Below, in pieces: positions 1 through 37,614 of a stretch of 37,614 nt of DNA; within the stretch, counting starts at the first letter, position 1; every line of letters begins with the position of its first letter. Under the pieces are notes generated by a model. That model ran no database searches and was not told where the DNA came from. It saw nothing but the letters and a program-made list of their open reading frames with translations. Source of the DNA: Candidatus Bathyarchaeota archaeon (lineage in GTDB: Archaea > Thermoproteota > Bathyarchaeia > Bathyarchaeales > Bathycorpusculaceae); the NCBI GenBank assembly GCA_003165195.1, contig PLSP01000030.1, positions 1 through 37,614 on the forward strand, written 5' to 3'. Made by a program: the position numbers and the translations under genes.

Positions 1-276
1 TTCAATAATTAATCTAATTAGCTATTAGTTGTTTCCCACTTAAATAGCCATTATCCGCAATTTTTATCAGGTTTACACAGCTTCGGTTCTCGCTTCCTTC
101 ATTACTCATTTTTTCAGTTCCGTTTTAAGTTTAACAAATAAAACTTCGGAAGGTAATTTCTAATTTACTAACTTCGAAGCTTTCACTAAAAGACTGAAAT
201 ACTGCCCTTTCTCACGTATAACCGAGAAATAGCCTTTGCAAGATTCCACATAGAAAATTCTTTAGCTGAAAAAATG

Positions 277-420
277 TTAGTTCTTATTATCTTTGTTTTT
301 TGCTTTTCTTGATTCATTATCTTCAGATATTAAATCATCTGGATTCTTAGCCTTTCTTTCTAGATAAGCAGCATATTGCTCTGGCGTAAAGTCTTTCCTA
401 AACTTATGAGGTTTACCCAA
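277..420 (-). CDS. small basic hypothetical protein, 47 aa, TTG start
   Basis: Short reading frame starting MGKPHKFRKDFTPEQYAAYL and ending in a Lys/Asn/Asp-rich tail. An AGGTGA Shine-Dalgarno-like site lies about 8 nt before the TTG, and an in-frame TAA just upstream leaves TTG as the only plausible start. The composition is strongly charged, with a helical, protein-like first half and a disordered end. I do not recognise the family. The ribosome binding site and the even codon pattern are the reasons to call it. It could be spurious, since it is short and the flanks are AT-rich. Confidence 0.45.
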   Translation of the reverse strand: MGKPHKFRKDFTPEQYAAYLERKAKNPDDLISEDNESRKAKNKDNKN

Positions 421-511
421 ATTTTTTTCACCTGTTTATAACCTAAAGTCTCAAAGGGCAGAGGTAAATTTCGTAACATTTAACCATGAACTGCCTATTG
501 GCGAATTTTTT

Positions 512-838
512 TTATTCCTTGATGAAACTTTTTTGCAATAAATTCATGGTCGGAAGCATCAGCGAACCTGTACCAAAGATTATAGTAGTGACCGTATATT
601 TTTGACGCTGGGAGTCTTCCTTTCTGTCTAATTTCTCACGAGTCAAATGATTTTTGGTCGAAACGAATTTGGTCTTACGGTATATCCGAAATACTTCTAA
701 CATCGCTAACAGAAGAAATGGAAACATTACAATGTAGGCTTTTGCGGAAAAACACAGGTAAACCAGAAACAATGCAATTAAGAGGTACAAACCGCTTAGA
801 AAAAAGGATGTTTTAACGTGATGCATACTATGAACCAC
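512..838 (-). CDS. hypothetical membrane protein with two or three hydrophobic segments
   Basis: A 108-aa protein. Residues 10–30 and 33–50 form two hydrophobic helices (FLSGLYLLIALFLVYLCF, then IVMFPFLLLAMLEVF), followed by a basic, charged stretch (RIYRKTKF through DRKEDSQRQK). A weaker hydrophobic segment lies near 83–97. This looks like a small inner-membrane protein with a cytoplasmic basic loop. A second Met at residue 5 could be the true start. No family is recognised. It stands alone, downstream of a striking phased T-tract array. Function unknown. Confidence 0.5.
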   Translation of the reverse strand: MVHSMHHVKTSFFLSGLYLLIALFLVYLCFSAKAYIVMFPFLLLAMLEVFRIYRKTKFVSTKNHLTREKLDRKEDSQRQKYTVTTIIFGTGSLMLPTMNLLQKSFIKE

Positions 839-940
839 CTAATTTTGAGAGACTTCATGCTTTAGCTACCTCTGTAATGTTTTGACCGTGCTTAAAAGAT
901 TTTAGAACCAAATTAAGGGCAACCTTACCTTCTTAGTGTG

Positions 941-1030
941 AACCTTTTTTATACTTTTTTACTCTTTTCTCTACGTATCCATGCTTTTTCATACTTTTTT
1001 GTTCTTTTTCAACCTTTTTAATACTTTTTA
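941..1030. repeat. 10-bp-phased T-tract array (degenerate decamer repeat, predicted bent DNA)
   Basis: T-runs of four to six begin at 945, 955, 965, 985, 995, 1005, 1015 and 1025. That is exact 10-bp spacing with one unit (975) lost. Each unit reads NNNC followed by T-runs, with atacTTTTTT recurring. A-tracts repeated in phase with the helical turn are known to bend DNA. It lies between the GT39 stop and the upstream side of the small membrane-protein gene. It could act as a chromatin or promoter-architecture element, or simply be a microsatellite-like expansion. Confidence 0.7.
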
Positions 1031-1124
1031 ATACGCAACCTGCAAACACAGCAAACCCCAAATCAAAAAAGCAACTCAAAAAACAAACAGCAATAGTCGG
1101 CTGAAGAAATAGGTTTCACGCTTG

Positions 1125-2735
1125 TTAGCCTGTAAAGTTTAGTATAAGTATTCTTCGTGGGTCGACTCCGAAGGTTGCTTGCTGGGTTATTTGGCTGAAG
1201 TTGCCTGAAGCGTAGATTTGAGTGTATATTTGAGCGAGGTTGAGGGTTGTGTTGTAGTAGGGTACGGTGCCTCCGTATTCGTAGGTGAAAACAAATTTGA
1301 CGTTGTCCTGTCTGCATAAGCCGATGAATTGGGTTATGTTGAAAGTTGGCGTGTAGGTGTCAACGGGCAACTGGGGATACTGGTAGGTTTCTATTTGCGT
1401 TTTGCCGTCTGCTAAAAGATAGAATTTGACCATGTCTGCGCTGAAATAGTTGAATGGGGAAAGAACCATAATTGACTGGTTTGCGCCATCACGGGCAGCC
1501 GCGTAGCTGGTTGCTTGCTGTATCTCAATTTGAATGTTGGATTGCTGAACCGCCGCGTAATTGTCATATACGCTGTAAGCTAAAGCAGCAACCAAGAAAA
1601 CCGTAAACAACACCGCACCCACTTTAGCCCACCGCCTCCTGTTGAGGTTAACGTGCCCAGTCCAAATGCTTCTTGCCCTATCGTAAACAAACAGGATAAG
1701 CGCCGAAGCAGCAATCGCCACAGCAGGGAACAAGGGCAACACGTAACGCCACTCGCGGTTGGAAATCAAGGTGAAAAACACAAAAACGCTGGCAAACCAG
1801 ACGAAAACAAATTTGTCTGCCGCCCTTCGGCGCCAAGCAAATAGCCCCAAGCCAGCTAAACCCAAAGCAAACAGGGCTACAGTGATAGGGTGGAAACCGC
1901 TGTTGTAGGGCCACGTTACTTCTATAAAATAGTAGATAGGGAGGGGAAAGCGGGTACTGTATACTGACCTGCCGGGGTTGCCCATTTCCAAGGCATACAC
2001 CCATTGGTTAAGGAATTGAGAAGCATAAACCCGATATGCAACCAAAACCCATGGAACAACCACCACTACTGCTGTGACAATTAGAAGTGAAAACCGACGA
2101 AACAGCTTCTGAAGCTGACCCCACTCTAAAACTACCAGGCTAACCGCCATCACAACCACTGCTGCCAGCACCTGATACTTGGTCAGAAAACCCAGCCCTA
2201 AAGCTAGCCCACCCAGTATTAGCATTCGGTTCTGGCGGTTGTTGAGCCAACGATAAAAGAAATATAAAGAAAGAGTGAAGAAAAACAGCAACATCGTTTC
2301 CAAAAGTGCCAGGCGGGACAACCAGAAATACCCAGGCATCAAAGCTAACAAGACAGTTGAAATCAGGGCTGCTCTGCCACCGTACATGGCGTAGGCGAGT
2401 TCAAACACGACCCAAAGGGAGAGAACACTGAAAACCGCTGAAACAAGACGGGCGGAAAAAACACTTACTCCAAAAATGTTGTAGAATACCATAGCAAAGC
2501 CGTCGTAGAGTGGCGGGTAAAACGAGTTGTTGACAAAGTTGCTGTATTGCCCCAGTTTGAGGAATAAGCCGCCGTTAAGATGGACAACTTCATCCCACTG
2601 GATAGGTTGGTTACCGAGGTTTAGGAGAAGAATGACGGCGTATGCTAGCGCAAGAACCAGAAAAGCAACTCGCCACTTGTTCAAGTTTGCCTTCAGCGTG
2701 GTTAGAAGCGGTTTTTGGTCTGAATCATCAATCAT
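1125..2735 (-). CDS. GT39/ArnT-like membrane glycosyltransferase
   Basis: A 536-aa polytopic protein with about 10–12 hydrophobic segments starting near residue 22. The first large loop carries QWDEVVHLNGG (Asp48-Glu49), the acidic pair expected of family 39 dolichyl-/polyprenyl-phosphate-sugar transferases. It is followed by the typical PPLYDGF and later GYFWLSRLALLETMLLFF segments. Such enzymes move a sugar from a lipid-phosphate carrier onto a protein or lipid outside the membrane. The C-terminal ~130 residues form a soluble extracytoplasmic domain (after the last helix near residue 400). The acceptor cannot be told from sequence. ATG start; a TATA box and a dyad lie upstream. It is transcribed divergently from galT. 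Confidence 0.85.
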   Translation of the reverse strand: MIDDSDQKPLLTTLKANLNKWRVAFLVLALAYAVILLLNLGNQPIQWDEVVHLNGGLFLKLGQYSNFVNNSFYPPLYDGFAMVFYNIFGVSVFSARLVSAVFSVLSLWVVFELAYAMYGGRAALISTVLLALMPGYFWLSRLALLETMLLFFFTLSLYFFYRWLNNRQNRMLILGGLALGLGFLTKYQVLAAVVVMAVSLVVLEWGQLQKLFRRFSLLIVTAVVVVVPWVLVAYRVYASQFLNQWVYALEMGNPGRSVYSTRFPLPIYYFIEVTWPYNSGFHPITVALFALGLAGLGLFAWRRRAADKFVFVWFASVFVFFTLISNREWRYVLPLFPAVAIAASALILFVYDRARSIWTGHVNLNRRRWAKVGAVLFTVFLVAALAYSVYDNYAAVQQSNIQIEIQQATSYAAARDGANQSIMVLSPFNYFSADMVKFYLLADGKTQIETYQYPQLPVDTYTPTFNITQFIGLCRQDNVKFVFTYEYGGTVPYYNTTLNLAQIYTQIYASGNFSQITQQATFGVDPRRILILNFTG

Positions 2736-2756
2736 AGTTCCCAGCGATAGTCAACC

Positions 2757-2797
2757 AGTTTTCCAAAACTATGAGTTGCAACGGATATAAAATCTTC
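2757..2797 (-). promoter_or_regulatory. promoter of the GT39 gene with a TSS-proximal dyad
   Basis: An archaeal TATA box (TTTTATATCC on the minus strand, 2784–2797) is followed about 26 bp later by AGTTTT-CC-AAAACT (2757–2770), a perfect 6-bp dyad where the transcription start would fall. TATA placement suggests a short leader of about 25 nt. Repressor binding at the dyad is inference only. Confidence 0.4.
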
Positions 2798-2887
2798 TGA
2801 TTCCAAACTAATGCCGCGCTCAAAGCCAAAACAACAGATTGGGAAACGCTAAAATGTTCACGTGCCTTTTTTTAATTGTGCTTATCC

Positions 2888-3928
2888 ATGTCATACAATG
2901 AATTAAGAAAAGATTACTTGTTAAATCGCTGGGTGGTTATCGCTACCGAAAGAAGCCGCAGACCCACCGATTTCTCGAAACAAAAGTCGGAGGCAGCCCA
3001 AACCACCGTTTGCCCCATGTGCGTCGGCAACGAGGGCATGACGCCGCCCGCCATGATGCTGTACCTCAAAGACAACGGCGAAATAAAAAAGGCCCAAGAT
3101 CCTCCCGCCGGCGAAAGACCCAAAAACTGGCTTATCCGCTGCATCCCAAACCTTTACCCCGCCTTTAGTCCGCCAAAACAGCTGCAGGATACAACACAAA
3201 TCTTCAAAGACAAAAATTTCGGCTACGCAATCGGCGCCCACGAAGTTATCATTGAGTCACCTAACCATGACGAGGACCCAGCCGACGCCGAGCTGCCACA
3301 GCTGGAACTGTTGATCCGTGCCTACATAGATCGGTTAAAAGCACTAAGCGAAAAGCCCTATGTTAAGTACGTATCAATTTTCAGGAATTTCGGAAAAGAA
3401 GCAGGTGCATCGCTATCCCATGCGCACAGCCAAATAATCGCAACCCCGATGATTCCCTCACTTATCCAGGAAGAGATGAATGCAAGCAAAACCTATCGAG
3501 AAGTGAACGGTAAATGCGTTTTCTGCGACGTTCTTGAGCGGGAAGCAGCTGGACCGAGGCTTATCCATAACAACGGTGAATTCATTGCATTCACACCCTA
3601 CGCCAGCATAAACCCGATGGAATTTTGGATAATGCCCAAAAAACACGCCGCCAATATTCTGGAGCTAACCGATGGAGAAGTGTCAGCTTTCGCAAGAACC
3701 CTCAAAGCAAGCCTCAAAGCCCTAAAAGATGTGGTAAACGATCCACCATACAACTACGGGTTTCATTTAGCCATAAACAAGGAAGCAGAGGACTACTATC
3801 ATTGGCACGTGGAGGTGTACCCTAAACTGTCCATTTGGGCAGGCTTCGAAGTAAGCACTGGAACATACATAAACACGGTACCACCTGAAAACGCTGCAGA
3901 AAGTCTAAGAAAAACGATAAAATTCTAA
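2888..3928 (+). CDS. galT: galactose-1-phosphate uridylyltransferase family (HIT superfamily)
   Basis: A 346-aa protein, the usual GalT length. It has zinc-type CPMC (Cys42, Cys45), the catalytic region SHAHSQ (His178, His180, Gln182; the nucleotidyl-histidine motif, normally HPHSQ), a second CVFC pair (Cys210, Cys213) and the C-terminal HWHVEVYP (His305, His307). It transfers a nucleotide monophosphate between a sugar phosphate and a nucleotide sugar. Substrate choice is uncertain, because ADP-glucose phosphorylases and archaeal GalT-like enzymes share these motifs. I prefer the ATG at 2888 over an in-frame TTG four codons earlier, since family members begin near this LRKDYLLNRWVVIA block. 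It is convergent with the glycogen-debranching operon, and the stop codons overlap by 3–4 nt, which fits a shared hexose/glycogen theme. Confidence 0.85.
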   Translation: MSYNELRKDYLLNRWVVIATERSRRPTDFSKQKSEAAQTTVCPMCVGNEGMTPPAMMLYLKDNGEIKKAQDPPAGERPKNWLIRCIPNLYPAFSPPKQLQDTTQIFKDKNFGYAIGAHEVIIESPNHDEDPADAELPQLELLIRAYIDRLKALSEKPYVKYVSIFRNFGKEAGASLSHAHSQIIATPMIPSLIQEEMNASKTYREVNGKCVFCDVLEREAAGPRLIHNNGEFIAFTPYASINPMEFWIMPKKHAANILELTDGEVSAFARTLKASLKALKDVVNDPPYNYGFHLAINKEAEDYYHWHVEVYPKLSIWAGFEVSTGTYINTVPPENAAESLRKTIKF

Positions 3929-5997
3929 GTGCCCATGTCTTCCAAATGGTTCGGTTTCACACCCAACACATCTTCGATGTAAGCTCGAAGAGGCTCGGCA
4001 ACGCTCCAAGCCTGTGAGATACAACCGCGCGGTGGGTTCGGTTCGTCGCAGTCGTAAATTTCGCATAGAGTACCAAGCCCCATTTGCGTTATGCCTTTGC
4101 TGATCAGAGGAAAAATTAAGCTGTTTTGAATATATTCGCGTGCTTCCGCGCTGTAGTCGTTGACTTTGAGGTAAGCTGTGCTGAAGGGTCCTATGAGCCA
4201 GGGCCAGATAGTGCCATTGTGATACGCAGTGTCGCGGCTTGCTTGATCGCCATAGCATTTGCCCACGAATTTGGGGTCGTTAAACGAGAGCGTCCGCAGA
4301 CCATAAGGGGTAACTAACTCGCGGTTAACAACTTCAACAACCTGCTTGCTTTTGCTGCTGTCAAGGATTGGGAAGTCAAGGGAGACGGCAAAAATTTGGT
4401 TTGGCCGCAACGAGGCGTCAAGGGCATCGTGGCCTAAAACGTCGTATAGGCAACCCAACTTTGGATTCCAGAATTTTTCGTTAAAACTTTGTTTAGCCAC
4501 ATTTGCCATTTCACCGTATTTTCCGTTTAAGCCTATATCGCCAAATTTGCTTGCCAATAATTGCATAATCCGTAGAGTGTTGTACCAGAGGGCTTGGATT
4601 TCCACAGCTTTTCCTATTCGGGGAGTGATTTCTCTGTCGCCGACTTTTGCATCCATCCACGTCAACCTTGATCCATGCATCAATAAGCCGTCATAATCCA
4701 CGCGGATGCCAAACATTGTGCCCTCTTCATGGAAACTGACGATTGCCTTCAGGTCTTCCCAAAGCTGCTCCTCCACAAAGGCGTAGTCTCCAGTGTATTT
4801 TAGGTACTGTAGAACGGCATTGACGTACCAGAGTGTAGCGTCTACAGTGTTGTAGGCTGGTTGGGCGGGTTTGTCGGAGAGGAAGTTTGGGATAAGCCCG
4901 TTTTTGCAGAAGCCAATGAAGTTTTCTAAAATGTCCTTTGCGCCGCTGTATCTGCCAGTAACCAGCATGAGGCCAGGAAGGGAGATAAAGGTGTCTCTAC
5001 CCCAAGGTTCAAACCAGTGATAGCCGGCGATAACGCTTTTTTTGCCCAAGCAATTTTGCACAATAAATGAGTTTGCCGCTAAGAGAACCCAACATAACCA
5101 CTCGTTGACCGGAACCTTGAAATTTAGACCGTAAAAGCCATTTAACAAAATCGTTTGCTGTTCTAGCTCCCGACCATAAGACACTTTAACCTGATCAATC
5201 GTGACGCCAACGGTGTCTAGTATTTCTTTAACGGATTCCGCTTCGCTACCTGCAGCGGTTATAACCGCGAACTCCTTAGCCTGCTGCCCCGGAACTTGAA
5301 GCTCAAAACGTCCCGGTTGAAAGCAGTCGTCTAGACTTTCTTCGCCACGTAAAGCTTCAAGGCGATAAAGCAAATCGTCTACCCAATTGATTTTCTCTTT
5401 GAATTCACCATCGGTTATACGGCATTGGATTGCGGCTTTAGGCTGTTGTATAGCAATTTCCACTTGGGTGCTACTGCTTTTTTGGGTGAAAGCCAACGGG
5501 GTTTTCCATTGATTCAAAACTTGGTGAAAGGGCCTGCAGGTCAACAGCGGGTAAACTCTAACTTGGGCGTCGAGGGTATTTTGGTTTGTAATTTTGTAGA
5601 CTACTGAGACGGCGTTCTTGTTTTTAGGCATAAAAATGGTTTTGTCAACGGTAACGCCTCCAAAGCGATAAGTGTAAGTAGGGAAAGGAGAAACTGAAAA
5701 AGACTTTAGCAACGTGTAACCTTGTGGGTAAACCATGTTTTGGAACTCGTTTGTGCCAAGACGATAAACTTCGTCGCCAACGATTATGTCCTCATCAAGT
5801 TTAGAGAGGCATACTGTGCGGTCGCCTGGAGGATTCAACGCAGCAACAAGCAAACCATGGTATTTCCTTGTGTTAATACCCAGGGCTGTGCTTGATGCGT
5901 ACCCACCGAGTCCGTTGGTAACTAGCCACTCTCGCTGCAAAGCCTCGTTAAAACGTGAAAGCACTTCCTCGTTGAAAGCAATGACGGGCAAATTCAT
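3925..5997 (-). CDS. glycogen debranching enzyme, amylo-alpha-1,6-glucosidase (GH133 type)
   Basis: A 690-aa two-domain protein. The N-terminal ~300 residues are a GDE_N-type beta domain beginning with the hallmark EWLVTNGLGGYASSTALG and NTRKYHGLLVAAL. The C-terminal (alpha/alpha)6 domain carries WFEPWGRDTFISLPGL, TVDATLWYVNAV, RLTWMDAKVGD and the NGTIWPWLIGPF segment near the end. It hydrolyses alpha-1,6 branches of glycogen-like glucans in the cytoplasm. It is the last gene of a TPI–DUF89–debranching operon: its ATG lies 1 nt beyond the DUF89 stop, so translational coupling is likely. No truncation or missing motif is seen. Confidence 0.9.
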   Translation of the reverse strand: MNLPVIAFNEEVLSRFNEALQREWLVTNGLGGYASSTALGINTRKYHGLLVAALNPPGDRTVCLSKLDEDIIVGDEVYRLGTNEFQNMVYPQGYTLLKSFSVSPFPTYTYRFGGVTVDKTIFMPKNKNAVSVVYKITNQNTLDAQVRVYPLLTCRPFHQVLNQWKTPLAFTQKSSSTQVEIAIQQPKAAIQCRITDGEFKEKINWVDDLLYRLEALRGEESLDDCFQPGRFELQVPGQQAKEFAVITAAGSEAESVKEILDTVGVTIDQVKVSYGRELEQQTILLNGFYGLNFKVPVNEWLCWVLLAANSFIVQNCLGKKSVIAGYHWFEPWGRDTFISLPGLMLVTGRYSGAKDILENFIGFCKNGLIPNFLSDKPAQPAYNTVDATLWYVNAVLQYLKYTGDYAFVEEQLWEDLKAIVSFHEEGTMFGIRVDYDGLLMHGSRLTWMDAKVGDREITPRIGKAVEIQALWYNTLRIMQLLASKFGDIGLNGKYGEMANVAKQSFNEKFWNPKLGCLYDVLGHDALDASLRPNQIFAVSLDFPILDSSKSKQVVEVVNRELVTPYGLRTLSFNDPKFVGKCYGDQASRDTAYHNGTIWPWLIGPFSTAYLKVNDYSAEAREYIQNSLIFPLISKGITQMGLGTLCEIYDCDEPNPPRGCISQAWSVAEPLRAYIEDVLGVKPNHLEDMGT

Positions 5998-5998
5998 T

Positions 5999-6889
5999 TT
6001 ACGGCATCAGCTTGGCAATGTTTTTGTCACGTGGAGCACTAAAATAGTTAGCCACAGGTACACATTTGGTTCTAAAAAGCAGCAGATGCGGTTTTGTCAG
6101 TTTATATTCGGTGAGGGTTTCAGCGTACCCCATACCTTTTGCGAAAACGAGCTCCGCCGAATCGTAGACTTTAAGGAATTCAGGTGAAACCTCTTTTTTA
6201 AGCAAACCCACTGCGTCTGTTCCTGTGGTAAGAATTTCATCTGCTATTTTATCCATGTTTGTTAGCAAAACGTCGTCGATTGTAGCGTCGTTAATTACTG
6301 GCGCACCCTTGACAACATAAGTTACGCTTAACCCCATATTCTTGAGTTGTTCAACTAAAAGCGTATCAAAAACAATTTCGCCTGCGTTGTCAGCTAAATA
6401 AAGAACACTGTTTGCTTTCTTTGTTAACTCATAAGCTTTGTCAATATCATCAATAAACAAGTCCTTAGCGGCTTCACGAATGCAGCCCGCTAAATTGTTA
6501 AGGGTAAACTTGTGTCCCGGAATGTCGAACTCCATGATGTTACCAACTATAGCACAGAGACAGGCTTTTTTAAAACGTTCCTGCTGGTTGTTACCTGCTT
6601 CGATGATTTTTCTTGCGTGGGGTAGCATTTTAAGGGCTTTTTCGTTGGCAGCTTTTTTGGTTCTTAAGTATGGGTCATTGTTGCCCGTCAACTGCCTAAT
6701 TATCCGGTCACGTTTGGTGCCTAAATCCGCGGCTACCGCGGTTGGTTTGAACTCTCGGTTTAAAAGTTTAACAATTTCAGCTAGACACCTGTAACGTAAG
6801 GCAACGTTTGTGGTAGCTTGGTAGGTTTCGGTTTGCGCCCGTGAAAGCAGGCATGATTCGCATTCAGGTTCAACTTTCAAAGGTTTCAC
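5999..6889 (-). CDS. DUF89 / ARMT1-like damage-control phosphatase
   Basis: A 296-aa protein starting with GTG. It carries the DUF89 signatures: an N-terminal Cys pair (CESC, Cys10/Cys13), VGNIMEFD near 115–122, the metal-binding LYLADNAGEIVFDT (Asp167, Asn168, Glu171) and VKGAPVINDAT (Asp201). Family members are metal-dependent phosphatases proposed to remove harmful or misplaced sugar phosphates and phospho-cofactors. The gap to the upstream TPI stop is 3 nt and to the debranching enzyme 1 nt, so all three are one transcript. This placement suggests a house-cleaning role on triose or hexose phosphates made by the neighbours. That substrate link is inference. Confidence 0.85.
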   Translation of the reverse strand: MKPLKVEPECESCLLSRAQTETYQATTNVALRYRCLAEIVKLLNREFKPTAVAADLGTKRDRIIRQLTGNNDPYLRTKKAANEKALKMLPHARKIIEAGNNQQERFKKACLCAIVGNIMEFDIPGHKFTLNNLAGCIREAAKDLFIDDIDKAYELTKKANSVLYLADNAGEIVFDTLLVEQLKNMGLSVTYVVKGAPVINDATIDDVLLTNMDKIADEILTTGTDAVGLLKKEVSPEFLKVYDSAELVFAKGMGYAETLTEYKLTKPHLLLFRTKCVPVANYFSAPRDKNIAKLMP

Positions 6890-6892
6890 TCG

Positions 6893-7645
<753 letters not shown>

Positions 7646-7648
7646 TTA

Positions 7649-9337
7649 TTACGGGATGGCGGTTGCTTCCTTCACTTCAGCAGTTGCCTTTTTAGCTGCT
7701 GGCTCAGTAAGCATACCAATCAGTTGCCCATTCTTAACCATAACCGCCCGTTTAATACCCCTTTTCTCCATAAGCTTCATGGCGTAAATCATCGACTCGT
7801 CCCCTTTCAGAACGATCAGTGGCGTATAATCAAGGTCTTTTGCAAGCGTTTTCAATGGGTCTTTATGTTTATCAACTATTTCTCTGAGAAGGTCTCGATC
7901 GTTTACCAATCCAATAGGCTTGTGGCCCTCAGTTATCAAAATTGAGGTAACGCTGTTCTGAAGCATTTTATTCACGAGGGTTGCAATGACTTCAGTTGTT
8001 GATGCCTCTACGGTAGGTAGTTTGGTTCCAGCTTGGCTGCTGACTTCTTTTATGTCTATGCCTCTCTTCCAGATGTCATTTAGCATTTCGCTAACTCGCT
8101 CAATCTGGCTTGGGTCAGTGGAGTAGAAGGTGTCCGCCAAATAAAACGCTGATTCGGTTCCGACATCGCTCAGCGGAGGCATTTTAAACATGAATAAATG
8201 CATGTTGTCAACGAGCATCATTGTTAAGTAGCTAATTGGAACATGCTTGATCTCAAAACGTGTTGCAAGTTTCTGTGCGGGTTCAAGATTATCTAGGTCA
8301 ATAGAGGCCATTATCCGTACTTTCAAGCCTTTTCTAAAGTAGCTTACTAGAGGGTCGTCTTCGGCGAGTCGGTTTATCCCTTGAGATGAGGTTATTACCA
8401 CTATTTCCTTTTTAGCAGAATCCAATATTTTGGTGACTTTAGCCCATGCATCCTCTACGCCTTTGATAACCACAGTTTCGCCCATGGGTATGCCGCTTTT
8501 TAACTCTTCAATTCGTCTTGAAGCGTCAACCCCTGTCTGCCACATCTGCACAAAGAAGGCTTTCAAAACTGAAATAAACATTTTATCGTTAATCCACAAG
8601 CCTTCGTCTTCCAAATTAAGGACAGATGTTTCGTTGCCGAATGGGGCATAAAGTATTGCTTCTTCCTCGTCCTTTATTAGAAAACGTGGGAAAAATTTGG
8701 AGCTCATGCCAACATGGCGTAGTTTGATGTTTATTTTTTCTTCATCTATGCTGCGGTCGATTTTCTCCACGATTTTGAGGTTTTCAGGGGATATCTCAGT
8801 TATAATTTGGAATTGGGTGTTGTGCTCTTGAGATGTGTTAAAGGCTGCGTCAAACACGCCTGCTATGTCTTCTTGAATAAAACCCAGAGCTGTGGTTAAA
8901 ACAATAACTTGACTGTTGGATTCCTCAATCATGGATAACATTTTGGAGTGAATCTTTTTTTTGCCTGTGATTATTGAGAATTTGGCGACTGGATATTCCG
9001 ACTCAGGAGCGCTGAGCGATTGCCAGGCTGTTAGCAAGTCCTGTTTTTGATCGTTTAGGTTGGTGACCTCGTTTTTTTTGGCGTTAATAAACGAGTCAAC
9101 TAAGGCTTCAAAAGGAACAATCGTGAACCTAGTCGGTCTCTCCAAGGTTGCTTCAATGAAACCTTTCTCTTGGAGTTTCTTGAATGTGCGGTAAGCTTGA
9201 ACTCGCTCCATCTTTAACCGCTTTGCTACAAAACTGGTGGATTGAACGCCGCTCTTAGCGAGGAACATGTATACTTGGATTTCCCTTTTTGAGAGCCCAA
9301 GCAACTGCAAAAACTTAGTTACGTCCTTTTCGCTCAT
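7649..9337 (-). CDS. TrmB-family transcription regulator with tandem sensor units and a C-terminal CBS pair
   Basis: A 562-aa protein. Residues 1–75 form the TrmB winged helix (LGLSKREIQVYMFLAKSGV, then VAKRLKMERVQAYRTFKKL). About 110–290 is a phospholipase-D-like sensor fold (FSIITGKKKIHSKMLSMIEE, VIVLTTALGFI). About 295–445 is a second unit of the same kind (VTKILDSAKKEIVVITSSQGI). About 450–555 is a pair of CBS motifs (VTSILITEGHKPIGLVNDRDLL; MEKRGIKRAVMVKNGQLIGML). Usual TrmB proteins are ~340 aa with one sensor; the additions suggest two ligands, CBS pairs commonly binding adenine nucleotides. It lies directly upstream of the tpiA operon on the same strand with a separate promoter, so control of glycolytic/glycogen genes is a fair guess. 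Start is ATG. Confidence 0.85.
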   Translation of the reverse strand: MSEKDVTKFLQLLGLSKREIQVYMFLAKSGVQSTSFVAKRLKMERVQAYRTFKKLQEKGFIEATLERPTRFTIVPFEALVDSFINAKKNEVTNLNDQKQDLLTAWQSLSAPESEYPVAKFSIITGKKKIHSKMLSMIEESNSQVIVLTTALGFIQEDIAGVFDAAFNTSQEHNTQFQIITEISPENLKIVEKIDRSIDEEKINIKLRHVGMSSKFFPRFLIKDEEEAILYAPFGNETSVLNLEDEGLWINDKMFISVLKAFFVQMWQTGVDASRRIEELKSGIPMGETVVIKGVEDAWAKVTKILDSAKKEIVVITSSQGINRLAEDDPLVSYFRKGLKVRIMASIDLDNLEPAQKLATRFEIKHVPISYLTMMLVDNMHLFMFKMPPLSDVGTESAFYLADTFYSTDPSQIERVSEMLNDIWKRGIDIKEVSSQAGTKLPTVEASTTEVIATLVNKMLQNSVTSILITEGHKPIGLVNDRDLLREIVDKHKDPLKTLAKDLDYTPLIVLKGDESMIYAMKLMEKRGIKRAVMVKNGQLIGMLTEPAAKKATAEVKEATAIP

Positions 9338-9358
9338 CAGGCAATCGCCGTCTAACCG

Positions 9359-9371
9359 GCTTATTTAATTA
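9359..9371 (-). promoter_or_regulatory. TATA box of the TrmB-CBS gene, leaderless spacing
   Basis: The AT-rich TAATTAAATAAG (minus strand) is centred about 27 bp before the ATG at 9337. That spacing makes transcription begin at or near the start codon, and no Shine-Dalgarno site is visible. A second AT block (TTATATTAA, near 9395) is a weaker alternative. Confidence 0.4.
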
Positions 9372-9464
9372 GCCCAAATCATGTGTTTCGGTGTTAATAT
9401 AAGTACTGTTTTTTTGTAGACATTTCACCTAACTATTTGACTACAATTTTGGATGGAAAAAAGG

Positions 9465-10145
9465 TCAGGCAAGTGTTTTTTGCATCGTATTTTTCTCGTT
9501 TTTCGCTCTTTTCGCCGGCTTCCATGACTTGCGAACGAAATTGGGGTAATCATCATTATTTTCCAGCAGCTGCCTAAGAAAGCCCATTGTTTTATCATCA
9601 GTCAAGTATCCGCTCCCAAAATCTCCAAACTGCTCCTTTATCAGAGCTATCTCCCGATCCCGCTCAACTTTTGCAATGATGGAGGCTGCCGAAACAATAG
9701 GGAAGATTCTGTCAGCCTTATGCCGCGAAACAATCCTCGTCTTGATTTTGAGGCACTCCCTGATATGGTTACCGAAGCGATGCTCAATAGTGTCAGCCGC
9801 GTCAACGTAAACTTGGTCAGGTTTTAATATTTCAATAACCTGCGCCATCGTCTGTGCCTCCAGCCGGTTCAGCTTGTGCAGTCGCCTACAGCTTTCAACT
9901 ACCCTGTCGATTTGGCAGGGCATAATTTTTATGGTGTGGTATTTTTCAGTTAACTGAATAATGGCAGGAAACAGCAGCTCTCGTTGCTTTGGAGTAAGCA
10001 TTTTTGAGTCTTTCACGCCTAGTTCAGTTAGGATATGAAGGTTCTCAACCTTTGTCATGACGCCAGCCACAACTAATGGGCCGATAACGCATCCTCGACC
10101 AGCCTCGTCCACCCCAGCAATCAAAGCTTTAGCCAAATGCCTCAC
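9465..10145 (-). CDS. rnhB: ribonuclease HII
   Basis: A 226-aa enzyme that cuts the RNA strand of RNA–DNA hybrids and removes misincorporated ribonucleotides. The metal-binding quartet of archaeal RNase HII is visible: Asp13 and Glu14 in GVDEAGRG, Asp115 in YVDAAD and Asp145 in HKADRIFPIVSAASIIAKV. The C-terminal FVRKSWKPAKRAK tail is typical. GTG start. A TATA box (ATATAGCTTAG, near 10170) lies about 28 bp upstream, so the mRNA may be leaderless. A run of six T follows directly after the stop and may terminate the transcript. Confidence 0.95.
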   Translation of the reverse strand: MRHLAKALIAGVDEAGRGCVIGPLVVAGVMTKVENLHILTELGVKDSKMLTPKQRELLFPAIIQLTEKYHTIKIMPCQIDRVVESCRRLHKLNRLEAQTMAQVIEILKPDQVYVDAADTIEHRFGNHIRECLKIKTRIVSRHKADRIFPIVSAASIIAKVERDREIALIKEQFGDFGSGYLTDDKTMGFLRQLLENNDDYPNFVRKSWKPAKRAKNEKNTMQKTLA

Positions 10146-10348
10146 TAAACTAATGAAGGCTTCTGTAAACTAAGCTATATTGCTTTTCTTGAAATTGCTT
10201 CAAAAAGCCAGAAGTTGACATACGCAGAACTTGTTACTACTCTATGGACCTTGCAAGAGACATTTAAATTATCTTATTTAGCTTGAAGTGTTCACCTGCA
10301 TTGCTAACCTGGCGGAAAGGGAAAAAAAAGCAGTAAGTCTAACACTAA

Positions 10349-10570
10349 GAGGATAATTACAATCATCCTCAACAGCACAAAAGGAATCGCACATTTGCAT
10401 TTGGTCCAAGATCCAATGGTTCTAACGCCACCTTCAAAGAATGCAAATTCACCGCCTTAAGTGGAGTCTGGCTTAAAATCGTTTTAGTCGTCATTATAGT
10501 AACTTGCGCAATTGCTTTAGCGGTTTTAGCATTAAAGAGACGGGCGATAGAATGTACCTTCAAGGTTTAA
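10349..10570 (+). pseudogene. possible 3' remnant of a C-terminally membrane-anchored surface protein
   Basis: An open frame of 73 codons with no start codon, bounded by a TAA upstream. It contains a sequon-rich stretch (NGSNATFKECKF) and ends with a clear transmembrane helix and positive stop-transfer (WLKIVLVVIIVTCAIALAVL, then KRR). That arrangement is the usual C-terminus of archaeal secreted proteins, so I read it as the tail of a gene that has lost its front. The 490-bp gap between rnhB and flpA otherwise holds no recognisable gene; the opposite-strand reading looks like a shadow. Confidence 0.35.
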
Positions 10571-10636
10571 AGATAAGACAAGTTGAACGAATTCTACTTA
10601 GCAATAAGAAAGCAGGAGAAATCGGATAGCTAGAAG

Positions 10637-11335
10637 CTATGTTTTTTGAGCCACTATCATTGCATGTGCCTTGTCGAAGGGCTCAAGGTTCACCACTTCT
10701 TTAACGTCAAAACCCCTGGTACGCAAAACGTTTGCTTCCTGCCGATAAACGGCCTCAGGATCCATTGTTACATCGATGCTTTGCGACTTCACTGCCAACA
10801 TAACCCAGCCAGACGCTTTAAGAAACATGTCAGCGTTGTCTGCCAGCAGCTTTGCCTGCTCAGGTTGTGCTACGTCACAGTAAACCATGTCAACCTTGCC
10901 AGCGATGAACATTGCATACCGTTCAGGCATTCTTGCGTCTTCAAGGAGCGGAGAAATATTTGAACGGTAAGCCGCTACATTGTTGACGAGGTCTCGAATT
11001 GAGCGCTGTGCGAATTCGACGCAGTAAACCTGTCCTGTTTCGCCGACTATATCCGAAACATGGCTGGGTGTTGTTCCTGAAGCGGCACCCAAGTAGAGCA
11101 CTTTGCTGCCCTTTTCGATGGGCACGTTCTGTACCCCTTTAATAATGGCTGCTGCAAGTTTGCTTCTGAAAGCGTCCCATATGCGGTATTCAACGCCTCC
11201 AGATTTGACTAGGCGTTCGCCATAAACGTTCAAACCAGGCGTTAGGTTGCGTGTGGCTAATCGCTGGTGCCCGTCTTCGAGTGTCGTTTGGTAGATTTCA
11301 TTGAATTTAGGGTGCGGTTTGACCCTGACTGTCAA
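10637..11335 (-). CDS. flpA: fibrillarin-like rRNA/tRNA 2'-O-methyltransferase
   Basis: A 232-aa SAM-dependent methyltransferase, the catalytic subunit of archaeal C/D-box sRNP, which 2'-O-methylates rRNA at guide-RNA-chosen sites. Characteristic features are the N-terminal GVYRIWDAFRSKLAAAI-type segment (here GVEYRIWDAFRSKLAAAI), the SAM loop VLYLGAASGTTPSHVSDIVG, VYCVEFAQRSIRDL, and MVYCDVAQPEQA near 150–162. It overlaps the nop5 stop by 4 nt (ATGA), so the two are co-translated partners of one complex. Length is normal. Confidence 0.95.
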   Translation of the reverse strand: MTVRVKPHPKFNEIYQTTLEDGHQRLATRNLTPGLNVYGERLVKSGGVEYRIWDAFRSKLAAAIIKGVQNVPIEKGSKVLYLGAASGTTPSHVSDIVGETGQVYCVEFAQRSIRDLVNNVAAYRSNISPLLEDARMPERYAMFIAGKVDMVYCDVAQPEQAKLLADNADMFLKASGWVMLAVKSQSIDVTMDPEAVYRQEANVLRTRGFDVKEVVNLEPFDKAHAMIVAQKT

Positions 11336-12648
11336 CGCCGTTCTCTTCTCCGGCGCCTATCTCTATGGGGTCCGCCACGGTTTTCTCCGTATGGGCGTCC
11401 TCCGCCTTCACGGGGCTTAAAGGGACGTTCTCCGCCTTCTCTGCGTTCGTGGAACTGCTCGCGCCCTTCTAGTCTTGGTTTAGGCTCTTTGGGCGGCGGC
11501 GGCTCCTTATACTTCTCGCGAATTTCATCCAAACGCTTGTTAATGGCAGCTTTTAAGTCATCTCCTATGTAGTTGCCTCCGAAAGCATCAGCTCGAGCGG
11601 CAATGGCGAGTTTTCCCGCGATGACGCGAGCGATTTTTCCTCTCTGCCATCTCTTTGCATCATGCAAAAGAGTGTGTTGGAAGATTAAGCCGTGTTTTGG
11701 CGGTCGTGCACCTGTTTTTAGCGAGCGGAATAGTGCTTTTTCCGCACCTAAAACTTGGATGGTACTTGCTGGCCTCATAGCTAAGTTTTGTAGGCTACCG
11801 GCTAGGGCTATAAGACGCGCACCTAATAGAGCGCCTGCAACCGTGCGAACGTTAGGCGCCATTTCTTCCATCGCTCGATCAACATAATTCTCCATATTCT
11901 TCCGTAATTCGTAAAATTCAAGCACATCCTTTGCTAAAGCCTGTATCTGCAATAAGTCAGGTTCAGCAATATCTGCGCCCATGGAGGACTCCGCAGCTTT
12001 TGTAACCAAAGCCGCTCGCTCTTTTGGAATGTTTTCTTGCTCTAAAGACTGTAATGTATAGTTTTCTTTGTAGCCTAGGTTCATGACGAGCCGTGAGTAG
12101 GTCTCATGTTTTTCAATTAAGCGATCAAGCTCTGGGAAGTAGACACCGTACCATTCACGGAGTCGGCCCATGAAAAGGTTAACTGTGCGGTCTAGATCGT
12201 CGAGCGTTTGGATACCCTGCGCCACAATGAGATCCCGTTTTTCAGAGGCGCCCTTGATTCGCAGTTTTGCAAGCTCCATGCTAACGTTGCGGTTCCAAAG
12301 ATTAAGCTCTTGCTCATCCCCCACAAATCTAACTTCAACTGCAACTTCACTCATCTTCGCGCGCAAGTCTTCAGCTTCTGACAGCTTAGCGGTTTCAGCT
12401 TTAACGTCCATTTTACGATGGGCTTCATCTGCCAAGTTGGCGTTTTCAAAAACAAACGTATCGTAACCTGCGGTCTTTAACAGTGTGAGAAGTGAGAAAA
12501 CTTCGTCTGATAGCTTTCCAGCTTCGGTTTTCAGCAGACTTCGTGCGGCTGCCTGCGGCTTCTTTGCAAACAAGGCCCGGTCAACCAGTCCTTTTTTATC
12601 GTCGAAGGCTGCAACACCGTATGGAAATTGGATTATGAATGCTTTCAT
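11332..12648 (-). CDS. Nop5/Nop56/58 core protein of C/D-box sRNP
   Basis: A 438-aa protein. N-terminal domain to ~110, coiled coil ~130–250, and the Nop RNA-binding domain ~250–380 (MEEMAPNVRTVAGALLGARLIALAGSLQNLAMRPASTIQVLGAEKALF, in pieces). Then comes an unusually Arg/Gly-rich tail of ~50 residues (REGGGRPYG, RGGPHRDRRRRRERR). It bridges L7Ae–RNA and fibrillarin. The RGG-like tail suggests extra RNA contact; tails of this kind are commoner in eukaryotic partners. First gene of the nop5–flpA operon. A TATA box (TTATTTATTAAG, near 12700) lies ~50 bp upstream of the ATG. Confidence 0.93.
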   Translation of the reverse strand: MKAFIIQFPYGVAAFDDKKGLVDRALFAKKPQAAARSLLKTEAGKLSDEVFSLLTLLKTAGYDTFVFENANLADEAHRKMDVKAETAKLSEAEDLRAKMSEVAVEVRFVGDEQELNLWNRNVSMELAKLRIKGASEKRDLIVAQGIQTLDDLDRTVNLFMGRLREWYGVYFPELDRLIEKHETYSRLVMNLGYKENYTLQSLEQENIPKERAALVTKAAESSMGADIAEPDLLQIQALAKDVLEFYELRKNMENYVDRAMEEMAPNVRTVAGALLGARLIALAGSLQNLAMRPASTIQVLGAEKALFRSLKTGARPPKHGLIFQHTLLHDAKRWQRGKIARVIAGKLAIAARADAFGGNYIGDDLKAAINKRLDEIREKYKEPPPPKEPKPRLEGREQFHERREGGERPFKPREGGGRPYGENRGGPHRDRRRRRERR

Positions 12649-12691
12649 GTTTAATCTATGCCCCGATAAACTACCTCTAATGTCAACACTT

Positions 12692-12706
12692 TAACTTAAT
12701 AAATAA
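12692..12706 (-). promoter_or_regulatory. TATA box of the nop5–flpA operon
   Basis: TTATTTATTAAGTTA on the minus strand lies about 45–58 bp before the Nop5 ATG, predicting a leader of about 25 nt. The whole 12,650–12,744 gap is AT-rich. Confidence 0.4.
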
Positions 12707-12744
12707 TTGTTTATAATTCCCAACAGTTGAATATAATCGGGTCA

Positions 12745-13087
12745 TTATTTACGCTTCCTAAATATCTTTTTGCCTTCCATTTCAGTAACAACCTCAAATC
12801 CGAGCTCCGCCAGTTTACAAGCTTCCTCTAACTTTGACGCTACTTTTACTGTGTATTGGTCTGCTGTTTCGCTAAAGAACACTTTGTCCATATTAACGTA
12901 GAGTTGAGTGTTTAGTATGCTTTTGTGTCCCAATAGTAGTCTGACATGATCTATATCCAGGGGTCTTCTGGTACTCCATGGTACCAAACCAGTGTAGCAG
13001 ATGAAAATGAATTTTTCCTATTCGTGGATTGGTTAATTTTCGAGCGGTTTTTTTTCTTGTTTGAATTGGGCATTGCAATGCAGACAT
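12745..13087 (-). pseudogene. broken tyrosine recombinase (integrase), C-terminal catalytic part
   Basis: Two frames carry successive parts of one archaeal integrase. The upstream frame reads RKLTNPRIGKIHFHLLHWFGTMEYQKT. The downstream frame reads DIDHVRLLLGHKSILNTQLY and then ends LGFEVVTEMEGKKIFRKRK. Together they give the HxxR…GHK…Y region of the catalytic domain. In intact relatives the first block is FHTxRHW; here the Arg is lost, and a frameshift separates the blocks near 12,970. The nucleophile Tyr (QLYVNM) and the GHK His survive. No N-terminal half is seen. It is a fossil of an integrated element. A second copy of only the extreme C-terminus is at 36,634. Confidence 0.8.
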
Positions 13088-13245
13088 CTTGATGTTTTGC
13101 CGAGTACATTTTCAGGATTCAGACTCAGAAATGAGAGGCGGTGCTGATTGCAGCGGGCGCCTTTGTGTTTAGCCAAGTGCCCTATTATCTTGGCCTTGTT
13201 GGGATTTCCCAGCGCTCTGAGAATTGAAACCGTTTTTTCAGACAT
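13033..13245 (-). CDS. small putative zinc-binding protein, 70 aa
   Basis: Begins MSEKTVSILRALGNPNKAKI, a helix-rich start reminiscent of ArsR-like regulators. It then has a possible metal site: Cys32, His35 (CNQH) and Cys54, Cys57 (CLHC). The ATG at 13245 is preferred to a TTG three codons earlier. A TATA-like TATATATTTTATTAA sits ~15–28 bp upstream, giving a very short leader. Its last ~18 codons overlap the integrase fossil in another frame, so the 3' end may be a chance fusion created when the element decayed. No family can be assigned. Confidence 0.45.
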   Translation of the reverse strand: MSEKTVSILRALGNPNKAKIIGHLAKHKGARCNQHRLSFLSLNPENVLGKTSRCLHCNAQFKQEKKPLEN

Positions 13246-13339
13246 AAAGGGCAATTAATAAAATATATAATGTCAACCAAAAATGCTTCGGATAAAAACC
13301 ATTAAGGCAGTTAGCTTTCTCTAAAAAAATAAATTAAAT

Positions 13340-13387
13340 ACTGAAAAAAAGACTGAAAAGAAGCAGCCCTTCAGTTCAGTTTTTTTA
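13340..13387 (+). terminator. hairpin followed by T7; possible end of a short RNA
   Basis: ACTGAA occurs twice (13340–13345, 13352–13357). TTCAGT occurs twice (13370–13375, 13375–13380). They can nest as a two-step hairpin directly before TTTTTTT. No protein gene lies upstream on this strand; an AT-rich TATA-like stretch near 13260 could drive a transcript of about 100 nt. Confidence 0.3.
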
Positions 13388-13536
13388 AACCTATGAGGAT
13401 GCTTTGTTTTAAGCCTACCCTGTGCTCAAAGATAATATTACTTAGCGCGAGCGCGTCAGCCCTTCTTCAAACAGACCGATGATTTATTAAAACAAATTGC
13501 CAGTAGTTAGCTATAGTTGGAGCTTGGCTTAGAACT

Positions 13537-14649
13537 TTGAAAACATCTCACCAAATCTACTTCAAAAACGCAATCGAATTGCGGGAATTACCTGATGATT
13601 CTATAGACTTGATGGTTACTTCACCGCCTTATCCAATAATTGAGATGTGGGATGGCATTTTCTCAGAGCAGAATTCCGCCATCAAGGATGCGCTTGAGCA
13701 GAACGATGGAAACAAGGCTTTTGAGCTTATGCATCAAGAGCTTGACAAGGTTTGGGCAGAAGTATTTCGTGTTCTGAAGCAAGGTGGATTTGCATGCATT
13801 AACATTGGGGACGCGACGAGAAAAATAGGTAAAGAGTTTAAACTTTATGTTAATCATTCAAGGATACTTGAATGCTGTTTGAGTTTGGGTTTTAGTTGTC
13901 TTCCGGAAATTCTCTGGAGAAAACAAACCAATGCACCAAACAAGTTTATGGGTTCCGGAATGCTTCCCGCAGGCGCTTACATCACGCTGGAGCACGAATT
14001 CATTCTTGTTTTGAGAAAGGGCGGCAAACGCGAATTCAAAACTGCAGAAGAAAAACTAAAGCGGATGCAGAGCGCCTTTTTTTGGGAAGAAAGAAACCTT
14101 TGGTTTTCTGATGTTTGGGAAGACCTCAAGGGCACTAAGCAAAATAACATCAACAAAAAAATCAGGGAGAGAAGCGGCGCTTACCCGTTCGAGTTAGCTT
14201 ACCGCATAATTAACATGTTTTCTATCAGGGAAGATACTGTTTTGGATCCCTTTCTTGGGACTGGAACCACCACGGCAGCTGCTATGGCCACAGGAAGAAA
14301 TAGCGTCGGAATTGAAATTGACCCCAACTTCAAAAACCATTTGGAAGAACGGTTTGAAGACATAGTTGATTTTTCAAACAGGTTAATCGAGAACAGAATT
14401 AAGAAACATTTACAGTTTGTCCAGGAGCGAATAAAAAATAAGGGACCGCTGGGATACATTAACAAAACTTACGATTTTACTGTTATGACCAGCCAAGAAG
14501 TTGAACTGATGTTCGACGAGTTGGAAAAAACAGAAATTAAAGACAATATTTTCGAGGTTGATTACAAAGAGAAGCCAACCTTCGTCTTTGGGAAAGGTAT
14601 GGTAGGTTCAATTAATAAGGTACCTTTGAGCAAATGGATTAGAACTTAG
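13537..14649 (+). CDS. beta-class DNA methyltransferase (N4-cytosine/N6-adenine type)
   Basis: A 370-aa enzyme. Catalytic motif IV is TSPPYP (28–33), the S-P-P-Y form favoured by N4-cytosine methylases. SAM motif I is DPFLGTGTT (237–245), followed by NSVGIEID. Motif IV before motif I defines the beta class. The recognition region lies between (~90–215), and the ~90-residue C-terminal extension is charged. TTG start; a TATA-like GATTTATTAA lies ~50 bp upstream. It converges with, and overlaps by 3–4 nt, a decayed gene resembling MjaI-type restriction enzymes. It is therefore probably the surviving half of a type II system, perhaps CTAG-specific (inference). Confidence 0.88.
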   Translation: MKTSHQIYFKNAIELRELPDDSIDLMVTSPPYPIIEMWDGIFSEQNSAIKDALEQNDGNKAFELMHQELDKVWAEVFRVLKQGGFACINIGDATRKIGKEFKLYVNHSRILECCLSLGFSCLPEILWRKQTNAPNKFMGSGMLPAGAYITLEHEFILVLRKGGKREFKTAEEKLKRMQSAFFWEERNLWFSDVWEDLKGTKQNNINKKIRERSGAYPFELAYRIINMFSIREDTVLDPFLGTGTTTAAAMATGRNSVGIEIDPNFKNHLEERFEDIVDFSNRLIENRIKKHLQFVQERIKNKGPLGYINKTYDFTVMTSQEVELMFDELEKTEIKDNIFEVDYKEKPTFVFGKGMVGSINKVPLSKWIRT

Positions 14650-15137
14650 AAATTATATTCCACTTTTACTCCATCTTTTAGTTTCTCGTAATAAATAATT
14701 TTTGCATCTATCTTTTCCTGCTACATGTTCTTGGTTTTGTATGTCATAGGTTTAATGGAGACGGGCGTTTCTCCGATGTAGCCATCTAATGCCTTTTGAT
14801 TCATTTTGCGGTGTAGCCAACTTAAACGGTAAATGTTTCTTCTCAGAAATCTCTTTCAAGATGCTTTCTTGGAAAAAAAAAGCCCACAAACGTTTTTGTC
14901 AACACCAAATCTTCAACCCAACGCCTGACCATGACTTCATCTATTTTTGGCATAAGCCTCGGCAAGGGTCTTCACCATTTCATAAATTCGATTTGTAGCA
15001 TCAACTATCGCCAGGGGCATTTGCTCAAGATACTAACTAACCCATTCTTCATAGGTTTGCCCTGGAAATTGTTTGATCAACTCAGACATCTGCCCAACTA
15101 CCTTAGGCCTTGATCCTTGAGGATTCTGATTAGCCAA
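14646..15137 (-). pseudogene. decayed type II restriction endonuclease, MjaI-like
   Basis: Reading across frames gives an almost continuous protein. It starts TTG with AGGAGG 9 nt upstream: ANQNPQGSRPKVVGQMSELI, QTYEEWVS-stop-YLEQMPLAIVD. A frame change leads to IDEVMVRRWVEDLVLTKTFVG, another to ILKEISEKKHLPFKLATPQN, then ESKGI and a further shift to DGYIGETPVSIKPMTYKTKN-stop-QEKIDAKIIYYEKLKDGVKV. There are two nonsense codons and at least three frameshifts. The GIDGYIG…VSIKP block looks like a PD-(D/E)xK nuclease core. Beta-class methylases paired with such genes are known for MjaI (CTAG). Family assignment is from memory and needs a profile search; the pseudogene status is read directly. 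Confidence 0.6.
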
Positions 15138-15138
15138 A

Positions 15139-15300
15139 TTAATTATCCTCCTGCGGAACCTTACTATTTTTCAGTAGGCCTAAACTAAAGTTTTTGAAAC
15201 GCTCTTTTTGCTTTGCCTCATACTCGTTGAATGCTGCTTTAAGCTTCTCAAAACCTTCACTATCAAATTTCTCTTCCCTTACTTTTTGACTTTCACTCAT
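15139..15300 (-). CDS. 53-aa charged protein upstream of the dead restriction gene
   Basis: Starts MSESQKVREEKFDSEGFEKL and ends KNSKVPQEDN. Almost half the residues are charged, with helical or coiled-coil character from ~15 to 37. A good AGGTGA site lies 5 nt before the ATG, with TTTATTATC as a TATA candidate ~30 bp further up. Its stop is 1 nt from the restriction pseudogene start, and that gene's AGGAGG lies within its last codons, so the two formed one operon. The frame is intact although its partner is not. Possible roles are leader gene, subunit or control protein. Unknown. Confidence 0.55.
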   Translation of the reverse strand: MSESQKVREEKFDSEGFEKLKAAFNEYEAKQKERFKNFSLGLLKNSKVPQEDN

Positions 15301-15469
15301 CAAATCACCTTATTACCTTAAAATAGGGATAATAAAGCTAAATGTCCAGAACGGTCTTTCATAATGCCGGTAGGGGGTTTTTTCTCTATATTCTAAGCAG
15401 ATTGTATTACTGATTCATAATTTTTTTAATCTTAATTGATTCTGATTAAATGTGAAGTTGTGATTTGAG

Positions 15470-15940
15470 GTGTCAGAATTAATCTCTTCTGTGTTGGATG
15501 TAGGAGCACTTTACCATGATCTTTTGTTTTCGTATCAGCGAGCTCAAAAGCTTTATCACGGCCAAAGAGGCGACAACTATGTTCTGCAGTCAACTCTAAA
15601 TTTTTTGTTACGAATTGAGGAGCAAGGTAGAATAGACATTGAAAAAAGCCAAAGCTTCGAGGAAGCAATTTTGAAATTTGCTGATTTTCTCAAAAAAGGC
15701 AAAATAATAAAGTCACTTACACTTCAAGAGCTTGACCCTGAACAGTACACTCTCAGGGTTGAGGGTTGTATTTTTGCTCAAAAAGTCCATAAGTTGGTAA
15801 ACACTAAGGATGTCACTTGTCCTTATGCAATGGTTGCAATGTCACTGTACAACAAATTCAAAGGAAAACCAGCAACTGAAAGAGAATCACTGTATTTTGA
15901 AAGCGGAACTCAAACAACCATAGAAACTGCCTCATTTTGA
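15470..15940 (+). CDS. conserved-looking hypothetical protein, 156 aa
   Basis: GTG start. An N-terminal helical half (ALYHDLLFSYQRAQKLYHGQ, then YVLQSTLNFLLRIEEQG) is followed by a compact alpha/beta-looking C-terminus with EGCIFAQKVHKLV and DVTCPYAMVAMSLYNKF, ending SGTQTTIETASF. The spacing of Cys, His and Cys (GC…VH…TCPY) looks like a ligand or metal site and recalls V4R-type hydrocarbon-binding proteins, but I cannot confirm this. It stands alone between the restriction operon (divergent) and the NrdD-like gene (same strand, 220 nt downstream). No transmembrane segment. Confidence 0.6.
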   Translation: MSELISSVLDVGALYHDLLFSYQRAQKLYHGQRGDNYVLQSTLNFLLRIEEQGRIDIEKSQSFEEAILKFADFLKKGKIIKSLTLQELDPEQYTLRVEGCIFAQKVHKLVNTKDVTCPYAMVAMSLYNKFKGKPATERESLYFESGTQTTIETASF

Positions 15941-16162
15941 CACTCTAAATGCCCAGCGGCCATGTGTGTAAAGAAAGCAAATCTTAGAATGTGCTTGATG
16001 CTATTTGATTGTGATCTCCGCTGATATCAACTCTGCTAGATTTAAGTTAGTAGTTAGGTCATGCAGGGGAATTTTAGCCATAAATGGTCTTTCGTTAAGT
16101 TTAAACTGTGGCGTGGAATTATAGGTAGAGCACCACTGTTTGGGAGTATAGGGGAAGGTTTT

Positions 16163-18382
16163 ATGGTAAATCAGCCACAGCTTCGTGCACGCGGCGTCAA
16201 GGTGCTTAAAGCTGTTTCTTCACCGCTTCGGCTGCAAATCCTCAATTTGCTTTTTGATAAGAGCGCACTTTCCTACACTGAACTTATGAACGAACTCAAA
16301 ATGAACCCTAGCCGAGATGCCGGCAGATTCGCTTACCATCTCAAGTTCATGTTAAAAGCTGAGTTGGTTGAAGCAGACGTTGAAGCAAAAAAATATTTCC
16401 TTACCGACCTTGGCAAAATGGTTCTAGACGTTGCTGACCGTATAGAAAAAAAAGCTGTTAAACCCCGCGGAATGCTTGTTCGCACTTCGCATTTGACGAT
16501 GGAGGAGTTTGACGCTAACAAAATAGCCAATTCGTTGATTAAAGAAGCCAAAGTACCCGCTGAACTTGCGCAGAAAGCGGCGAAAGAAGCTGAGAAGCGA
16601 CTGGTTAAATCCAAAACAAAGTATCTCACTGCCGCTTTGATTAGAGAAATGGTGAATGGGATTCTGGTTGAGAAAGGGTACGAAGACTACCGCCATAAAC
16701 TGACGCGCGTCGGAATGCCAGTACATGAGGTAACCGCGGCGGTAGAGGGCAAAGAGCAGACGGCAGATTCAGCGGCTATCCTCTCGAAGGCGGGGCAATC
16801 AGTGATCGGCGAGTACACGCTGCTAAACATTTTCCCAAGGGATATAGCTGATGCTCACCTGTCAGGCGCTATCCACATCGACGGCCTGGGAACGTGGATA
16901 CTTGAGCCCAACGAGGTAAGCCATGACATGAGGTTCTTTCTGCAAAACGGTCTTAAACTCGATAATACACAACAGGTCAGCGTTGAACCGCCACCAGATT
17001 TTGAGTCAGCCTTGGCATTAGTATTCAATGTCATGTTGCATTCCAGTAAAGAGGTGAACCACACTCAAACATGCAGCTACTTCAACGTTTTTTTGGCGCC
17101 CTTTGCCCGAGGTAACGAACCTTCAAGGCTTAAGGAACATTTGCGTTTGTTCGTCTTAAATTTGAACCAGCACGTTGATGCATCTTTGGGGCTGGAGCTT
17201 TTAACTCCAAAGTTAACCGCGAATAAAGAAGCGATTGGTCCACAGGGTCAAACATGTGGCAAATACTGCGACTACACAGCGGAAAGCCAACTCTTAGCCC
17301 AACTTACGCTTGAAGTTTTCACAGAAGAAAATGGGCAAAAACCTTTGCTTAACCCCAAGCTAACGCTGCGAGTTAGCAAAGATACTTTTGCAGACGAAAA
17401 AGCCGGAGCGCTTCTCCTTAAAGCTCACGATTTGGCGGCTCAGAAAGGCACAGTTTACTTCGCAGCGACAACAAAGAAAGAAGGGGAAAATGTGGTGTAC
17501 TCAACTTCGGGAGTAAAGTTCGCCTCCGACTTGACGGGTGAATGGGAAACGGATACTCTGCGGACGGGCTGTCTAGGCTGCGTAACCATTAATCTACCAC
17601 GAATAGTGCAAGAGTGCGAAAAGGACAAGAACAAGTTTTTAGAGTTAGTTAAGGAACGGTTTGAACTCTCAGCTCGCGCCCTAGTAATTAAAGGTAACAC
17701 GCTCAAACAGTTTGGAAAGAACTCACTGCCGTTCCTGCTCAAAAACGGCAGCGGCGACATTTACTTCAGGCTTGAAAACAGCTCGCGAATCATCAACCTT
17801 GCAGGGTTCCGAGAAGCCGTTGAAACCTTCACAGGGAAAAGCATAAACTCGGAGGAAGGTCGCAGATTCGCCGAGGAAACAATTCAGAACATTTTAGCGT
17901 TTAAGCAAAAGGTCGGCAGAAAATATGGCAGGCGCCTTTACCCAATTATGCTTGGCAATGCTGAAGCTTCAGAGCGTCTTGCGCAACTTGATATTGAAAA
18001 GTTCGGGGTAGCCAAAGTGAAGTTTTCTGGGACACGGGAAAAGCCATACTATTCAACTGCTCGACGGTTACAAGTCTCACTGGTTGGAGAAACTCTCTCT
18101 TTGCAGACTGAGCAGTTGGAAACTGCTCAGAAACTAAGGGGGCTCAACACCGGAGGAACGCTCTGCATCCTTGAGTTGGATGGTGCCGAAGTGAAGCCGG
18201 AAGCGCTGATAAGTCTGACTCGGCGCATCGCGGAAAACCAAACCCTTGAGTTCTTCACTTACAACCGGAGAGCAAGCTACTGCGGCAACTGCAAAAAAAG
18301 CTGGTTTGAAACCCTTCATAAATGCCCTTGTTGTGGTTCCATGAGCGCAATAACAACGTTTGACCGCTTCACTTCAACATAA
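16163..18382 (+). CDS. winged-helix / ATP-cone / NrdD-like protein lacking the glycyl-radical glycine
   Basis: A 739-aa protein. Residues ~10–90 are an ArsR-like winged helix (VLKAVSSPLRLQILNLLF, AGRFAYHLKFMLKAELVE). About 104–185 is an ATP-cone (FDANKIANSLIKEA; LIREMVNGILVEKGY). About 200–700 is an anaerobic ribonucleotide reductase-like barrel, including HTQTCSYFNVFLAPFARG and RTGCLGCVTINLPRI (Cys470, Cys473). A zinc ribbon closes the protein (Cys707, Cys710, Cys721, Cys724). True NrdD then continues with an RVxGY glycyl-radical motif; here the chain ends DRFTST, with Ser738 where Gly is expected. It therefore probably cannot hold the radical. A nucleotide-sensing regulator is plausible. 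I chose the ATG at 16163 (GGGGAAGG 4 nt before) over one 34 codons upstream, whose extra residues match nothing. It is convergent with pyrB. Confidence 0.85.
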   Translation: MVNQPQLRARGVKVLKAVSSPLRLQILNLLFDKSALSYTELMNELKMNPSRDAGRFAYHLKFMLKAELVEADVEAKKYFLTDLGKMVLDVADRIEKKAVKPRGMLVRTSHLTMEEFDANKIANSLIKEAKVPAELAQKAAKEAEKRLVKSKTKYLTAALIREMVNGILVEKGYEDYRHKLTRVGMPVHEVTAAVEGKEQTADSAAILSKAGQSVIGEYTLLNIFPRDIADAHLSGAIHIDGLGTWILEPNEVSHDMRFFLQNGLKLDNTQQVSVEPPPDFESALALVFNVMLHSSKEVNHTQTCSYFNVFLAPFARGNEPSRLKEHLRLFVLNLNQHVDASLGLELLTPKLTANKEAIGPQGQTCGKYCDYTAESQLLAQLTLEVFTEENGQKPLLNPKLTLRVSKDTFADEKAGALLLKAHDLAAQKGTVYFAATTKKEGENVVYSTSGVKFASDLTGEWETDTLRTGCLGCVTINLPRIVQECEKDKNKFLELVKERFELSARALVIKGNTLKQFGKNSLPFLLKNGSGDIYFRLENSSRIINLAGFREAVETFTGKSINSEEGRRFAEETIQNILAFKQKVGRKYGRRLYPIMLGNAEASERLAQLDIEKFGVAKVKFSGTREKPYYSTARRLQVSLVGETLSLQTEQLETAQKLRGLNTGGTLCILELDGAEVKPEALISLTRRIAENQTLEFFTYNRRASYCGNCKKSWFETLHKCPCCGSMSAITTFDRFTST

Positions 18383-18389
18383 AGAAATC

Positions 18390-19349
<960 letters not shown>

Positions 19350-19378
19350 TCATTTTCCATTGACAACTGTTTTCCGCT

Positions 19379-20186
19379 CTACTTTGACTCGGAATTAGGC
19401 TTAGCAGTTATCAAAGCCATTCTAACGTCTATTTCGCACGTGTCAAGTTTCAAGGAATCAATGATGCAATCAGCTGACCAACCGGTATGCCGAAAGATTG
19501 TAATGTAAGAATCGATTGGCAGAATTGTAAGCCATGGCTCTGACTCGCCGGTTCGCCGTCCAGTATTGACTGCAATAGCCACCTCATCGGAGTCGACACC
19601 CGCACGGTGGATACCCAAGCTGGTGGCAAGTACACTGCCCACAGCAGCCCATGATCGAAGCCCAACGAGAAGCTTACAATCGACTTGTTGATCTAAGTAA
19701 ACCAGTAACCCCTCGCAGACAAGTAAATTGGGGCAATCTACATCGTGTCCAGCGTTGCTCAGTTTCGCCTCAACATCGTCTGAGCAAAAGTCTGCCGGGA
19801 CCATCGTCAACCATTCCATGTCAGCGCCTATAAATTTGAGTAGATGCAACTTGTCTGTCTGGGTTACAGGATGGTATAGCTCAAAAAACCGTACACCCTC
19901 CGCCCGGAATCTTAGTGCTCGGTCGTCGTAGCCCAGCACCGCAAATCACAATCTGAGTGATACCTGAAGAAATCGCTGACTGAACCTGCTCGTCAAAGAA
20001 CCGGGTGCGTTCGATGATGGGCCAAAGCAGGCTTGTAGGTCGCGTTCCGTTAACGAGTCGTTTTTGAGCCTCTGGGTCACCTTCAGTTGAGTGTGGTCTT
20101 TCGATGCTGGCCCGGTTTAATGCTACAATTTGACTTGTTCTTGATATACCTCTTTCTAAGTTAGGAATTTTTTTGCCAGGGGTCAT
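19379..20186 (-). pseudogene. SAM methyltransferase, LCMT/TIGR00027-like, broken by one frameshift
   Basis: The N-terminal frame (from 20186, ATG) reads GISRTSQIVALNRASIERPH, then TQIVICGAGL. The continuation lies in another frame: GYDDRALRFRAEGVRFFELY, HPVTQTDKLHLLKFIG, and on to 19379. Joined, they give ~268 aa with the SAM loop GAGL-x-DxRALRF and FExxHPxTQ of the leucine carboxyl methyltransferase-like family. One missing base near 19,930, inside the SAM loop, explains the split. The rest of the frame is clean, so this is either a recent mutation or an assembly error. The family is commoner in bacteria, so transfer is possible. Substrate unknown. Confidence 0.7.
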
Positions 20187-20421
20187 TTAAAGGAGCACTC
20201 AACAAAATAGTTTCTAATTCGGTTCTTAAAGCTAACCTGGTCGATAAACGTAAACCAATATTTAGTTCAAAAAAACAAGAATTTATGCTGGTCGCTCGCT
20301 TCTTTTCCCTGCGATTTAGAGCTTATATGTTTTTGTTGTAGTTTAAAGGCTGCAACACAGTTTTAATAACGACAAATGGGCAATAATGAATTAAAACGGG
20401 AAATTTTAAAGGTGTTTTTAC

Positions 20422-20619
20422 ATGGAATCAATCATGGAAAAAATTTCAAAACGCGATCGAGTTAAAGAATCGTTTAACACTCAAGGATACATGCCCCGGA
20501 TTTATGAGGTTAGGTCTCCGTGCCAATGGCTCGAACACTGCTATGAGGGTAAGTGCCCTGCTTTTATGAAAGTCAACGGCAACTTTTACTGTGCAAAAAC
20601 TAAACAGATACACAGCTAA
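20422..20619 (+). CDS. 65-aa four-cysteine mini-protein
   Basis: Charged helical N-terminus (MEKISKRDRVKESF), then a compact C-terminal half with Cys34, Cys40, Cys45 and Cys57 (SPCQWLEHC, YEGKCPAFMK, NFYCAKTK). The CX5CX4CX11C spacing is well suited to one zinc or Fe–S site. An AAGGTG site lies ~8 nt before the ATG, and a TATA-like CTTATATG is ~100 bp upstream. No family recognised. It is a separate unit between the broken methyltransferase and mdh. Real coding is likely from the ribosome site and the aromatic/Cys pattern. Confidence 0.6.
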   Translation: MESIMEKISKRDRVKESFNTQGYMPRIYEVRSPCQWLEHCYEGKCPAFMKVNGNFYCAKTKQIHS

Positions 20620-20666
20620 TCAAATTTTTGAGCTATCAAGCCTATTTCATACGTAAGCGTTTTACG

Positions 20667-21578
20667 TCAACTCTTTAGAGAGGAAATGCCAGCTTTAACT
20701 GCAGCCACTGACTTTGCAAATTTTTCTTTAGATTCATTTGATAGCTCTAGCTCTATTATTTTTTCAACCCCTGCCTTTCCGAGAACAACTGGGACACCGA
20801 TCGAGACATCCGAAAAACCGTATTCGCCGTTAAGGCATGTAGATACGCTCATAACGCGGTTCCTTCCCGTGAGGATTGCATCAGCTGTTGTGGCAATAAC
20901 GGCTCCAGGAGCGTAGGTTGTTGACCCCTTGAGTTTGATAACATCAGCGCCTGAAGTTATTGTTCGATTAATTATTTTTTCGATTTTCTCGTTGGATAGA
21001 AAATTTGTTATAGGAATGCCCGAGATAGAGGCATATTCAGGAAGAGGAACCATTGAGTCGCCGTGTTCGCCGATAACTAACGCGTTTGTGTCCTCTCTGG
21101 AAACGTTCAGCTCCTCAGCGATGTAAGTTCTAAAACGCATTGTATCCAAAATGTTGCCCATGCCAAAGAGGCAACAGCGTGGAAAACCTGATTCTTGGGA
21201 AGCAACATACGTCATTACGTCAACAGGGTTTGTTACCATCATCAATTTACAGTCTGGGGCATATTTGATGACCTCTTTCACGATAGACTGCATGATTCCA
21301 GCGTTGGTTTTAATCAAGTCCATGCGGGTCATGTCTGGCCTTCTTCCCAGACCAGCAGTGACAATCACAAGCTCTGAGCCCTCCATTTGGGTGTAGTCGC
21401 TAGTTCCCAAGATTTTGCCATCAAATTCGATGGCGGGCGCAGCCTGCATCATATCAAGAGCTTCCCCTTTGGCTAGCTGCTCGTTCGCGTCAATTAGCAC
21501 AACATCACTGATTTTATAGCGCAAAATATCATATGCTGCTGCGCTTCCCACTTTACCAGCTCCAATAATAGATATCAT
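20667..21578 (-). CDS. mdh: malate dehydrogenase, LDH-like family
   Basis: A 303-aa NAD(P)-dependent 2-hydroxyacid dehydrogenase. The Rossmann loop GAGKVGS (6–12) is followed by Asp30 at the end of beta-2 (VLIDAN), favouring NAD. The mobile loop GLGRRPDMTR has Arg80/Arg85 at the malate-specifying positions. TNPVD (116–120), FRTYIAEEL and catalytic His172 in GEHGDSMVP are present. It interconverts malate and oxaloacetate. GMGNILDTMRFR replaces the usual GMAGVLDSARFR, a small oddity near the substrate Asp. A GGTGA site lies 5 nt before the ATG. It is co-transcribed with the UspA gene 18 nt upstream. Confidence 0.92.
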   Translation of the reverse strand: MISIIGAGKVGSAAAYDILRYKISDVVLIDANEQLAKGEALDMMQAAPAIEFDGKILGTSDYTQMEGSELVIVTAGLGRRPDMTRMDLIKTNAGIMQSIVKEVIKYAPDCKLMMVTNPVDVMTYVASQESGFPRCCLFGMGNILDTMRFRTYIAEELNVSREDTNALVIGEHGDSMVPLPEYASISGIPITNFLSNEKIEKIINRTITSGADVIKLKGSTTYAPGAVIATTADAILTGRNRVMSVSTCLNGEYGFSDVSIGVPVVLGKAGVEKIIELELSNESKEKFAKSVAAVKAGISSLKS

Positions 21579-21596
21579 CTAAATCACCAAAAACTC

Positions 21597-22049
21597 TTAT
21601 TTCACTATAATAATCGGGCAGGACGCATCGTGAACGACTTTCTCGCTTACGTTGCCCAAAACCCTTTCCCTCATTTTACTTTGATCCTTATGACCTAAAA
21701 CAATAAGGTCGAAACTGCCCTCAAAAACAGCATTTTCAATTTCTGTGGCGGCGTCTCCCTCTCTCAGCATCGTTGAAACCGTCAGGTTCGGCTTAGCTAT
21801 TTTGGCGTGGGCGATCGCTTTGCTTAAAATTTCTTCGTGGACCTTTCGGATATCTTTGGCAAAGGCAGCTAAGTTGGCAGCAGTAGTTTCAACAAGTTCC
21901 TGTGGAACAGTCCCCAACGCACTAAGCGATGGGGAAACAGTCAAAATGGTAATGACGGCGTTGTATTTTTCAGTTAAATCTAAAGCAAAATCTAGAATTT
22001 TACCTGTCGTTTCTGAGCCGTCTACTGCCACTAGGACTTTAGTAATCAA
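21597..22049 (-). CDS. universal stress protein, UspA family
   Basis: A 150-aa alpha/beta protein of the usual UspA length. It begins ITKVLVAVDGSETTGKILDF, with VLREGDAATEIENAV-like text (TMLREGDAATEI) and FDLIVLGHKDQSK before the nucleotide-binding tail RVLGNVSEKVVHDASCPIIIVK. The ATP motif is normally G-2x-G-9x-G(S/T); here GH replaces the first GxxG and Asn the Ser, so ATP binding may be weak. It is first in a two-gene unit with mdh. Confidence 0.9.
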   Translation of the reverse strand: MITKVLVAVDGSETTGKILDFALDLTEKYNAVITILTVSPSLSALGTVPQELVETTAANLAAFAKDIRKVHEEILSKAIAHAKIAKPNLTVSTMLREGDAATEIENAVFEGSFDLIVLGHKDQSKMRERVLGNVSEKVVHDASCPIIIVK

Positions 22050-22242
22050 AACTTCGCCTCCGCGGTTAAGGTTGACTATCGTTTTGACAAAACTTAAAGC
22101 TTCCCATAATCTGTCGCAGACTTTGTGTATGTCGCTAACGGGTCAGCTTTTTTCACTGATGGCTTTAAACAATATAAAGGTAAAGTGCTATTAAATATTG
22201 AAGTTTGGGGAGGGTTAGTGGATAAATAAGCATATTCCGGCA

Positions 22243-23853
22243 TTGCTAGTGATGCTTATTATTGTTTTAACAGGTTTAACAAGCGTAAATTTCCCCAGCG
22301 TCCATGCACAACAAACTACCGATCAAACCCCTAACAGTTGGACCCAACTAACTTCAATGCTGACGCCAAGAGCTGGACTCGGTACAGCAGTTATTGATGG
22401 AAAAATTTACGCAATCGGCGGGACAAGCGATAATTTGCCAGTTAATAGTAACGAACAGTACGATCCTTTTACAGACACTTGGACTACAGAAGCAGCAATG
22501 CCTACCGCTCGAAGTGGAGTCGCCGTGGCTGTTTACCAAAACAAAATCTATGTTATAGGCGGCACCGTTGGCGGCACAAGTTTTGTGGGAAACAACGAAG
22601 TTTACGATCCTACAACGAACACTTGGGAAACGAGAGCGTCCATGCCCACGCCCAGAGCAGACTTAAACGCAGTGGTGGTTGGGGACAAAATATACCTGAT
22701 CGGAGGCGAAGAATATTCCAGTGTTTCCCCGAATTTTGTTCAAACAAATATAAACGAGGTCTACGATCCAGTGAATAACACCTGGAGTACTGCAGTCTCT
22801 TGTATAACTCCTGTTTACGGGTACGCGTCAGCTACAATAAACGGGAAAATCTATATTATTGGTGGAGCAAAAAGCCCAGGAAATACTTTTGTTAACACCA
22901 ATCAAGTATATGACCCCCAGATTAACCAGTGGAGTCTAGACGCAGAACTTCCTGCCTTAGCTTCTTATGGGGCTGCAGCAGCGACAGAAGGTTACATGGC
23001 GCCTTCACAAATCGATTTCATAGGAGGCTATTTTTCGGGTTCTTTCCAGAGGAGCACCCAAGTGTTCTACCCAAATAACGACTCCTGGAGTACTGGTGCT
23101 TCAATGCCTACAACTCGAGCCTACCTAAGCCTTGCTGTTGTTAACGATATTGTCTATGCAATAGGCGGGTATGATGGGACAAATTGGCTAAATGCCACTG
23201 AAGCTTATGCACCGCCAGGTTATGGAACTGTTGCACCGATAGTTCAAATAACCTCGCCCGAAAACAAAACGTATTCTTCGGTAATCCTTGCTTTTGATGT
23301 TAACAGAGGCGCCCAATGGATAGGTTACAGTTTAGATAATCAAGCAAACGAGACTATTACAGGCGACGTTGAACTATCTTACCTAACGCAGGGGGGACAT
23401 AAATTAGTAATTTATGCAAATGATAGCGCTGGGAACATGGGAGCGTCAAACACCGTGTACTTTTCTATAAACACGTTGCCTCCAAAAATCACCTTCTTAA
23501 CACCTCAAAACACCTCTTACGGCTCAGGGGATATTCAGTTGACTTTTGTAACGAGCGAGCCTCCAGCCTGGATTTCCTACAATTTAGATAATCAGGGAAA
23601 TGTCACAATAATTGGAAACGTCACTCTTCCTGCATTGCCTAATGGCTCACACAGTTTAACCGTTTACGCCTCCGATGTAGTGGGTAATATCGGCTCAGTA
23701 ACGGTTGATTTTACGATAGTTACATTTCCGCTTGTTCCGGTGGCAGCAACTATAACCACCATAGTCATAGTTTTAGCAGCCGGAATATTACTTTATAGAC
23801 GCAAAAAGTCAGGAGAAAGCCCAAGAACAACAGCTCCAAAACAAAACACATGA
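22243..23853 (+). CDS. secreted kelch-repeat protein with Ig-like repeats and a C-terminal membrane anchor
   Basis: About 536 aa. A hydrophobic signal sequence ends near HAQQ. Six kelch blades follow, with cores GKIYAIGG, NKIYVIGG, DKIYLIGG, GKIYIIGG, SQIDFIGG and DIVYAIGG, each with a YDPxTNTW-type strand. Two tandem ~85-residue beta domains come next (ITSPENKTYSS…SLDNQANETI; LTPQNTSYGSG…NLDNQGNVTI). A membrane helix and RRKK stop-transfer end the protein. It is likely an external adhesion or glycan-binding protein. The start is uncertain: GTG (22218) after GGGGAGGG begins MDK but is one base out of frame, and removing one base would give a complete signal peptide. TTG 22243 or ATG 22252 are the in-frame options. 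Confidence 0.85.
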   Translation: MLVMLIIVLTGLTSVNFPSVHAQQTTDQTPNSWTQLTSMLTPRAGLGTAVIDGKIYAIGGTSDNLPVNSNEQYDPFTDTWTTEAAMPTARSGVAVAVYQNKIYVIGGTVGGTSFVGNNEVYDPTTNTWETRASMPTPRADLNAVVVGDKIYLIGGEEYSSVSPNFVQTNINEVYDPVNNTWSTAVSCITPVYGYASATINGKIYIIGGAKSPGNTFVNTNQVYDPQINQWSLDAELPALASYGAAAATEGYMAPSQIDFIGGYFSGSFQRSTQVFYPNNDSWSTGASMPTTRAYLSLAVVNDIVYAIGGYDGTNWLNATEAYAPPGYGTVAPIVQITSPENKTYSSVILAFDVNRGAQWIGYSLDNQANETITGDVELSYLTQGGHKLVIYANDSAGNMGASNTVYFSINTLPPKITFLTPQNTSYGSGDIQLTFVTSEPPAWISYNLDNQGNVTIIGNVTLPALPNGSHSLTVYASDVVGNIGSVTVDFTIVTFPLVPVAATITTIVIVLAAGILLYRRKKSGESPRTTAPKQNT

Positions 23854-24023
23854 GAAAAGAGGCCCTGCCTATTTACCGCCTAAAAAACCAAAATAAAAGA
23901 ATGTTCTGTTTATCAGAAGAATTTTGCAGTTTTAAGGGGTTGTGAGCTGTTAGTTACATTTTAGGTTTACTAGAGGGAAAATTTTAAGTAAATAGCAGCC
24001 ACCATTCACAGAAGGCGCTACGT

Positions 24024-24275
24024 ATGGGCTACGAAGTAAATTATGACGAAGGCGAACATGCAGGCTGCTCCTCCAAACTAGTTATTGCAGACAGAATCTT
24101 TTATGTAAAACATTTCAACGCTGGTGCTTCTAGGTTTTTTTCAGGAGATCAGCAGGGCGTCATACAGAAAGAGATTTCCAAGGCTGAGTTTGACCTGTGG
24201 GTGAACATTTTAGCTGACGATCAGGTGCAGGCGTTGGAGATTCAGGGAAAACTTGCCGTGGGAAAAAAATATTGA
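24024..24275 (+). CDS. hypothetical protein, 83 aa
   Basis: Soluble, mixed alpha/beta appearance: GYEVNYDEGEHAGCSSKLVI, ADRIFYVKHFNAGASRFF, then an amphipathic helix (KAEFDLWVNILADDQ). No cysteine pair, signal peptide or known motif. AGAAGG lies ~11 nt before the ATG. It sits after the kelch gene and converges with the ABC permease, with only 3 nt between stops. Codon use looks normal. No function can be assigned. Confidence 0.55.
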   Translation: MGYEVNYDEGEHAGCSSKLVIADRIFYVKHFNAGASRFFSGDQQGVIQKEISKAEFDLWVNILADDQVQALEIQGKLAVGKKY

Positions 24276-24278
24276 GCT

Positions 24279-24986
24279 TTAGACATCCTTCCAACGCGTC
24301 TTTTTAACAGCAATAAAAAGAATTATGCCAGTTACCGCGGATAAAACTACCCAGTCGATAACTAACAAGCTAGACGAAATGTTGAGGAAGCCTGTCGCTG
24401 AATGCATGATTTCAGCGGCGTAGGTTGTTGGCGAAAGGTAAGCTAAGTAGTTGAATGGGCTAGGAATGTAGTTTATCGGGTAATACACGGGCGGCAAAGT
24501 GGCAAACAAAAGCGAAAGCAACCTTGAGAATGCATAGCTTTGAACCACATCATTTGAGAAGGTAGACAACATGAACCCTAAAGCCACGGACATAGCGAAC
24601 ATAAGCAACAGCACAATAGACAAGACAACAGTTTGAAGAAGTGAAGGATGCAGATAGATGCCTGCAAGCACAATTAGGATAACTAAGCCTGGGATTGAGT
24701 AAACGATTTCCGCAAGAGCCATTCCACCCATATAGAGACGGGAACTTGTTGGTGAACTAACAACCATGTCCTGAAGCTTAAAATCGTTCTTCAAATGAGA
24801 AAGGTCTGATTGAAGTGCAATCCCACTTGAAAAGAAAATCATTATCAAACCGCCCTCAATGGCGGTACCGAAAAGTTTGCCCCTACTTACAAAGCTTACC
24901 ACCGCCAACAGTGAAAGCGGCGAAATAACAGTGCTAATTAACACAATGGGGTAGTTTTTCATCTCGTAAATCGCATTGACTAGCAC
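24279..24986 (-). CDS. ABC-2 type transporter permease
   Basis: About 235 aa with six hydrophobic segments, the layout of ABC-2 exporters. The last periplasmic loop, PPVYYPINYIPSPFNYLAYLSPTTYAAEIM, carries the proline/tyrosine-rich element typical of this family. It partners the ATPase gene just upstream; the substrate may be a lipid, drug or polymer. The GTG at 24986 gives a shortened N-terminus. The open frame continues back to the ATPase stop, and a CTG directly after it (25018–25020) would add KRSRLSQILAG, a better match to family starts. The true start may therefore be a coupled CTG. Confidence 0.85.
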   Translation of the reverse strand: MLVNAIYEMKNYPIVLISTVISPLSLLAVVSFVSRGKLFGTAIEGGLIMIFFSSGIALQSDLSHLKNDFKLQDMVVSSPTSSRLYMGGMALAEIVYSIPGLVILIVLAGIYLHPSLLQTVVLSIVLLLMFAMSVALGFMLSTFSNDVVQSYAFSRLLSLLFATLPPVYYPINYIPSPFNYLAYLSPTTYAAEIMHSATGFLNISSSLLVIDWVVLSAVTGIILFIAVKKTRWKDV

Positions 24987-25022
24987 GCCTGCGAGGATTT
25001 GGCTCAGTCTACTACGCTTCAG

Positions 25023-25925
25023 CTATTCATCCCTCGCTTTTTGACCGACCAAGCTGAAGAAAATATCGTCCAAGGTCACTGGTGCAATAGAAAATCTAAC
25101 GCCCTTCTCAGCCAGCGACTTAGCTAATGTAAATGCTTCTTCTTCATTAGTCATTATTTGAGTGATTCCTGTTGTGCTCGTGGTGACCTGAGCTTCCTTG
25201 ATGGTTGGAACAAGAGCTTTCGGAGGCAATTTAACGCTATACTGGAATCTTGAGCTTTTCCGCAGTTCAGAAAGAGTCCCAATAGATACTAACTGACCAT
25301 CTTTAAGAATGGCTATTCGATCCGCAAGCTGCTCGGCTTCCTCGAGATAATGGGTTGTAAGAAAAATAAACCGTTCCTTGCCAAGCGTGCGAAGAATATC
25401 CCATAGTTCCCGCCTTGAAATAGGGTCTAAACCAGTTGTGGGCTCATCAAGAAAAATAACTTCCGCTTCCGAAGCAGTTACGGTTGCAAGAAGCACTTTT
25501 CTTTTAGTGCCACCTGAAAGCTTACTATTAAGCACGTTAGCGTATTCCTGAAGGCCAAGCTTTGCAAGCGACTGATCAGCCAGCCTTTTCGCGTCACCAT
25601 AACTGTATCCTCGCCAAAGAAGATAAGAAAAAACCGTTTGTTTAGGCGTCATCCACCTTATCGCCCTGGCCTCCTGGGGCACAATCGCAATCTTCTCGCG
25701 CAGCTTACCCTCTTGCGTCAAAATGTCAAAGCCATTAATGCTTGCCGTTCCAGAAGTCGGCTCAAGCTCAGTGGACAAGATTCGGATAAGCGTTGTTTTT
25801 CCAGCTCCATTTCTACCGATCAGTCCAAAGATCCCTTTGGTTTCCACTTGGAAAGTGACGTTTTCAAGTGCCTTACGTTTGTCCTCGTAAACCTTTGTCA
25901 ATCCGCTGCATGCAAGCGTGTCCAT
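25023..25925 (-). CDS. ABC transporter ATP-binding protein
   Basis: A 300-aa single nucleotide-binding domain plus a ~70-aa C-terminal extension. Walker A GRNGAGKTT (37–45), Q-loop PQEARAI (Gln84), signature LSGGT (136–140), Walker B VIFLDEPTTGLDP (Asp160, Glu161) and H-loop His192 (TTHYLEEAEQ) are all intact. It powers the permease encoded directly downstream. I choose the ATG at 25925 (AAGG 4 nt before); a longer frame adds 16 residues that match nothing. The gene is divergent from the DUF362 protein. Confidence 0.92.
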   Translation of the reverse strand: MDTLACSGLTKVYEDKRKALENVTFQVETKGIFGLIGRNGAGKTTLIRILSTELEPTSGTASINGFDILTQEGKLREKIAIVPQEARAIRWMTPKQTVFSYLLWRGYSYGDAKRLADQSLAKLGLQEYANVLNSKLSGGTKRKVLLATVTASEAEVIFLDEPTTGLDPISRRELWDILRTLGKERFIFLTTHYLEEAEQLADRIAILKDGQLVSIGTLSELRKSSRFQYSVKLPPKALVPTIKEAQVTTSTTGITQIMTNEEEAFTLAKSLAEKGVRFSIAPVTLDDIFFSLVGQKARDE

Positions 25926-26103
25926 AAAACCTTGCAACCTAAAATACGCATGACACGCATACGTATATTTCATTTGCTCAAACGATCGGCAAATCTAATA
26001 CATGGGGAGCTTGCGAACCACAAGCCCTCCACTATTCCCCTAACTATTTGCTTAATGCTTCAACAGACAAATAGTATCAAATCACACCCGTCAGGCAAGA
26101 TTA

Positions 26104-26116
26104 ACTTTATATTAAG
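26104..26116 (+). promoter_or_regulatory. TATA box of the DUF362 gene
   Basis: ACTTTATATTAAG lies ~35 bp before the ATG, predicting a ~10-nt leader that still holds GAGAGGG, a strong ribosome binding site 9 nt before the start. Confidence 0.45.
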
Positions 26117-26147
26117 ACATTTCAATACACCAAGAGAGGGACATTGT

Positions 26148-27173
26148 ATGACCGTTTATTTAGCTCCATGGAACTTGGAACGTAACTTAATGGTAGAGGC
26201 AAACCGGCTCTATGACGAAGCAGGAACGTTTAGCTGCATAGAAAGAGGCGACTTGGTCGCTGTGAAACTGCATGTGGGCGAACTCGGCAATCCAAACTAC
26301 GTTCAACCGTTTTTTGTTCATGACATTATACGAAGAGTCAAAGAGGCAGGCGGCAAACCCTTCCTTACCGACTCCAACACATACTATCAAGCAATGCGCA
26401 ACAACGCCTACGACCACATGACGACCGCGCTAATTAATGGTTTCAATATGGCGCCTTTTATTGTGGCAGACGGTCTGAAAAGCGAAAACTACCGAACCTT
26501 GCCAACAAGGGGGATACTCGGTGAAATTGAGGTTTCAGGAGCAATCGCTGAAGCTGACGCAATGATTGTTATCACGCATGATAAGGGTCATGAACTCAGC
26601 GGGTTCGGCGGAGCCATAAAAAACTTAGGCATGGGCTGCTGCCCCAAAGCTGGCAAGTTTAGACAGCACCGAACCGTCGGCATCGAAGTAGACACCTCGA
26701 AATGCGTGGGCTGTGGCAAATGCAAAGAAGCATGTCCAATGAACCTACCTGATCTCATTGAAGGAAAAGCACGAAACACATCGACACTTTGTATGCGGTG
26801 CCCCATATGCAAAAGCGCATGCCCAATGGAAGCGATAAGCTTCACCCATCAGGAAGATCTGTGTAGAGCCCTATCTTCAGCAGCTTACGGAGTGCTTTCA
26901 ACTTTTAAGCCAAACAAGGTTTCATATGTAAGCTTTGCACGAAACATCACGGCGTTCTGTGACTGCCTGCCTATGCCAGGAGAAAACGTGATAAACGATG
27001 TTGGCATCTTTGCCTCCAACTCGCCAGTCAGCGTCGACGCAGCATTCCTCCAATCAATCGACTACAAAAAACTGAACAACCTCTCACACGTTGACTGCAT
27101 GCTACAGCTAACCGAAGCTAAAAAAATCGGCATCGAAGGCGACCTCAAACCGCAGATTCACAAACTTAGTTAA
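26148..27173 (+). CDS. DUF362 protein with two [4Fe-4S] ferredoxin motifs
   Basis: A 341-aa protein. Residues 1–165 are the DUF362 domain (GDLVAVKLHVGELGNPNYV, PFLTDSNTYY, THDKGHELSGFGGAIKNLGMG). Residues 180–230 carry two cluster motifs: Cys186/189/192/196 (CVGCGKCKEACP) and Cys215/218/221/225 (CMRCPICKSACP). The remaining ~110 residues (ICDCLPMPG-like FCDCLPMPGENVINDVGIFA) also belong to the family. Such proteins are presumed redox or electron-transfer proteins of anaerobes; the exact reaction is unknown. The ATG at 26148 is well supported by GAGAGGG and a TATA box, although the open frame runs ~500 nt further upstream as a chance extension. Confidence 0.9.
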   Translation: MTVYLAPWNLERNLMVEANRLYDEAGTFSCIERGDLVAVKLHVGELGNPNYVQPFFVHDIIRRVKEAGGKPFLTDSNTYYQAMRNNAYDHMTTALINGFNMAPFIVADGLKSENYRTLPTRGILGEIEVSGAIAEADAMIVITHDKGHELSGFGGAIKNLGMGCCPKAGKFRQHRTVGIEVDTSKCVGCGKCKEACPMNLPDLIEGKARNTSTLCMRCPICKSACPMEAISFTHQEDLCRALSSAAYGVLSTFKPNKVSYVSFARNITAFCDCLPMPGENVINDVGIFASNSPVSVDAAFLQSIDYKKLNNLSHVDCMLQLTEAKKIGIEGDLKPQIHKLS

Positions 27174-27180
27174 TAACAGC

Positions 27181-27375
27181 TTGGAAACAACACCAACGCA
27201 AACTACAAAACAAACGCCAACTGTTTCACTTTCCGGTGCTCCACAACTTAGCCAAAGCGCTATCGTAAACAATCCCACTCCAACGCAACAGCCAAGAGTC
27301 GCCAGTCCAAATAGCGATTGTAGTAGCAACCGTTTCAGCATCAAGTTTGATGGTCGTTGAGCTAAACGCTTCTTC
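27181..27375 (+). pseudogene. possible remnant of a Thr/Pro-rich surface protein tail
   Basis: One frame reads LETTPTQTTKQTPTVSLS and NNPTPTQQP, a typical Thr/Pro-rich stalk. It then jumps to another frame reading ESPVQIAIVVATVSASSLMV, a membrane-helix-like end. No start codon or ribosome site supports expression. The 228-nt gap after the DUF362 gene is otherwise empty. The low-complexity coding look could be chance. Confidence 0.25.
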
Positions 27376-27401
27376 AGACAAAAGAGCGCTTCAGCCTTGC
27401 A

Positions 27402-28163
27402 CTAAATTGTTACCGCTTGCGGTTTTGATGCCATTTTTCGTCTCCGCACCAAATAAAGGATAAGCAAAATTGCGATTATGGCGACTGCAGCTATGATTAG
27501 GTAACGTGCAATGCCAGCGACCTCCGACCAATGGTTTCCCAAAAACCAGCCAAAATAAACCAAAGTCACATTCCATAGCAGACAACCGGCAGTTGTGTAG
27601 ACTATAAACTTCTTCAGAGACATTCGAGCTGCACCAGCCGGAAAAGAAAACGTCGTTCTAAAACCAGGAACCAGACGACTTAGAAATACAGTGAGGGCGC
27701 CATGTTTCTTGAACCAAGTCCCAGCACCTTCGAGCTGGTCTGTGTTGAAGATGACTTTGCCCAGAATTTTGTGTTGGGATAGGCTGCGGGCACCTTTAAA
27801 GCCGATGTAGTAATCAATTAGTGCACCTGCTAATCCTGCGACTGTTGAAATGGATACAATGATCCAGAAGTTAAGCTGACCTAAAGATACAAGATAGCCT
27901 GCAAAGGGAAGAACCACCTCGCTTGGAATAGGCAACGAGCTTGATTCCAATAGCATCAAACCGAAAATGCCTGCGTAACCCCAAGACTGCACCGTTGAAG
28001 TCACTGACTGCGTAAAAGAAATAATTGAACCAATCAAGGGGCCACTTGTAATCGGCGCTCCTTCAATAATAACATCTTCCAAAATCTCAAAAAAAACATA
28101 AAGTGTAACAATAATAGCTATGGCTGCAACAATCAATTGAGGCGCTTTCTTACGCAATTCCAT
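27402..28163 (-). CDS. DedA / SNARE-associated family membrane protein
   Basis: About 253 aa with five or six hydrophobic segments. The DedA hallmarks are present: GLMLLESSSLPIPSEVVLPFAGYLV, GALIDYYIGFKGA, and FLSRLVPGFRTTFSFPAGAARMSLKKF. The acidic ESSSLPIPSE and the FxxRxxPGxRT motif are the conserved functional sites. Members flip or carry lipids or couple to proton gradients. I prefer the ATG at 28163; a TTG 18 codons earlier would overlap the expected transcription start, judging from the TATA box (TAAAATATC, ~28225). It ends in a basic cytoplasmic tail (RRRKMASKP). Confidence 0.9.
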   Translation of the reverse strand: MELRKKAPQLIVAAIAIIVTLYVFFEILEDVIIEGAPITSGPLIGSIISFTQSVTSTVQSWGYAGIFGLMLLESSSLPIPSEVVLPFAGYLVSLGQLNFWIIVSISTVAGLAGALIDYYIGFKGARSLSQHKILGKVIFNTDQLEGAGTWFKKHGALTVFLSRLVPGFRTTFSFPAGAARMSLKKFIVYTTAGCLLWNVTLVYFGWFLGNHWSEVAGIARYLIIAAVAIIAILLILYLVRRRKMASKPQAVTI

Positions 28164-28225
28164 TAGCCTTTGACGCGAAACCAATAGCCCATTGCCCGCT
28201 TTAACTTTCCAGCACAATGATATTT

Positions 28226-28258
28226 TAGCTTATGCCCATAAAGATCAAAAATAAGCTA
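28226..28258. promoter_or_regulatory. perfect 8-bp inverted repeat at the DedA promoter
   Basis: TAGCTTAT (28226–28233) and ATAAGCTA (28251–28258) are perfect inverted arms separated by 17 bp. The inner arm borders the TATA-like element of the DedA gene, so it may be an operator. A weak hairpin is the alternative. Confidence 0.35.
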
Positions 28259-28522
28259 GATGACGCATGGAGTCAGTTGGAACTCTTGTAAAATTGTAAA
28301 TATAGCTTCACTTAGCGGCAGGGAAGCGGTTAGTTTAGCTTTACAAACAAGTAAACTCGGCTTTGCAAAAAAGGATAAATGAAGAGTTACTCAAGATGAG
28401 GCATCAAGAAGATGTACTTTAGATGGGCAAAAAAGCGTTTCCAAAACAGGAGATAAATGCGGGTCAGTTTAAGCATTTATTGGCGATCTTTGGCTCCGAA
28501 CTTGTTGAAGGTGCTTTGAGGT
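28259..28522. other. intergenic gap with no convincing gene
   Basis: Between the DedA promoter and the first RAM gene I see no credible coding frame or RNA gene. Its only notable content is a TTCCAAAAC block (28437–28445) matching one arm of the glnA operator, followed by GGAG, and an AAGGTG site serving the RAM gene. Confidence 0.5.
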
Positions 28523-28810
28523 TTGAGTAGGATTCTAGCAACAGTCGGCATTTACGTTGATCCCGCAAAGAAGCAAGAAGTTTTGGCCGGGCTTGCGAAG
28601 CTCGAAAACATGGACGAACTCTATGAGGTTGCAGGAGAATACGATATACTCTCACTTGTATCTGCTTCCTGCCTAGAAGAACTCAGAGAAACCCTTCAAA
28701 ACAGGATACTGAAAATCAAAGGCATAAACTGCATCATAGCCAACATAATACTCAAACCCCATAAAGCCTGTACTAAATTGCAAAAAAACCCTGCCACGGT
28801 AATGCATTAG
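28523..28810 (+). CDS. stand-alone Lrp/AsnC ligand-binding (RAM) domain protein, copy 1
   Basis: 95 aa without a DNA-binding helix-turn-helix. The RAM fold is clear: ILATVGIYVDPAKKQEVLAG (beta-1, helix-1), LYEVAGEYDILSLVSA (beta-2, with the glycine-containing ligand turn), LQNRILKIKGINCIIANIIL. TTG start, with AAGGTG ~10 nt upstream. These one-domain proteins bind amino acids or related small molecules and form octamers, often modulating full Lrp proteins. The second copy follows after 11 nt. Confidence 0.88.
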   Translation: MSRILATVGIYVDPAKKQEVLAGLAKLENMDELYEVAGEYDILSLVSASCLEELRETLQNRILKIKGINCIIANIILKPHKACTKLQKNPATVMH

Positions 28811-28821
28811 AGGCATGAATT

Positions 28822-29109
28822 TTGACGGAAAAACTGATTGCTTTCGTAGATATCTTTGTTGAATCATCGAAAATGGACGATGTTCTTGCTTCTCTGTCCA
28901 TGCTGGAAAACTTAGAGGAGCTATATGAGGTCACAGGCGAATTTGATTTAATTACTCTTGTGTCGGCCTCAGACATTGAGCAGTTCAGAGACATACTTAA
29001 AAACAAAATCATGAAGATTAACGGGGTCAAAAGCACTGTTAGCTCAATCGTTCTAAAAGCGTACAAGGGACCCAAATCAGAGCTCAACGCTTGTTCAATT
29101 GCACCTTAG
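28822..29109 (+). CDS. stand-alone RAM-domain protein, copy 2
   Basis: 95 aa and clearly paralogous to the upstream gene: LYEVTGEFDLITLVSASDIEQF aligns with LYEVAGEYDILSLVSASCLEEL, and both end near a KIxGI/VxxxxxxIxLK strand. TTG start, with AGAGG just before it. The pair looks like a tandem duplication that has diverged, so they may form a mixed oligomer. No HTH gene lies next to them. Confidence 0.88.
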   Translation: MTEKLIAFVDIFVESSKMDDVLASLSMLENLEELYEVTGEFDLITLVSASDIEQFRDILKNKIMKINGVKSTVSSIVLKAYKGPKSELNACSIAP

Positions 29110-29173
29110 ATTAAGGGCTAAGTAACTAATTCTAGCTCAATCTTTTTATCGGAACAATCCCAAGTACAAGTCA

Positions 29174-30061
29174 ATGTCAGGAAAACAATTCTTCACTGAA
29201 CGTTACAAGCAACTCGGCTGGAAATATAGAGAAATAAAACTGAGGCAAGCAATCCGCATAAACCAAACCAACGCTAAAAACAAGAATCTGCCCCAGCGAC
29301 TCAACAAATTAGGCGTCGAAGTTGAAAAGATTCCTTTTCTCATTTCAGGTTACTGGGTGACCCAAGCGAAGGTTTCGCCTGGAGCAACAGCCGAATATTT
29401 ACTTGGCATGTATTCGATGCAAGAAGCGGCCGCCCAAATTCCAGCGAGCCTCTTTACGGCTGTGAGCGGCAAAAATGTGCTTGACGCCTGCGCAGCGCCC
29501 GGCGGAAAAACGCTAGTGTTAGCGGACCTGATGGACAACAGCGGCACCATAACCGCGTTCGACGTGACCAAACATCGGCTGGTTGCGATGGCTAATCACT
29601 TGGAACGCTGCCACGTAAGCAACACAATAGTATACAACCTTGACGCACGGCAGGCGGCAAAACTCGACCGTAAGTTCGACCGTATACTGCTTGATGTTCC
29701 ATGCTCAGGAAACTTCGCTTCAGACAGGGAATGGTTTCTTAGAAGAACCTGGGAGGATGTAGAGCGGAACGCGAAATTGCAAAGGGAAATCCTCTCAGGC
29801 ACACTGAAATGCTTAGAACCAAACGGCGAAATCGTCTACTCAACATGTTCGCTGGAGCCTGAAGAAGACGAGTTAAACATTGATTGGGCAATAAAAAATC
29901 TAGGTCTCGCAGTTCAGCCAATTGACAGCTTTGGCGAGGCAGGGTTGACAGAGGTTTTCGGCATAAAAGTTGATCCCCAAATCGAACGTTGCAGAAGAAT
30001 CTGGCCTGACCAAACTCAGGGCTTTTTTGCATGTAAACTCAAGAGGGCAAGAGAACAATGA
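29174..30061 (+). CDS. NOL1/NOP2/Sun-family RNA 5-methylcytosine methyltransferase
   Basis: A 295-aa SAM-dependent enzyme. The SAM loop DACAAPGGKT (104–113) and ITAFDVTKHRL are present. Motif IV is DVPCSGN with Cys177, motif VI is YSTCSLEPEEDE with Cys225 (catalytic nucleophile). It methylates cytosine in tRNA or rRNA; which RNA is unknown. The N-terminal ~60 residues are a short RNA-binding extension. It overlaps the following PUA gene by 4 nt (ATGA), and together they resemble modification enzyme plus RNA-binding partner. Confidence 0.92.
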   Translation: MSGKQFFTERYKQLGWKYREIKLRQAIRINQTNAKNKNLPQRLNKLGVEVEKIPFLISGYWVTQAKVSPGATAEYLLGMYSMQEAAAQIPASLFTAVSGKNVLDACAAPGGKTLVLADLMDNSGTITAFDVTKHRLVAMANHLERCHVSNTIVYNLDARQAAKLDRKFDRILLDVPCSGNFASDREWFLRRTWEDVERNAKLQREILSGTLKCLEPNGEIVYSTCSLEPEEDELNIDWAIKNLGLAVQPIDSFGEAGLTEVFGIKVDPQIERCRRIWPDQTQGFFACKLKRAREQ

Positions 30062-30534
30062 GACCATACGAGGTTTTTGCCCGGCGATTCGGCGGAAAAA
30101 TAGTGTTCAACACAGAATCCATAGTTGAAAAAAGCCAGCGATATTACCTCTTGAATACCCGACTAAAACGCTTTGAGCAAGTTGACTTTTACTACGTCGG
30201 CTTGTACCTTGGCAAAGTCGGCAAGAAAGGCGGTTTCTTCCCAAGCTTCAATCTTCTAGACATGCTCGTAGAAGCTGTAGCCAACAAGATTGTTGTAGAC
30301 CAAAAAGCCGCTTGGCTATTTATCTGCGGCAGAGATGTTTTCAGCTCAGGCGTGGTGAAGGTGATGGGGTCAAAGCGTAAAGGCGACGCTACACTTGTGT
30401 TAAATGAGTTTGGAGAATGCTTGGGGTTCGGGCAGATAGAGGGGGAATTGGTTGGAAATGCAAGCGGGGTTGCTGTGCGCAATGTGTTAGATATTGGAGA
30501 TTTTCTACGGCGGGAAAGAACAAGAAGGTACTGA
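30058..30534 (+). CDS. Nip7-like PUA-domain protein
   Basis: A 158-aa protein. Its N-terminal ~65 residues resemble the pre-PUA part of Nip7, including FYYVGLYLGKVGKKGGFFPSF, followed by a C-terminal PUA domain (KIVVDQKAAWLFICGRDVF, VLNEFGECLGFGQIEG, NVLDIGDFLRRE). PUA domains bind structured RNA; Nip7 acts in ribosome assembly. The gene is translationally coupled to the NSUN methyltransferase, so it may deliver or position that enzyme's RNA. Start and stop are clean. Confidence 0.82.
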   Translation: MRPYEVFARRFGGKIVFNTESIVEKSQRYYLLNTRLKRFEQVDFYYVGLYLGKVGKKGGFFPSFNLLDMLVEAVANKIVVDQKAAWLFICGRDVFSSGVVKVMGSKRKGDATLVLNEFGECLGFGQIEGELVGNASGVAVRNVLDIGDFLRRERTRRY

Positions 30535-30551
30535 AAAACGTGTATTGCTTG

Positions 30552-30566
30552 AAAAACGTTGTTTTT
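30552..30566 (+). terminator. hairpin after the NSUN–Nip7 operon
   Basis: AAAAAC and GTTTTT form a perfect 6-bp stem with a 3-nt GTT loop, ending in the T-run itself. It lies 18 nt after the Nip7 stop. The stem is A:T-rich and weak, but the position fits. Confidence 0.3.
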
Positions 30567-30653
30567 GTTGTGCACATTTGACTCTTTAATAGCCTCTTAT
30601 CCAAAAAACGGCTTTCTTGCGGTGAACGTTTATTCAAACAAATTAGGGATAAA

Positions 30654-30702
30654 CTTAAATATGTTCACTGTTTAAGTGGATTCCAAAACATATGATTTGG
30701 AA
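30654..30702 (+). promoter_or_regulatory. glnA promoter with a 22-bp dyad operator
   Basis: TATA box CTTAAATAT (30654–30662) with an upstream BRE-like GATAAA. The predicted transcription start (~30684) falls inside TTCCAAA-N8-TTTGGAA (30681–30702), a perfect 7-bp dyad whose spacer contains the palindrome CATATG. The second arm ends just before the gene. Glutamine synthetase genes are classically nitrogen-controlled; this is where a repressor would block initiation. The arm order (TTCC…GGAA) differs from the methanogen NrpR site. Confidence 0.6.
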
Positions 30703-30713
30703 TGGTGAAAGTC

Positions 30714-32174
30714 ATGGATGAACAAGTAAAGAAAGCAATTGAAACTCTTAAGGCAAACAACATCCGCTGGGTACACTCAGCATTTGTTGACGTAAGAGGC
30801 ATACTCCAAGACATGGTTCTCCCAGCCAGAGAATACCTAAACGGAGCAGCCTTCTCAGAGGGTGTAGGCTTCGACGGGTCCTCAGTTAGAGGCTTCAAAT
30901 CCATTGAAGAATCAGACATGATCTATATGCCCGACGCAAAAACACTTTCAGTAATGCCATGGGAAACTGACGAGAAACAGAAAAGCGCAATTATTTTAGG
31001 CGATTGCTTAGAAGCTTTCGGCGGCAAAGAACCCTCAGTTACATGCCCAAGAGGCTATGTTGCAAAGCGTGCCGTTAAAGCAGCCAAGGATATGGGGTAC
31101 ACCGGAATTTTTGCTCCTGAACTTGAACACTTCGTCTTCACCTCAATCGACCCAACTAAACTCACTTGGGACCTCTGGGCTGCTCCAAAAAGCGGCGAAG
31201 GAGACGCATGGGGCGCACCAAGAGTCGTGCCAGAATCACCTGAAATCAAACCAGGCGGCTTCATACTAAGACCAAAAGAAGCATACTACAGAACACCACC
31301 AGAAGACACCACCGTCGCATACAGAAACGAGGTCTCACAAATTTTAGAAGACAACTTTGGCTTAACAATCGAGAAACACCACCATGAAGTAGCAACTGTT
31401 GGCCAAGTGGAAATCGATTACAAATACGGAGAACTCTTAGAGACCGCCGACCGCGCACTGTACTTTAAGTTCGTTGCAAAAAACATAGCTAAAAAACACG
31501 GATTAATCGCCACCTTCATGCCGAAACCCATTTACTTGGACAACGCCAGCGGCATGCACGTCCACAGCAGCCTCTGGAAAGGTAAAGAAAACATAATGTA
31601 TGACGGCGAAGACGAATATGCGGAACTTAGCCAAATCGGCAGGTACTATGTAGGCGGCATTTTAGCTCACGCAAAAGCATTAACCGCAATTTGTTGCCCA
31701 ACAGTCAGCAGCTACAAACGGTTAGTTCCAGGATTTGAAGCACCAATCTACGTTATGTGGAGCAGACGCAACCGATCCTCTCTTGCAAGAATACCCCTGT
31801 ATTATAAAGGAGCAGGCTTTGCAGCTCAGAAACGAGTAGAATACCGTGGCGTAGATCCATCATGCAACCCATACCTTGCTTTCAGTTGCATTATGATGGC
31901 GGGACTTGAAGGAATCAAGAAGAAACTTGAACCAGGCGATCCAGTTGACCAAGACGTTTACAAACTCAGCAAAGCAAAACGCAAAGAACTCGGCATAAAA
32001 GAACTGCCCACTACTCTCAAAGACGCCCTTGACGAAATGGAAAGCGACGACATCATCAAAGAAACCTTAGGGAGCCACATCTTTGACGCCTTCATCGAAC
32101 TCAAAACAAACGATTGGAACCAATACTGCCTATACGTTTCCCCATGGGAAATAATGAAGTACCTTGACTATTAA
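30714..32174 (+). CDS. glnA: glutamine synthetase type I
   Basis: About 486 aa, standard GSI length. It joins ammonia and glutamate using ATP. Visible elements: FDGSSVRGFKSIEESDM (53–69), metal-binding ELEHFVF and HHHEVATVGQVEID (222–235), NASGMHVHSSLW (277–288), and RVEYRGVDPSCNPYLAFS late in the chain (usual form RVExRxPDxxxNPYL). The final WEIMKYLDY is where a second copy of this DNA reappears at 34.45 kb. I take the ATG at 30714 (GGTGA 6 nt before) over the ATG four codons earlier. A dyad over the predicted start site suggests nitrogen control. Confidence 0.94.
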   Translation: MDEQVKKAIETLKANNIRWVHSAFVDVRGILQDMVLPAREYLNGAAFSEGVGFDGSSVRGFKSIEESDMIYMPDAKTLSVMPWETDEKQKSAIILGDCLEAFGGKEPSVTCPRGYVAKRAVKAAKDMGYTGIFAPELEHFVFTSIDPTKLTWDLWAAPKSGEGDAWGAPRVVPESPEIKPGGFILRPKEAYYRTPPEDTTVAYRNEVSQILEDNFGLTIEKHHHEVATVGQVEIDYKYGELLETADRALYFKFVAKNIAKKHGLIATFMPKPIYLDNASGMHVHSSLWKGKENIMYDGEDEYAELSQIGRYYVGGILAHAKALTAICCPTVSSYKRLVPGFEAPIYVMWSRRNRSSLARIPLYYKGAGFAAQKRVEYRGVDPSCNPYLAFSCIMMAGLEGIKKKLEPGDPVDQDVYKLSKAKRKELGIKELPTTLKDALDEMESDDIIKETLGSHIFDAFIELKTNDWNQYCLYVSPWEIMKYLDY

Positions 32175-32241
32175 GTTGGGGTATTTCAAACCAAAAGACC
32201 GTCTATGAAAGCTGGGGTATTACCCCGCACTTTTCTTTTTT
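32147..32241 (+). repeat. glnA 3'-end direct repeat, copy A
   Basis: The last glnA codons and terminator region. Its first 18 bases, GGAAATAATGAAGTACCT, are identical in copy B at 34454, and similarity continues (CTATTAAGTT, then GGT-TTTC–CA–AAAAGAC) for about 95 bp. The two copies lie in the same orientation and bracket the acyl-CoA synthetase gene. Confidence 0.7.
32214..32241 (+). terminator. glnA terminator
   Basis: GGGGTA-T-TACCCC forms a perfect 6-bp stem (32214–32226), followed within 5 nt by a T-rich run (32231–32241). It lies 40 nt after the stop codon. Confidence 0.55.
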
Positions 32242-32655
32242 CATTTTAGTTCTTTGATTTTTAGTTGATTGTTGCGAACATATTTGCGCTTTGTTTATTG
32301 AGTTTGGATTAGCTGTTTCTTGTTTTTGAAACAGGAGACGCTACAGCCATAATTTTTTCAGGTATAGATTATTCGTTAGATGCTGAGGAAAACAGGGGTT
32401 AATGAAATGGTGGAAAAAAGGCTTTAGGTCATCATATCATTTATTATTAAAGAGACGTTGTTCCTAACGCCTTTTCTTGCAGGCTAATTATCATATTTGA
32501 TGGTTAATTGGAAAAACGTAGTTTAGGCATAAAAGGTTACTCCTTTGCCTGTATTACGTTAACAGTTCTTAATTGTTTGATAAATCAACATAGAATCAAA
32601 AGACTTTGTCATTATAGAATTGATTTGGAGAATGCACACTATGTTAGTTTCTCGC
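32242..32655. other. AT-rich intergenic gap without a gene
   Basis: Between the glnA terminator and the convergent acyl-CoA synthetase stop I see no coding frame with a start and ribosome site, no tRNA-like sequence and no clear repeat. It may hold remains of the inserted segment. Confidence 0.5.
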
Positions 32656-34203
32656 CTATTTTCCGTATTTAATTCTTAATTTGGTTTTTTCGATCTTTCC
32701 CGTGGGGTTGCGTGGCACTTTATCAAAAAAGATCTTGCGCGGTCTTTTATACTTCGGCAGCAGACCTTCAATAAAAGTCATGATTTCTTCTTCAGTTAAG
32801 CTTTCTCCAGATTTAACATCGATGACCGCACCGATTATTTCTCCCAGACGGTTATCCGGGATACCGATCACGCCTACGTCATATACTTTAGGATGGTTAT
32901 GAATGGCATCTTCAATCTCAATGGGATAAATATTCTCACCGCCTACAATAATCAAGTCTTTCTTACGGTCAACCAGAAAGACATAGCCGTCTTTATCTAT
33001 GCGCGCCATGTCACCTGTATGCAGCCAGCCATCAATGATGGTTTTTGCGGTTAGTTCAGGATTCTTGTAATATTCATGCATTACACCATCACCTTTGACG
33101 CACAGCTCTCCGACGATCGACGGCGAAATATTGCAGTTATCATCTGGTTGTACGATTTTAAGCTGCCAACCACTGCCGACTTTACCTACAGCGCCAGCCC
33201 GGAAGTCATTTTCCAATCCTAGGTGTACTGCACCAGGTCCAGTGGATTCACTGAGCCCATAATTATTGTCGTAGGCCATTGTCGGGAAATAATCCCACCA
33301 ATGCTGAACAAGAGCTGGCGGTACCGGTTGAGCGCCGATGTGCATCAAACGCCAGGATTTCAAGTTGTAATCTTTCAGCTTTAGTTCACCTTTATCGAGA
33401 GCCACCAAGATATCATGGGCCCAGGGGACTAGCAGCCAGACGATGGTCCCCAGTTCCTTAGTGACCGCATCCAGTACGTTTTTCGGGCTAAATTCAGTTA
33501 AGATAGTGCCCTTAGCGCCGGATATCAGGCTACCGAACCAGTGCATCTTTGCACCAGTGTGGTAAAGAGGAGGCAGCAGAACAAAATTATCATGGTGAGT
33601 CTGGTGATGATGTATTTGCTCAACTTTAGCGGCAAAACTCATGTTCTTATGGGTCAAGAGAACCGGTTTGGGATCACCCGTAGTGCCGGATGTAAAATAT
33701 AAACCGCATTCATCACTGGGAGTCAATTTAATTCCGGGGACTTCAACACTGGCTGTCTTTAAAATATCGTCATAACTGGTCATGCCTGCCGGGAGATTGG
33801 GCCCAAGATAGATATATTCTTTAATGGTAGGTGGTTTTATTTCCTGAACAGTTTTCAGGAAAAAATCCTCGAAGATAATCGCTTTGGCTTCCGCGATGTC
33901 AGAGCAGAATTTAAAATCCTGAGCGTAGAAACGATAATTTAGAGGTACTGCCCAGGCGCCGGTTTTGATGATGCCGAAATAGGCTATCAGCCAAGGGATA
34001 GAATTACGCATCCAGTGGATTACTTTATCGTCTTTTTTAATACTTTTTTGCAGCAAATAATTGGCGATGCGATTAGTTTCCTCGTCGAACTCTTTCCATG
34101 TAATTTGTTTGCGGTAGTTCTGGCTGGGTGTTAGCTCAATTAATGCCACATCATTGGGATATTTGCGAGCATTTTTTTCAAGCATTTCCACTATCGTAGG
34201 CAT
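32656..34203 (-). CDS. AMP-forming acyl-CoA synthetase (class I adenylate-forming enzyme)
   Basis: A 515-aa enzyme that activates a carboxylic acid through an acyl-adenylate to the CoA thioester. Core motifs: P-loop TSGTTGDPKP (171–180; usual PKG is PKP), YGLSEST (315–321), GWLHTGDMARIDKDGYVFLVDRKKDLIIVGGENIYP-type hinge (in pieces), and Lys503 in NPTGK. The substrate is unknown, but the length and hinge fit fatty- or aromatic-acid ligases. The gene stands alone, points against its neighbours, looks higher in GC than the flanks, and is bracketed by the duplicated glnA 3' end. It may have been acquired, perhaps from bacteria (inference). ATG start. Confidence 0.9.
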   Translation of the reverse strand: MPTIVEMLEKNARKYPNDVALIELTPSQNYRKQITWKEFDEETNRIANYLLQKSIKKDDKVIHWMRNSIPWLIAYFGIIKTGAWAVPLNYRFYAQDFKFCSDIAEAKAIIFEDFFLKTVQEIKPPTIKEYIYLGPNLPAGMTSYDDILKTASVEVPGIKLTPSDECGLYFTSGTTGDPKPVLLTHKNMSFAAKVEQIHHHQTHHDNFVLLPPLYHTGAKMHWFGSLISGAKGTILTEFSPKNVLDAVTKELGTIVWLLVPWAHDILVALDKGELKLKDYNLKSWRLMHIGAQPVPPALVQHWWDYFPTMAYDNNYGLSESTGPGAVHLGLENDFRAGAVGKVGSGWQLKIVQPDDNCNISPSIVGELCVKGDGVMHEYYKNPELTAKTIIDGWLHTGDMARIDKDGYVFLVDRKKDLIIVGGENIYPIEIEDAIHNHPKVYDVGVIGIPDNRLGEIIGAVIDVKSGESLTEEEIMTFIEGLLPKYKRPRKIFFDKVPRNPTGKIEKTKLRIKYGK

Positions 34204-34453
34204 GAGTACTTCAACGCCTCTCTCTTTTTAAGCGCCTCGGTACCTTAACCAAATATGAGGATATTTCTTGATAGTGGACTCAGTAGCGGAAAAAGTATTT
34301 ACAAGCATCCAGTTTAATTTCTCCACTTTTAGCTTCATCGTACCTCGATGTTTTCATCGTCCAGCCAACTCTTAGGATTCAGCGAATTTCAATGTTAGGG
34401 TAAAGTGAATACCTTTCAGCGCTTTAACTTGCTTGAAATTGGAAGTCTAAGTC

Positions 34454-34550
34454 GGAAATAATGAAGTACCTGGGGCTATTAAGTTAAGGTGTTTCGTACA
34501 AAAAGACATCTGTAAAGTTAGAGTTTTGCTTTAACTTTTTTTTCCTTTGA
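34454..34550 (+). repeat. glnA 3'-end direct repeat, copy B
   Basis: It begins with the identical 18-base run GGAAATAATGAAGTACCT and reads EIMKYL in the glnA frame before a 1-base length change. Downstream it diverges but keeps a terminator-like layout. Nothing like glnA is visible upstream of it, so only the 3' end is present. Confidence 0.7.
34514..34543 (+). terminator. terminator-like hairpin within copy B
   Basis: AAAGTTA (34514–34520) and TAACTTT (34532–34538) pair as a perfect 7-bp stem before a run of eight T. It sits where copy A has its GGGGTA/TACCCC stem, so structure is kept although the sequence has changed. Confidence 0.45.
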
Positions 34551-34785
34551 TTAATCGAGTCTTGTTCTCGAACGATAAAAGGAAAACTGTTTTTTACAAA
34601 ATTATTTTTGGTGATTTTTCGTGTTATAATTGGTCTTTGTTGTTCAACACATATGCACAAAATTTATATCTTATATATTAATATGTAGTAAATATCCTTG
34701 AAACACGAAAAAATCCCAATTGCGGCAATAAACTATGGATTAATGATTTTCAAAATAAAAAAACAAACATTTTGGAGAAATTACA
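34551..34785 (+). promoter_or_regulatory. AT-rich promoter region before the 102-aa gene
   Basis: Several TATA-like blocks occur (TTTATATC near 34663, TTATATATTAATATG near 34671). GGAG (34773–34776) serves the next gene. No coding sequence is seen. Confidence 0.35.
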
Positions 34786-35094
34786 ATGAGTCAACTCTAT
34801 AAAAAAGACCAAATTCTGGTAAAAGAGGATATTGTAGAAAAGGACGACATTGTGGTAGCCAGAAGAGTTGTTTGCTATACATTACAAGACCAACTAAAAT
34901 GCAAAATAGAAGAATCGGGTTATAAACATATACATAGAGATGTCGTATGCAGTGAGGTTAAGATTGGTAAGCCCTCATCGGTTGCCGTAACCGTTGACAC
35001 CTCAAAAATAACATTTGAAAATGTTGGACAAGTTCAACTCTGGCATTACGCTGGCCACATCGAAAAAGACATTCTTTTAATTGTAGGGCGTTAA
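34786..35094 (+). CDS. hypothetical protein, 102 aa
   Basis: Starts SQLYKKDQILVKEDIVEKDD and ends HIEKDILLIVGR. Beta-rich, charged, soluble, with two cysteines (C29, C39) and a third in VVCSEV. GGAG lies ~9 nt before the ATG, and a strong AT promoter region precedes it. No family recognised. It is the only apparently complete gene in a stretch of broken ones, so it may be an accessory gene carried by the lost element. Confidence 0.6.
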   Translation: MSQLYKKDQILVKEDIVEKDDIVVARRVVCYTLQDQLKCKIEESGYKHIHRDVVCSEVKIGKPSSVAVTVDTSKITFENVGQVQLWHYAGHIEKDILLIVGR

Positions 35095-35152
35095 AAAAAC
35101 CAAAAAAATCTCAACTACGACAAAATGACTTAACTTGCAAGGTGGAAATGAT

Positions 35153-35173
35153 ATGTCGTGGATTGAACCTTAA
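35153..35173 (+). pseudogene. aborted gene start (6 codons)
   Basis: AAGGTGG lies 7 nt before ATG and the frame reads MSWIEP, then stops. A good ribosome site on a six-codon frame suggests the front of a deleted gene, or possibly a tiny leader peptide for the downstream flavodoxin remnant. Confidence 0.3.
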
Positions 35174-35246
35174 ATGAAATCTCACTATACAACATGTTTT
35201 TAGCTAAAGCACATCAATAAATGAGGTTGGAAAGGCTAAGTAGCTC

Positions 35247-35432
35247 ATGAAGTCTTTGATAGTACTCTGTTCCTACCATCACAACAATACGCAGAAAGTA
35301 GCAGAAGCGATGGCAAAGGTTTTCGATGCACAGATTAAGTCTCCGCAACAAACTAGCCCAGAAGAGCTTCAAGAGTATGACTTAGTAGGCTTCGGGTCAG
35401 GAGTAAAATCTTGTTACCGCCAATTTCGTTAA
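35247..35432 (+). pseudogene. truncated flavodoxin, N-terminal third
   Basis: MKSLIVLCSYHHNNTQKVAE is the FMN-phosphate loop region of flavodoxins (SxxHxNT form), followed by EELQEYDLVGFGSG, the second FMN segment. The protein then ends after KSCYRQFR, while flavodoxins need ~140 or more residues. No other frame downstream carries the rest, so this is a deletion rather than a simple frameshift. It may still be transcribed. Confidence 0.7.
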
Positions 35433-36098
35433 CTCCACCGTAAACTGTTAGCTTGGTAACCATTTTCTGTAGCCTTCCAACCAAATGGTTAATGGACTGG
35501 TTATTTTAATAATTTGTAACTGCGGTTTTTAGAATGGTTTTTTGGAATATAATTTAAACATCATGATTAGCTTCGGGCAAAAAAGAGGTGGGCTGTAAGT
35601 TTGTCTTGCCTTAGGAGATATTTTCATTGTTAGTTGGCTTTCCAAGCTTCTTGTCCGTTGTCGAGGAGAAAGGAGAAGGCTTCGAAAACGGAAAAACTAG
35701 AAGTGTGCAAGTTGCTTGGTAAGCTTTCAACCTCTAACATCTCCTTAGCATTAACACGACGTTGACCGTTTATCTATAATAGCTTTGTTAACCTCTGCTA
35801 CTTACTTGTAGGCTTCGTTTTGAAAATAGAATATAGAATTATTGATTTTTTGTTATTTTTGAAGAAGGGGTTAAGTCATAGAATTTTAGAAATGAACGCA
35901 TGCATCTATGACCTATGTCTCCCCTACTTCAAGCCTTCTCCTTTCTAAACTCCATTCAGAGGTAAATAGTATAAAGTTCTAACTATCGTAAATGCCGTAG
36001 ACTATTTAGTGTCATGTTCCAGTTTGAGAATATCCTTCTTAAGACGTAAGATAGTATAAATTGTTGGGGAGAAGGGCAAGCGGAGAAAGGAGAAGCTT
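35433..36098. other. non-coding graveyard
   Basis: About 670 nt with no credible gene, tRNA or repeat array. Purine-rich GGAGAAAGGAGAAGG-like blocks occur near 35660–35680 and again near 36065–36095, perhaps a short degenerate direct repeat. It separates the flavodoxin remnant from two tiny ORFs and the integrase scar. Confidence 0.5.
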
Positions 36099-36197
36099 AT
36101 GCTTGACGAGATTTTTGATTTAATTTTGGATAGTTCAGATGGAGATTATGTTACTCAAGCTCAGATACTATTAGCAATGAAACCTGAAGGCTGGTAG
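36099..36197 (+). CDS. 32-aa acidic mini-ORF
   Basis: Reads MLDEIFDLILDSSDGDYVTQ, then AQILLAMKPEGW. AAAGGAG sits 6 nt before the ATG, an unusually good ribosome site here. It may be the preserved front of a longer lost gene or a genuine small protein. The second half resembles a helix-turn-helix start, but this is too short to judge. Confidence 0.35.
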   Translation: MLDEIFDLILDSSDGDYVTQAQILLAMKPEGW

Positions 36198-36264
36198 AAA
36201 CAGACTTTTTAATAATTTTAGTTCTCTAACGTTTCTATCATCTATTGTCTAACATTTGAAAGCT

Positions 36265-36390
36265 TTAAACACTGACTTTTCGTTTTCTTACTGATTGACC
36301 TTTATGCACGCTGACGCTGTGTTCTTGAAGTTCCTTAGGACTTGCGAACACTGCACTGCAATAAGGACACTTGAAAGTATAATAAGACAT
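36265..36390 (-). CDS. C2H2 zinc-finger mini-protein, 41 aa
   Basis: One complete classical finger: FKCPYCSAVFASPKELQEHS and VSVH, with Cys8-x2-Cys11-x12-His24-x4-His29 and the conserved Phe and Leu between. A basic tail (KGQSVRKRKVSV) follows. The family is short DNA- or RNA-binding fingers found in archaea and their viruses. ATG start; no clear ribosome site, so it may be leaderless. It lies between the graveyard and the integrase scar, which fits a mobile-element origin. Confidence 0.7.
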   Translation of the reverse strand: MSYYTFKCPYCSAVFASPKELQEHSVSVHKGQSVRKRKVSV

Positions 36391-36633
36391 AATCAGTTGT
36401 CTTATTGTAAAGACCTAATAACCCTTTGCAACCAAAAAGAAATTGTTCAACATGGCAATGTTTAATTCCACTTTCAAGCTATTCCTCAAATAGAATTTTA
36501 GGTTTTATTTTTTTTTGGAACTAACTAAGTCCTTCTACAAACCCATGCTTTGCAAGTCAGCACCTAAGCCTTTTTCCAGCAATGACTGGATTTTGAAATC
36601 AAATGGATGGCTTCCTCGCATTAGCATATTTGA

Positions 36634-36702
36634 ATGGTAGAAGTTGGCTTTGAATACGTAACAGACATGGAAGGAAAAAAGCTGTTCAAGAAGCGAAAAT
36701 AA
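36634..36702 (+). pseudogene. tyrosine recombinase C-terminal scar
   Basis: Encodes VEVGFEYVTDMEGKKLFKKRK and stop, which matches the last ~20 residues of the integrase fossil at 12,745 (LGFEVVTEMEGKKIFRKRK) on the opposite strand. Nothing of the catalytic domain remains upstream. It is the tail of another integrase, or an attachment-side remnant left after element loss. Confidence 0.75.
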
Positions 36703-36732
36703 CATCGCCACTATATCATTTTATTGTAGGAT

Positions 36733-37614
36733 TTAACGCTTTATGTGGTATTGGTCGATTACGTCTTTGGCTTTTTCTCTGCGTTCTCGGTGTGCTTCGA
36801 GGAAGTGGTTTAGTTTTTCTGCTATGTCTTTTTTGCATTCGCCGCAGAGCATTTCGCCGGCTTTGCATCGACGTTCCCTCTCAGCCAGTTTGCCGCTGTC
36901 TTCTTCGAAGAGGAAAAAGTAGTATTGGAAAATGCTGCATATCGTTGGGTCAGCTCCCTCTTTGCGTTGTTCAGCCGCTGTGCCTTTGCCGCCTGTGAAA
37001 GCGTTCCAGATTTTCTTTTTCACAACATCTGGTTGATCCATGGTGAATATGCTGGTTTCAGGCATAGACGCGCTCATTTTTCCGCCTGCGCCCAGACCTG
37101 GCAGGAAGCGGCAGTGGATTTGGGCTGGTTTGTAGTAGCCAAGTTTTTGGGCTATGTCTCTGGTTACTCGCCAATACGGGTCTTGGTCGATTGCTGCTGG
37201 AATGAGCGCGGGGACGTTTTCGCCTGTGAGTTTTTTGTGAATAAAGCATGGCGCGGCTTGAATGGCTGGCCACATAACCCAGCCGATGTTGGTGCTATCT
37301 TGAAAGCCAAAGGTGCTGCGGGCGGTGCTGTAGGTGATGCGTTTGGCAACTTCCAAGGTGATGTCGTAGAGCAAATCGATGTCCTGTGTGTCGTAGATAA
37401 TGAAGGTGTTTTCTGGCTTGAAGCCAAGCGCTATGAGGTCAAGCGCGTTTTCGTATGCCCATTTTCCTGTATCCTTAAGGTTAGCGCCATCACTAATCAG
37501 GTACTTTTCGTCGTCGGTCAGTTGAAAGTACAACCGGGTGTTGAATTTCTGCTGAATATGCAGCGTAAAAATCCATGGAACAAGATGCCCGATGTGTACG
37601 GGTCCGCTGGGTCC
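36733..37614 (-). CDS. trpS: tryptophanyl-tRNA synthetase, 5' end cut by the window
   Basis: 293 residues visible; the frame stays open to the window edge. Class I signatures: PSGPVHIGHLVPW (HIGH motif) at the edge and GGKMSASMP (KMSKS equivalent). Archaeal/eukaryotic-type text follows: DPYWRVTRDIAQKLGY, FTGGKGTAAEQRKEGADPTI, and the C-terminal CKAGEMLCGECKKDIAEKL. It charges tRNA-Trp. The TTG at 37533 is not the start; about 60–80 N-terminal residues probably lie outside. It ends 30 nt from the integrase scar. Confidence 0.93.
   Translation of the reverse strand, partial: GPSGPVHIGHLVPWIFTLHIQQKFNTRLYFQLTDDEKYLISDGANLKDTGKWAYENALDLIALGFKPENTFIIYDTQDIDLLYDITLEVAKRITYSTARSTFGFQDSTNIGWVMWPAIQAAPCFIHKKLTGENVPALIPAAIDQDPYWRVTRDIAQKLGYYKPAQIHCRFLPGLGAGGKMSASMPETSIFTMDQPDVVKKKIWNAFTGGKGTAAEQRKEGADPTICSIFQYYFFLFEEDSGKLAERERRCKAGEMLCGECKKDIAEKLNHFLEAHRERREKAKDVIDQYHIKR

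Follow-up and report, generated by a model that had tools for sequence, protein, structure and literature searches.

A winged-helix protein derived from class III ribonucleotide reductase as a probable nucleotide-responsive regulator of reductase genes in Thermoproteota

The window analyzed here, a stretch of 37,614 nucleotides, lies on contig C50 of an archaeal genome of 3.16 Mb and harbors a gene for a 739-residue protein, hereafter R, whose features are collected in Table 1 together with its neighbor pyrB. The comparison of R with Pfam returned HTH_5/DUF7347 over residues 14–89 (E about 1e-6; 28.7 bits for HTH_5 against a cut-off of 22), the ATP-cone (PF03477; 31.5 bits against 25.8) and NRDD over residues 208–736 (E 1.7e-66), all three exceeding their own curated cut-offs, and in NCBIfam the equivalog score for NrdD, the class III reductase, stayed below its cut-off (237.5 vs 326 bits). 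In the AlphaFold model of R (mean pLDDT 82), the top Foldseek matches were class III reductases (E 2e-24), with T4 NrdD reaching a TM of about 0.7 by target, and the N-terminus was matched by the winged-helix protein HlyU at a TM of 0.76 by target. The winged helix, ATP-cone, NrdD-like barrel and four-Cys ribbon that an earlier note on this DNA had recognized between 16163 and 18382 were confirmed. The model of an R protein from an ammonia oxidizer was of low confidence (pLDDT 59) and did not resolve the winged helix, NrdDs still being its top fold matches. Elsewhere in the window, we also observed a TrmB-type winged-helix regulator at 7649–9337 (minus strand), in which the TrmB sensor part is accompanied by a C-terminal CBS domain match, and an N6/N4-type DNA methylase gene at 13537–14649 (plus strand).

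Table 1. Position of R, of its domains and diagnostic residues, and of adjoining features, counted from the first letter of the window.
Feature	Position	Strand	Remark
R promoter element TTCGTTAAGTTTAAACTGTGGCGTGGAATTATAGGTAG	16091..16128	+	conserved in 19-21 genus relatives
R (739 aa): winged helix, ATP-cone, predicted dead NrdD barrel, Zn ribbon	16163..18382	+	whole gene
Winged helix, residues 14-89	16202..16429	+	RDAGRFAYHLK region nearly invariant
ATP-cone, residues 105-177	16475..16693	+	RTS in place of KRDG
NrdD-like barrel and C-terminal domain, residues 208-736	16784..18370	+	
Glu251	16913..16915	+	where the first catalytic Cys stands (E. coli NrdD Cys175)
Val451	17513..17515	+	where the thiyl-radical Cys stands (E. 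coli NrdD Cys384)
Barrel segment TGCLGCVTINLPR, residues 468-480	17564..17602	+	flagged in the earlier note; Cys there non-catalytic
Four-Cys ribbon, Cys707/710/721/724	18281..18334	+	
Ser738	18374..18376	+	where the radical Gly stands (E. coli NrdD Gly681)
pyrB (aspartate carbamoyltransferase)	18390..19328	-	conserved tail-to-tail neighbor of R

Both ends of the gene recur among its relatives. Relatives within the genus share the start MVN at 16163, which makes the in-frame ATG at 16061 an improbable start of R, and they stop at the same place (...FDRF.ST), which rules out a mis-called stop or a frameshift. The earlier note had described an end at DRFTST with Ser in the place of the radical Gly, and had named an RVxGY motif just past a mis-called stop as the finding that would overturn its reading. 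The open frame and its end hold, relatives ending alike; RVxGY is absent from that place in the genus, and no glycyl motif was found past the stop in the window. The origin of R from a single metagenome-derived contig could raise the suspicion of an assembly or sequencing artefact, in which separate genes were joined or a false stop was introduced. This reading has a negligible probability and we treat it as refuted by the homologues, because the same architecture and the same end were found in independent genomes, some of them single-contig.

R homologues were aligned with 44 NrdDs, including the E. coli enzyme as numbering reference. Cys175, Cys384 and Gly681 were each present in 44 of 44 NrdDs. 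Among the 83 R homologues, the first catalytic Cys was found in none, the thiyl-radical Cys in three and the radical Gly in six, these being distant homologues that carry the Gly in a degenerate setting and have neither catalytic Cys; no homologue combines more than one of the three residues. The loss of the Gly, from which the earlier note had argued, is therefore not shared by all homologues. It is also accompanied by losses which that note had not seen: besides both catalytic Cys, R lacks the NxN flap and most of loop 2, and another residue replaces the second His of its HxHD substrate motif (both motifs as named in PMC11226230). NrdDs encoded in the same genomes retain the two motifs along with the catalytic residues. 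The four Cys of the Zn ribbon were retained in about 80 of the 83. Judged from these residues, the barrel of R is catalytically dead, and the losses, in combination with the retained ribbon and the purifying selection described below, indicate that it was kept as a protein body while its chemistry disappeared. A working but unusual reductase that employs other residues could be imagined from the NrdD-like fold and from the one Cys kept in three members and the Gly in six. We regard it as highly improbable, since the catalytic set is found in no member, the flap and the substrate motif are gone, and the relatives that encode R also carry a separate, catalytically complete NrdD or, in ammonia oxidizers, the class II enzyme NrdJ.

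The conservation of R is distributed unevenly along the protein. Mean pairwise identity amounted to 74–75% in the winged helix and cone vs 43–49% in the barrel, and dN/dS to about 0.02–0.03 vs about 0.07, the barrel value deriving from two unsaturated pairs only; the winged helix and the cone are the parts of R held most tightly under purifying selection. The cone does not carry the usual KRDG signature and exhibits an almost invariant R-T/K-S instead. This replaced motif, VRTS, is common to R and to active NrdD of the type found in family f7, which is compatible with an origin of R from an archaeal NrdD of that type.

Of 41 related Bathyarchaeia genomes examined, 40 carry the full-length form with the helix-turn-helix (in two of these, a contig end truncates the gene or an insert interrupts it); the exception, G038, has NrdD only. 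In a sample of 398 Thermoproteota genomes, matches starting in the winged helix occurred in at least 120, a lower bound counted by hand among the matches listed. The combination that the earlier note had read in one gene is thus ancient and conserved. It extends to ammonia-oxidizing archaea, as which families f19, f48 and f51 are identified by their archaeal amoA; complete R sequences were read from five f19 genomes. The R proteins formed one clade with SH-aLRT support of 100 in the whole-length tree and 99 in the barrel-only tree, and the subgroups largely track genome families, as would be expected if inheritance was mainly vertical.

The gene order around R links it to reductases. Directly downstream of R on the same strand, we observed nrdD in families f2 and f7, a glutaredoxin gene followed by nrdD in f4 and f6, nrdD-nrdG in f37, and the class II gene nrdJ in ammonia oxidizers, f61 and f10; in families other than that of the window, an nrdD separates R from pyrB. 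The R-nrdJ order of the ammonia oxidizers comprises five loci that were read and six taken from coordinates (G068, G208, G291, G314, G353 and G360), and in f61 the two open frames are 75 nt apart. In genome G183 (L159:2951-5062), a bacterial-type nrdD occupies the slot held in relatives by glutaredoxin-nrdD, with a short truncated glutaredoxin upstream, as if the resident gene had been displaced in place. With nrdJ, three types of nrdD and this bacterial-type gene, different reductases fill the slot after R, and their diversity in class and origin suggests selection for a reductase at this position. The view of the earlier note, an inactive reductase joined to a DNA-binding head, is supported, with genetic linkage to reductase genes of two classes in addition. 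Since aerobic amoA-bearing archaea keep R beside a class II enzyme, its role does not lie in class III catalysis.

Several observations were made alongside. The glutaredoxin-like gene between R and nrdD (L045:4236-4598 and its equivalents in f4 and f6) possibly encodes the electron donor of the class III enzyme. In several families distant from one another, R is immediately preceded by a thiolase-DUF35 gene pair (L127:3400-4988, L134, L137, L152). In genome G040, the NrdD genes at L091:2178-5438 and L050:1854-4775 contain intein-like inserts ending HN|C at active-site cysteines, located just before CysCysArgLeu in the former and at the first catalytic Cys in the latter.

The neighborhood also holds genes that are not reductases, and pyrB is the commonest neighbor of R. 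Many R genes adjoin pyrB with no reductase near, the window included; in its genus the slot after R is empty and R abuts pyrB, having persisted there though the neighboring nrdD is gone. The locus of f37 (thiolase-DUF35-R-nrdD-nrdG-pyrB, with pyrB on the opposite strand) joins two contexts, as thiolase-DUF35 lies upstream of R in ammonia oxidizers and f20 and pyrB lies tail-to-tail with it in Bathyarchaeia. From such loci it might be argued that R controls other genes, either of growth and replication or pyrB and hence pyrimidine supply, and that its closeness to reductases is partly inherited order; the genus promoter motif, found at R promoters only, would fit, as would the thiolase-DUF35 genes upstream in ammonia oxidizers, f20 and f37. 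We consider this unlikely. The convergent pyrB can have no promoter in common with R, and reductases as different as nrdJ, three types of nrdD and the bacterial-type gene of L159 follow R, which points to selection for a reductase there.

The main rival to a regulator of transcription is a partner at the protein level, in which the dead barrel or the cone would pair with NrdD or NrdJ and tune its activity, the winged helix serving autoregulation only. The operon-like neighborhood and the retention of barrel and Zn ribbon accord with this, and the NrdJ encoded by R in f61 and f10, like the NrdD by R in f6 and f7, has no Pfam ATP-cone match, so that R could supply the sensor. However, the ammonia-oxidizer NrdJ carries a cone of its own, a single partner would need to fit both NrdD and NrdJ, which are only distantly related, few parts of R are as constrained as the winged helix, and R has outlasted the neighboring nrdD in the window genus. 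On balance we find such a partnership unlikely.

The element TTCGTTAAGTTTAAACTGTGGCGTGGAATTATAGGTAG upstream of R probably comprises the TATA region together with a candidate operator, and its long form occurs once in the window genome. R genes of the genus share an element around GTTAAGTTTAAACTCTCCAGTGGAATAATAGGTAG, 55–69 nt before the start, and all ten exact matches of GTTAAGTTTAAAVTC in 15 genus genomes fall at R promoters; this promoter element of R, GTTAAGTTTAAAC, may be core promoter plus operator or mainly core promoter. The nrdD units downstream of R exhibit a conserved palindromic site, TACANNATTTTATAC, with a log-likelihood of 117, whereas none of eight shuffled controls exceeded 94. 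Eight genomes contained five exact matches, four of them at nrdD units after R and the fifth apparently intragenic. This enrichment is partly circular, as the motif was drawn from the same promoters, and is informative only in the scarcity of the motif elsewhere. Of the shared promoter motif envisaged by the earlier note, conservation within each set stands and identity between the sets does not: GTTAAGTTTAAAC and TACANNATTTTATAC differ, and a single operator common to R and the adjoining nrdD units was not established. Between R and nrdJ in ammonia oxidizers (L127, L129, L163, L164), we also observed a conserved element, CGTAACGGTGTNAACA, resembling CGTAACGGTGTNAACANNATTGA, as a candidate operator.

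The window organism possesses a genuine NrdR, the bacterial reductase repressor. On contig C42 of the same genome lies a bacterial-type nrdR-nrdD-nrdG operon with nrdR directly upstream and a catalytically complete nrdD, which supplies the separate nrdD and nrdG that the earlier note had proposed to look for; no class I or II reductase was found. The genome search with TIGR00244 matched at C42 only, with no match at the window. Read by eye, the genus promoters of nrdR-nrdD contain apparent pairs of NrdR boxes, and no such pairs were seen in the R promoters read, where a different element stands. Across the phylum sample, true NrdR exceeded the cut-off only in f1, the family of the window (35 genomes), and in G327. 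R as a replacement of NrdR in the window organism is ruled out by the genuine NrdR upstream of a complete nrdD-nrdG, and the archaeal NrdR analogue proposed in the earlier note does not survive there in the sense of a substitute; it fits better outside f1 and G327, where the sampled genomes lack NrdR.

Together, the computed architecture, the lost catalytic residues, the constraint on winged helix and cone, the single clade and the adjacency to nrdD and nrdJ, to which we add the nrdD palindrome, argue for R as a nucleotide-responsive, DNA-binding transcriptional regulator of reductase genes that is itself derived from a class III reductase. Against it we counted the cone without KRDG, the differing promoter elements, the loci with pyrB only, among them the window, and the presence of NrdR in the genus. 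Weighing both sides, we hold this reading to be reasonably probable, and R to be most likely NrdR-like in its working without being NrdR; that it binds DNA and nucleotides, which genes it targets and in which direction it acts are what we infer from the computed features. In such a mechanism, R would have evolved from NrdD and retained the dead barrel as a dimerizing, possibly nucleotide-binding body. The ATP-cone (a-site), perhaps with a remnant of the specificity site, would sense ATP, dATP or dNTP levels, and the ArsR-like winged helix would bind the promoter of the downstream reductase unit and perhaps that of R itself. When dNTPs are plentiful, a change in conformation or oligomer would alter reductase transcription, most simply by repression, and R would thus probably act as a repressor. 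With less assurance, we lean toward an ancient Thermoproteota family in which a reductase begot its own regulator, for whichever class of reductase is present, as a second, independent NrdR-like control that NrdR itself joined later in one archaeal family.

Transcription-level control of dNTP supply seems little studied in archaea, and the R family offers a concrete candidate regulator in well over 100 genomes, including ammonia oxidizers, where it stands beside a class II reductase. By domain match, its genes could be named 'anaerobic ribonucleoside-triphosphate reductase' and falsely hint at anaerobic dNTP synthesis in aerobes. We found no description of the family in the open-access literature searched. 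According to that literature, few archaea have NrdR (PMC9110341), and the ATP-cone hardly occurs outside reductases and NrdR (PMC11226230). Like R, NrdR joins an ATP-cone to a DNA-binding domain and is often encoded beside reductase genes, as in the nrdRJ arrangement of Streptomyces (PMC9110341). However, NrdR comprises about 150 residues with an N-terminal Zn ribbon and a cone and binds paired NrdR boxes, whereas the 739 residues of R combine a winged helix, a divergent cone and the dead barrel, its Zn ribbon being C-terminal and corresponding to the structural site of NrdD; the NCBIfam scan returned no NrdR family match on R. With class III NrdD (PF13597), R shares the barrel, the C-terminal Zn ribbon and the position of the cone, with homology over residues 208–736, and differs in lacking the catalytic set, NxN flap, HxHD and an intact loop 2 and in its additional N-terminal winged helix. 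The ArsR-type regulators (ArsR/SmtB; HTH_5, with HlyU by fold) resemble R in winged-helix fold and sequence match, but the helix of R has no metal-site CxC motif (residues 1–104 of the window protein contain no Cys), and its effector part is a reductase instead of a metal site. The principle proposed here is also found in ROK-type repressors, in which an enzyme fold turned sensor is fused to a helix-turn-helix, although theirs is a sugar kinase fold with sugar ligands and unrelated to R. R would provide a clean example of an enzyme turned sensor and would belong to a known functional kind, that of cone-bearing regulators specific to reductases, in which its architecture and origin are new.
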